Positions 1 through 44,145 of a stretch of 44,145 nucleotides of DNA are shown here, in pieces. Origin of the DNA: Promethearchaeota archaeon (GTDB lineage: Archaea; Asgardarchaeota; Lokiarchaeia; Sigyniarchaeales; SOKP01); the NCBI GenBank assembly GCA_019058245.1, contig JAHPZJ010000001.1:1-44145 (forward strand), written 5' to 3'. The position numbers and the translations under genes were made by a program. The stretch's first letter is position 1; every line of letters begins with the position of its first letter. The notes beneath the pieces were generated by a model. That model was given only the letters and a program-made list of their open reading frames with translations, was not told the DNA's origin and searched no databases.

Positions 1-1
1 A

Positions 2-886
2 CCTCAAATTATTGATACTTAATCTGATAATTTGCCTGACTGTTGGGAAGTTTTTCATTGATTAGATCCATTATCAGATGATACCAATAGTGATCATGAT
101 AAAGATGGACTTTTAAACTTAGAAGAATTTTATATTGGAACCTTTCCTGATGATTCTGATTCTGATGATGATAATATTCCAGATGGTGAAGAAGTTATAG
201 AAGGGTCTGATGGCTATATCACCGATCCAATCGATGATGATAGTGATAACGATGGTCTGATAGATGGTTATGAGATAACAAATTCTACAGATCCTAATGA
301 TGAGGATTCAGATGATGATATAATTCTTGATGGTGAAGAAGTTATAGAAGGGTCTGATGGCTATATTACCGATCCAACCGATGATGATAGTGATGATGAT
401 GGTCTGATAGATGGTTATGAGATAGCAAATTCTACAAACCCAAACGATGCAGATTGCGATGATGATGGGCTATTAGATGGTGAAGAGATTATTAGCTACA
501 ACACAAATCCGTGGAGTAATGACACTGATGCTGATTGGTTACCCGATGGATGGGAGATTCAATACACTTTAAATCCAAATGTTCCAAATAAAGAAGAAGA
601 TTATGATGTGGATGGATTAACAAATTACGAAGAATATCTTAATGGAACAGATCCAAGAGTAGCTGATACTGATGATGATGGATATGAGGATGGATGGGAA
701 ATAGATAATGGATATGATCCTTTAGATCCTGATAGTCATCCAAAACCGAGCTGGTGGGACCAATGGGGATTACAAATTATGATCTCAGTTGGTGGTTCAG
801 TTGCAGGTGGAATTGTTGGTCTTTTGTTTTTCTTTATTAAAAGAAATATTAAGAGAAAAGCTGAGAAAGCAGGTACGAAAGCTTAA
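2..886 (+). pseudogene. 3' part of a calcium-binding-repeat surface protein, decayed at its left end
   Basis: One reading frame covers the whole left edge and ends at TAA 884-886. It encodes acidic DxDxDG-type repeats (thrombospondin type 3-like, with many D-D-D-G and DGWE/DGEE units). A C-terminal membrane segment of about 20 residues follows (about 783-840), then a short basic tail, as in a cell-surface protein anchored by its C terminus. Two in-frame stops interrupt it: TAA 20-22, and TGA 59-61 where repeat logic expects GGA (Gly). At 41-43 TGT stands where the DGWE motif expects a Gly codon. The frame is open from 62, but the first start-like codon after that is GTG 608, so 62-607 cannot be translated from a normal start. 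Most likely a pseudogene of a large protein beginning outside the window; a sequencing error is the alternative. Confidence 0.7.
182..475 (+). repeat. Two tandem 147-bp (49-residue) repeats inside the surface-protein frame
   Basis: The unit beginning at 182 recurs at 329, exactly 147 bp later and in frame. The two copies are nearly identical over most of their length (DGEEVIEGSDGYITDP followed by an acidic run and GLIDGYEI). A third, diverged unit begins at 476. The close identity indicates a recent duplication. Each unit carries the Asp-rich loops expected to bind calcium. Confidence 0.85.
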
Positions 887-911
887 TTTAAATTGAAATT
901 ATTCACTATAC

Positions 912-920
912 TTTTTTTTT
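912..920 (+). terminator. T-run terminator
   Basis: Nine consecutive T residues lie 26 bp after the stop at 886, in A+T-rich sequence. Archaeal RNA polymerase terminates on such oligo-T tracts without a hairpin. Inferred from position only. Confidence 0.4.
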
Positions 921-1051
921 AATTTATATGTAGTTAAAACCTAATCAGTAAAAAATAGTTCTAGATCTTGCATTTAGTATCAATAAAACCAAAAAGAAAT
1001 ATAGCAAACATAATTATCGAATAAACTCGAACTCTCAAAATAAACTGATGA

Positions 1052-1399
1052 AATTACTTGTTAATTTTACATCAAAAAGCAAAAGAATTTAGTCTAAAAA
1101 TTTGTAAAGATAGACATAATGTTTAAGCTATTTTTGAATTAGTAAAAGTATTACATAATTTTCTAAGAAAGAAAGTAAATGTGATTTTACGAGGGCTGAA
1201 TTAAATATTGATGGCAAGTGTGAACACAAAACGCAGTATTCCGGAAAATAATCCAGATATTAGAGATGCGATGGAGCTTATAATGAAAGACATGCTAAAA
1301 GCTCAAAAAAAAATAATTTATCACTTTAATGTGAAAAAAAAAAAAAGAAAAAAAGTATTTGAAGAGATTGTTTACCTCAATATAGTATCCAAATGTTAG
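1052..1399 (+). pseudogene. Decayed small ORF of unknown function
   Basis: The longest intact piece runs from 1208 (TTG, with ATG at 1211) to 1399 and reads as a basic, helix-rich peptide ending in a Lys-rich tail around an A-run. The same frame continues upstream to about 1052 with protein-like composition (for example AIFELVKVLHNFLRKK), broken by TAA stops just after 1130 and near 1200. This looks like the remains of one gene of roughly 110 codons. No family was recognised; a transposase remnant is possible but unproven. The rest of the gap between 886 and 1396 shows nothing else. Confidence 0.3.
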
Positions 1400-3294
1400 A
1401 TTATTTTACTCATGGATGATATACCTAGTTCTTTCAATGTTTCTTCTGTTGGCCTTCCTGTGTCCCAATCCCATCCTCGAACGTTATAATATTTCTTTAA
1501 ATTCTCTTCTAAATCGAGTTTTACGTTTTTTGTTCTTCCAGAGGTTAATACTTTCATATTATGATTGGTTAATCTATCATCTTTTCTTGTAATTCCTAAA
1601 TTACAACTAATTAACCGTTTTATATTGTTTATTCGCGCACCGACATTCATCAGAGATTTTCTGTCATAATTAAAACCTGTCGCAGCATTGATATAACCAA
1701 TAATATGTTCAAGTTTGGGGGTCGCAAAATTACAATTCACAGCAGAATCATCAATAGCTCTAAGATCTTGAAGTTTAGCAATTCCTCTTTCTCCTTTTGT
1801 GATATCATATCTATTTTTACTCCTTTTAATATGAAGAATTGGAATATTAACAGTTCCTGATTCCGCAGAATACCAATCAGCTTTATTATGATTTGCTCCA
1901 ACACATCCCGTCATATAACTTAATGCCTGTCCGGCAAATGCTCGTGGTTCATGCATCGGTATTTCTAATCCTTTTACATGTGCGGCCAATTCAGGATCTA
2001 CTTCCAATTTCTCTGCCATAATTCTTACACCTTCGGCAAGTATATTCCCAATACCTTCCCTATTGACAATCTTTTCAATTAGTTTGCATAAAACCTCTCC
2101 ATTTCCCCATTTAATATCTTCTATTGGAATATCAGTTAAGAATTGCTTTATTTTCTCAATCCCAATTTTTTTTTCAACCAAGTAAATTAGAAAAGCAATT
2201 GAAACTCCACAAGAAATAGTATCGATACCATATTTGTTACATAAGTGATTGGCAATAAGTACTGGTTTTGAATCAAAAACACCACATAAAGTACCTAACG
2301 CAGCAACAGATTCATATTCCGGACCATCACTTTCAATTTCCTTCCCATCAATTTCAATAACTGTTGATTTACCACATCTTAGTGTACAACCTGAGCATCC
2401 ATAACTAAACACAGGATATTGTTCTGTTATAGTTTTCCCTGTTAAATTTTCGGCAAAAAATTCCGTTTCTGTAAAGTAATATGCTGGCGTATCACCACTA
2501 ACCATTCCTAAATCGAGATACATGTTAGTACCATATAATGTAAAAAGTAGAGTTCCTATTTCTCCCATTGGATTTGCTTCCCTAGCAGCTTGAGCCTCTT
2601 TTCTCAGCTTTTTCCCTAATTCATTATCTGCCAGCTTAACCCTTTCTTTTCCATCTACTACTAATGCCTTCAAATTTTTTGATCCCATAAGAGCTCCCAT
2701 ACCACATCTCCCTACTACTCTCCCCTCATCATTCATTATAGCGCCATATTTAACAAGATTTTCACCACCTTGACCAATACAAGCCATCCGAGCTTTTAGG
2801 TCATTCAATTCATCTCTAATTAATTTTTGAGTTTCGTAACAATCTTTACCATGGAATTTTGAAGCATCTTTAAATTCTACGTTTCCATCATGAATATACA
2901 CGTAGGTTGGTTTATTTGCTTTTCCCAAGAAAACTACAGCATCAAATCCACTATTTCTTAGAGAAATACAAAAATATCCTCCAGAAGTTCCCTCACCCCA
3001 AATCCCGGTTAAAGGGGATATACCACTCACAGTATAGCGACCTGAATTTGGCCTAATAGTTCCTGTTATAGGTCCAGTAGCAAAAATTAAAGGATTAACT
3101 TCTGAGAAATGATCTTCTTTCAATCTCTTGTAATCATCCTCAGAAAGCAGATCATACGTTATTTTAGCACTTAATCCAGTCCCTCCTAAATAGTTTTGTG
3201 CAATATTAGGGTCTAAATCCTTCATTTTAAAACTTTCTTTGCTTAAATCCACAAAAAGGATTTTTCCATTATAGCCATTTAATTTATCATTCAT
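1396..3294 (-). CDS. aor: Tungsten-dependent aldehyde:ferredoxin oxidoreductase
   Basis: 632 residues, a normal length for the AOR family, which oxidises aldehydes to carboxylates with ferredoxin as acceptor (or the reverse) using tungstopterin and one [4Fe-4S] cluster. Visible signatures: the N-terminal GGTGLSAK region (37-44), the GRYTVSGISPLTG pterin-binding stretch (85-97), the cluster ligands C300-x2-C303-x3-C307, and the distant fourth ligand C521 in an AVNCNF context. The glutamate-rich DGPEYE element is at 323-328. The ATG is preceded by GGAGTGAT, a good archaeal Shine-Dalgarno, about 6 bases upstream. It lies 23 bp after the iron alcohol dehydrogenase gene on the same strand, so the two are probably co-transcribed and could interconvert acids, aldehydes and alcohols. 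The specific substrate cannot be told from sequence. Confidence 0.93.
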   Translation of the reverse strand: MNDKLNGYNGKILFVDLSKESFKMKDLDPNIAQNYLGGTGLSAKITYDLLSEDDYKRLKEDHFSEVNPLIFATGPITGTIRPNSGRYTVSGISPLTGIWGEGTSGGYFCISLRNSGFDAVVFLGKANKPTYVYIHDGNVEFKDASKFHGKDCYETQKLIRDELNDLKARMACIGQGGENLVKYGAIMNDEGRVVGRCGMGALMGSKNLKALVVDGKERVKLADNELGKKLRKEAQAAREANPMGEIGTLLFTLYGTNMYLDLGMVSGDTPAYYFTETEFFAENLTGKTITEQYPVFSYGCSGCTLRCGKSTVIEIDGKEIESDGPEYESVAALGTLCGVFDSKPVLIANHLCNKYGIDTISCGVSIAFLIYLVEKKIGIEKIKQFLTDIPIEDIKWGNGEVLCKLIEKIVNREGIGNILAEGVRIMAEKLEVDPELAAHVKGLEIPMHEPRAFAGQALSYMTGCVGANHNKADWYSAESGTVNIPILHIKRSKNRYDITKGERGIAKLQDLRAIDDSAVNCNFATPKLEHIIGYINAATGFNYDRKSLMNVGARINNIKRLISCNLGITRKDDRLTNHNMKVLTSGRTKNVKLDLEENLKKYYNVRGWDWDTGRPTEETLKELGISSMSKII

Positions 3295-3317
3295 TTTTTT
3301 AAATCACTCCAAATATT

Positions 3318-4625
3318 CTAAAAATCAATGGTTCTACCATCCCAAGCATATTCAAATATTCTTTTTATTATGTCGTTATCAATATAGCGTCCAACCATGT
3401 AAGCTACAGGATCCGTTATAGCATACTGCACTAGGAGATCTAAATTTTTAAAGTATGTTTCTTCAGTAATAACAGGATTCTTCATTTCCTTTACACATAC
3501 AGGGCCATTCATTGAATGTATGAAATCTTTAACGCTTTGAAGAAATTCTGTAAATAACTCATCATCATTTTTATCTTTAGAATTAATTCCAAAAAGTGGA
3601 CATAAATCTTTCCACCTTTCCGAAATTTTCCTTTGGAAAGCAAGTGTATACGGTAGAAACAACCCAACACAAAGTCCGTGATGAACATTAAGTACCTTAC
3701 CCATACTATGGCCTAAAGCATGATCAATACCAACACGAGAATGAATAAATCCAAGTCCTCCCATAGATGCTGCTATTTGCATATGCGATCTTGCTTCTAT
3801 ATCTTTAGCTCCATATTTGTATGCACGAGGTAAATATTTTAGTATTTCTTTAATAGCATATATATTCATGGCATCGGCAAAAGGAGTTCCTATTGTTGAT
3901 ACATAAGATCCCGCTGCATGAGCTAATGCATCTAGTCCTGTAGCCATGGTTAGAAAAGGCGGCATATCTTTTACAAAATCAGTAATTAAGAATGAATAAT
4001 CTGGAATCAACTCTGGATGAGAAACAGTAAACTTTTTCGGCGGATCAAAACGCATATCAGTTAACATCGAGGCAAGAGTGGCTTCAGATCCCGTTCCTGA
4101 CGTTGTCGGAACAGCTATATAATATTTTAGTTTTTTCCGTATACCAAGAGGTGCTAAAGGTGAAATACTAAATAGATCCATTTCAGGCTTCTCGTATCTA
4201 ACCATTAAACCTTTCGTAGTATCAAGAACACTACCTCCGCCAATAGCTAAAAATACTTTAGGTTTATAATCTTCACATATTTTCGCTGCTTCATCAAGAG
4301 TATAAGTAGGTCCTTCTGGTTTCACTCCCGCCCATATTTTCGCTTCTATATTTACTTTACTTAACATATTACTAATTAGGTTCGCGTACTTTTCAGTAAA
4401 ATCGTCTGCAATTATTAAAACTCTTCTCTCTCCTTCTTCAAGATTATTATCTAAGTGTGTAATTAGCCGGGTTAATGCAGTCATTCCAAAAATAATATTT
4501 GGGGATCGAAAAGATGTTATTATACCGGAGAGTGCTCTGGCTTTTAACATAGCCATAAGTTCCATCAATTGCTCAGATGATGGTTGAGGCGCTTGTTCAG
4601 GTGCTTGTTTAGTTGAATTTTCCAT
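3318..4625 (-). CDS. Iron-dependent (type III) alcohol dehydrogenase
   Basis: 435 residues of the Fe-ADH fold: NAD(P)(H)-dependent interconversion of an alcohol and an aldehyde or ketone. The dinucleotide-binding GGGSVLDTTK is at 129-138 and the PTTSGTGSEAT segment at 173-183. The four metal ligands fit D232 and H236 (GLDALAHA), H302 (DHALGHSMG) and H316 (NVHHG); the 14-residue spacing between the last two matches the FucO family. The first 35 residues are a polar, Gln/Pro/Glu-rich extension not needed for the fold. A GGTGG element sits just before the ATG. First gene of a two-gene operon with the AOR, suggesting the pair handles an aldehyde intermediate. Confidence 0.92.
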   Translation of the reverse strand: MENSTKQAPEQAPQPSSEQLMELMAMLKARALSGIITSFRSPNIIFGMTALTRLITHLDNNLEEGERRVLIIADDFTEKYANLISNMLSKVNIEAKIWAGVKPEGPTYTLDEAAKICEDYKPKVFLAIGGGSVLDTTKGLMVRYEKPEMDLFSISPLAPLGIRKKLKYYIAVPTTSGTGSEATLASMLTDMRFDPPKKFTVSHPELIPDYSFLITDFVKDMPPFLTMATGLDALAHAAGSYVSTIGTPFADAMNIYAIKEILKYLPRAYKYGAKDIEARSHMQIAASMGGLGFIHSRVGIDHALGHSMGKVLNVHHGLCVGLFLPYTLAFQRKISERWKDLCPLFGINSKDKNDDELFTEFLQSVKDFIHSMNGPVCVKEMKNPVITEETYFKNLDLLVQYAITDPVAYMVGRYIDNDIIKRIFEYAWDGRTIDF

Positions 4626-4777
4626 AAAACCACCTATTTATTTTTTTTAATATAATTTTTGATAAAACATTATAAATAAATTGTTATTTCTTAATAAATC
4701 TTAATTCACTTGAGATTGATTATTTGGTTTATTAGAATCTGGAGAATATATTTAGTAGTACTATAAACCATTATGAT

Positions 4778-4882
4778 ATGAAAAAATTTGATAAACTTAA
4801 TTCTGCTATATTAAATTGGATGGACTTCTCAAAGAGATGTTATTCAAAAGTACAAAATAAAATAATTCCATCTATAATATAA
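4778..4882 (+). CDS. Possible 34-residue small protein
   Basis: A short plus-strand ORF from ATG 4778 to TAA 4880-4882, with a TATA-like ACTATAAACC about 17 bp upstream. The peptide is basic and ends in a hydrophobic PSII. It lies alone between two minus-strand genes. No family recognised; it may be chance. The remaining sequence between 4625 and 4915 shows nothing else. Confidence 0.15.
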   Translation: MKKFDKLNSAILNWMDFSKRCYSKVQNKIIPSII

Positions 4883-4886
4883 ACTT

Positions 4887-4894
4887 AAAAAAAA
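4887..4894 (-). terminator. Oligo-T terminator on the minus strand
   Basis: Eight A residues on the plus strand (T8 in the minus-strand transcript) lie 21 bp downstream of the stop of the broken zinc-ribbon gene, where a terminator is expected. Position-based inference. Confidence 0.35.
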
Positions 4895-4914
4895 TAAGAA
4901 AGAATAATTAGAAA

Positions 4915-5114
4915 TTACTCCTTTTTAAAAACATTTCCACATTCCCCACACTTCATGCTCCTTGCATAGACCGGAGTTCCCTGCTTCAGTAGCATGCTGA
5001 AATAGCACTACTTATACTGTAGTAAAGCACATTATTCTTATCCGGTTCTTCATGAAGCATACGTGGATTCTCATTGCCACATTGGGGACATTTAACTCTT
5101 TTAAATTCACTCAT
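4915..5114 (-). pseudogene. Small zinc-ribbon protein broken by a hairpin-forming insertion and frameshift
   Basis: The first half runs from ATG 5112-5114 and carries the CPQCGNENPRML knuckle, ending at TGA 4986-4988 (42 residues). The second half lies in another frame, 4995 down to TAA 4915, and carries QGTPVYARSMKCGECGNVF with the second CxxC. Together they make one four-cysteine zinc ribbon of about 60 residues, but they cannot be read continuously. The break coincides with an inverted repeat (4988-5012, arms AGTAG and CTACT plus TGCT and AGCA). Intact members of such a family would be small transcription- or translation-associated zinc-binding proteins; the function is not known. Probably a pseudogene. 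Confidence 0.6.
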
Positions 5115-5173
5115 AATATCTTAACTCTATAATAAAATGTTTTGAATATTTAGTAAAGTGACTGAATTTAAAT

Positions 5174-5704
5174 TTAGGTTTTTAAATATGTATTTATAAC
5201 AATCTCCCGAACTATATTCTCAATTTGTTTATCAGTAGTATCGATCACAATTTCAGCAGCTTTTTCATAAAGGGGTTTTCGGAACTTAAGAATTTTCATA
5301 ATTTCTCTCTTAGGGTTCTCTTTATCAATGAGAGGTCTTGTTTCTTTCCCGTCTTTTATTGCTCTGTTGAATATTTCATCTGGAGTCGCAGTTAATAATA
5401 CAATATGACAATTTTTCCTTAAATGTTGAATATTTATATGATTTAAAATTACTCCTCCTCCACACGAAATTACTACTTTGTTTAATTTTGATACGTACTT
5501 ACACACCGAAATTTCATACTCTCTAAATTTATCTTCTCCTTCCTCATCGAATATTCTAGGTATTGACTTATCTGCTTGTTGGACTATAAGTTGATCTGTT
5601 TCAATAAATTTGTAATCGTTATCAAGATATTTTACTAATGCTTTTCCTATTGTAGTTTTTCCAGTAGCCATAAAACCAATGAGAGCAATGGAATCTTTTG
5701 GCAT
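5174..5704 (-). CDS. aroK: Shikimate kinase, bacterial AroK/AroL type
   Basis: 176 residues, the usual length for P-loop shikimate kinases, which phosphorylate shikimate at the 3-OH with ATP in the aromatic amino acid pathway. Visible: Walker A GFMATGKTT (10-18), the substrate aspartate D37 in ETD, arginine R61 in FREYE, GGG at 82-84, lid arginine R123 in ETRPL, and R142 in FRKPLY. Many archaea use an unrelated GHMP-type shikimate kinase instead, so this is a noteworthy choice for an archaeon. The gene is separate from, and opposite in strand to, aroE and the prephenate dehydrogenase 1.4 kb away, but it belongs to the same pathway. Confidence 0.9.
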   Translation of the reverse strand: MPKDSIALIGFMATGKTTIGKALVKYLDNDYKFIETDQLIVQQADKSIPRIFDEEGEDKFREYEISVCKYVSKLNKVVISCGGGVILNHINIQHLRKNCHIVLLTATPDEIFNRAIKDGKETRPLIDKENPKREIMKILKFRKPLYEKAAEIVIDTTDKQIENIVREIVINTYLKT

Positions 5705-5751
5705 CTCTAATAATTTTTTTATTCTTATTGCATAAATTTATCTTATAAAAA

Positions 5752-6306
5752 TCATTCCTCTGAAAAACCATGCTTTCCTAAAATACCACTTTTTATTTCA
5801 AGGTAATTACCTGCAATATAGGTTGGAAAATTAAATTGTTTAGGGTCTAAAGAATTGGTTTTAACATACTCAGGATCGGAGTGTGTTGCTATCACTTCAC
5901 CAAAATAACAGATATGTGTTCCCAACTCTATTTTATTTATTACTTTGCATTCCATATTCCACGGAAAATCTTTTATCATAGGAACTCTCACTATTGTTGC
6001 TTCTTCTTTAGTTAAATTTAACTCTTTCCATTTATTGACATCCCTACCAGAACGAGTACCACAATAATCTGCTGCTTTTAATTGATCTATTGTTGGATAA
6101 TTTATTACAAACTCACCATGTTTTTCAATTAGTTGATAGGAGTGACGTGAAGGTCTCATAGAAATAACCACGATTGGAGGATCAGCACATACTTTTCCTA
6201 CGTAACCTAATGTGATTAAATTTGCTTCCTCTCCGGTGCCTACCGAAACTACAGCTACAGGCATTGGAAATGTAGAGATTTTAGGACTTAAAGTTGTTTT
6301 TTTCAT
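5752..6306 (-). CDS. Flavin reductase-like (FMN split-barrel) protein
   Basis: 184 residues matching the flavin-reductase/flavoredoxin split-barrel family. The N terminus has PMPVAVVSVG; PPIVVISMRPSRHSYQLI binds flavin in the family; and FVINYP is the conserved core strand. Members reduce flavins or act as FMN-binding electron carriers; the substrate is not predictable. It ends 47 bp before aroK on the same strand and is divergent from the left-handed beta-helix gene at 6476, the 170-bp gap holding both promoters. Confidence 0.8.
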   Translation of the reverse strand: MKKTTLSPKISTFPMPVAVVSVGTGEEANLITLGYVGKVCADPPIVVISMRPSRHSYQLIEKHGEFVINYPTIDQLKAADYCGTRSGRDVNKWKELNLTKEEATIVRVPMIKDFPWNMECKVINKIELGTHICYFGEVIATHSDPEYVKTNSLDPKQFNFPTYIAGNYLEIKSGILGKHGFSEE

Positions 6307-6475
6307 TTTTCAATTATAATTTTTATTTCTAAATAAGATATCTTAAAATTGCTATTGATCTTAAGCATATTAAATAGTCTTAAATTAAATAATCTCACTT
6401 TTTCAAATAAAACTATTAAAATTATTATCAATTCATTTATAATCAATATTTTATTCAAAAATAAAGTGGAAAAAT

Positions 6476-7099
6476 ATGATAATAAAACATCGAGGCCTTA
6501 AGCCGAAATATGATACCTCAGTATTCATTGCTCCAACAGCAGCTGTTATTGGTAATGTATCAATTGGAAAATATTCACGGGTAATGTATGGTGCCGTTTT
6601 GGATTCTGAGGATTCTGAGGTCGAAGTTGGAGAATATTCAATTATATGTGAAAATGCTGTTCTTAGAGCTACAGCGTCAGGAGATAGTAATTATCCAGTT
6701 AAAATCGGAGATCACGTCTTTGTTTCACCCCAATCAACATTAATTGGGTGTAAGGTTGAATCGAACTCCTATATTGCGACAGGTGCCACCATTTTACAAG
6801 GTGCTCTTGTTCAATCTGGTGCTGCGGTAGCGGTTGGAGCATTTGTTCATGTGAATACAGTTGTTCCTGCTAATTCTTTCATTCCTCCAAATAACATAGC
6901 AATTGGAGATCCTATTAAAATTTATCGTCCAAAGGATCAAGAATTACTAGCTAAAGCTATTAAATCAATTGGATTTGCAAAGGTGGCATTTAATGTAGAT
7001 GCAAAATGGGAAAATCGATTTGAGAGATATAGGCAAGCTACAATTGTAAGATCAAAAGAGTTTGAGGACCATTTTAATGATGAAATTATAAAGCAATAA
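6476..7099 (+). CDS. Gamma-carbonic-anhydrase-like left-handed beta-helix protein lacking the zinc histidines
   Basis: 207 residues with hexapeptide repeats (IGNVSIG, VEVGEYS, VKIGDHV and others) over about 17-150, followed by a C-terminal helix, as in the gamma-carbonic anhydrase/PaaY group. The three zinc-binding histidines are missing: the first position falls at R64 (ENAVLRA), and the usual GHxxxxHG is replaced by VSPQSTLIGC (83-92). It is therefore unlikely to be a carbonic anhydrase; a scaffold or acyltransferase-like role is possible. ATG 6476 has a weak GTGGA element before it and a TATA-like TTTATAATC about 40 bp upstream. It is followed after 22 bp by aroE. Confidence 0.8.
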   Translation: MIIKHRGLKPKYDTSVFIAPTAAVIGNVSIGKYSRVMYGAVLDSEDSEVEVGEYSIICENAVLRATASGDSNYPVKIGDHVFVSPQSTLIGCKVESNSYIATGATILQGALVQSGAAVAVGAFVHVNTVVPANSFIPPNNIAIGDPIKIYRPKDQELLAKAIKSIGFAKVAFNVDAKWENRFERYRQATIVRSKEFEDHFNDEIIKQ

Positions 7100-7121
7100 A
7101 ATTTTATTAATATTGATTGAT

Positions 7122-7994
7122 ATGTCAGCGAAGGATTATATATCTGCTAGGACAAAAGTTCTTTGTGTGATGGGATATCCAATTGAACATTCAATGAGTC
7201 CCACAATGCACAATGCTGCTATTCGTGCTTTAAATCTTAATTATGTATATTTAGCATTTAGTATTTTACCTGATAACTTAAAGTCTGCCATAGATGGGAT
7301 TAAGGCATTTGATATTAAAGGTATCAATATAACTATCCCCTTTAAACAAACGATTATAAAATATTTAGATGAAGTCGATCCTGTGGCTCAAGAAATCGGT
7401 GCTGTTAATACGATAAAAAATAATGAAGGATTTTTAAGTAGTAGAAATACTGATGCAGAAGGTGCTATGAAAGCATTAGTAGATGCAGGTTATAAGGTTT
7501 CGGGAAAAAATATTTTATTACTAGGAGCAGGTGGAGCAGGAAGAGCAATAGCATTTATAGTAGCAAAAGAATCAAATAAAATAGTATTATCTGATATGGA
7601 TGAAAAAAGAGCAGAAAAACTTGCTAATGAAATAAAAAGAAAATACGGGACAAGTATCGAAGGAAAAAATAATAGTCATCATGTTTTAAAAGAAGAATCT
7701 AAAAAAGCGGATATCTTAATTAATGCTACTCCTATAGGAATGTACCCAAACATTAATAAATCACCAATTCCCTCTGAATTTTTACACAAAGATTTGTTTG
7801 TGTTTGACATCATATATAATCCATTAAAGACAAAATTATTAAAAGATGCAACTGAAAAAGGATGTACTACACTTTCTGGCTTAAATATGTTAGTTAATCA
7901 AGGAGCATTAGCATTTGAATGGTGGACTAATAAAAAACCAAATATTGATTTAATGAAAAATAAAATAATTGAAGTTCTTGGGATGGTTAAATGA
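7122..7994 (+). CDS. aroE: Shikimate 5-dehydrogenase
   Basis: 290 residues from ATG 7122 (a TTG three codons upstream at 7113 is possible). It reduces 3-dehydroshikimate to shikimate with NADPH. Visible: shikimate-binding serines in EHSMSP (22-27), catalytic K75 in ITIPFK, NTD with D111, GAVNT, the Rossmann loop GAGGAG (135-140), NATPIGMYP, and the C-terminal GLNMLVNQGALAFEWW signature. The stop overlaps the next start by 4 bp (ATGA), indicating translational coupling with the prephenate dehydrogenase. No strong Shine-Dalgarno is seen. Confidence 0.95.
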   Translation: MSAKDYISARTKVLCVMGYPIEHSMSPTMHNAAIRALNLNYVYLAFSILPDNLKSAIDGIKAFDIKGINITIPFKQTIIKYLDEVDPVAQEIGAVNTIKNNEGFLSSRNTDAEGAMKALVDAGYKVSGKNILLLGAGGAGRAIAFIVAKESNKIVLSDMDEKRAEKLANEIKRKYGTSIEGKNNSHHVLKEESKKADILINATPIGMYPNINKSPIPSEFLHKDLFVFDIIYNPLKTKLLKDATEKGCTTLSGLNMLVNQGALAFEWWTNKKPNIDLMKNKIIEVLGMVK

Positions 7995-8899
7995 TAGGTA
8001 AAAATTTGTCTATTATTGGAGGTTCTGGTGGCATGGGCCAAGTTTTCGGACGATATTTCAAGCAACATGGGTTCAAAATTACTATATTTGCCCGAAATGA
8101 AGATAAATTGAAGGCTGTTGCTAAAGATTTAGAAGTTGAGTATGAGTTAGATCTCGAAAAATGCGTTGTAAATGCTGATATTGTAATGCTTTCAATCCCT
8201 ATTCATTCTACCTCAGATATGATTGAAAAGATCGCCCCGATGATGAAAAAAAATTCATTAATTTTTGATATAACTTCTCTAAAATTAGAAACCTCCATGA
8301 TCTTACATAAAGTTCATAAGATCTATCCTATTAACTGTGTATCAATTCATCCAATGTTTGGACCAGGAATCAAGAATTTGAAAAACTATGGTATTATTGT
8401 ATTAAGAATAGGTGGAACAAACCAATATGACAAAATAATTAATGAACTCCTTGAAATATTTAGATCAGATGGAATTATTATTACAGAAACAACACCGGAT
8501 ATTCACGATTCTAGAATCGCTATAACGCTTGGTGTTCCACATATGTTTAATATCTTATTCTTGAATTTACTTAAGAGGACAAATAAACCTTTAACTGAAT
8601 TAACTACTTTTACTGGTACTACTTTTCTTCTACAAAAAGTATTCGCAGAGAGCATTATTCAAAGGGAAATGGAGATGTTTGGTGAAATCCAAATAGAAAA
8701 TGAAAAATTTCATGAAATTTTAGATATTTTCGAAGATTTAATTAAAGAGTATAAAAAAGTAATTAAAAATAAAGACTTAAATCATTTTAAAAAACTCTTT
8801 TCTGAAGCATTAGAGTACTCAAAAGAAGACACACATTTTGAAGATTCATACAAATACTTTTATGAATTTATGAAGATTTTAAAAGGAAAAAAAGTATAA
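7991..8899 (+). CDS. tyrA: Prephenate dehydrogenase (TyrA family)
   Basis: 302 residues. It oxidatively decarboxylates prephenate (or arogenate) to the tyrosine precursor. The N-terminal nucleotide loop is GGSGGMG (10-16), and ARN after the second strand suggests NADP preference. The family motif SIHPMFGPG (118-126) with H120 is present. The C-terminal helical region (about 165-300) is the dimerisation domain; there is no chorismate mutase or ACT domain. It overlaps aroE by 4 bp in one operon. Confidence 0.88.
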   Translation: MIGKNLSIIGGSGGMGQVFGRYFKQHGFKITIFARNEDKLKAVAKDLEVEYELDLEKCVVNADIVMLSIPIHSTSDMIEKIAPMMKKNSLIFDITSLKLETSMILHKVHKIYPINCVSIHPMFGPGIKNLKNYGIIVLRIGGTNQYDKIINELLEIFRSDGIIITETTPDIHDSRIAITLGVPHMFNILFLNLLKRTNKPLTELTTFTGTTFLLQKVFAESIIQREMEMFGEIQIENEKFHEILDIFEDLIKEYKKVIKNKDLNHFKKLFSEALEYSKEDTHFEDSYKYFYEFMKILKGKKV

Positions 8900-8914
8900 A
8901 AAAAAAAGTAGTAA

Positions 8915-9283
8915 TTATTGAGTTGCACTTCCACAAAGAGCACAAAATTTAGCATTTTCATTTTGATTTAGTTCAGATCCACAGCTGTGACAAAATTTTG
9001 AACCTTTTTGAATTTTATGTGATTCTAAAACAAGATTTTGACTTTGACCTTGATTAACAGTATTTATCACTTGATAGTTTGAAATTGGTTGAATCTCTTC
9101 CATTTGTTCATAACAAACTGAATTACAATGAATACATTTGGGATGATGTTCCTTATCTAAGTATACAGCAATATAAATCAATAAACCAATTCCACCAGTA
9201 AAAATAGCTAAAAAAATCGCCAAACCAATATTAAATTCATTCTTCTTGGTATATACGTTTTTATTACATGTTGGGCAATACAT
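8915..9283 (-). CDS. Zinc-ribbon / membrane / zinc-ribbon protein (copy 1)
   Basis: 122 residues. CPTCNK (3-8) begins a zinc ribbon completed by CIHC at 50-53. Between them a hydrophobic stretch of about 22 residues (GLAIFLAIFTGGIGLLIYIAVY) forms one or two membrane passes. A separate C-terminal ribbon has FCHSCG and FCALCG. The ATG is preceded by GGAGTGAT, a good archaeal Shine-Dalgarno. First of three adjacent relatives on the same strand. Function unknown; a membrane-tethered zinc-binding adaptor is an inference. It converges on the prephenate dehydrogenase gene, and the A-run at 8899-8908 may serve as its oligo-T terminator. Confidence 0.75.
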   Translation of the reverse strand: MYCPTCNKNVYTKKNEFNIGLAIFLAIFTGGIGLLIYIAVYLDKEHHPKCIHCNSVCYEQMEEIQPISNYQVINTVNQGQSQNLVLESHKIQKGSKFCHSCGSELNQNENAKFCALCGSATQ

Positions 9284-9424
9284 TTTTCGATCACTCCATA
9301 TTGCTTTTTTTTATTTAATTAAAAAGAGATTTCAATAGAATTAAAAAAATTTGGAGTCCAATTTTTAAAATTGAGAATTAAAAGCTTATCTAAAATGTAA
9401 AAAGAATAGAAAAAGAATTTAGAA

Positions 9425-9796
9425 TTATTTTATTTTACTACCACAATTTGGGCAAAATTTTATCCCAATCTCTAATTTTTCACCGCAGAGTGGGCAATAA
9501 TTAGGAGTAGCACCAGTTATCTCTTCAGATACGTTAACTGATGCAGAATATGGAGATTGTTGAATTTGAGGTTGATATCTGTAAGGGCTTTCAGGTTGAA
9601 GAGTCGTAATTTTAGTACCGCAATGTATGCATCTATCTTCTGTTCTTCTATAATAAATAACGAGATATATTATTAAACCAATTCCTGCTGTAAAAATCAA
9701 TAATATTATTGCTAAACAAGTATCAATTTCTTCCCGTGTCAATAATACGTTCTGTTGACAGCGGGGACACCATCCAGTTGGGTTTTTAGTTGTCAT
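9425..9796 (-). CDS. Zinc-ribbon / membrane / zinc-ribbon protein (copy 2)
   Basis: 123 residues with the same plan as its neighbours: N-terminal CPRC paired with CIHC after a hydrophobic stretch (CLAIILLIFTAGIGLIIYLVIYY), a Pro/Gln/Ser-rich linker, and a C-terminal ribbon NYCPLCG...FCPNCG. The membrane segment is closely similar to copy 1 (IFTxGIGLxIY), so the two are tandem paralogues. The gap to copy 1 (9283-9425) is A+T-rich and holds the copy 1 promoter. Function unknown. Confidence 0.75.
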   Translation of the reverse strand: MTTKNPTGWCPRCQQNVLLTREEIDTCLAIILLIFTAGIGLIIYLVIYYRRTEDRCIHCGTKITTLQPESPYRYQPQIQQSPYSASVNVSEEITGATPNYCPLCGEKLEIGIKFCPNCGSKIK

Positions 9797-9849
9797 TTTT
9801 TTTTCACATATAGTTATATAATTTTGAATAGTATAGATAATACTAGTTT

Positions 9850-10242
9850 TTATTGTTTAAGAGAGGCTCCACATTTTGGGCAAATTGAGTCTTGACTACT
9901 TATTATTTCCTGACAAAATGGACAATTTGCTATATTATTCCTTAATTGTTTTTCTTGTTCGATAGTTTGAAGAATACGGTTGATTTCAGCTTTTGGTTCT
10001 GGTATATCTTCACGAGATTTATAGAAATCCAATTGATTCTGGCAATAGGGACAAAGGTTCTTTCTTATAATTACATAGTGATATATAAGAAAAGCTATTA
10101 TTCCAAATCCCAATGAAGAAATGATCACAAGAATCCAGATATTATAATACATACTATCAAATGATTTTCTTTTTGGTTTGTTAATTTCTTTCTCGCAATT
10201 ATTACAGTAGGCAAATCTCCTATTTTTACCCATATCTCTCAT
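9850..10242 (-). CDS. Zinc-ribbon / membrane / zinc-ribbon protein (copy 3, diverged)
   Basis: 130 residues with N-terminal CNNCEK, a hydrophobic stretch (about 31-56), CPYC and a C-terminal ribbon (NCPFCQ...ICPKCGASL). It shares the architecture but little sequence of the membrane part with copies 1 and 2. Two starts are possible: ATG 10240-10242 or, three codons in, ATG 10231-10233. It is 53 bp upstream of copy 2, so it could lead a three-gene transcript. Confidence 0.7.
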   Translation of the reverse strand: MRDMGKNRRFAYCNNCEKEINKPKRKSFDSMYYNIWILVIISSLGFGIIAFLIYHYVIIRKNLCPYCQNQLDFYKSREDIPEPKAEINRILQTIEQEKQLRNNIANCPFCQEIISSQDSICPKCGASLKQ

Positions 10243-10444
10243 TTAAAATAAGATAATTTATCCATTTAACTTTACTGATAGATTCTAAAAAAAAAAAATA
10301 TTATCTTTAATGCACCTTATTTTGTTAATCTTTTTAATTATTTGAGTTAATTAAAAATAAAAAAAATAAGTCCTTATTCATAATTATTTACCTAAGTGGA
10401 ATTGAAATTTCTTCTATAAAAAATTAATTTATCGATTTAAATTG

Positions 10445-11053
10445 ATGCACAACTCTTTATTTATTGCACTAGAAGGTGGCGATGCAGCAGGAACTACAAC
10501 TCATAGTCACCTTCTTAAAGGATTTTTAGAAAGTAAAGGTTTTAAAGTATTTTTAACACATGAGCCTTCAAATAGTAAAATCGGAGTATTGATAAGAGAT
10601 TTTTTGAAAAATAAGGAAATACCCCCTACAACAGATGCATTATTATTTGCAGCTGATAGAGATCTCCATTATAGAAATGAAATAAAGAAAAAACTCGATG
10701 AGGGGTATGTGGTTATTTCTGATAGATATATAGAATCATCAATCGTATACCAGTCAGCACAATCTGATGATATTACTGTTGATTGGATTAAAAAAATAAA
10801 TAAATTCGTTGGATTACCAGATCTTACAATAGTTTTGGATATTGATCCTGAAATTGCATTAGCGAGAAAAGAAACTGAAGAATTGGAAAAATTTGAAGTA
10901 AGTTCATTTTTGGATAAAGTAAGGAACCTTTATCTTTTACGTGCAAAAGAAGAAAATTATCATATTGTAAACTCAGATGATATCATAGAGATAGTACAAG
11001 AAAATATTCAAAAAATTGTTCTTGATAAATTCAAAAATTTGAGTAAATTATAA
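10445..11053 (+). CDS. tmk: Thymidylate (dTMP) kinase with altered P-loop
   Basis: 202 residues from ATG 10445 (a TTG directly before it is less likely). It phosphorylates dTMP to dTDP. The ALEGGD...TTTH P-loop region, HEPS, DALLFAADR and the SDRYIESSIVYQ signature identify the family. The Walker A lysine is not present: where GxGK[ST] is expected the sequence reads GDAAGTTT, so a Thr takes the Lys position. The DRY arginine and the substrate-binding residues remain. Similar GTTT loops exist in some Tmk homologues as far as I recall, so it may be active. It stands alone; no Shine-Dalgarno, probably leaderless. Confidence 0.85.
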   Translation: MHNSLFIALEGGDAAGTTTHSHLLKGFLESKGFKVFLTHEPSNSKIGVLIRDFLKNKEIPPTTDALLFAADRDLHYRNEIKKKLDEGYVVISDRYIESSIVYQSAQSDDITVDWIKKINKFVGLPDLTIVLDIDPEIALARKETEELEKFEVSSFLDKVRNLYLLRAKEENYHIVNSDDIIEIVQENIQKIVLDKFKNLSKL

Positions 11054-11136
11054 AATCAAATAATAAAACATAAATTACTCCTATAATATTATGCCTAGAG
11101 ATAATTAATTCAAAATTCACACTATTTTAGATAAAA

Positions 11137-12426
11137 TTGAATTCTGATAATTCCAAACATGAATCTTCTTTTAAGATAGATAGACTATTTAATTATGTTA
11201 AAAAATTTAGCTTTCCTCGTCTTGCTGGAACAAGCGGAGAAGTAAAAGCTGTTGATTTAGCAATAAAGACATTTAAAGATATTGGTTATGATGATCTAAA
11301 AATCCAGAAAGAACATTTTAAGTTTTCTGATTTTTACTCAACTACACTTATAAAATTAATAATGGTTATTAACTTAACTTTTTCTTTGTTTGTCTTAATG
11401 TTTACGTATATTAGCTTATATTTTACAATTATTATAGGAGGTATAATGGCTTTTGTACTAATCTTAATTATTAGAGGTTTAAAGCATCCAGAAAATCCGG
11501 GATTTTGGGGAGAATATTATGGAAAGACAATTTCTGCTACTAATGTATTTGTAAAACTACCAGCAAAAAAGTTACCAACAGATCAGGCGGGAGATATTAT
11601 CATTTCTGCACACTTAGATTCAAAATCTCAATCATTTAAAACTTATTGGAGAGTATTTTTTTATCGAGTTTGGCTATATAGTGGGATTTTTCTTGCTCTC
11701 TTTTTTATACTTTTATTTATTCGTACCTTTACTATAATAAAAATAAATCTTTTAACAATAGGAAGCGGATTATGGATCCTTACAATAATTATTTCAATCT
11801 CAAACTTTTTTTTAATATTTCTAAACACTCATAATAAATCACCGGGATCATTAGATAATGCTACTGGAATGGCAGTGGTTTTTGAATTAAGTGATTATTT
11901 TAGAGAAAAGGCACTTGAGTATTTTAATATTTGGTTTTGCCAATTCTCTGCAGAAGAGCTAGGAACAATGGGTTCTAGAATATTTGTAAATAATCGTGAA
12001 GTGAAATTTGTTAAAAAAAGAGTATTTCAAATTAATTTAGATATAATATCATGTATATGTGAATCAAAGAATCAAGTAGAATATCTAAAATCTTATGGTG
12101 TATTACCTCGGAAAAAAGTTGCACCATTACTGAGTAAATATTTAGATAATGCGGCTAAAGAAGAAAATATAAGAATAAAAGGATATCATTTATCTACAGG
12201 TGCTCACACTGATTCTGTTCCTTTTCATTTAAGGGAATTTGATTCTGTTGATCTGGTTACACGAGTAGGTGGTAGATATACTCATACTAAAGATGATACA
12301 CCTGATAAAGTAGATCCTAAAGTATTAAAGGAGGCTTGTATAATAATTAGAAGAGTTATTCTCTCATTAGATAAAGATTATCATATTTTATGTGAAAATG
12401 AGAAAGTGGTTAGTAATATAGATTAG
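11137..12426 (+). CDS. Membrane-embedded M28-family zinc aminopeptidase
   Basis: 429 residues from TTG 11137, the only start-like codon before the conserved SFPRLAGT segment (25-32). The two-zinc ligand set of family M28 is visible: H159 and D161 (SAHLDSK), D240 (SLDNATG), E273-E274 (SAEELGTMG), D302, and H383 (YTHTKDDTPDKVD). One membrane pair (about 71-112) precedes the first ligands. A second pair (about 172-230) is inserted between the HxD motif and the bridging Asp, inside the catalytic domain. A paralogue with the same layout is at 24337-25491. Its substrate is unknown, probably N-terminal residues of peptides at the membrane. Confidence 0.82.
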   Translation: MNSDNSKHESSFKIDRLFNYVKKFSFPRLAGTSGEVKAVDLAIKTFKDIGYDDLKIQKEHFKFSDFYSTTLIKLIMVINLTFSLFVLMFTYISLYFTIIIGGIMAFVLILIIRGLKHPENPGFWGEYYGKTISATNVFVKLPAKKLPTDQAGDIIISAHLDSKSQSFKTYWRVFFYRVWLYSGIFLALFFILLFIRTFTIIKINLLTIGSGLWILTIIISISNFFLIFLNTHNKSPGSLDNATGMAVVFELSDYFREKALEYFNIWFCQFSAEELGTMGSRIFVNNREVKFVKKRVFQINLDIISCICESKNQVEYLKSYGVLPRKKVAPLLSKYLDNAAKEENIRIKGYHLSTGAHTDSVPFHLREFDSVDLVTRVGGRYTHTKDDTPDKVDPKVLKEACIIIRRVILSLDKDYHILCENEKVVSNID

Positions 12427-12438
12427 TAATATAACATA

Positions 12439-12975
12439 TTACATTAAACTTTCAATTTCATTTTGAATCTTTTCAATTCTATTCTTTGATTTTATTAAGA
12501 TCTCACTTTTACCATATTTTTGAAACCAACGATTAAATCTCTCTTGAATTGATACTTCTTTGGTACCCGACATATGCTTATCTGCTAAACATATTATTTT
12601 TTCTTCTAGAGTAGTAGGTAAATAGTCTTTTATTGGTAATCCAATTTTTCCGGCATCTTCTTTGTCTATCCCTCCAAGAATATGAGTTTCACAAATCCTT
12701 GCCAGTCTTTCAGAAAAACCCCTTTGTCTTATAATTTTTCCCCCTATTAAAGCATGTTTAAAACCATGAGCTTTAGTTCTTCCAATATCGTGTAATAAAG
12801 CGCCAATCTCAATTAAATGCATATCTACTTTGGTCTTTTTTATTTTACTGCCAATTTGCATAGCTTTATCAGCAACTTTTTCTGAATGGCGTCTAACAGA
12901 AAGGGGAATCTTTAATTTCTTTAATAAATTTAATACAAATTCTCGATCGGGTAGAATGTCTTCTTTTATCACCAT
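12439..12975 (-). CDS. HD-domain phosphohydrolase (HDIG type)
   Basis: 178 residues of one HD domain: H30 (RRHSEKVAD), the HD pair H62-D63 in LLHDIGR, H74, H98 (ETHILGG) and an Asp in CLADKH. This matches the archaeal TIGR00295-type HDIG proteins. The metal ligands are intact, so nucleotide or phosphoester hydrolysis is likely, but the substrate is unknown. It converges on the M28 gene with a 13-bp gap. The 160 bp upstream show nothing notable. Confidence 0.8.
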   Translation of the reverse strand: MVIKEDILPDREFVLNLLKKLKIPLSVRRHSEKVADKAMQIGSKIKKTKVDMHLIEIGALLHDIGRTKAHGFKHALIGGKIIRQRGFSERLARICETHILGGIDKEDAGKIGLPIKDYLPTTLEEKIICLADKHMSGTKEVSIQERFNRWFQKYGKSEILIKSKNRIEKIQNEIESLM

Positions 12976-13139
12976 TATTTTTTATAATTAATCAATTATC
13001 TTTAAGTTTTAGATATCGTTTTAATAAGAAAATCGCTGTGGTAATACAGAGATCTACTCCTTTTAGAGTATGATTAACAATTCAGTATAAGGGATTAGTA
13101 TGAAGGAAAAATTTATTGCGTGTAGTTTTTTTGCTTTTA

Positions 13140-13628
13140 TTAAATTTCTTCAAAAGGACCACTTACTAAGCCTCCAACCGATCCACCTATTAATACGCCT
13201 ATAAATGCACTAAATATTCCCCCTAATGTTTCAGTTAATTGAGTTCCTTGAAATAACGACATTAAATCTTCACCAGAAGCAATATTTAATAGAATCCACA
13301 TTAATAAAACTATAACGACTACTAATGTACTTGCTATTACACCTCTTTTTAATCCTTTTGCTATTGTACCTGTAATATAACCCATAAAAATCCATGCTAA
13401 AAGCTCTGGAGCGAAAAATCCAAAAACGGTTGGATTACCAGTAAAAAATGAGATCATATCAAAATCAAAATTTGCCCCAACTAATAAAGCAAATATTCTA
13501 AACAGTTCATCATCATCAACATATAAATTAATTTGTTCTATAATAACCATCATGTTAAAGAAAAATACTGTAAAAAAACTAAGTACAATTCCAACAATGA
13601 TTCCAATAATTAATCGATAGGACGTCAT
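13140..13628 (-). CDS. Hypothetical membrane protein
   Basis: 162 residues, very hydrophobic, with an N-terminal segment (7-29), two central segments around 70-90 and 98-118, and a glycine-rich C-terminal segment (134-156, GGIFSAFIGVLIGGSVGGL) that may be tightly packed. No family recognised. It stands alone, opposite in strand to the uS2 gene. The 230 bp between them are A+T-rich without an evident gene. Confidence 0.65.
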   Translation of the reverse strand: MTSYRLIIGIIVGIVLSFFTVFFFNMMVIIEQINLYVDDDELFRIFALLVGANFDFDMISFFTGNPTVFGFFAPELLAWIFMGYITGTIAKGLKRGVIASTLVVVIVLLMWILLNIASGEDLMSLFQGTQLTETLGGIFSAFIGVLIGGSVGGLVSGPFEEI

Positions 13629-13857
13629 GATTTAAAATGATAAATGATACTGAATAAATTATTATATTATAATTATATTTTATAGGTTATATTACTACTT
13701 AAAATTATTTTGCTATTTTAAAAATTTAGTTCTTAGGGTATTAGAAAAATCTCCTCAATAAAATATTAAAATTATCACACATTCAATAAAATAATTACTA
13801 ATTTGATTAAACAAAGATTATCAAAATCTAGTTTATATTAAAAAAAAGGCTACTAAT

Positions 13858-14667
13858 TTGGCTCGAAAGAAAAAGAAAACTGAAGAAACACATACTAAGA
13901 TAGATCAGGATGATGAAGAAGATTTTATAGAGGATTTTGAAATTGATTTCGAAGAAGATTTAGATTTAGAAGAAGAACTTGACTTATTAGATACTGATGA
14001 TTTGAGTGCGGGAATTGAAACTAAAGAGGAGTTAATTGATAAGGATGAGGAAAGAAAACAACTATATCTCAGTTGCGGTATACATATTGGAACAAAACTT
14101 TTAACTGGAGACGCTCGAAGATTTATTTATAGACAAACAAATTATGGATTGTATGTAATTGATTTAACGCAAACAGATGAACGTCTTCAAATCGCTGCTA
14201 AATTTTTAAGTAAATACGTTGAAGAAGGAAGTGATAGAGTCATTGTCACTTCTGTTCGACGATATGGAAAAGAACCTGTAAGAAAATTCTGTCAAGTATT
14301 AGGGTGCAGAGCAATAACCACTAGATTTATTCCAGGCTCACTTACAAATCCCATCATAGATACTTATATTAAAGATGCAAGTGTGGTTGTCATTGTAGAT
14401 CCTCATGCAGATAAAGTAGTCTTACGTGAAGCTAAATTAGCTCGTATTCCTGTCATATCTCTTTTTGATACAGATGATACTTTAGAGGGTATAGATCTCG
14501 CAATTCCGGCAAATAACCGAGGTAAAAAAGCATTAGGTTTAGCATTTTGGCTTTTAGCACGACAAATAATGTTAGAATTAGGAAAGATCTCAAGTGAAGA
14601 TGAGTTTCCTTATACTTTAGAAGAATTTACCTCAAAAATTGTTCCTATGTACCGACAAGAACAATAA
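13858..14667 (+). CDS. rps2: Small-subunit ribosomal protein uS2 with acidic N-terminal extension
   Basis: 269 residues from TTG 13858 (no ATG nearby; directly before MARKKKK-like basic residues). The uS2 core starts near residue 69 and shows CGIHIGTKLLTGDARRFIY, DLTQTDERL, the GSLTNP loop and DPHADKVVLREAKLARIPVISLFDTD typical of the family. Residues about 12-68 are an unusually acidic tail, mostly Glu, Asp and Leu, following a Lys-rich start. Archaeal uS2 usually begins close to the core. It is not next to its usual operon partners (for example eno or RNA polymerase subunit genes). Component of the 30S subunit platform/head region. Confidence 0.93.
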   Translation: MARKKKKTEETHTKIDQDDEEDFIEDFEIDFEEDLDLEEELDLLDTDDLSAGIETKEELIDKDEERKQLYLSCGIHIGTKLLTGDARRFIYRQTNYGLYVIDLTQTDERLQIAAKFLSKYVEEGSDRVIVTSVRRYGKEPVRKFCQVLGCRAITTRFIPGSLTNPIIDTYIKDASVVVIVDPHADKVVLREAKLARIPVISLFDTDDTLEGIDLAIPANNRGKKALGLAFWLLARQIMLELGKISSEDEFPYTLEEFTSKIVPMYRQEQ

Positions 14668-14772
14668 ATATATTAATTCCCATTTCCGATTGTTATTTCT
14701 TATTATATATATTTTAAATACTTAATTTTAGAACCCTTACAGATATACTATTAATAATTTTATTGAAAAAAA

Positions 14773-14781
14773 TTATAAATA
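14773..14781 (+). promoter_or_regulatory. TATA box for the membrane DHp-like protein gene
   Basis: TTATAAATA preceded by a purine-rich GAAAAAAA element (BRE-like). Its centre is about 29 bp before ATG 14806, placing transcription start within a few bases of the start codon, so the mRNA would be essentially leaderless. Confidence 0.5.
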
Positions 14782-14805
14782 TATCCTGAATAAATATATT
14801 CTAAG

Positions 14806-15657
14806 ATGAATGAACTTATTTTATATAGTCAAATCGTATTATTTATAATTCGGATAATAGGATTCGTTGTTTCAATTGAATTCTATCATGATTTAAAGAA
14901 AAATGAGTTTATTATATTCGCAATAAGTTGGCTTTTATTTATATTATCAACTCTATTAGCTATAGTGCCGATATTTTGGGATAATCAAACAATTCTCCAA
15001 ATTCTTTTAATCATAAATGTACTTTTTACAAGTTTAGGTGTAATCTTTTATATATGGGGCATTTATATATATTTTATTTCAATAAATCCAAGATTAATGT
15101 TAATTTTTATTGGTGTATTTACAATTATAGCTTTTATTTTATATATTGCTATTAATTCTCTAACTGCAATACTTTTTATGGTAATAGGTTTCAATTTAGT
15201 ACTAGTATCTACCTTTATAATACCATCTTTAAAAATTAACCAATTTAAAAATTTTATGGGAAAAAGCATTAGATGGTATTATTCAGTATTATTCTTTGTC
15301 TTATTATATATCATTATTTCAATTTATACGAGTTTATCGGGATTTGATTATGGTTTGTATGAAAGTGATGATACTATTATGATTCTTCTTTATTATGTCC
15401 CAACAAATTTTATTTCCATTATACTAATTATATTATTAATTCACTTGGAGTATGGAATATCTACCCGGGAAGTTCATGATTTAAAAGATAAATATTCTCA
15501 TGATATAGGAAATATATTACAGGTTATTAGCACAGCAACCGAAATTTCGAATAACCAAGAGAATTTTCAAAAAGATATTTTAACAGAAATGAAAGATCTA
15601 GTGCAAAATAAGGTGAAAGAGGCCTCAAATTTAATAAAAGAAATAAGAGACTTATAA
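14806..15657 (+). CDS. Multi-pass membrane protein with a histidine-kinase-like phosphoacceptor (DHp) tail and no ATPase domain
   Basis: 283 residues. Six or seven membrane segments span about 5-215, like a 7TM sensor. The cytoplasmic tail (about 221-283) reads REVHDLKDKYSHDIGNILQV, resembling the H-box of histidine kinases with H232 as candidate phosphoacceptor, followed by a second amphipathic helix (about 252-281). The protein stops there: no N, G1, F or G2 boxes of the HATPase domain follow, and the next gene is on the other strand. It may be phosphorylated by another kinase, act as a dimeric sensor, or be a truncated kinase. A TATA box fits a leaderless mRNA. Confidence 0.7.
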   Translation: MNELILYSQIVLFIIRIIGFVVSIEFYHDLKKNEFIIFAISWLLFILSTLLAIVPIFWDNQTILQILLIINVLFTSLGVIFYIWGIYIYFISINPRLMLIFIGVFTIIAFILYIAINSLTAILFMVIGFNLVLVSTFIIPSLKINQFKNFMGKSIRWYYSVLFFVLLYIIISIYTSLSGFDYGLYESDDTIMILLYYVPTNFISIILIILLIHLEYGISTREVHDLKDKYSHDIGNILQVISTATEISNNQENFQKDILTEMKDLVQNKVKEASNLIKEIRDL

Positions 15658-15703
15658 AAACTAATAAAATTAATAAAAATTGCATAGATATTTCCTAGGT
15701 AAA

Positions 15704-16267
15704 TTACGAGTTTCCTGAGGATAAATTTTTTCCTAACTGAAAAGCTTTTTCCATTATTTCTTTTTTTTCAGAAACTTCCCCTCTTTTAGTCACTCCAGGA
15801 ACAATTAATTTTTTAATTAATGGTATTTCTAAGTATTGAAAACTCTTCTCAAATAAAGAAATTAGAGGAGTAGCAGTATCAAAATTTACTTCTTCAAATG
15901 GTACTACCAAAATTGCTTTTTTTCCCTTAAGTTTTTCTCGATTTTCAGGACAATTAAAAAAAACAAATCGATCCAAGAATAATTTCATGAGACCTGTTGG
16001 ACCATACCAATATACAGGTGTCCCAAAAATAAGAATATCACTTTCAATTATTTTTTGATAAATATTTATCATATCATCATTCTTATTACATTGGTTCACT
16101 TCCCAACATACATGACATCCATCGCATTCTTTTATATTCAATTTATTTAAAAAAATCATATCTATTTTGGCATTCAGTTCCTTTGCACCATCAAGAATTT
16201 TTGAAACCAAAACATGAGTATTTCCATTAATGCGTGGACTTCCCACAATACCTAAAATCTGTTTCAT
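15704..16267 (-). CDS. Iron-sulfur flavoprotein / NADPH-dependent FMN reductase family
   Basis: 187 residues of flavodoxin-like fold: FMN-phosphate loop GSPRINGNT (9-17) and the PVYWYGPTGLMKLFLDR segment that stacks on the flavin. A cysteine motif C48-x2-C51-x2-C54-x5-C60 follows the second strand, as in archaeal iron-sulfur flavoproteins that bind a [4Fe-4S] cluster. Likely an electron carrier between ferredoxin and oxygen or other acceptors. The start ATG 16265-16267 has an AAGGATG element 5-8 bases before it. Confidence 0.85.
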   Translation of the reverse strand: MKQILGIVGSPRINGNTHVLVSKILDGAKELNAKIDMIFLNKLNIKECDGCHVCWEVNQCNKNDDMINIYQKIIESDILIFGTPVYWYGPTGLMKLFLDRFVFFNCPENREKLKGKKAILVVPFEEVNFDTATPLISLFEKSFQYLEIPLIKKLIVPGVTKRGEVSEKKEIMEKAFQLGKNLSSGNS

Positions 16268-16373
16268 ATTTTACATCCTTAAATGACAATTGAATATTTT
16301 AATAATTAAAAATTATTAACTAAAGAAGTTTATTAAAAGAAATGAAAAGAATCGATAAATATTCTAATGGGTT

Positions 16374-17648
16374 GTGGATAATTTGGAATTAAATATTTTA
16401 TTAATAAATCCGAATAGAATGAAAAATCCCCCTGTAATTCCAATTGGTTTAGAGTATATAGCAACTGCCTTGGAAAACCAAGAATACAATGTTGATATAA
16501 TTGATTTATGTTTTATATCCTCTCCAATAGAAGAATTGGCTAAATTATTTGAAAAGAAAAAATATGATATTATTGGGTTCTCTATTCGAAATATTGATTC
16601 ATGTATATTTTTTAATAACGAGTTTTATCTATATGAATTCAAAAAATTGATTGAATTTATAAAAAAATATGAAATTCCTATTGTTTTGGGAGGTTCAGGA
16701 TTTTCAGCAGCACCTAATGAAGTTATGGAATTTTTACAAGCAGATTATGGAATTATTGGTCCTGGAGAAAAAGTATTTCCTACATTCTTAAAACAATGGC
16801 AAAATAAACAATTATCTCCTACTATTTTTAATGGTTGGGATCATGGAATAGATGAAAATTTGATTGCTGCTAGAGGAAACAAAATAAATTATCAAGATTA
16901 CTTAGAAAATAATGGAATTGTGGGATTCATTACTCATACTGGTTGTAAAAGCCATTGTCCTTATTGTATTGAAGCTAATACAAAAGTAACTTTTAGAAAA
17001 ATAGCTAATATAATAGAAGAACTCGCAACTCTAGTTAATCAAGGCTATACGCATTTTCATTTATGTGATAGTGAATTCAATGAAAATCTTGATTATTCTA
17101 TTGAATTTTGTAAAGAATTGACAAAATTATCTTTACCACTTAAATGGACATTATATATGAAGCCCTATCCTTATAATGAAGAATTATTTCGAGTATTACA
17201 TGAGTCTAATGCCTATTTAATCACTCTTTCCGTTGATAGCGATAAAAAAATTCAAAATCTCAATAATTACACATATAATGATTTGGTAAAAATAATTGAT
17301 TATTGTAATAAATATAAAATTGAATTAGCTATTGATATGTTAACGGGTTATCCGTATGAATCCAAAGAATCTACTATAGAAATGCTAGACTTTTTTAAAA
17401 AAAACCTTCCTAAAACTGTAGGAATTAGCTTTTATTACCGTATTCATAAGAATACTGTCTTAGGTAATTTAATTAAAAATAACCCTGAATTGCATAAATT
17501 TCTAACTAAACCATATTCAGATAAAGAGAATTTTTTAGAACCTGTATTTTTTAGTCAATATCATCAGAAAGAGATGGAAGCACTTATTGTAGAAGATCAA
17601 CTTTTCAGAATCTCTGGACTTATTCCTGGAGTCAATTATCAGTTATGA
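16374..17648 (+). CDS. B12-binding-domain radical SAM protein
   Basis: 424 residues. The N-terminal part (about 5-145) is a cobalamin-binding Rossmann domain (LLINPN, PIGLEYIATAL, DIIGFSIRN, VLGGSGFSAAP, IGPGE). The radical SAM cluster motif is C191-x3-C195-x2-C198 in HTGCKSHCPYC. The TIM-barrel half follows to about 350. Start GTG 16374, with TTG 16383 as an alternative. The family modifies lipids, cofactors or natural products, often by methylation; no specific substrate can be assigned and no partner is adjacent. Confidence 0.82.
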   Translation: MDNLELNILLINPNRMKNPPVIPIGLEYIATALENQEYNVDIIDLCFISSPIEELAKLFEKKKYDIIGFSIRNIDSCIFFNNEFYLYEFKKLIEFIKKYEIPIVLGGSGFSAAPNEVMEFLQADYGIIGPGEKVFPTFLKQWQNKQLSPTIFNGWDHGIDENLIAARGNKINYQDYLENNGIVGFITHTGCKSHCPYCIEANTKVTFRKIANIIEELATLVNQGYTHFHLCDSEFNENLDYSIEFCKELTKLSLPLKWTLYMKPYPYNEELFRVLHESNAYLITLSVDSDKKIQNLNNYTYNDLVKIIDYCNKYKIELAIDMLTGYPYESKESTIEMLDFFKKNLPKTVGISFYYRIHKNTVLGNLIKNNPELHKFLTKPYSDKENFLEPVFFSQYHQKEMEALIVEDQLFRISGLIPGVNYQL

Positions 17649-17689
17649 GATTATCAATAAATATAATTTTTATTATAATAACACTATAA

Positions 17690-18139
17690 TTAAAAATCAG
17701 AAGGATAGGCAATAAAACCCGTTTTGATTCCCTTTTTAAACCCAGCATTTTCATAAAATTGATAAATTGCGGGATCCTTTGAGCCTGTTAATAACATAAC
17801 TTTATAACAATTATTTTTCCACGCAAAATCTAACGCATATCGAAGAATAGATGTTCCAAATCCCCGATTACGATAGTCAGTATGGGTTACCACATTTTCT
17901 ATTACTCCATAAGGTCTTGCTCCTCTTGTTAAATTTGGAATGATTGAAAGGGTACACGATGATACTATTTTATTGTCATCCTCTACTACAAAATAATGTA
18001 AGAGGGAATTTCGGGTGACTTCTTTCCAAATCGATTTTACTATTGATTTCTCCGGAAGAGGGGCATCTTGATGATGTAGGTGGGTATAAAGGTTTAATAA
18101 TTCTTCCAGTTCATTTTCTTTAATGTGACGTATTAACAT
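17690..18139 (-). CDS. GNAT-family N-acetyltransferase
   Basis: 149 residues covering one GNAT domain. The acetyl-CoA pyrophosphate loop is YRNRGFGTSIL (about 92-102), preceded by the VIENVVTHTDYR strand. The C-terminal FYENAGFKKG is the usual end of the fold. Substrate unknown. Single gene converging on the radical SAM gene with a 41-bp gap. Confidence 0.85.
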   Translation of the reverse strand: MLIRHIKENELEELLNLYTHLHHQDAPLPEKSIVKSIWKEVTRNSLLHYFVVEDDNKIVSSCTLSIIPNLTRGARPYGVIENVVTHTDYRNRGFGTSILRYALDFAWKNNCYKVMLLTGSKDPAIYQFYENAGFKKGIKTGFIAYPSDF

Positions 18140-18300
18140 ACTTTCGCTGTTTTTTTTATTTTTTATTAATATCTCTTCAAAATCCCTTTATTTTTCTTAT
18201 TACTAGGCAGTTTATTCTTTTCAATTATTTATAATAAATTTATTATCTTAATTCAATTTTCTTTATATATAGATTATTCACTGGTTTCGAGTCAGTTTTT

Positions 18301-19080
18301 ATGAAAAAAATTATCTCATTTTCTGGAAAGGGTGGTGTTGGGAAATCGACACTCCTTGTCCTAATGCTTAAATATCTTCTTGAAAAATTTAAAGATCTCA
18401 ATATACTAGTCATAGATGCCGACCCCGATGCAAATATCGGAGATATCATTGGCAAAGAAATCCATTTCAAAGAAACTATTGGGGGAAAAATGGCTGAATT
18501 TAAACAGAAAATCCAAAAAAGACTAATCCCTCTCGATGTATCAAAAGATCAAATCGTTGAATCAGAGGTATTTGATGCCCTTATTGAAATGGATCAGTTC
18601 GATATTCTAGAAATGGGACGAGGAGAAGGAGAAGGTTGCTATTGTAGTATCAATAATTATCTAAAGCGCATCATTGACATATTAGCGAAAAATTATGACG
18701 TCGTACTTATCGATGCCCCTGCTGGACTTGAGTTTTTTTCCCGAAAAACTGGTCAAACCGTTACTGACTTAGTTATTGTGTCCGATCCGAGTAAAATGGG
18801 CATTCATACCATGAAACGAATATTAGAAGTTACCAAAGAGGTAGAATTAAAATTCGAAAATATATGGATACTCGGAAACAGGTTTCCTGAAAATTCTCTA
18901 AGAGATATTTTAGAAAAAGAAGTTGCTAATGTTAAAGAAGAGTATGTAAAACTTCTAGGGTTTATCGCAAATAGTGATGAGATTAGTAAAATGAATATAA
19001 TTGGAGAAAATTTGTTACAACTCTCTACAGAGAGTTTAGCTTATCAAACAGCAAAACAGTTATTTGTAAAAATCATATAG
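18301..19080 (+). CDS. cooC: CooC/AcsF-like nickel-insertion ATPase
   Basis: 259 residues of the MinD/Mrp deviant P-loop family: GKGGVGKST (9-17), DADPDAN (39-45) and DAPAGLEF (switch II). GRGEGEGCYCSINNYL carries a CxC pair (C113, C115), the nickel-binding motif of CooC-type proteins that load nickel into carbon monoxide dehydrogenase. No CODH subunit is in the window, so the target must lie elsewhere. This fits Wood-Ljungdahl metabolism, in line with the methanopterin genes at 40.6-42.8 kb. ATG start, no Shine-Dalgarno. Confidence 0.88.
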   Translation: MKKIISFSGKGGVGKSTLLVLMLKYLLEKFKDLNILVIDADPDANIGDIIGKEIHFKETIGGKMAEFKQKIQKRLIPLDVSKDQIVESEVFDALIEMDQFDILEMGRGEGEGCYCSINNYLKRIIDILAKNYDVVLIDAPAGLEFFSRKTGQTVTDLVIVSDPSKMGIHTMKRILEVTKEVELKFENIWILGNRFPENSLRDILEKEVANVKEEYVKLLGFIANSDEISKMNIIGENLLQLSTESLAYQTAKQLFVKII

Positions 19081-19097
19081 TACCAGATGGATATATT

Positions 19098-19606
19098 TTA
19101 TATGATATTGTGTATATTATTTCTATTCAAACAACGGATTAAGGAACATTTGATGTCATCATAATTATATAGACTATCAGTTTTTTGGGACATTAAAATC
19201 GAATTGATATTTTTTTCATCGCATATCTGTTCAGAAATTCCTTCTATCCATGACTCAAGGATTTCTATATTATCTAAAATGTTATTAAGATATTCTTTTT
19301 TAGACATATTAGTATGTTTTACAAAAAGAATAGAGATCATCAAATCGTGACATCCTCCTCGAGCTTTGCTGTCTTCTATTGCAAAACAATGATTTAAAGA
19401 AAATAAATTATTATATTGTACATAACAATGGCTAAATGTCTCACCATCTGTATGGAATTCCATCAAATTTATAATCTCATTTTCTGGAATGCCAATTCCT
19501 TTTTCTGGGACGTCAATTCCAAATCTAGTCAACACAATTGGGCCTATTTTTACATCATAATAAAAAAAAAAACCATTTCATATGGTAACCCTATAATTTC
19601 AATCAC
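19098..19606 (-). CDS. Unrecognised protein interrupted by a frameshift at an 11-base homopolymer
   Basis: The intact 3' frame runs from GTG 19533-19535 to 19098 (145 residues), but it continues upstream without stops as YYDVKIGPIV to a run of T11 (minus strand; 19562-19572). Across the run, one base out of phase, the reading continues as VIEIIGLPYEMVFFF back to GTG 19604-19606 (or ATG 19574-19576). The joined product would be about 169 residues. The conserved-looking YYDVKIGPIVLTRFGID resembles the first strands of longin/Roadblock-type folds, a weak impression only. Cysteines occur in CHD and CYVQ. It lies 45 bp after the HTH-Roadblock gene and is probably co-transcribed. Pseudogene, slippage or sequencing error are all possible. 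Confidence 0.55.
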
Positions 19607-19650
19607 TTCAAATTAATTATTATCTAATAAGAAAATCATTCATATTTTTT

Positions 19651-20232
19651 TTAGATGTATTCATCAAACTCCCTTCGAATTTTCATATATCCAAAATCAG
19701 TAACAAATGTTCCTATAATTTCCCTAATTCTGTCAATAAAATAGAAACTATGATTAACAATATGTTTTAAATCAACAGAGTCATCAAATTCAATCGTCAA
19801 AACCGCTTTTTTTCCTGCCCATATACAAATTATTATACCTTTTGCTGAACTAATAATAGTTGATTGCAGATCTCCGTGTTCAACTTCAATTCCAACACGT
19901 TCACTTAGTGAGATAATTGCTTTTGTCATTGCCGCAACACGACTTTGATCCCACCCACCTCTAGGCCCTTCAAGTTTAAAAGCAATTGGAATAAATGCAT
20001 CATAACTTAATAAGGAAATATTTTGTACTCCCTCAATCAACTTCAGCATATTTAAACAAGAATCAATTTTTTCTTCAAATTGAGTTTTAGTTTTAGTATA
20101 GTCTTTTTTAGACCACCTTGCTAGCGTTGTTTGACTTACCTTAAACTCATTTTGAGTTTCCTCATATGTATGATTTTTTAAATATTCCAATATTTTTTGC
20201 TTTTCTTCTCTTGAATATCGTTTTCCTTGCAC
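19651..20232 (-). CDS. HTH domain fused to a Roadblock/LC7 domain
   Basis: 193 residues from GTG 20230-20232. Residues 5-43 are a homeodomain-like helix-turn-helix (SREEKQKILEYLKNHT, then VSQTTLARW as recognition helix), similar to transposase/IS-type HTHs. Residues about 56-178 fit a Roadblock/LC7 fold (LIEGVQNISLLSYDA, the long central helix with AAMTKAIISLSERVG, and paired strands IISSAKGIIICIWAG and KKAVLTIEF). Roadblock proteins regulate small Ras-like GTPases and are abundant in Asgard archaea. A fused DNA-binding domain suggests a GTPase-linked transcription regulator. A TATA box at 20266-20274 and a GTGATC element before the start support this start. Three GTTAGTAA repeats lie just upstream of the promoter. 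Confidence 0.75.
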   Translation of the reverse strand: MQGKRYSREEKQKILEYLKNHTYEETQNEFKVSQTTLARWSKKDYTKTKTQFEEKIDSCLNMLKLIEGVQNISLLSYDAFIPIAFKLEGPRGGWDQSRVAAMTKAIISLSERVGIEVEHGDLQSTIISSAKGIIICIWAGKKAVLTIEFDDSVDLKHIVNHSFYFIDRIREIIGTFVTDFGYMKIRREFDEYI

Positions 20233-20265
20233 TTTGGATCACTGATAATATTAAGGAAGTATTAG

Positions 20266-20274
20266 TATATAAAA
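20266..20274 (-). promoter_or_regulatory. TATA box of the HTH-Roadblock gene
   Basis: TTTTATATA on the minus strand, centred about 38 bp before the GTG at 20232, giving a leader of roughly 10 bases that contains GTGATC, a plausible ribosome-binding sequence. Confidence 0.45.
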
Positions 20275-20302
20275 TTATCTATTTGGAAATTGAAGATAAA
20301 GT

Positions 20303-20352
20303 GTTAGTAAAAGTTAGTAAACGATAAAAAAAATACAAAATAGTGTTAGTAA
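20303..20352. promoter_or_regulatory. GTTAGTAA direct repeats upstream of the HTH-Roadblock promoter (candidate operator)
   Basis: GTTAGTAA occurs at 20303-20310, 20313-20320 and 20345-20352. The first two are exactly 10 bp apart (one helical turn). A degenerate ATTAGTA at 20261-20267 overlaps the TATA box. The arrangement fits repeated sites for a DNA-binding protein, possibly the HTH-Roadblock product itself. Confidence 0.45.
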
Positions 20353-20493
20353 CTGATAATTGACACCTAAATGCCCAAATAATGGATCTACACAAAAACT
20401 TTTAAATTTAATTAGAGGAAATCTTTCAGATATACAAAATATTATTATTTCTCATAGAAAGGTAAGAGAAAATAAGGCTTAAATTTTGTGAAA

Positions 20494-21156
20494 TTATAAA
20501 AATTCATTAATCCTTTTATTTCGAAATCGTTTTTCTACACCGTGTCTCATCCCTGGTAGTTCAAAACATTTATCAGGAATCATACGTTTAAAATAACTTT
20601 TGTTTTCTCTTTCAGAAATAAATTGAGATTTATAAAGAGTTTCGAAGATTTCTTTACCAGAAAATTGGATATCATCAAAATAAGGAATAACTGGTCGATT
20701 TTTACTAACCTTTTCTACAACACTTTTTAGAGGAGCATCAATCTCTTGAATTGTTCCTTTTTCATTAATAACACCAGTTTTACAGGAATATTCATTATAT
20801 AAACAAATTATACATTGGGGCCATCTTTCATGAAAATAATTTAAAACTGAATCCAATACTTTATGTTTGAGTAGTACAACTCCAAATAGTACTCCCCGAT
20901 TATTTATTTCAGTTCGAGTAAATTGTTTAGCTCGATATGCTTCAGTAGTTACCTCTCTCATCATTCTATTTATCTTTTTTGCGAATGGAGTTCCTGAATT
21001 GCGTAAAATGACTTCTGGTATATTTTTAACCTGGTCGATAAGATAAGGTGAAAATTTACAATGTCGAGGCAATTTATCTATTATTTCTCTATACGAATGA
21101 CCCTTTGCACGTCCAATAATTTCTAAAGGATCCTTTTTAATTGTTGAGTTTTTCAT
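20494..21156 (-). CDS. DUF4130 (TIGR03915-like) DNA-repair partner protein
   Basis: 220 residues. The C-terminal half (about 108-205) matches DUF4130: FHERWPQCIICLYNE, then a FETLYKSQFISERENKSYFKRMIPDKC region equivalent to the YYxxIFNPxRxNxKxMxxxMPxxYW signature. The overlap of its start with the end of the radical SAM gene (21153-21156, ATGA) supports this identification, because DUF4130 proteins are usual partners of that radical SAM family. The pair is thought to act in DNA modification or repair; the exact reaction is not established to my knowledge. Confidence 0.65.
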   Translation of the reverse strand: MKNSTIKKDPLEIIGRAKGHSYREIIDKLPRHCKFSPYLIDQVKNIPEVILRNSGTPFAKKINRMMREVTTEAYRAKQFTRTEINNRGVLFGVVLLKHKVLDSVLNYFHERWPQCIICLYNEYSCKTGVINEKGTIQEIDAPLKSVVEKVSKNRPVIPYFDDIQFSGKEIFETLYKSQFISERENKSYFKRMIPDKCFELPGMRHGVEKRFRNKRINEFL

Positions 21157-22493
21157 ATCATTTCCTCCTGTGGAGCACTATTGTTATCTTGGTAAATAAA
21201 ATTTTGTAGAGTAGTTTGATTTTTTCCATTTATTAATAGGTAAGGCTCAGCTCGTTTCAATACAACACCAACAGATTTTAGATCTTGGCGACGTCTAAAT
21301 TTAAATTTTTTAGATCGCAAATTGATTATCCTTTTAGCTGAAATTGGACCAATCCCAGGAACCCTTAGTAAATCGCTATAAGATGCTTGGTTTGGATCTA
21401 CTAATCCATGATCTTTAAAATATAGTCTTGCTAAGTGAATTTTTGGATCTCCAATAGGTAAATTATCATCTTCAATTAATATTTCTTTCAAATCCTTTAG
21501 TTTATAATGGTAAATTCGTAATAACCAATCACTTTGATATAGTCGATGCTCTCTTGCTAATGGTGCTGCTTGTTTACATGCAAGGGGTGTTCCTTCTATT
21601 GGAATGAAAGAAGAAAAATAAGCTCGCCTAAGATCAACTTCTTTATATCCCCAATCAATCCTTTTTAGTAAATCATAATCACTCTCATTTTCAGCAGCTC
21701 CAACTACAAACTGGGTTGTTTGTCCGCTATTTAGAATTGGTGCTCCATCCCATCTAAATTTTTTATACCCATTATTTCTTCTATCTTTAATCATTTTTTC
21801 TTGATATTTTAACTGAGCATCCTGTTTTAAATCTTTAATAACTTTAAGCGTTTCATCATTATGCTTGATACGAATTTCTTTTAACCAGCGTTGACGCATA
21901 ATTATATCGTTCTTAAAATCTTTTTGTTCCGCAATTTCAGCCAAATAATCTTTAGTAGATGCTTCTGTATTAATGGATATACGATCTGATAAACTTATTG
22001 CTTCCTTAAGAAGATATTGACTAACACCGGGTAAACACTTAAAATGTACATAACCCTGAAAATTATATTTAAATCGGAGAAGCTTAATTGCTTCTAACAT
22101 TTCTTCCGTGGTATCATCAGCGCTACCACAAACCCCAGATGAGATGAATACACCCTCAACTACATTCATCGAATAAAGTTTCATAAATGTACGAGCATAT
22201 TCTTCTGGTGTAAAACTCAATTTCTTCTTACAATTATGTGAGAAGCAATATTTACAATTATATATGCACTTATTAGTGTATAAAGTTTTGAAAAGACTCA
22301 TGCATCGACCATCTGGAGTATAACTATGGCAAATTCCAGCACTTGCTGTTGTACCTATCCAATTTTTGGAATCTCCAAAAAGTTTTGGATACTTATCTGT
22401 ACGACTGGAAGCAGTACTGGCACATATATCATACTTAGAATTTTCTCCCAATACTCGAATCTTTTCTAAGACAGAAGGCACTTTGATCAACAA
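21153..22493 (-). CDS. Radical SAM DNA modification/repair protein with C-terminal helix-hairpin-helix (TIGR03916-like)
   Basis: 446 residues. The N-terminal KYDICASTASSR (20-31) and the GICHSYTPDGRC segment (53-64) are characteristic of this family. The radical SAM cluster is C76-x3-C80-x2-C83. The last 70 residues hold a DNA-binding helix-hairpin-helix (LLRVPGIGPISAKRI). Start TTG 22491-22493; the second codon is also TTG. A TATA-like TTAAATATATA lies about 30 bp upstream, giving an almost leaderless mRNA. It is translationally coupled to the DUF4130 gene, forming the standard two-gene module. Confidence 0.88.
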   Translation of the reverse strand: MLIKVPSVLEKIRVLGENSKYDICASTASSRTDKYPKLFGDSKNWIGTTASAGICHSYTPDGRCMSLFKTLYTNKCIYNCKYCFSHNCKKKLSFTPEEYARTFMKLYSMNVVEGVFISSGVCGSADDTTEEMLEAIKLLRFKYNFQGYVHFKCLPGVSQYLLKEAISLSDRISINTEASTKDYLAEIAEQKDFKNDIIMRQRWLKEIRIKHNDETLKVIKDLKQDAQLKYQEKMIKDRRNNGYKKFRWDGAPILNSGQTTQFVVGAAENESDYDLLKRIDWGYKEVDLRRAYFSSFIPIEGTPLACKQAAPLAREHRLYQSDWLLRIYHYKLKDLKEILIEDDNLPIGDPKIHLARLYFKDHGLVDPNQASYSDLLRVPGIGPISAKRIINLRSKKFKFRRRQDLKSVGVVLKRAEPYLLINGKNQTTLQNFIYQDNNSAPQEEMI

Positions 22494-22572
22494 AAAAATA
22501 ATTACTTCTTACAGTGTATATATTTAATCTTTAGGATTTAACTTATAAAAAGAAGGGGGACATTGAATTATC

Positions 22573-22592
22573 AAAAAAAAATAATAAAAAAA
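22573..22592 (-). terminator. Oligo-T terminator
   Basis: Two A-runs on the plus strand (A9 at 22573-22581 and A7 at 22586-22592) give T-runs in the minus-strand transcript just after the stops of the small ORF (22604) and the methyltransferase (22776). Confidence 0.4.
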
Positions 22593-22603
22593 GAATTTCC
22601 TAT

Positions 22604-22720
22604 TTACTTTTGATTTTTTATATCTTTTAGTAGATTCCTCCTTACTTTTCTAAAATTTTCTCTCTTTTCAGCAAAAGCAGGAATATCTCCATGAGGGGGC
22701 TCATAAGAATCCATTTTCAT
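22604..22720 (-). CDS. Possible 38-residue small basic protein
   Basis: ATG 22718-22720 to TAA 22604-22606. The peptide contains YEPPHGDIPAF followed by a Lys/Arg-rich helix (AEKRENFRKVRRNLLKDI). The frame stays open and protein-like for about 25 codons further upstream (KKYYCHSTYIIRTHF), running into the 3' end of the methyltransferase gene in another frame, but no start codon is found there. It may be a small gene overlapping the methyltransferase end, or the remnant of a longer gene. No family recognised. Confidence 0.35.
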   Translation of the reverse strand: MKMDSYEPPHGDIPAFAEKRENFRKVRRNLLKDIKNQK

Positions 22721-22775
22721 TCGAAAATGTGTACGAATGATATACGTAGAATGACAGTAGTATTTTTTATTATTG

Positions 22776-24290
22776 CTATTCTCTCGAATAAATTGAATAC
22801 CCTTTATCTAATTTTTCTTTTAATTCAATGGGTAGGCCAAATTTTTTAGTATAGAAGTTAAATATCAAACCATCAATCAATTTTTGTTCTTTTACATAAT
22901 CATAGTTTAGGTTTTTCTCTAGATTTTTAATGATAGATGATACTAAGGTTTCAATTTTTTCTTGAATCTCTTTTTCTGGTTTAATAAAGGGTAGGGCATT
23001 AATTCCTGTAATTTGAATACTACTGGTATTATTTATAATCCCCTTTGCCAAATAATTATATAAAGAACTGTTTAGCAAACCTAAAATATATTGAATTGAA
23101 ACGGATTTATTTTTAATTATAAATCCAATAGCTTTATTAGAATCCCAATAACATCCTTCTGGCATATAACGAACAGCTAATTTTGAACTTACTCCGCTAA
23201 TTATAATACCTTCTTTTTCAAATGGTACATTTTTTGGAATATCGTAATTTTTTTTTGATTCTGTTTTCCAATCCAATGCTTCCATTATTGGTCTATAATA
23301 TTGATCTGCACCACCTCTTTTTAAATAAGGTTTCCACTGATAAGAATCTAAATTATCACGAGAAATTATTCTGTATTTTTTATCCAGATTTTTAATTTTT
23401 TCATTTCGCTTCTTAAAGACTTCTGCAAGTCTTGTATCATCAATTGCAGCTATAAATTTTTTATTATTATGAGTATGCATCCCAATAAACCCCTGTATAT
23501 AATTATTCAATTTAGGGCTCTTTTCAAATAGATCAAGGATTTCTTCTTCAATATCAGTAAAAAATATGTTATAAGATAAAGAATTATATTTTTCTTGTCT
23601 TATTTCATTAATAATAGAGGGATTATAATAATTATCTTCGCTATTAATCCGAGGAATTATTCTCATAATGTTATTTTCTCTAAAATTTTTATTTTTTTGA
23701 CCAGAGTACTTTGATAAAATAATTATTACTGGACTAGTACTTACTTTTTGATTAGAAAACAAATTTTTAGGAGCTAAAAGAATTTCATTAATTTTGCAAT
23801 TATTAAGAATAAATTTCCTTAACTTTTTATGAGTGCTTAGAGTTAGAAATGAATCGCTTGTTATAAAACCTAATTTTCCTCCTTCTTTTAATCTCCAAAT
23901 ACTATTAATAATAAACATAGCATATGTTTCATGAGCGTTAATTCTCCCATAAATTTTTTTGAGTTTATTTTTGTGTTTGCGTACATAAGCACTAGCTTTA
24001 TTTAGATATGGCGGATTTCCGATAATAAAATCAAATTCATTATAAGAATCAGGATATAATGCTATAAGAGAATCCTGTTTTTTAGTTGTAATCCCTAATT
24101 TTTCAATGTCAACTAAAAAGTTAGAATTTATATCGTATGCGAATATTTGGGACTTATCTATTCCATTCTCTATTAATTTTTTTACAAAAATCCCCGGTCC
24201 GACGCAAGGATCTAAGATTTTCTGTCCATTCTTTATTTCCCCAATCCTTGATAATATATATTCAACCGTCTTAGGGGGAGTAACAACCAC
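22776..24290 (-). CDS. DNA adenine-N6 methyltransferase (type II/IIG-like)
   Basis: 504 residues. SAM-binding motif I is DPCVGPGIF (27-35), acidic motif II AYDIN with D53, and the catalytic NPPY is at 92-95, all typical of gamma-class N6-adenine methyltransferases. The C-terminal half (about 225-480) is the target-recognition type of region, with RISRDN-like and INNTSSIQITGINALPF segments also seen in Eco57I-like enzymes. No nuclease motif is seen. The first start codon is GTG 24290, yet homology-like sequence (NRKELGVV) continues upstream in frame to a stop about 45 bp away without a normal start, so the true start may be non-standard. It follows the M28 gene by 46 bp. No restriction enzyme is recognisable next to it. 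Confidence 0.82.
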   Translation of the reverse strand: MVVTPPKTVEYILSRIGEIKNGQKILDPCVGPGIFVKKLIENGIDKSQIFAYDINSNFLVDIEKLGITTKKQDSLIALYPDSYNEFDFIIGNPPYLNKASAYVRKHKNKLKKIYGRINAHETYAMFIINSIWRLKEGGKLGFITSDSFLTLSTHKKLRKFILNNCKINEILLAPKNLFSNQKVSTSPVIIILSKYSGQKNKNFRENNIMRIIPRINSEDNYYNPSIINEIRQEKYNSLSYNIFFTDIEEEILDLFEKSPKLNNYIQGFIGMHTHNNKKFIAAIDDTRLAEVFKKRNEKIKNLDKKYRIISRDNLDSYQWKPYLKRGGADQYYRPIMEALDWKTESKKNYDIPKNVPFEKEGIIISGVSSKLAVRYMPEGCYWDSNKAIGFIIKNKSVSIQYILGLLNSSLYNYLAKGIINNTSSIQITGINALPFIKPEKEIQEKIETLVSSIIKNLEKNLNYDYVKEQKLIDGLIFNFYTKKFGLPIELKEKLDKGYSIYSRE

Positions 24291-24336
24291 ACCTAATTCT
24301 TTCCTATTAAACTCGATTAAAAATCCACACTCTGTA

Positions 24337-25491
24337 TTATTTTTTTAAATTCATATCGACTTCACTTAATAGGATAGTATAAAAATGACATAGTTTTTTT
24401 ATAACCCCTGTGTCAATTTTATCCATATCATCATTAACAGAATGTACATACTTATATGAGGTTTTATCACCATTTCCTAAACCTTGAAATTTTTTATTAC
24501 GAAGAAATAATCCATCACTGTATGTACCAATGTAAAATCTTCTTGCTTTTTCTAAACTCATTATATTATTATTTTCTAAAATATAATTAAGAGCTTTAGT
24601 ATTATTATTTGTGAGGAGACCATGATCCCATAGGATTACTTGATTTGCTATTGAATCAAAATTGATTATGTAGGTCTTTTCTCTATCAAAATTTTTTATA
24701 TTTTTATAGAAATTTCTTATTCCCATAGTACCAGATTCTTCTGCACCAGTAAATACAAAACAAAGATTGTAATTTTTAAGCCTATTTTTCGGATATGAAT
24801 AATAATATAGTAATTCTAAGACAATTGATAATCCTGATGCATTATCGATTGCTCCTTTAGATTTATTATTAGTTATATTTAACCATAATATTAAAGATGC
24901 CATACAATTAATTATTAAGATAATAATTGAAAAGCTATATAATAATATAAAATCCTCAATTGATACAAAAAAATTGAAAATGATTAATAAAAGACTCAAA
25001 GGGAATGAAATTAACCATGCATAATATAATAGAATACGAAATTTTATTGAAAATGTTTGTCCTTTTGAATCTAAATGTGAAAAAAAGAAAATATTATGAT
25101 TTGAATCCTTAATTGTAGGTTGGGAATTTATTGTTATATATAGGTTTTGAGAATGATATTTTTTTCCTAATTTTATTTTCTCAGGATTCCTTGTGAGTAA
25201 AATAAGAATAGAAATTGAAATCAAAATTAATAAAAGATTAACTAATGTAAACGTTATATTGATATTTAAAAATAAAACCAAAAGTAGCCAACTTAATAAT
25301 GTTAAAGAAATTTTAGGATAAATCCTTGAATAAAACGCACTATATGAAAATTCTTGAACAATTGGGGCAAGATTAATATTATCTATCTTCTTTTTAGTAA
25401 TATTGAAACATTTCCTCTCATATTTAGTTCCTGATAACCTTGGAAAAGACAATTCTTCTAAATTATCTCTTATACGTGTTTCATGAATCAT
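24337..25491 (-). CDS. Membrane-embedded M28-family zinc peptidase (second paralogue)
   Basis: 384 residues. It shares SFPRLSGT (15-22) with the protein at 11137 and has the full ligand set: H139 and D141 (FSHLDSKGQ), D216 (AIDNASG), E251-E252 (GAEESGTMG), D279 and H350 (YVHSVNDDMDKID). Membrane segments lie before the first ligand (about 60-100) and again within the catalytic domain (about 153-204), between the HxD motif and the bridging Asp, exactly as in the paralogue. Sequence identity outside the motifs is modest. Located 46 bp upstream of the methyltransferase start on the same strand; a functional link is uncertain. Confidence 0.8.
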   Translation of the reverse strand: MIHETRIRDNLEELSFPRLSGTKYERKCFNITKKKIDNINLAPIVQEFSYSAFYSRIYPKISLTLLSWLLLVLFLNINITFTLVNLLLILISISILILLTRNPEKIKLGKKYHSQNLYITINSQPTIKDSNHNIFFFSHLDSKGQTFSIKFRILLYYAWLISFPLSLLLIIFNFFVSIEDFILLYSFSIIILIINCMASLILWLNITNNKSKGAIDNASGLSIVLELLYYYSYPKNRLKNYNLCFVFTGAEESGTMGIRNFYKNIKNFDREKTYIINFDSIANQVILWDHGLLTNNNTKALNYILENNNIMSLEKARRFYIGTYSDGLFLRNKKFQGLGNGDKTSYKYVHSVNDDMDKIDTGVIKKLCHFYTILLSEVDMNLKK

Positions 25492-25717
25492 AATTGATAA
25501 TATTATAGTAATTATAATACATATTTTTCAAAACTTATGATTTTTTTATATTCAAAAATTCTGTCTCTTATAAAATTCTTTTAGTTTATTAGAATAAATA
25601 CTTATTATGAAAATAAGAAATTTAATAATGACTTATTAAAAAGAATAACAATAAAGTTTCTTAATAAAGATATTGTTAATTCTAATTTTTTTAGGTATTT
25701 CAATCAATTAGTATACT

Positions 25718-26737
25718 TTAATTGAATAGAGTCTTAAGAAATTCATTTAAAAAATGCTCTAAAATATTTTTTAGATCTTTAATCCAAGCAGATCCATCTA
25801 ATTTTTTGATTTTATTTGAACTTTTATATTGGCTCAAGGTAGAAAAAATATCGGATTTTAGGGTTTCTATAGTTTTAATATTCTTAAACTCCTCAGTCAA
25901 ACCAGAATATATATGATCTACTAAATTTTTTATTAAAGTTTCTTCAAATTCTTCGAATCTATATATTACACCAATTTGAAAATAAGATGATAAAAATTGC
26001 TCAATTGACATTTCAAGCTCTCTTTTTTGAATTTTATTCTTATTGAAACAATAAAACTTTATTAACCTCTCTATCATCGTTCCATCAAATATGGTTTTTT
26101 TTGGATGTATAAAATTTTTTTGTCTCATTGTTCTTGTTAAATTTTTTGATTTTGACACCGCTACTTCATTATAATCATTTTGAATTATCTCTGATAATCC
26201 AGAACGTATTGTAAATAAGTTTGTATTAATTTTTTTATTGTTATAAAAAATTGTTGGGACATTTACTTTATTTTTTTCAAGAATTTCATTTAACCATAGA
26301 GAATCTTTATCGAATGGTGAGAAGAATATTTCATAAAGAGCGCTAAATTCAAACTCTTTCATATCTTTTTTAAATATGTTTCGTATATATTCATCATATT
26401 CAAGAAAAAATAGAGAAATACAGTCATCAATAGCAGTATGGTAGTCTGTATATTGTTCTTTAATAAGATGTTTTTTATATTCTGATCTGAATTGATGGGC
26501 CCGAATCCACTCAAAAGCAAGATCTAATACTTGTTTTTCATTGATAATTTTACTCTTATAGTAGTTAATGATCTCTACTACCTCCAAAGTTGAATTTCTT
26601 ATTGACTGATTAACAAGAAATTCTGCTATAATTTCAACTGGCGTTAACGAATTGGATTGACTTTTTATTCTCTCATAATAACTTAATAAACGTTTTTTAT
26701 CAATCTTTAGAGCATGTTCAAAGTTTTTTTTTTCCAA
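25718..26737 (-). CDS. Unrecognised 339-residue protein
   Basis: No family recognised. It is predicted to be mostly helical and charged, without signal peptide or membrane segments. The apparent start is TTG 26735-26737, next to a run of 10 A residues (minus strand), so the start is uncertain. It follows the 344-residue gene by 26 bp and is probably co-transcribed with it. A central segment NTNLFTIRSG resembles RTNLFTIIGS in that neighbour, which could be a shared motif or chance. The 226 bp before the M28 gene hold no other gene. Confidence 0.6.
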   Translation of the reverse strand: MEKKNFEHALKIDKKRLLSYYERIKSQSNSLTPVEIIAEFLVNQSIRNSTLEVVEIINYYKSKIINEKQVLDLAFEWIRAHQFRSEYKKHLIKEQYTDYHTAIDDCISLFFLEYDEYIRNIFKKDMKEFEFSALYEIFFSPFDKDSLWLNEILEKNKVNVPTIFYNNKKINTNLFTIRSGLSEIIQNDYNEVAVSKSKNLTRTMRQKNFIHPKKTIFDGTMIERLIKFYCFNKNKIQKRELEMSIEQFLSSYFQIGVIYRFEEFEETLIKNLVDHIYSGLTEEFKNIKTIETLKSDIFSTLSQYKSSNKIKKLDGSAWIKDLKNILEHFLNEFLKTLFN

Positions 26738-26763
26738 AGTATTTACATTCTTTTAATTTTTAT

Positions 26764-27798
26764 TCAATTTTTAACATCAAGAACACTTTGTATTTTTGAA
26801 AGAGAAATTTGGGAATTTAGGTTCCATTTTTTAAACGGATTAATATTTGGATTAATTTCTATCAATGTTTCTTCGAAATTTTTATTTTTATCTAAAATTA
26901 ATCTAATTTTTTGCTTATAAAATATTAAGTCATTTGAATCCTTACTGTTAATTTCATTATTAATTAAAATCATACCATAGCTTTTTTTTTCATCGTTATT
27001 AATTGAAAATTCTTCCAAATATAAAACCTTCTTATTCTTACAGCTTAAATCAATCAATCTTATACTAGGATGAATATTCATCTTATTAAATAATCTTAAT
27101 GCCTCGACAATTCGGTCTTCATAATAGTCTGGTAATATTGCCATGACATAATAAGATGGAATTGATGATCGATATTTATCCTTCAAAGGATTATCAGAAT
27201 CAAAAGTGTATAGATTAGATACTTTTAAATCCTCAGAGTCAATTCGTTCTATTATTCCTATACAATAATAATTCTGTTTCTCATTCCAATACATCTTTCT
27301 AGCTGAACCAAGAGAATGTTCAATTAGGTTTATGCCTCTTGTTAATTCAACATCAATAAAATTGTTAAAATTAAATTCATTTCTATTTATACTTTCATTT
27401 ACAATTTTTCCTTGTAAAATACTCGGATGAATATATTTAATCAATTTATAGTAAATTAAGTTGATATCTTCCGTATAAGGTGAACCAATTATTGTGAACA
27501 GATTTGTTCTAATCCCATCAGAAAATTTTGAAGAATTAAGACATATAAAAGATTGAATTATTTCACTTTCAGTAATCTTTTTATATGAAGTCAAAGTTGA
27601 CTCCACTCTATTTAGTGTCCACTCCTTCTCTTTAATTAATCCCTCTGCCAGAAGTAAAGGTCCAAGAAACTTTAACGAGAGAGTTCTAATCATAGATTTA
27701 CGTTCATTAGATAAAGGCTCATAATATTTTATTTTATCAAAGACTCGTTTTTCTTCGTCAGAATAGAATAAGCATAGAATTAAGTTTTTATCCTGCAT
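26764..27798 (-). CDS. Unrecognised 344-residue protein
   Basis: ATG start at 27796-27798. No family recognised. Soluble, mixed alpha/beta composition; central strands such as YYCIGIIERI and YYVMAILPDYYEDRIVEALRLF suggest a globular alpha/beta domain with a helix after an acidic loop. No catalytic motif can be named. Leads a two-gene unit with the 339-residue protein. The gap of 226 bp to the small gene at 28025 contains no evident gene. Confidence 0.6.
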   Translation of the reverse strand: MQDKNLILCLFYSDEEKRVFDKIKYYEPLSNERKSMIRTLSLKFLGPLLLAEGLIKEKEWTLNRVESTLTSYKKITESEIIQSFICLNSSKFSDGIRTNLFTIIGSPYTEDINLIYYKLIKYIHPSILQGKIVNESINRNEFNFNNFIDVELTRGINLIEHSLGSARKMYWNEKQNYYCIGIIERIDSEDLKVSNLYTFDSDNPLKDKYRSSIPSYYVMAILPDYYEDRIVEALRLFNKMNIHPSIRLIDLSCKNKKVLYLEEFSINNDEKKSYGMILINNEINSKDSNDLIFYKQKIRLILDKNKNFEETLIEINPNINPFKKWNLNSQISLSKIQSVLDVKN

Positions 27799-28024
27799 CT
27801 AATTTTACTTTTCCAGAGTAACTTTATTTTATAAGTTTTACTAAGAAATTTCAGTTTAAAAATCTACTTTTATATTAGTATAATAAAGATAAAGTTATTT
27901 AAAGATAATATTCCTTTTTATCCTAACTGCTCAAATCGATTGTTGTAATTGTATTTATATCTTAAATATGAGAAATGAGAGAAACAAATTAGATGAAGTT
28001 AAGAACTTTAATTCAATAATAATT

Positions 28025-28252
28025 TTATTGTTCAATAGACTTGTAAGTATGATTCCACTCAAATATTTTTAATTCTGATAAATCAATTTCAATTATTCTA
28101 GGCCTTTTAAAATCCTGATATATAAACATGAAATTATTAAATTTGATACTATAGGCACTATAAATTTTATTTTTATCAATTTTTACAATTCGAGAAAGGC
28201 TTGATAATCTGGTTGAAATTTCTTTAATCTTTTCAAATTTCTTAACATTCAC
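28025..28252 (-). CDS. Small hypothetical protein, 75 residues
   Basis: GTG start at 28250-28252. A lysine-rich N-terminal helix (about 4-22) is followed by beta-type sequence (KIYSAYSIKFNNFMFIYQDF, RIIEIDLSELKIFEW). No recognised family. On the same strand as the unrecognised pair downstream; it could belong to the same accessory block. Confidence 0.45.
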   Translation of the reverse strand: MNVKKFEKIKEISTRLSSLSRIVKIDKNKIYSAYSIKFNNFMFIYQDFKRPRIIEIDLSELKIFEWNHTYKSIEQ

Positions 28253-28370
28253 TTACTCTCTTAAAATTTTGCGCCTTAAAACCTTAAAAATTTAATATAT
28301 TATTAAGATTCGTAAAATTCGTAAAAATATGCTCTGTAATAAAGTCTTTAAAGTAAGAATACTTTTTTGG

Positions 28371-28380
28371 TTTAATAAAT
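28371..28380 (+). promoter_or_regulatory. TATA box of the ether-lipid operon
   Basis: TTTAATAAAT centred about 24 bp before ATG 28399, consistent with a leaderless mRNA for the first gene of the lipid cluster. Confidence 0.45.
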
Positions 28381-28398
28381 AAACGATAAGATACTGAA

Positions 28399-29148
28399 AT
28401 GGGTAACATTTTCACAGATCTTGGAATTGTCGGGATTACATACTTTTATGTGCTCTTAACAATTTTTATTCCCCTAATTTTGTACAAGAAAGATACTATT
28501 TCTAAATTTACAGCTAGAAAAACCATTCATATATTTGCTGGATTAGCAATATTAAGTGCACCATTCTATTTTTGGCCATTTTGGCCTACTATTATAGCAG
28601 GTACACTAACGATTTTTGTATTTTTAAGCTCAAAAGAATCAAAATTGAAGCAGTTTAAAGACTTATATGATGCAATATCTGAGGAACAAGAAGAGGGTTT
28701 AAAAAGAGCTTTTCTTCAAGGTCCTTTTTTTTATTGTCTATCAATTACATTTTTAGTTTTCATTTTTGGAATACTCGCTCCAAATCAATTCTATTTTCCA
28801 ATCGCTGGAGTATTATTAATGATTTTTGCTGATACATTAGCTTCAATTATAGGAAAACGTTGGGGAAAGATAAGTGTAAGTCTTTTTTGGACTAATTCAA
28901 AAAGAACGCTTGAGGGATCTCTCACATTCTTTATAACTGCATTGATCTTATGTTATCTATCGTTTTACCTATTTGGCACTCTTATTCCAACCTTTCAAGA
29001 AGCATTAGATATCCCTTCTGTCTTGATATATTCTCTAATTACTAGTGCTATTGCAACTGTCATCGAATTAATTTCTCCAAGCACTTATGACGATTTAACG
29101 GTTCCGATTGGAAGTACAATAACTATATATCTTTTAACGTTCCTCTAA
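28399..29148 (+). CDS. Dolichol/phytol kinase-family membrane protein (isoprenoid alcohol kinase-like)
   Basis: 249 residues with about seven membrane segments. RKTIHIFAG (about 40-48), FADTLASIIGKRWGK, KRTLEGSL and the C-terminal ELISPSTYDDLTVPI are signatures of the SEC59/VTE5/DGK1-like family of CTP-dependent lipid-alcohol kinases. First gene of a same-strand run with geranylgeranyl reductase, GGGP synthase and a UbiA prenyltransferase, so a role in phosphorylating an isoprenoid or archaeal lipid alcohol is likely; this step is inferred from context. Confidence 0.8.
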   Translation: MGNIFTDLGIVGITYFYVLLTIFIPLILYKKDTISKFTARKTIHIFAGLAILSAPFYFWPFWPTIIAGTLTIFVFLSSKESKLKQFKDLYDAISEEQEEGLKRAFLQGPFFYCLSITFLVFIFGILAPNQFYFPIAGVLLMIFADTLASIIGKRWGKISVSLFWTNSKRTLEGSLTFFITALILCYLSFYLFGTLIPTFQEALDIPSVLIYSLITSAIATVIELISPSTYDDLTVPIGSTITIYLLTFL

Positions 29149-29204
29149 TTAAATTAAATTTATTGATTTATCTCAAAAAAATAAAAAGAAAAAGATCTTC
29201 TATT

Positions 29205-30599
29205 ATGGAAAACATAGAAAAAACCTTTGATGTGATCGTAATCGGAGCTGGTACAGGGGGTACTACAGCAGCAAGATTTACAGCTAAAAAAGGTTTAAAT
29301 GTATGTTTAATAGATAGAAAGAAAAAGGAAGATATAGGGAATAAAATATGTGGTGATGCAGTAGGGAATGAGATTTTTGACCTTCTAAAAATAGCCCATC
29401 CTAAAGATGAAGAACTTTCTTGTCATATAAAAGGAGCAAAATTATATTCCCCTGATCTTAAAAAATGTATAACCCTTCTCGATCCAAAACAAGCTGGTTA
29501 TATTGTAAATAGATTAGAATTTGGACAGAGATTATTGAATGAAGCTCTTGATGCTGGTGTAAAGCAATTTTTGGATAAAACTATGGTGTTAGATTTATTA
29601 TATTCCAATGGGACGGTAAATGGAGTCCAAGTTAAATTAGCAAATGGTGAAAAAGTTAACCTTAATGCTAAAATTGTCATTGATGCTAGTGGTTTTTATA
29701 CTCCTTTAAGAAAAAAAGTAAGAAGCACCTTAATTGAGAAAAATATTCAAAAAGAAGATAGTATTTTATGCTATCGTGAAATAGTAAAATTTTCACCATC
29801 AGATCTAGAAGTACAAGATCCTGAACATATTACAATTATTCTTGATCAAAAGAAAGCACCAGGGGGATATATCTGGTATTTTCCCAAAAATCAATCATCA
29901 GTCAACATAGGAATTGGTACTTTTATGGATTATAGAGGTAAAGTTAAAGATCTCTATAGATCTAATGTATATAATAAATTTATTAAAACATCTAAAGTTG
30001 AGATTCTCTCCTCTGGAGGCGGTGTAGTTCCAGTGAGAAGACCATTATGGTCATGTGCGGACAATGGATTTATGCTAATAGGAGATGCTGCTTGCCAAGT
30101 CAATCCACTTCATGGTGGTGGAATTGATCCATCCATGCGGGCGGGATATTATGCAGCTAATTCAGCACTTCAAGCTCTAGAAAATAATAATTATTCCATT
30201 AATCAATTATGGGATTATAATTATAAAGTAATGACAAGTTTTGGAGCAGAATTTGCTTCATTAGATTTATTAAGAATTGTTCTTCAATCACTTTCAAACG
30301 AAGCTCTCAATTTTGGATTAGGACGTGAGTTATTAAGTGGAGAAGAAATTTTAGAAATTTCTTCTAAAGGTGGATTAAATTTATCTTTAATAGATATGGC
30401 AGTTAAAGCTTTTAAGGGAATTTCGAATCCGAATTTACTATTGGATTTAAATTATCTTAGAATAAGAATGAATGAAATATCTAAACTTTATAAAAATTTC
30501 CCCAGAAATTTAAGTCAATTTTCCAATTGGAAAGAAAAAGCAATTGGAATTTATGAAAAAATTAAAACAATGTTTGTAGGTTCTAAAAAAATTAAATAA
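29205..30599 (+). CDS. Digeranylgeranylglycerophospholipid reductase (geranylgeranyl reductase family)
   Basis: 464 residues from ATG 29205; an in-frame TTG at 29163 would add 14 basic residues and is less likely. The FAD-binding GAGTGG is at 14-19, the active-site region NKICGDAVG at 46-54 and the second FAD motif LIGDAACQVNPLHGGGID further on. This flavoenzyme saturates the double bonds of archaeal isoprenoid lipid chains. It is followed after 1 bp by the GGGP synthase gene, in a tight lipid operon. Confidence 0.9.
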   Translation: MENIEKTFDVIVIGAGTGGTTAARFTAKKGLNVCLIDRKKKEDIGNKICGDAVGNEIFDLLKIAHPKDEELSCHIKGAKLYSPDLKKCITLLDPKQAGYIVNRLEFGQRLLNEALDAGVKQFLDKTMVLDLLYSNGTVNGVQVKLANGEKVNLNAKIVIDASGFYTPLRKKVRSTLIEKNIQKEDSILCYREIVKFSPSDLEVQDPEHITIILDQKKAPGGYIWYFPKNQSSVNIGIGTFMDYRGKVKDLYRSNVYNKFIKTSKVEILSSGGGVVPVRRPLWSCADNGFMLIGDAACQVNPLHGGGIDPSMRAGYYAANSALQALENNNYSINQLWDYNYKVMTSFGAEFASLDLLRIVLQSLSNEALNFGLGRELLSGEEILEISSKGGLNLSLIDMAVKAFKGISNPNLLLDLNYLRIRMNEISKLYKNFPRNLSQFSNWKEKAIGIYEKIKTMFVGSKKIK

Positions 30600-30600
30600 T

Positions 30601-31437
30601 TTGAAAAATGTGAAAGGTATGGTTGATATATTAATTGATGGGTGTATTGAAAGAAATACTTATGAATATTTAATAAAAAAAATTAATAGTGACGGATCTT
30701 TGCATTTTTCCTTGATAGATCCAGATCCATTAAGGCAAGGACCAAGTAAAGCAGCAAAAATGGCTAAATATGCTGAAGACGCTGGAACCGATGCTATTTT
30801 AATTGGAGGAAGTACTGTTTTTGATCAAAGTTTTGTTGATAAAACAATTCAAGCAATAAAAAGCAAAACTGAAGTACCTATTATTATTTTTCCTGGAGGT
30901 ATTAGTAATGTTTCTCAATATGCAGATGCTATTTTCTTTATGTCTTTATTGAACTCATCAGATCCTTATTCTATAGTGGGACAACAAGCGCTTGCTTCTT
31001 ATACAATTAGATCATTCAACCTAGAATATATTTCAATGGCATATTTAATAATAGAACCTGGAGGAAGTGCAGGATGGATTGGAAACGCGAAATTATTACC
31101 AAGAAATAAACCCAAATTAACAGCTGCTTATGCTTTAGCAGCAGAAATGTTTGGTTTTAAAATTGTTTATTTAGAGGCAGGTTCTGGAAGCGAAAAAATT
31201 CCATTAGATCATATAAAAACTTGTAAATCCATTTTAAATATTCCAATAATTACTGGGGGAGGCGTTGATAATAAAGAAGATGCTAAAAATTTTGTGGAAG
31301 CGGGAGCAGATATTATTGTAATGGGAACTTTCATTGAAAATCACATCCTTAAAGATAATGGTAACTCTTTAAAAGAAATAATTGATGAAATTAAAAATAC
31401 TGGTAAAACTCAGACTAAGAAATTTAATTTTAAATGA
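30601..31437 (+). CDS. Geranylgeranylglyceryl phosphate synthase
   Basis: 278 residues from TTG 30601. The enzyme forms the first ether bond of archaeal lipids by joining geranylgeranyl diphosphate to sn-glycerol 1-phosphate. Visible TIM-barrel motifs: SLIDPDP (N-terminal strand), ILIGGST, IIFPGGISNVS, YLIIEPGGSAGWIG, YLEAGSGS and PIITGGGVDNKEDA, where GxG phosphate-binding loops lie. The full set of loops argues for an active enzyme. Tightly placed after the reductase and 13 bp before the UbiA gene. Confidence 0.94.
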   Translation: MKNVKGMVDILIDGCIERNTYEYLIKKINSDGSLHFSLIDPDPLRQGPSKAAKMAKYAEDAGTDAILIGGSTVFDQSFVDKTIQAIKSKTEVPIIIFPGGISNVSQYADAIFFMSLLNSSDPYSIVGQQALASYTIRSFNLEYISMAYLIIEPGGSAGWIGNAKLLPRNKPKLTAAYALAAEMFGFKIVYLEAGSGSEKIPLDHIKTCKSILNIPIITGGGVDNKEDAKNFVEAGADIIVMGTFIENHILKDNGNSLKEIIDEIKNTGKTQTKKFNFK

Positions 31438-31450
31438 GATGTGAATTTTA

Positions 31451-32329
31451 ATGAATTTTAAAGATGCTATCGGGATTCTTCGACCAATTAATGATATAAT
31501 GGGAAGTTTAACGGTCATAATTGGAGTTTTGGTGACTAGACAAGGAATTGGATATGAAAAAATTATTATTAACATTATACTAGGTGTATTAACCTATTTT
31601 TTTATCGCTGGTTCTGGAATGATCATAAATGATATATATGATGTTGAGATTGATAAAATAAATAGACCAGAACGACCAATTCCTAGTGGTGCAATAACAT
31701 TACTTCAAGCAAAATACTTATTTGTAGGTGTTTTTATTTTAGGGATAATTCTTTCGATTATTCACAGTATTATTTTTAATTTACAATTTATAAATGTAAT
31801 TGTAGTAATATTTTTCGGTTTTATGGGATGGGTATATGCAAAATGGGGAAAAAAAAGTGGTTTTTTTGGTAATATTATTGTTAGTATTTCTTTTTCTATT
31901 GGTTTTATATATGGAGCAATTTTGAATAGCTCAATAATTCCTATATATATATATTTCTTCTTTCTAAATAGTATTTTTGGCTTACTATCTCGAGAAATTA
32001 TAAAGGGTTGCGAAGATATAGAGGGGGATAAAGAATTGGGAGTTAATACTTTAGCTATTAAATTAGGCTTAGAAAAAACTCCTTACATCTCTATGATTTG
32101 TGCATTTCTATCTATACTATTTTTTATACTTGCGGCATTCACAGATTTAATTAATCGCTTAGCTTTTTCAATTTCAATGATTTTTGGCATAGTTGTAGTA
32201 TTATATGCAGCATTATTAATGCCTAAAAAGAATTTAGAAAAAAAGGATTTCTCAAAAATTAGTTTATTATTAAAAATAGCCATGCTTTTAGGATTAATTG
32301 CAATTCTTTTAGCTAGTATTAGTTTTTAA
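31451..32329 (+). CDS. UbiA-family prenyltransferase, probable digeranylgeranylglyceryl phosphate synthase
   Basis: 292 residues with about eight membrane helices. First aspartate motif NDIYDVEID (60-68) followed by NRPERPIPSG; second motif REIIKGCEDIEGDKELGVNTL. These match the archaeal enzyme that adds the second geranylgeranyl chain to GGGP, the step after its upstream neighbour. Other UbiA enzymes look similar, so the substrate rests on operon context. Its end overlaps the opposite-strand methyltransferase end by 4 bp. Confidence 0.88.
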   Translation: MNFKDAIGILRPINDIMGSLTVIIGVLVTRQGIGYEKIIINIILGVLTYFFIAGSGMIINDIYDVEIDKINRPERPIPSGAITLLQAKYLFVGVFILGIILSIIHSIIFNLQFINVIVVIFFGFMGWVYAKWGKKSGFFGNIIVSISFSIGFIYGAILNSSIIPIYIYFFFLNSIFGLLSREIIKGCEDIEGDKELGVNTLAIKLGLEKTPYISMICAFLSILFFILAAFTDLINRLAFSISMIFGIVVVLYAALLMPKKNLEKKDFSKISLLLKIAMLLGLIAILLASISF

Positions 32330-33774
32330 ATATATCTATCTTTACTTTTTTTGAATTTATTTAAAAACAGAATTACTCCGTTAAAATCCTTACTACTTAT
32401 TAATTCTTTTAGTATTAATTTATCATTTGAATTCATACTAATAATCGGAAGTGTTTCTATCAAAGATCTAACTTGAGTTAATCCTAAATATTTTCTTGTA
32501 TATTCAGCATCAGAATATTTATAAGTTGTTAGAAATTCACTATCTAATTTTTTTCTGAATATTTCCAAAATAAAATTAAAGTAATTTTTCAATAAAATTT
32601 GATCCTCTATATTGATGGTTGGTTCCAAAAAGAGTTGAATTGGATGAGTTCTGTATGTATTTCCCGACACATAAATCCCATCAACTCCAAAATCCTCAGA
32701 GAGAATTCCTAATCCAACTCTCCCAATGTAAGAACCAGTATCAACAGTTCGAACACATAAAATATTAGATTCTACTTTATGTTTTAAAAAATCATTAATA
32801 TGAAGTATTTTCTTTTTATATTCATTGTTTTGATAATTATTCGCATCTATTACTATAATTTCATTATTCCCTTTATTTTCAATTACATCTGAATTTAATA
32901 GATAAAAATTTACCTTTAGGGGTATTTGAGTATGATATTCTTTGAGAAACTCATCAAATTCAGACCCAGCTCGAAATTTAAATTCTGGTTTAAGAATATA
33001 TCGTTTTTCGAATATAGTATTTTTCTTTTTAATTTTAATACCATCAAATTCTATACTTTCAACTTTTGGTTCTGCTTTCCTTTTAAAGAAACTAATACAG
33101 ATATTTGTGCCTGTAAATTCAAATATTTTTGTCTCAAATATGATCATTTTTTTTATTTTATAATATTCAAGAAAATCTTTCCGAAACTTATTTGAAACTG
33201 ATGCTCCAAATAAAAAGTTTGATGGAATGATGTAAATTAAATTCTCAATTTTATTTCTCAAATCATTTATCATTGCAATTTGGTATAAATCTTGATAGCC
33301 TTCATTTTTACCCTTAAATAATTCTAAGTATTTTTGAGTTTCTCTATGCTTTCTAATATATCCTAAATAGAGATAAGGTGGATTTGTTATATGGAACAAT
33401 GGAAAATGAGCACGTTTCATAAACTCTGGAAAATTTTCTAGATTATTTCTTAATTGAATGTTCAATTTAGCTAATTTTGAAGGTATTTTATATTTCTCAG
33501 CATTTCTAATGCACTTCTTTACCATCTCTGGTTGAATGTCAAATAAAAAAATATGTTCCGTAAAAAATTGAGTTCTCTTTTCAATTGGAATTGAATTTAA
33601 TATTGGCAAGATTAGATTTCCTTCTCCAGCATATAAATCAATCCATGAATGTTTCCAAAGTCTTGATTTTATTTCAGGAAATATGTATTTTACAAAGATA
33701 TCTCTTGATGTCAAATGAACACCTAAAGATCTCCGATGTTTAGTATTTTCCATTTTTTGGGTTTGATTTCCCAT
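32326..33774 (-). CDS. Orphan DNA adenine-N6 methyltransferase
   Basis: 482 residues. A motif-X-like RRSLGVHLTSRDIF (14-26) precedes motif I DLYAGEGNL (46-54), D79 in LFDIQPE (motif II) and the catalytic NPPY (131-134). The remaining 300 residues include a recognition-type region and CVRTVDTGSYIGRVGLG. Not closely similar to the methyltransferase at 22776 outside the motifs. No nuclease, specificity or control gene is adjacent: its neighbours are the lipid operon (convergent, 4-bp overlap) and the PadR/HAAS pair. Probably a solitary modification enzyme; target unknown. ATG 33774, or ATG seven codons in. Confidence 0.82.
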   Translation of the reverse strand: MGNQTQKMENTKHRRSLGVHLTSRDIFVKYIFPEIKSRLWKHSWIDLYAGEGNLILPILNSIPIEKRTQFFTEHIFLFDIQPEMVKKCIRNAEKYKIPSKLAKLNIQLRNNLENFPEFMKRAHFPLFHITNPPYLYLGYIRKHRETQKYLELFKGKNEGYQDLYQIAMINDLRNKIENLIYIIPSNFLFGASVSNKFRKDFLEYYKIKKMIIFETKIFEFTGTNICISFFKRKAEPKVESIEFDGIKIKKKNTIFEKRYILKPEFKFRAGSEFDEFLKEYHTQIPLKVNFYLLNSDVIENKGNNEIIVIDANNYQNNEYKKKILHINDFLKHKVESNILCVRTVDTGSYIGRVGLGILSEDFGVDGIYVSGNTYRTHPIQLFLEPTINIEDQILLKNYFNFILEIFRKKLDSEFLTTYKYSDAEYTRKYLGLTQVRSLIETLPIISMNSNDKLILKELISSKDFNGVILFLNKFKKSKDRYI

Positions 33775-33814
33775 TTTCAGTTGAACTTTCTTGTGTTTTT
33801 AGATGATTTAATGT

Positions 33815-33831
33815 AAAAAAAACAAAAAAAA
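33815..33831 (-). terminator. Oligo-T terminator of the PadR/HAAS operon
   Basis: Two A8 runs on the plus strand separated by one C (T8-G-T8 in the transcript) lie directly after the HAAS gene stop at 33835. Confidence 0.5.
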
Positions 33832-33834
33832 GAA

Positions 33835-34896
33835 TTAATATAAATATTTAGATTTATATTTTTCAGCTTTATAGATTCTGTAGAAGTCCTCAATCGTACT
33901 TAAAGCAACTAAAGCAATTATCAAACCAGCAATTCCTCGAAAAATGCCATAATATTCAGGCGAAATTCCAATATTGACAAGAGTATTTGTGTCACCATCA
34001 ACAAATAAAATTGGGAATATTTCTGGTCGATTCATTATCAAAATTACCACAGATATGGATGCTAATTTTACACCAATTGTAATACCATGAAGAATTTGGT
34101 GCGTAACCATTTGTCTATTTCCAATTAAACCTCGATTTAAATCTAAGATACTTTCAATTAAGATAAATATACCTGCAAATTGAAGGTAAGTAAGAAATTC
34201 AGGGGCGATTAACACTCTTACTACGGGAATAGGTAATATTATTAAGAATATTCCACCTATAATTCCTATAAATCCACCAATTATTACTCCTACAGGTTTT
34301 ATATATGGCTTTAATGGTTTTTTCTTAATTTCTGAAATTAGAATTCCCTTTTCCCTTGCGATCTCAAGTTGTTGTTTTTCTTCCTCCCGGGTCTTCTTTG
34401 ATTTAAAATCTTCAGGAAAATACCCTTCCATCGATAATGCAACAAAGATTACGGTAATTATAGCAAAAGTTGAAAGGCATCCAATCTGTATTCCTTGAAA
34501 TATATTTACGAAGAATTCACCGATATCTACATTCCCAAAAATAATATCTATCACCTGTGAACCGATTGAAATTCCAATTATCACAGCAAAAACAATTCCT
34601 AACACTTTTAAATAACTTGACCATAGTTCCTCTGTGATATAATACTTTGGTGTACCTCGACGTTTGTATTCTTTAGCAATATTCTCTGGTTTTCCCATAT
34701 GAGATACTGCTAATTCTACAGATTGTAGTGTGGGTTGACCCATTCCTGATAATTCTTCCGCCTTACTCCAAATATGCTCTTCAAGTTCTTCTAGGATATC
34801 ATTATGTTCTTTTTTTTCTTTAAGCCAGTCAGGTAATTTTGATTTCACTTCCTTTAGATATTCTTTTACTATATAGTTCATTTCTTTTTCACTCAT
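33835..34896 (-). CDS. HAAS-domain multi-pass membrane protein
   Basis: 353 residues. The N-terminal about 80 residues (YLKEVKSKLPDWL, ILEELEEHIWSKAEEL, VELAVSHMGKPENIAKEYK) form the helical HAAS/DUF1700-type domain found in genes next to PadR regulators. Five or six membrane segments follow (about 96-320), with a charged cytosolic loop near 165-195. It overlaps the PadR gene by 8 bp, so the two are translated together. In this arrangement the membrane protein is likely the sensor or target of the PadR repressor; the signal is unknown. Confidence 0.8.
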   Translation of the reverse strand: MSEKEMNYIVKEYLKEVKSKLPDWLKEKKEHNDILEELEEHIWSKAEELSGMGQPTLQSVELAVSHMGKPENIAKEYKRRGTPKYYITEELWSSYLKVLGIVFAVIIGISIGSQVIDIIFGNVDIGEFFVNIFQGIQIGCLSTFAIITVIFVALSMEGYFPEDFKSKKTREEEKQQLEIAREKGILISEIKKKPLKPYIKPVGVIIGGFIGIIGGIFLIILPIPVVRVLIAPEFLTYLQFAGIFILIESILDLNRGLIGNRQMVTHQILHGITIGVKLASISVVILIMNRPEIFPILFVDGDTNTLVNIGISPEYYGIFRGIAGLIIALVALSTIEDFYRIYKAEKYKSKYLY

Positions 34897-35446
34897 TTCT
34901 TAAACCTCTATCTTTTAATTCTTTTTCTATATTATGACCACATACATCACAAAAACGAAGTTCTAAATTAGTAAGTTCAATTTTGTTAGCACACATAGGG
35001 CAAAATAAATATTTCTCCGATTTTAAATCAACACTTACATCGAATAAAGGTGCAATAGCCTCTGTTAATTTACTGTAAAATCCAGCAAGGTGGTTAAAAA
35101 TCTTTTTCCCATACTCTGTAATACTATAGAATTTTCTTTTTCTTCCCGTTTCTTCTCTTCTTGATTTTATAATATTATCATCCTCTAATTTTCTCAAGAT
35201 GGGGTAAAGAGTACCTTCTTCAATTACTAACATCTCATTTGTTTTTTCTGTTAGATCTTTTAATATCTTATATCCATGCAACCCTTCATTTCCAGCTTGT
35301 GAAAGAATAGACAATATACAAAGTAAACTTATACCTCTATTTATCTCTGTCTCTTGTTTTTCAACGTAATCTCTAAAGTCTTTTGATGCAATCATTGCAT
35401 TTGGATCCAATTCTTTTACACGTTTTATCATATTTTTTGACTCCAT
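34889..35446 (-). CDS. PadR-family transcription regulator with C-terminal zinc ribbon
   Basis: 185 residues. The winged helix occupies about 38-118 (LHGYKILKDLTE, EEGTLYPILRKLEDDNIIKSR, GRKRKFYSITEYGKKIF), the standard PadR signature. A C-terminal zinc ribbon (CPMCANKIELTN...FCDVCG, about 148-170) is an addition to the usual short PadR helix. The gene is first in a two-gene operon with the HAAS protein. A perfect palindrome overlapping the promoter (35472-35496) is the likely binding site and suggests autoregulation. Confidence 0.88.
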   Translation of the reverse strand: MESKNMIKRVKELDPNAMIASKDFRDYVEKQETEINRGISLLCILSILSQAGNEGLHGYKILKDLTEKTNEMLVIEEGTLYPILRKLEDDNIIKSRREETGRKRKFYSITEYGKKIFNHLAGFYSKLTEAIAPLFDVSVDLKSEKYLFCPMCANKIELTNLELRFCDVCGHNIEKELKDRGLRNE

Positions 35447-35471
35447 GCGGTTTATTCCATTTTTTTATTAT

Positions 35472-35508
35472 ATATAGTATTTTATGAATACTATATCACT
35501 CATAGTAT
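35472..35508. promoter_or_regulatory. Palindromic operator candidate at the PadR promoter
   Basis: ATATAGTATT (35472-35481) and AATACTATAT (35487-35496) are perfect inverted 10-bp arms around a 5-bp spacer. A further ATAGTAT half-site is at 35502-35508, so three half-sites occur at 14-bp spacing. The arms coincide with TATA-like sequence 25-50 bp upstream of the PadR start and also lie about 100 bp before the thiolase start, so a bound regulator could block both promoters. Confidence 0.6.
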
Positions 35509-35596
35509 ATAAATCTTTGTATTGCAATTTTTGTATTATTTACAATTTACAGTTTCCAATAGCATTTTAAGAAAAGAAAAATTTAAGATCGTTAAA

Positions 35597-37105
35597 ATGG
35601 TTATGAATACTCCTGTAATTATTGGAGCAGCTCAAATTACACAGCGAAAAGACGTGGATCTACCTCTTGATCCTCTCACTTTAATTGCAAATGCTACCAA
35701 AAAAGCAATTCTAATGTCAGGTGCGGATGGTTTACGAGATGTTATTGATACATTATATATGTCAACAATATCTAGTTGGAGTTATGAGGATGCTTCAGAA
35801 AAACTTAGTACTATTCTTGGAATAAAACTTATTCAGCAATATACAGCTCCAATTAGCGGGAATGCACCTCAATTATTAGTAAATAAATCTGCTAGAGCAA
35901 TTTCTTTAAATAAGAATAAGGCTATACTCATTGCAGGAGGGGAGGCATCCTATTCCAGATATCGAGCATATAAAGGTAAAATCATTTTAGATTGGCCAAA
36001 AATGCCAAGAAGAGCAATGAATAAAATTCTTGAAGCAGCAAATTTTTATACAAGTAAGTTTGAAATTAATTATCGATTTACTGCAGCTAGTTATGTTTAC
36101 GCTTTGATTGAAACAGCTCTAAGGGCAAAATCAGGTAGGAGCTTAAAAGAAAATTTAAACATCATTGGAAAACGGTATGAATCTTTTTCTAAAATCGCTT
36201 CTGAAAATCCGTATGCTTGGGACCAAAATCACTTTAATGCTGGAGAAATAATTACTCCTAATTCTGATAACCGTATTATCTGCCATCCATATACTAAAAG
36301 AATGGCTGCTAACCTTTATGTAGATCAAGCGGCAGCATTAATTATAACAAACGAAAAAATTGCTTCTAATCTTGGTATTGATCGAAAAAATTGGGTTTAT
36401 CCAATGGGAGGTGCTGATCTAAATAATATTTTTTATATAAGCCGACGTCCTAAGTTATACAATTCACCAGCTATTCGAGAATCATCAAAATTGGCTTTAA
36501 AGCAAGCAGGACTTAATCTTGGTGATATAGATGCTTTTGATCTCTATAGTTGCTTTCCTTGCATGGTTGAAATTGCTAGACAAGAGATTGGAATTCCTGA
36601 AGACGATCCGCGTGATTTAACAATTACTGGCGGACTCTCTTTTTTTGGAGGACCTTTCAGCAGTTACTCTATGCACTCAATTGTAACTGGAATTGAACTG
36701 ATTCGCAAAAACCCAAGTATGAAAATAATGATACTAGCTAATGGAGGATTCAACACATCAGAGTCAATTGGAATTTATGGGAGTGAACCTCCTGCTAAAA
36801 ATTGGACAAAACAAGTATCTAATGATGTTCAACAAAAAATTGAAATGGATATTTTGCCAGAACCGATCGAAAAAGCAAATGGAAATCTTACAATAGAAGC
36901 ATATACCATTATATATAATAGAAAAGGATTACCAGAATATGGTATTGTAATTGGATTGCTAGAGAGTGGGGAGCGAACTTTAGCTTTTATTTCAGAAGAT
37001 TCGGAGAAACTACTGAGTCTTGAGAAACAGGAACTTGTAGGAAAAACTTATGTAATAAAACATAACTCTAAGTTAAAGAGAAATATACTATTAATTGGTT
37101 CCTAA
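35597..37105 (+). CDS. Thiolase-like protein (acetyl-CoA acetyltransferase/SCP-x type) lacking the usual nucleophilic Cys
   Basis: 502 residues from ATG 35597 (a TTG frame opening at 35522 would add 25 unlikely residues). Starts with VIIGAAQITQR as in this thiolase subfamily. Where classical thiolases carry the acyl-accepting Cys, the sequence reads APISGNAPQ (84-92), which matches a known Gly-Asn variant group. The later DLYSCFPCMVEIA and GGLSFFGGPFSSYSMHSI segments keep the other catalytic-loop Cys/His residues. The C-terminal 80 residues form an added OB-like domain. Catalysis of standard Claisen chemistry is doubtful. Divergent from the PadR operon; it may share its control. Confidence 0.78.
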   Translation: MVMNTPVIIGAAQITQRKDVDLPLDPLTLIANATKKAILMSGADGLRDVIDTLYMSTISSWSYEDASEKLSTILGIKLIQQYTAPISGNAPQLLVNKSARAISLNKNKAILIAGGEASYSRYRAYKGKIILDWPKMPRRAMNKILEAANFYTSKFEINYRFTAASYVYALIETALRAKSGRSLKENLNIIGKRYESFSKIASENPYAWDQNHFNAGEIITPNSDNRIICHPYTKRMAANLYVDQAAALIITNEKIASNLGIDRKNWVYPMGGADLNNIFYISRRPKLYNSPAIRESSKLALKQAGLNLGDIDAFDLYSCFPCMVEIARQEIGIPEDDPRDLTITGGLSFFGGPFSSYSMHSIVTGIELIRKNPSMKIMILANGGFNTSESIGIYGSEPPAKNWTKQVSNDVQQKIEMDILPEPIEKANGNLTIEAYTIIYNRKGLPEYGIVIGLLESGERTLAFISEDSEKLLSLEKQELVGKTYVIKHNSKLKRNILLIGS

Positions 37106-37158
37106 ACATTTCTATTTCATTTTAAAATACTTAATCTTTTGCCATTTTACAATTAAGA

Positions 37159-37167
37159 TTTTTTTTT
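37159..37167 (+). terminator. T-run terminator after the thiolase-like gene
   Basis: Nine T residues 54 bp after the stop codon at 37105. The rest of the 250-bp gap to 37355 shows no gene. Confidence 0.4.
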
Positions 37168-37354
37168 ATTTTAAATACTAATTTTTATTAATGTTGTACT
37201 ATAAAGTATTAAAATCAGTGATATCAAAACAAATAAATAGCGGTAATTAAATTTTATATTTAAGGAGTCGTATTAAGAGTAATTTAAATTTAGTTTTTGT
37301 TAGAATAAATTATATATTTGTAAAAACCTATTAGATTAGTAAGAATGAAAAAAA

Positions 37355-38134
37355 ATGGGCCAAAAAAGAGTGTTTAAACAATATATTGATCCAATTTTGC
37401 TTAAAATGAAAAGAAACAGTAAGTACATCTATGATCAACTTACAAAACCTAAGGTTGTTAAAATTTCAATATATGTTAGTATATTAACTTTTTTGCCTGG
37501 ATTAATTTTTGGTCTAATCATTGCAATGCAATTTGGTGGTTTTAAGTATAGTATTTGGTATAACTGGATAAGTGATTTAGGTTCAGCGAGATATACACCT
37601 GCTCCTTTCATTTTGGATCTTACATGTATTCTAAGTGCAATTTTCATTATTCCCTTGATTTTAAATTTAAGCCGATTATATAGTTCCCATCAAAACCTTA
37701 AATTAGACGACACTAAGAAAGAACACTATATTGTGCTATTTAGAAGAATTTTCGGTTATTTAGGAGTAGTAAGTTTGATGATTGGAGTTATAGGCATGTT
37801 TTTTGTTGGAGTTTTTAGTTTAGATCGTTCTCCATTTGATTTACATTATTATTTCTCTTCATCTGCATTTGGTGGATTTGCTATTGGAGCATTTTTCACA
37901 GGCTTGGCAATAATATTAAGAAAAAGAATATTTCCTAAACCTGTTGGATACTTTATGATTTTTGGACCATCAACAGCAGCTATTCTATATATAATAGCTC
38001 CAGCACCATTAACACGACAATTTCTTGAATGGATTCTGATGTTCTCCTCTTTAGCATGGTATTATGTTGTAGTTTTCATTACACTACAAAAATTAAATTC
38101 ACTTCTCTTTTTCAATCCCAATTTTAAATGGTAG
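37355..38134 (+). CDS. Six-pass membrane protein, DUF998-like
   Basis: 259 residues. A basic N-terminal tail (1-33) is followed by about six membrane segments. NWISDLGSARYTPAPFILDL (first loop) and the later GVFSLDRSPFDLHYYFSS segment resemble DUF998-type proteins (ISDLG near the first loop and a HxxxS/A motif in the middle). Function unknown. Single gene. Confidence 0.65.
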   Translation: MGQKRVFKQYIDPILLKMKRNSKYIYDQLTKPKVVKISIYVSILTFLPGLIFGLIIAMQFGGFKYSIWYNWISDLGSARYTPAPFILDLTCILSAIFIIPLILNLSRLYSSHQNLKLDDTKKEHYIVLFRRIFGYLGVVSLMIGVIGMFFVGVFSLDRSPFDLHYYFSSSAFGGFAIGAFFTGLAIILRKRIFPKPVGYFMIFGPSTAAILYIIAPAPLTRQFLEWILMFSSLAWYYVVVFITLQKLNSLLFFNPNFKW

Positions 38135-38294
38135 AAAATTAGCTTTTTTTAAATATCCTTTTTTATCTGAAAGTATAAAATAATAAATTTTTGTTAATCA
38201 ATTTTTTAAAAATAATCAAAAACCTTATTTCTTTTCTTTTTTTTTAAGACTGTGAAGAAAAGGTCTAAATAAGATCATTATATAAATATCGAAA

Positions 38295-39125
38295 ATGAAT
38301 ATGGAATTATCAAACGATTTAAATCTTAAGCTTAAAGAACTTATATCTTTTCTAAGTGGAAAAAAGATTATTATAGCTTTTTCGGGAGGTGTAGATAGTT
38401 CCCTTTTAGCATTTTTATCAAAAAAATATGCTAAAGAAACACTGCTTATAACTGAAAAATCAATTCTTTATCCTGAAGAAGAAATTGAATTAACATCTCA
38501 ATTTGCCAATAAATATGATATAGACCATGTGTTTATCGAACGAAATCCTTTAAAAGACGAAGAATTCCAAATTAATCCCTCAAATAGATGTTATATTTGT
38601 AAAACAGGTCTTTATAGGGATATAATTGAAATTAGAAATTCGAAAGATTTTGATTTGATACTAGATGGTTCAAATATAGATGATCTTTCGGATTATAGAC
38701 CAGGTTTGCAGGCATTAAAAGAATTGAAAGTCTCCACGCCTTATATTGATTTTAATATAAATAAAAATGAAATAAGAGAAATTTGTAAATTCTATGATCT
38801 TGATGTGCAATCTAAGCCGTCAATGGCTTGTTTTTCATCTCGTATTCCTTATGGTCAAATTATCAATGAAAAGAAGTTATTTATGATTAGAGAATCTGAA
38901 AAATTTCTTAAGAAAAAATTTAATTTAACTCAACTAAGAGTTAGATTACATGAAGAGACTCTCGCACGTATCGAACTTCTCCCAGAAGATTTATCAAAAG
39001 TCCTAACTGTAGAAAATTTGGAATTAATTAAACGTAAATTAAAAGAACTTGGCTTTACATACATCACTATCGATATTGAGGGTTTTAGGTCAGGTTCAAT
39101 GAATGAAGTTTTAGCTTTAAATTAG
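38295..39125 (+). CDS. larE: LarE-type ATP-dependent sulfur transferase
   Basis: 276 residues from ATG 38295 (ATG 38301 also possible). PP-loop SGGVDSS (30-36) and the cysteine C179 in KPSMACFSSRIPYG correspond to LarE. LarE inserts sulfur into pyridinium-3,5-biscarboxylic acid mononucleotide to make the nickel-pincer cofactor of lactate racemase and related enzymes; in the sacrificial type this Cys supplies the sulfur. A CYIC pair (99-102) could allow a cluster-binding variant. LarB, LarC and a LarA enzyme are not in the window. TATA-like TTATATAAATATC lies directly upstream (about 38278-38290). Confidence 0.88.
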   Translation: MNMELSNDLNLKLKELISFLSGKKIIIAFSGGVDSSLLAFLSKKYAKETLLITEKSILYPEEEIELTSQFANKYDIDHVFIERNPLKDEEFQINPSNRCYICKTGLYRDIIEIRNSKDFDLILDGSNIDDLSDYRPGLQALKELKVSTPYIDFNINKNEIREICKFYDLDVQSKPSMACFSSRIPYGQIINEKKLFMIRESEKFLKKKFNLTQLRVRLHEETLARIELLPEDLSKVLTVENLELIKRKLKELGFTYITIDIEGFRSGSMNEVLALN

Positions 39126-39137
39126 TTTTCAATATTA

Positions 39138-40547
39138 TTAATTTTGCTTTCTAATAAAGTTGATTATCTTTTTACGCTTCTTTAATGCTTCTAACGCTGC
39201 TTTTTCTATATCTCTTTCCATTATTTCAAGCGATTCAGGAGTATCTTCTCCAATCTCTTTTTTTATTTTCGTATAGGCAGATTCTCTGAATTTTGGAAGA
39301 ATTTCTTTTTCCCTTTTATCCGCATACGTCAAAGAGACTTGCATTGAGTTATCTACATAGCCTATTTCGGCGCATTTGATATTTATTCTTTTAAGATCAG
39401 AAATAATTTTCTCTGATACAGTTTCAGAACAATATATTAAAAGAGCATCTAAAGAAACTCCCAAATAATCAACTCCAACCTTTTCTAACATGCTTAACAC
39501 ATTTGGATTTACCAAGTTTCTTATTTTTTCCTCAAATATATTAACTCCACAATTAGCTTCATAGTTTATCTCATATAAATCTCCTCTTAAACCCCCATTT
39601 GTAACATCGCACATTGCTCTAATCTCATCAATGTAATCCGAATTTAAAATAATTTCACAAGCTTTTAAGAATTTAATATTCATAGTTTCTTTGACAATAT
39701 CATGATTTCCAGAATAAATTGCAGTAGTGGTAATTGTTCCGCCCCCTGCACCTTCAGTCATTAAGATTCTATCTCCATTTTGAATATTTCTTCTAGCTAG
39801 TAGGTTATTACATAGACCAACTGCACTTATTCCTCCTACCAATCTATTACCAATTACCATATCTCCTCCAATTCTTAAAGTTGAACCCGCAGTTATTGGG
39901 ACTTTGGCTAAATCAGAAATTGTGGCTACACCCGCTATGAAATCAAACAATTTACCTACATCAGCATCATCTCCAAGATGAATGTCAATCATTATAGAAA
40001 TTGGTTTTGCGCCTTTAACAAATAAGTCTCTTAAAGCAGCCCGTGTTACATGAAATCCACAAATAAATGGAAAATCACTAAGTCGTGAATGAATGCCTTC
40101 CATCTTTGAAACTATTATTAAATCCTCAAGTTTATAGGATTGATTTTTAAATCCTTTAATATCAATCAACCGTACTGCTCCTGCATCATCTAATGAAGAA
40201 GGTGATAAAAATGCTTTATAGTCGGTTTCTGATAATTCTGCGATTAATTTATGCACAAAGAAATCTCCTGCACCTCTACAACCAACACCTTGCTTCCCTA
40301 TCGAAATATTCGCCTTATTAATTTCAAGTATTTCTTTTAAAAGAGGTTCTGAAACAGTATTAAGGTCACTCTTTCTACATTCTTCAAAAATTGCTTTAGC
40401 AAATTTAATTGCCAAATTCTCATCAATATCTCTAAAATCATGGTATTCTTGGACTATCCTTTCAAGAATCTGTTGTTCAGTGTATCCTTTTTTCATTAAA
40501 TTCCGGGTTAAACCTTCTAAATCACTCAAATTGCTCAAATCCTTCAA
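39138..40547 (-). CDS. AIR synthase/selenophosphate synthetase-related protein (COG2144-like)
   Basis: 469 residues. The central part (about 95-400) is a PurM-fold ATP-binding domain: DDAGAVRLID, FHVTRAALRDLFVKGAKPISIMIDIHLGDD, RLVGGISAVGLC, EGAGGGTITTTAIY and DVTNGGLRGDLYEINYE. An N-terminal helical domain (1-90, with TRNLMKKGYTEQQI) and a C-terminal basic helix are extras. These proteins are ATP-dependent, with unknown substrate; relatives are conserved in methanogens. Start TTG 40547 is uncertain (further TTG codons 4 and 7, ATG 18). Divergent from the mptG-like gene with a 97-bp shared promoter region, suggesting a link to methanopterin or C1 metabolism. Confidence 0.8.
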   Translation of the reverse strand: MKDLSNLSDLEGLTRNLMKKGYTEQQILERIVQEYHDFRDIDENLAIKFAKAIFEECRKSDLNTVSEPLLKEILEINKANISIGKQGVGCRGAGDFFVHKLIAELSETDYKAFLSPSSLDDAGAVRLIDIKGFKNQSYKLEDLIIVSKMEGIHSRLSDFPFICGFHVTRAALRDLFVKGAKPISIMIDIHLGDDADVGKLFDFIAGVATISDLAKVPITAGSTLRIGGDMVIGNRLVGGISAVGLCNNLLARRNIQNGDRILMTEGAGGGTITTTAIYSGNHDIVKETMNIKFLKACEIILNSDYIDEIRAMCDVTNGGLRGDLYEINYEANCGVNIFEEKIRNLVNPNVLSMLEKVGVDYLGVSLDALLIYCSETVSEKIISDLKRINIKCAEIGYVDNSMQVSLTYADKREKEILPKFRESAYTKIKKEIGEDTPESLEIMERDIEKAALEALKKRKKIINFIRKQN

Positions 40548-40644
40548 ATTTTCTAAAAACTATGAATAAAAGTATATAATAGATTTAAATTATTTTGAAA
40601 ATTCTTATTTATAGTCTAAAATTCCTTAAATTTCAAAGATAAAT

Positions 40645-41655
40645 ATGACTTCTTTAAGGATAACAACCCCTTGTAGAATTCATCTATCCTTAATAGATGA
40701 AAATGGATATACTGGTAGAGTAGATGGAGGTATTGGTCTTATGTTAGACCGCCCTAATGTAGTTTTTGAAGCCTCTAATAGTGCTGAAGAATTTAAAATT
40801 GAAGCTCATAGATATTATCGAGAATCTATTGAGGTCATCAATGAAATAGCTTCAAAAGTATTTAAGAAATACAATATTAGTAATAAGAATTTTCATTTTA
40901 ACCTCAAAAGATATTTCCCTTCACATGTAGGATTGGGCTCTAAGACACAATTATCCTTAGCTATAGCTATAGCCATAACGAAATTGAAAAATTTTAATAA
41001 TTTAACTCATAAAACTCTTACTAAATTAGTAGAAAGGGGTGGAACATCTGGAATTGGATGGAAAGGTTTTGAAACAGGGGGCTTCATTTTGGATGGAGGA
41101 CATGATTTTGGCATAGGGAAAGAGAAGGAAACCTTTTTACCATCTTCCGCTTCAACTTCTGTTAATCCTGCATTAACAATCTTTAGACATGAAATACCAG
41201 AAAATTGGAGATTTGTATTAGTTATCCCAAATATAAAAAAGGGAGCTTATGGAGATGAAGAAATCTCTGTTTTTAAAGATTTTACGCCAATTCAAAGAAG
41301 TGAAGTCAATGAAATATCAAATCAAGTGATAATGAAGATTTTACCTGGTATCATAAAAAAAGATTTAGCCTGCTTTGGAGAAGGATTAAAACGAATTCAG
41401 AACTTAGGTTTTAAAAAAATCGAAATTGCTTTACAGCATAAAGTTGTTAAAGGTTTATTACATTTTTTTGAAAATTATGGACTAAAAGCTTATGGTATGT
41501 CCTCATTTGGTCCAAGCATTGTTGGAATTGTAGAATCAGATTCAGAAGCAGAAATCCTCTTAAGAAAAGTTCAAATAAATCAAATGCATCGTGGAGGTCA
41601 TATCTATATTTGTAAACCTAATAATACTGGAGCCAAAATAGAATATATAGATTGA
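40645..41655 (+). CDS. mptG: Beta-ribofuranosylaminobenzene 5'-phosphate synthase family (GHMP fold)
   Basis: 336 residues. The N-terminal RITTPCRIHLSLIDENGYTGRVDGGIGL (4-32) and PSHVGLGSKTQLSLAIAIAI, a GHMP-type phosphate loop, mark this family, which condenses PRPP with 4-hydroxybenzoate or aminobenzoate in the first committed step of methanopterin biosynthesis. The C-terminal GMSSFGPSIVGIV is the GHMP motif 3. It is followed after 6 bp by the mptD-like gene, so both encode methanopterin-pathway steps. Confidence 0.88.
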   Translation: MTSLRITTPCRIHLSLIDENGYTGRVDGGIGLMLDRPNVVFEASNSAEEFKIEAHRYYRESIEVINEIASKVFKKYNISNKNFHFNLKRYFPSHVGLGSKTQLSLAIAIAITKLKNFNNLTHKTLTKLVERGGTSGIGWKGFETGGFILDGGHDFGIGKEKETFLPSSASTSVNPALTIFRHEIPENWRFVLVIPNIKKGAYGDEEISVFKDFTPIQRSEVNEISNQVIMKILPGIIKKDLACFGEGLKRIQNLGFKKIEIALQHKVVKGLLHFFENYGLKAYGMSSFGPSIVGIVESDSEAEILLRKVQINQMHRGGHIYICKPNNTGAKIEYID

Positions 41656-41661
41656 TATTAT

Positions 41662-42054
41662 ATGCCGAAAACAAATGAAAAAATTTTTTTCTCACCTAAT
41701 TTAACTGAGAGGGAAAGAGCTTGTTTTGAGGCAGGAATTAAATTGGGAGCTTTATATCATATCCTCAGTGGTATTCCTATTCAAAATAATGAAAAAATAA
41801 TTAAATCTATAGAAACAGGAATAGAGTCAGCTATTTCATGTCAGCCATTTGTAAAATCTGTAAAAGTTAATTTAGATAGAACTAAAATTATAGGTCAAAA
41901 AGATTCAGAATTCGATTATGATGAAATTTCTGGTAAAATTATTAGAGCGGAAGTATTACTTCAGTATGAATCTATTACTCTTGTTGCAAAAGTAGAATGG
42001 AAAGATGAATTGGAATACCCACTAATGTATATTGAAAAAATTCAAGGAGAATGA
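41662..42054 (+). CDS. mptD: Archaeal dihydroneopterin aldolase (MptD, DUF381 family)
   Basis: 130 residues. The NLTERERACFEAGIKLGALYHILSG segment (13-37, key residues E24, Y32 and H33) and the C-terminal YPLMYIE are signatures of archaeal MptD, which cleaves dihydroneopterin to 6-hydroxymethyl-dihydropterin. Adjacent to mptG in one operon; the stop is directly abutted by the end of the opposite DUF447 gene. Confidence 0.88.
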   Translation: MPKTNEKIFFSPNLTERERACFEAGIKLGALYHILSGIPIQNNEKIIKSIETGIESAISCQPFVKSVKVNLDRTKIIGQKDSEFDYDEISGKIIRAEVLLQYESITLVAKVEWKDELEYPLMYIEKIQGE

Positions 42055-42753
42055 TTATTTCAATAATTCATTAGTATATTTGTTTACAAGTTCTGTCGTT
42101 TTAAGTGCTTTTTTATTTTTCCCAAATCTTTTAATATTTTTATTATAATAATCTATTTTCTCATAGATTTGGGAGAAGAGAGTTTCATTTTTATTTTCCT
42201 TAGCAATTTTTAATCTAGTTGCTAAAATAATCATCTCTAGTGCTAAATTTTCTGCTCTATTAAATAACTTATGAGATTCTTGAAGTTTTTCAGAAAAAAT
42301 AACTTTCAGTTTAAACACTGGTATAATTACTTCTCCAAAATCGTCAGTCTTAGTTTTTTGAAATTCTCGTGATATTTCACCTATTAAAATTCCCCATGCT
42401 TTCTTGATATAAGGTACATCCATTGAACGAGACTCTAAATATTTAAAATCATAATATTTTGAGGGAAATTCTGTCAAATTAATCGGAGACTCTGGTTCTT
42501 TTAAAGCAGCTAGAGCATATAAAAATACATCATCAACGAAATTGATCGCAATTGTATTATAATCCTTCAAGTTTTTATACGTAATAGTACTATAGAAAGG
42601 AGATAATTGAATTTGTTTTCCTTCTATCCTTCTAATACCCATACAAGAAGCATTCGGTACAATTTTCAATCCATTTCCTGTTATTGAATAGGTTGTGGCT
42701 ATAATCTCATATAAATTCCCTTCTTTTAGTCCAAAATCTTGAAAATTAAACAT
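42055..42753 (-). CDS. DUF447 family (flavin-type split-barrel) protein
   Basis: 232 residues. It starts with NLYEIIATTYSITGN and continues with PNASCMGIRRIE (about 12-46), the DUF447 signature (YEVIATT followed by P-N-A-x-P/S-M-G). The fold is an FMN-binding-like split barrel followed by a helical half. DUF447 genes often lie next to methanopterin genes, as here, where it converges on mptD without overlap. No biochemical role is established. Possibly a pterin- or flavin-linked function. Confidence 0.8.
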   Translation of the reverse strand: MFNFQDFGLKEGNLYEIIATTYSITGNGLKIVPNASCMGIRRIEGKQIQLSPFYSTITYKNLKDYNTIAINFVDDVFLYALAALKEPESPINLTEFPSKYYDFKYLESRSMDVPYIKKAWGILIGEISREFQKTKTDDFGEVIIPVFKLKVIFSEKLQESHKLFNRAENLALEMIILATRLKIAKENKNETLFSQIYEKIDYYNKNIKRFGKNKKALKTTELVNKYTNELLK

Positions 42754-42958
42754 TTTTCTCTTAACTCAAAATCTAACTCTACCTTAATTATCTTTTAAAA
42801 ATCTTTGAATTATATTAGTAATCAACTTTAATTCAAAATTGCGTTATTAATTTTACGATTGTATTTCTTACATCTAGATCTAAAAAGAAATATGAGAAGA
42901 AATAAGTTTAGGTTGAGAAAAATAATAAAAATGAGAATTAATAATTAATTTTTAAGTC

Positions 42959-43502
42959 TTACTTAAGTCTTGCTTCTGAGAGGTGCAAATGGTCAGTTTC
43001 TACTTCGACAAAAGCTTCAAAAATCTCTTTTACTCTAGCACTTTCAGCATCAACAGCAGCTTGGCTATAGAATTTTATAGCTCTATCTTCTCTTGAGTGA
43101 GATTCTTCTAAATTTGGCTTATATTCTGCTGCACACTTATCATATTTAGGAAAATCAACTTTATCTAGCTTAAGTATTTTTTTCCAGACTGATGCATGTT
43201 CACCTTCAACTTTAGCAAGTATTTTAAAAATTTTTTGACCATCTAATTCTGGTGTCTTCGTACTAGCACATTTGTAAAATATGTTATTTGATACTTCTAC
43301 TTCTAGAGCTTTTTCAACGTTAGTTTTATCTTTTTCATTTAGTTCAACATCCCAAGCCCCACTGTCATCATATTCTGTTGATTCCACAAAATATTTTTTG
43401 AAAGCTCCACAAAAGGGACATCGACTTGGAGGTTCTTCGCCGATATATGCTTCTCCACATATCTCACATACAAAAACTTTAACAAAAATCTTTTTTCACC
43501 AT
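42959..43502 (-). CDS. Rubrerythrin-like protein with a rubredoxin domain, split by a one-base frameshift
   Basis: The ORF from GTG 43385-43387 to 42959 (142 residues) is a ferritin-like four-helix domain with metal motifs EGEH and EVETDH. In the same frame, codons continue upstream as CEICGEAYIG...CPFCGAF, a rubredoxin-like four-cysteine domain, back to KKIFVKVF at 43493. A run of A6 (minus strand, 43491-43496) then puts this out of phase with the only sensible start, ATG 43500-43502 (ATG GTG AAA AAA...). Removing one A gives one protein of about 180 residues. It normally handles peroxide in anaerobes. A homopolymer sequencing error, or a real frameshift, explains the split. Confidence 0.75.
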
Positions 43503-43711
43503 GTTGATAATATAATTTATCTATTTAATGACTTACAACTTAGTATAAAAAATTAAGTCTAAATTAAATTATTAGAAATTATTACAATTTTTATAGTTTC
43601 AACTTAATTTTTAAAAATAGATTTCTTTTAAATACAATTATTAAAAAAAAATAGAATATAAAAACAATTATAGATTCTTTAAAATTTTTAATAGTTTTAG
43701 TTTGATTATCG

Positions 43712-44145
43712 TTGCGCTGCCTAGGTATAGACCCTGGATCGAAGAGTTGGGATTTCTTCGGCTTAGAGGATAATAAAATAATTTTAGATACATCTTTACC
43801 CACTAAAGAAATTATTAATGACCCTCAAAAAGTAATAGTCATTATAAAATCAGTAAAAGATATAGATTTAATGGTAGCTCCAAGTGGATTTGGGCTTCCC
43901 TTAAAAAACGTGAATGAATTAACAGAACAAGATATATTTTTTACATTATTAAAATTTGATCAAAAGGAGAAGGATAAATTAGTGGGGCTTGGAAAGGTTC
44001 TAAGATTAATTAAAGCCCAAAATATCCCCGGGATTATTGTTCCTGGAGTTAAGCATTTACCTACAGTCCCTAAATATCGAAAAATTAATAAAATTGATAT
44101 GGGTACAGCAGATAAAATTTGCACAGCTGTTACTGGAATTAAAGA
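43712..44145 (+). CDS. DUF1464-family ASKHA-kinase-like protein, 5' part
   Basis: Open from TTG 43712 to the window end (144 codons, truncated by the edge). The N-terminal CLGIDPGSKSWDFFGL is the phosphate-1-like loop of the family. FGLPLKNVNELT, GIIVPGVKHLPTVPKYRKINKIDMGTADKICTAV match DUF1464, archaeal proteins of the acetate/butyrate-kinase (ASKHA) fold, substrate unknown. An in-frame TGA just upstream (43703-43705) supports this start. The gap from 43502 is A+T-rich with no other gene seen. Confidence 0.78.
   Translation, partial: MRCLGIDPGSKSWDFFGLEDNKIILDTSLPTKEIINDPQKVIVIIKSVKDIDLMVAPSGFGLPLKNVNELTEQDIFFTLLKFDQKEKDKLVGLGKVLRLIKAQNIPGIIVPGVKHLPTVPKYRKINKIDMGTADKICTAVTGIK

What the first reader, a model, noticed from the sequence alone, without database searches (positions are those of the whole stretch)
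19098..20352. Candidate new regulatory module: HTH-Roadblock regulator, repeat array and partner gene
A DNA-binding HTH is fused to a Roadblock/LC7 domain, a regulator of small GTPases. Three GTTAGTAA repeats, two at 10-bp spacing, sit upstream of its TATA box, and a probable co-transcribed partner follows by 45 bp. This would directly link GTPase signalling to transcription in an archaeon.
Basis: partly seen in the sequence, partly recalled or inferred. Interest (0 to 1): 0.7.

Follow-up and report, generated by a model that had tools for sequence, protein, structure and literature searches.

The report
Roadblock-armed self-regulating archaeal gene switch
In nine Lokiarchaeal genomes, a protein that joins a predicted DNA-binding helix-turn-helix to a Roadblock domain (a kind that regulates small GTPases in other organisms) has copies of one nine-letter DNA motif in front of its own gene, one of them touching the predicted TATA box, so it likely represses itself and would give GTPase signalling a direct route to a promoter.

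The parts
19651..20232 (-). HTH-Roadblock regulator, 193 aa, GTG start
20258..20266 (-). Operator copy ACTAATACT, overlapping the TATA box by one base
   Evidence: exact nonamer; overlap; rank 3 of the window with a matrix trained on other lineages
20266..20273 (-). Predicted TATA box TTTATATA
   Evidence: 8 of 8 match to TTTAWATA; transcription start not measured
20300..20308 (-). Operator copy ACTAACACT
   Evidence: exact nonamer; rank 2 of the window
20310..20318 (-). Degenerate operator copy ACTAACTTT, 10 bp from the last
   Evidence: read from sequence; weak by matrix, 42 window positions score as high
20342..20350 (-). Operator copy ACTAACACT
   Evidence: exact nonamer; rank 1 of the window
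20237..20242 (-). GTGATC, Shine-Dalgarno-like stretch before the start codon
   Evidence: read from sequence, also GTGATC in L007 and L008; the role is recalled knowledge
19098..19606 (-). Longin-like partner gene, frame broken in an 11-T run at 19562-19572; the open piece is 19098-19535
   Evidence: relatives of 164-172 aa; three-frame reading; run and equivalent start; Folliculin is its commonest Pfam match, 8 of 11 relatives at E up to 1

Best explanation
The gene encodes a predicted helix-turn-helix joined to a Roadblock domain, and the DNA in front of it carries spaced copies of one nine-letter motif that the protein likely binds to repress its own promoter. Likely mechanism: a Roadblock homodimer (inferred from solved relatives) holds two HTHs on tethers of variable length, and each HTH would bind one ACTAAYACT nonamer. 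In the window's genus the direct repeats stand about 10, 33 or 42 bp apart, so bound units would share one face of the DNA. The copy at the edge of the TATA box would block TBP/TFB or RNA polymerase. The Roadblock dimer would also be the input surface: a small GTPase, and in close relatives the probably co-transcribed longin-like protein, would change occupancy and so set the level of both proteins. Shown here: the fusion, the Roadblock fold of the model, the conserved motif, its position at the predicted TATA box and its near-confinement to this gene. Inferred: self-binding, repression, dimerisation, GTPase and partner input.
Against: A two-fold dimer usually meets inverted, not direct, repeats; in L011 the one exact copy is inverted. 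In L010 and L012-L014 the TATA-edge copy is degenerate (GCTAAYATT). Not all spacings are whole turns: 76 bp in L009, 61-62 bp in L010 and L012-L014, and those from the outermost copy in L012 and L014. Distal copies could serve activation. No linked GTPase was found; the partner is missing beside distant orthologues. HTH_28 is below cut-off and the structure rows do not cover the HTH. TATA boxes are predicted, and the match is only 6 of 8 in L011.
Confidence: 0.62

Rival explanations
1. Concentration-dependent dual autoregulator without GTPase input: distal copies activate at low protein level, the TATA-edge copy represses at high level, and the Roadblock domain is only a dimerisation platform.
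For: Copies lie both far upstream and at the TATA box; Ss-LrpB works this way on its own gene (PMC2995911, passages); no GTPase gene was found among the window ORFs scanned.
Against: A plain dimerisation domain would not need to be a Roadblock; a second, unrelated HTH is fused to the same domain type, which suggests a signalling use.
Confidence: 0.25
2. The motif belongs to another regulator that controls this gene; the HTH-Roadblock protein binds elsewhere.
For: Binding was not tested; the HTH match is below the Pfam cut-off.
Against: The paired motif is nearly confined to this gene, with no convincing second target in the same genomes, and both kinds of HTH-Roadblock gene carry their own, different motif.
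Confidence: 0.08
3. A DNA-partition cassette: the repeats are a centromere, the HTH protein its binder and the P-loop ATPase at 18301-19080 its motor.
For: Direct repeats, an HTH protein and an AAA_31/CbiA ATPase lie close together, and a relative of the ATPase is next door in L007 too.
Against: The ATPase is convergent and not among the ORFs read beside the distant orthologues L009-L013; it has a GEGCYCS motif of the CooC type (family link recalled). A repeat touches the predicted TATA box in 9 of 9.
Confidence: 0.03

Closest known systems
Archaeal Lrp-type autoregulators (LrpA of P. furiosus, Ss-LrpB of S. solfataricus), PMC2995911 passages
   Same: HTH protein acting on its own promoter, binding that borders the TATA box, sites aligned on one helix face, cooperative dimers
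   Different: No AsnC/Lrp effector domain was matched here; the effector domain is Roadblock; the array has exact nonamers at 42 bp
Streptomyces conservons (CvnA-D), PMC8510531 passages
   Same: A Roadblock protein, an HTH-superfamily protein and a Ras-like GTPase joined in gene control
   Different: HTH and Roadblock are separate proteins there and one chain here; no histidine-kinase/GTPase cluster was seen around this gene
Asgard Roadblock proteins (Thor-RB, MKD1-RB; 9jue Roadblock3), PMC10933270 sections RB, RBLC7, Longin
   Different: No HTH is described for the proteins in those sections
Winged-HTH-Roadblock proteins of Lokiarchaeales
   Same: HTH plus Roadblock, about 190 aa, upstream array with gaps of 11, 29-32 and 41 bp in nine of twelve loci
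   Different: ArsR/TrmB-type winged HTH and a different motif (ATAAC); ACTAAYACT absent upstream

Membership tests
Roadblock/LC7 (PF03259) | Sequence match above the curated cut-off | tested here: met
   29.7 bits against 23; 13 of 15 family members match at E up to 0.1
Roadblock/LC7 (PF03259) | Roadblock fold | tested here: met
Roadblock/LC7 (PF03259) | Homodimer | not testable with these tools
   no multimer prediction offered; solved relatives are dimers
Roadblock/LC7 acting as GTPase regulator (MglB type) | GTPase encoded next to it | tested here: not met
   no Ras-like GTPase among 28 of 43 window ORFs scanned with Pfam
Roadblock/LC7 acting as GTPase regulator (MglB type) | Binds a small GTPase | not testable with these tools
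   needs an assay
HTH DNA-binding protein | HTH match above a curated cut-off | tested here: not met
   HTH_28 19.3 bits against 25 in the window protein; 13 of 15 members match HTH_28 at E up to 0.1, best E 0.0002; three helices in the model
Lrp/AsnC autoregulators | Lrp/AsnC effector domain | tested here: not met
   no such Pfam match at E up to 1
Lrp/AsnC autoregulators (as a working analogy) | Site bordering its own TATA box, phased repeats | tested here: met
   9 of 9 predicted TATA boxes; 42-bp steps in the window
Conservon (Cvn) | Gene set of kinase-like protein, Roadblock, DUF742 and GTPase | tested here: not met
   the flanking ORFs scanned are DUF4130, radical SAM, CooC-like ATPase, GNAT and others
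Longin (partner) | Sequence match above the curated cut-off | tested here: not met
   Folliculin 16.6 bits against 23.3 for the window ORF and for P0016
Longin (partner) | Longin fold | tested here: inconclusive

The most novel reading that the evidence does not exclude
HTH-Roadblock proteins are a class of G-protein-gated transcription factors of Lokiarchaea: a Ras/Rag-like GTPase, with a Folliculin-like longin partner in some species, docks on a Roadblock dimer that is itself bound to DNA. The Roadblock assembly, not the HTH, sets the operator geometry, because two unrelated HTH types fused to it carry arrays with gaps near 1, 3 and 4 helical turns.
Probability: 0.25. Interest if true: 0.85.

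Novelty: new variant of a known kind. Interest (0 to 1): 0.62.

Why it matters
Asgard archaea have many small GTPases and Roadblock/longin proteins that resemble parts of the eukaryotic Ragulator and TRAPP machinery (PMC10933270, abstract), but what such proteins do in these cells is largely open. A Roadblock domain tied to a specific and nearly gene-private DNA array makes one possible role directly testable in the test tube: add a GTPase and a nucleotide, and watch the DNA. That two unrelated HTH types are fused to Roadblock in the same order suggests that the combination was selected more than once.

Tried and rejected
Regulon search: motif pairs, TATA plus site (6 matches, 4 at this gene, 2 in genomes without it; reversed control 10) and tandem half-sites (30 matches, 10 in front of this gene; reversed control 32) gave no convincing second target. 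Single or weak sites elsewhere cannot be excluded, and whole genomes could not be scanned with the matrix.

The partition and conservon readings were rejected (see rivals and membership test). Viral contigs: 84 stretches matched a pattern, none encodes a relative. Other proteins with the same HTH: a search with residues 1-46 returned only this family, 7 of 7. Partner fold: model too poor to decide; no sequence relative among solved structures (one match, E 1.3).

Mutual exclusion of the two HTH-Roadblock kinds (9 and 12 of the 79 order genomes, none shared): about 1.4 shared expected by chance (own arithmetic), so not claimed.

My first script on the second kind's upstream regions used too strict a filter and lost 10 of 12 loci; one search replaced it. 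One search stopped with a script error after printing the parts cited.

Literature: searches were aimed at Roadblock with HTH, DNA binding, transcription or longin; 72 and 73 at precedents. None listed a paper on an archaeal HTH-Roadblock fusion. PMC7289017 (passages) uses 'roadblock' only for obstacles to polymerase. The library lacks most subscription papers.

Full report
What is there. The ORF at 19651-20232(-) encodes 193 aa, with Robl_LC7 above its curated cut-off and an N-terminal HTH that matches HTH_28 below its cut-off. The three GTTAGTAA copies are at the stated places, and their close pair occurs once in the genome. The octamer itself recurs upstream in only 3 of the 8 other orthologue loci (L007, L008, L010). 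Comparing the upstream regions shows that the conserved unit, in the gene's sense, is ACTAAYACT. The window has four exact copies: 20258, 20300 and 20342 in front of the gene, and 32315 elsewhere. The first three stand 42 bp apart, with a degenerate fourth at 20310.

Who has it. A profile of the family was run on 227 Asgard genomes. Nine carry the full-length protein: three of the window's genus, six others of its order. The listing is capped, but sorted by E-value: the ninth has 1.2e-64, and the next covers only the Roadblock part at 4.4e-24. Many of the genomes are incomplete, so absence is not proof. A scan of named genomes gave 11 loci: eight Lokiarchaeota and Prometheoarchaeum records, and three bacterial ones matching the N-terminal part only. 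In 15 family members of 30-81% identity to the window's, V32, S33, Q34 and T36-W40 of the HTH are invariant.

The array is conserved. Within 250 bp upstream, 9 of 9 loci have at least one exact nonamer (1-4 each; shuffled means 0.003-0.033). The consensus was read from these same regions, so I made a held-out test. A matrix trained on 11 sites from L009, L010 and L012 (L011, the fourth other lineage, gave none) puts the window's three exact copies at ranks 1, 2 and 3 of both strands of the 44-kb window; the degenerate copy is weak, with 42 positions scoring as high. In the same test each other lineage has a best site that only 2-3 window positions equal or exceed, the window's own copies being among those scanned.

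Position. In 9 of 9 loci a copy overlaps an edge of the best TTTAWATA match by 1-2 bases. It is an exact nonamer on the downstream side in L001, L007, L008, L009 and, inverted, L011; it is a degenerate GCTAAYATT on the upstream side in L010 and L012-L014, where a further copy (ACTAACAGT) begins 8 bp downstream of the TATA box. The TATA match is 8 of 8 in seven loci, 7 in L009, 6 in L011. Distances are 42, 42 and 84 in the window; 10, 33, 42, 43, 52 and 85 in L007; 11, 33, 42, 44, 53 and 86 in L008; 9, 43-44, 52-53 and 61-62 in L010 and L012-L014. Many are near whole helical turns. L009 (76 bp), the 61-62 bp distances and those from the outermost copy in L012 and L014 are not. No test of phasing against chance was made.

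Confinement. In 20 genomes, 9 with the gene and 11 without, ACTAAYACT pairs with 1-62 bp between them gave 16 matches: 10 in front of the gene (in G000, G006, G014, G037, G046, G050) and 6 in repeat-like sequence of G001 and G048, which lack it. The reversed pattern gave 15. G038, G041 and G049, which have the gene, gave no strict pair. The nearest thing to a second target is a partial copy in front of a 258-aa ORF beside the gene in G049. So the paired motif behaves as a nearly private operator, as autoregulation predicts.

A second kind. Some Roadblock matches lie in frames of about 190 aa. Two that I read (L015, L024) carry a winged HTH before the Roadblock domain. In L024 HTH_5 (29.3 bits against 22), TrmB (29.1 against 25.6) and Robl_LC7 (55.6 against 23) are above cut-off; in L015 Robl_LC7 is (50.5) and HTH_5 is just below (20.8). 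A profile of these two finds 12 such genes in 79 order genomes at E up to 1e-30, none in the nine genomes above. All 12 have 3-5 ATAAC repeats within 170 bp upstream, against shuffled means of 0.33-0.73. Eight have gaps of 11, 29-31 and 41 bp (two of them with one more copy), one has 32 and 11, and three have 19, 22 and 19. A three-site pattern of this geometry in 25 genomes matched 9 times: 8 in front of these genes and 1 elsewhere in G030; the 13 genomes without the gene gave none, the reversed pattern none. The pattern was fitted to those eight loci, so finding them is by construction; the test is its absence elsewhere. ACTAAYACT is absent from the 12 upstream stretches. Two unrelated HTH types fused to Roadblock, each with its own spaced array, make the combination more than an accident. 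That Roadblock itself sets the spacing is inference.

Mechanism. Archaeal precedents fit: LrpA binds its own control region where it borders the TATA box downstream and keeps polymerase out; Lrp dimers align on one helix face; Ss-LrpB changes sign with concentration (PMC2995911, passages). In Streptomyces conservons a Roadblock protein, an HTH-superfamily protein and a Ras-like GTPase are encoded together and are linked to gene control (PMC8510531, passages). Here HTH and Roadblock are one chain. Two Asgard Roadblock proteins and a shorter one are homodimers in crystals (PMC10933270, sections RB and RBLC7). I commit to autorepression with the Roadblock dimer as input surface. Self-binding is strongly supported by genomics, repression moderately by site position, GTPase or partner input only by the domain.

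Novelty. Five searches of the open library aimed at it listed no paper on an archaeal HTH-Roadblock regulator. The nearest mentions seen are an archaeal receiver-output domain related to Roadblock (PMC5847659, passage) and a bacterial gene-neighbourhood protein with receiver-like and winged-HTH-like parts near an MglA group (PMC4316618, passage). Autoregulation with spaced sites is a known kind; a Roadblock effector domain with its own conserved operator is a new variant of it.

Noticed in passing
L140-L151; L015 1492-2058(-); L024 1519-2073(-): A second HTH-Roadblock kind with an ArsR/TrmB-type winged HTH, in 12 of 79 order genomes, with its own ATAAC array upstream.
   Followed up: partly
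window 19562-19572: The longin-like partner gene loses its frame in an 11-T run; the truncated protein is recorded on 11 contigs.
   Followed up: partly
L013 1852-1884: In G049 a partial copy of the array stands in front of a neighbouring 258-aa ORF, perhaps by local duplication or insertion.
   Followed up: partly
window 20494-22493 (-): DUF4130 gene and a radical-SAM gene (TIGR03916 just under its cut-off), a putative DNA-repair pair, lie upstream of the regulator here and in L007.
   Followed up: no
window 18301-19080 (+): P-loop ATPase with a GEGCYCS motif, CooC-like by recall, convergent with the partner gene; a relative is next door in L007.
   Followed up: no
window 22776-24290 (-): Adenine-methyltransferase gene resembling part of PglX, far below the NCBIfam cut-off.
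   Followed up: no
window 29163-32329 (+): Geranylgeranyl-reductase-like, PcrB-family and UbiA prenyltransferase genes in a row, a likely ether-lipid operon.
   Followed up: no
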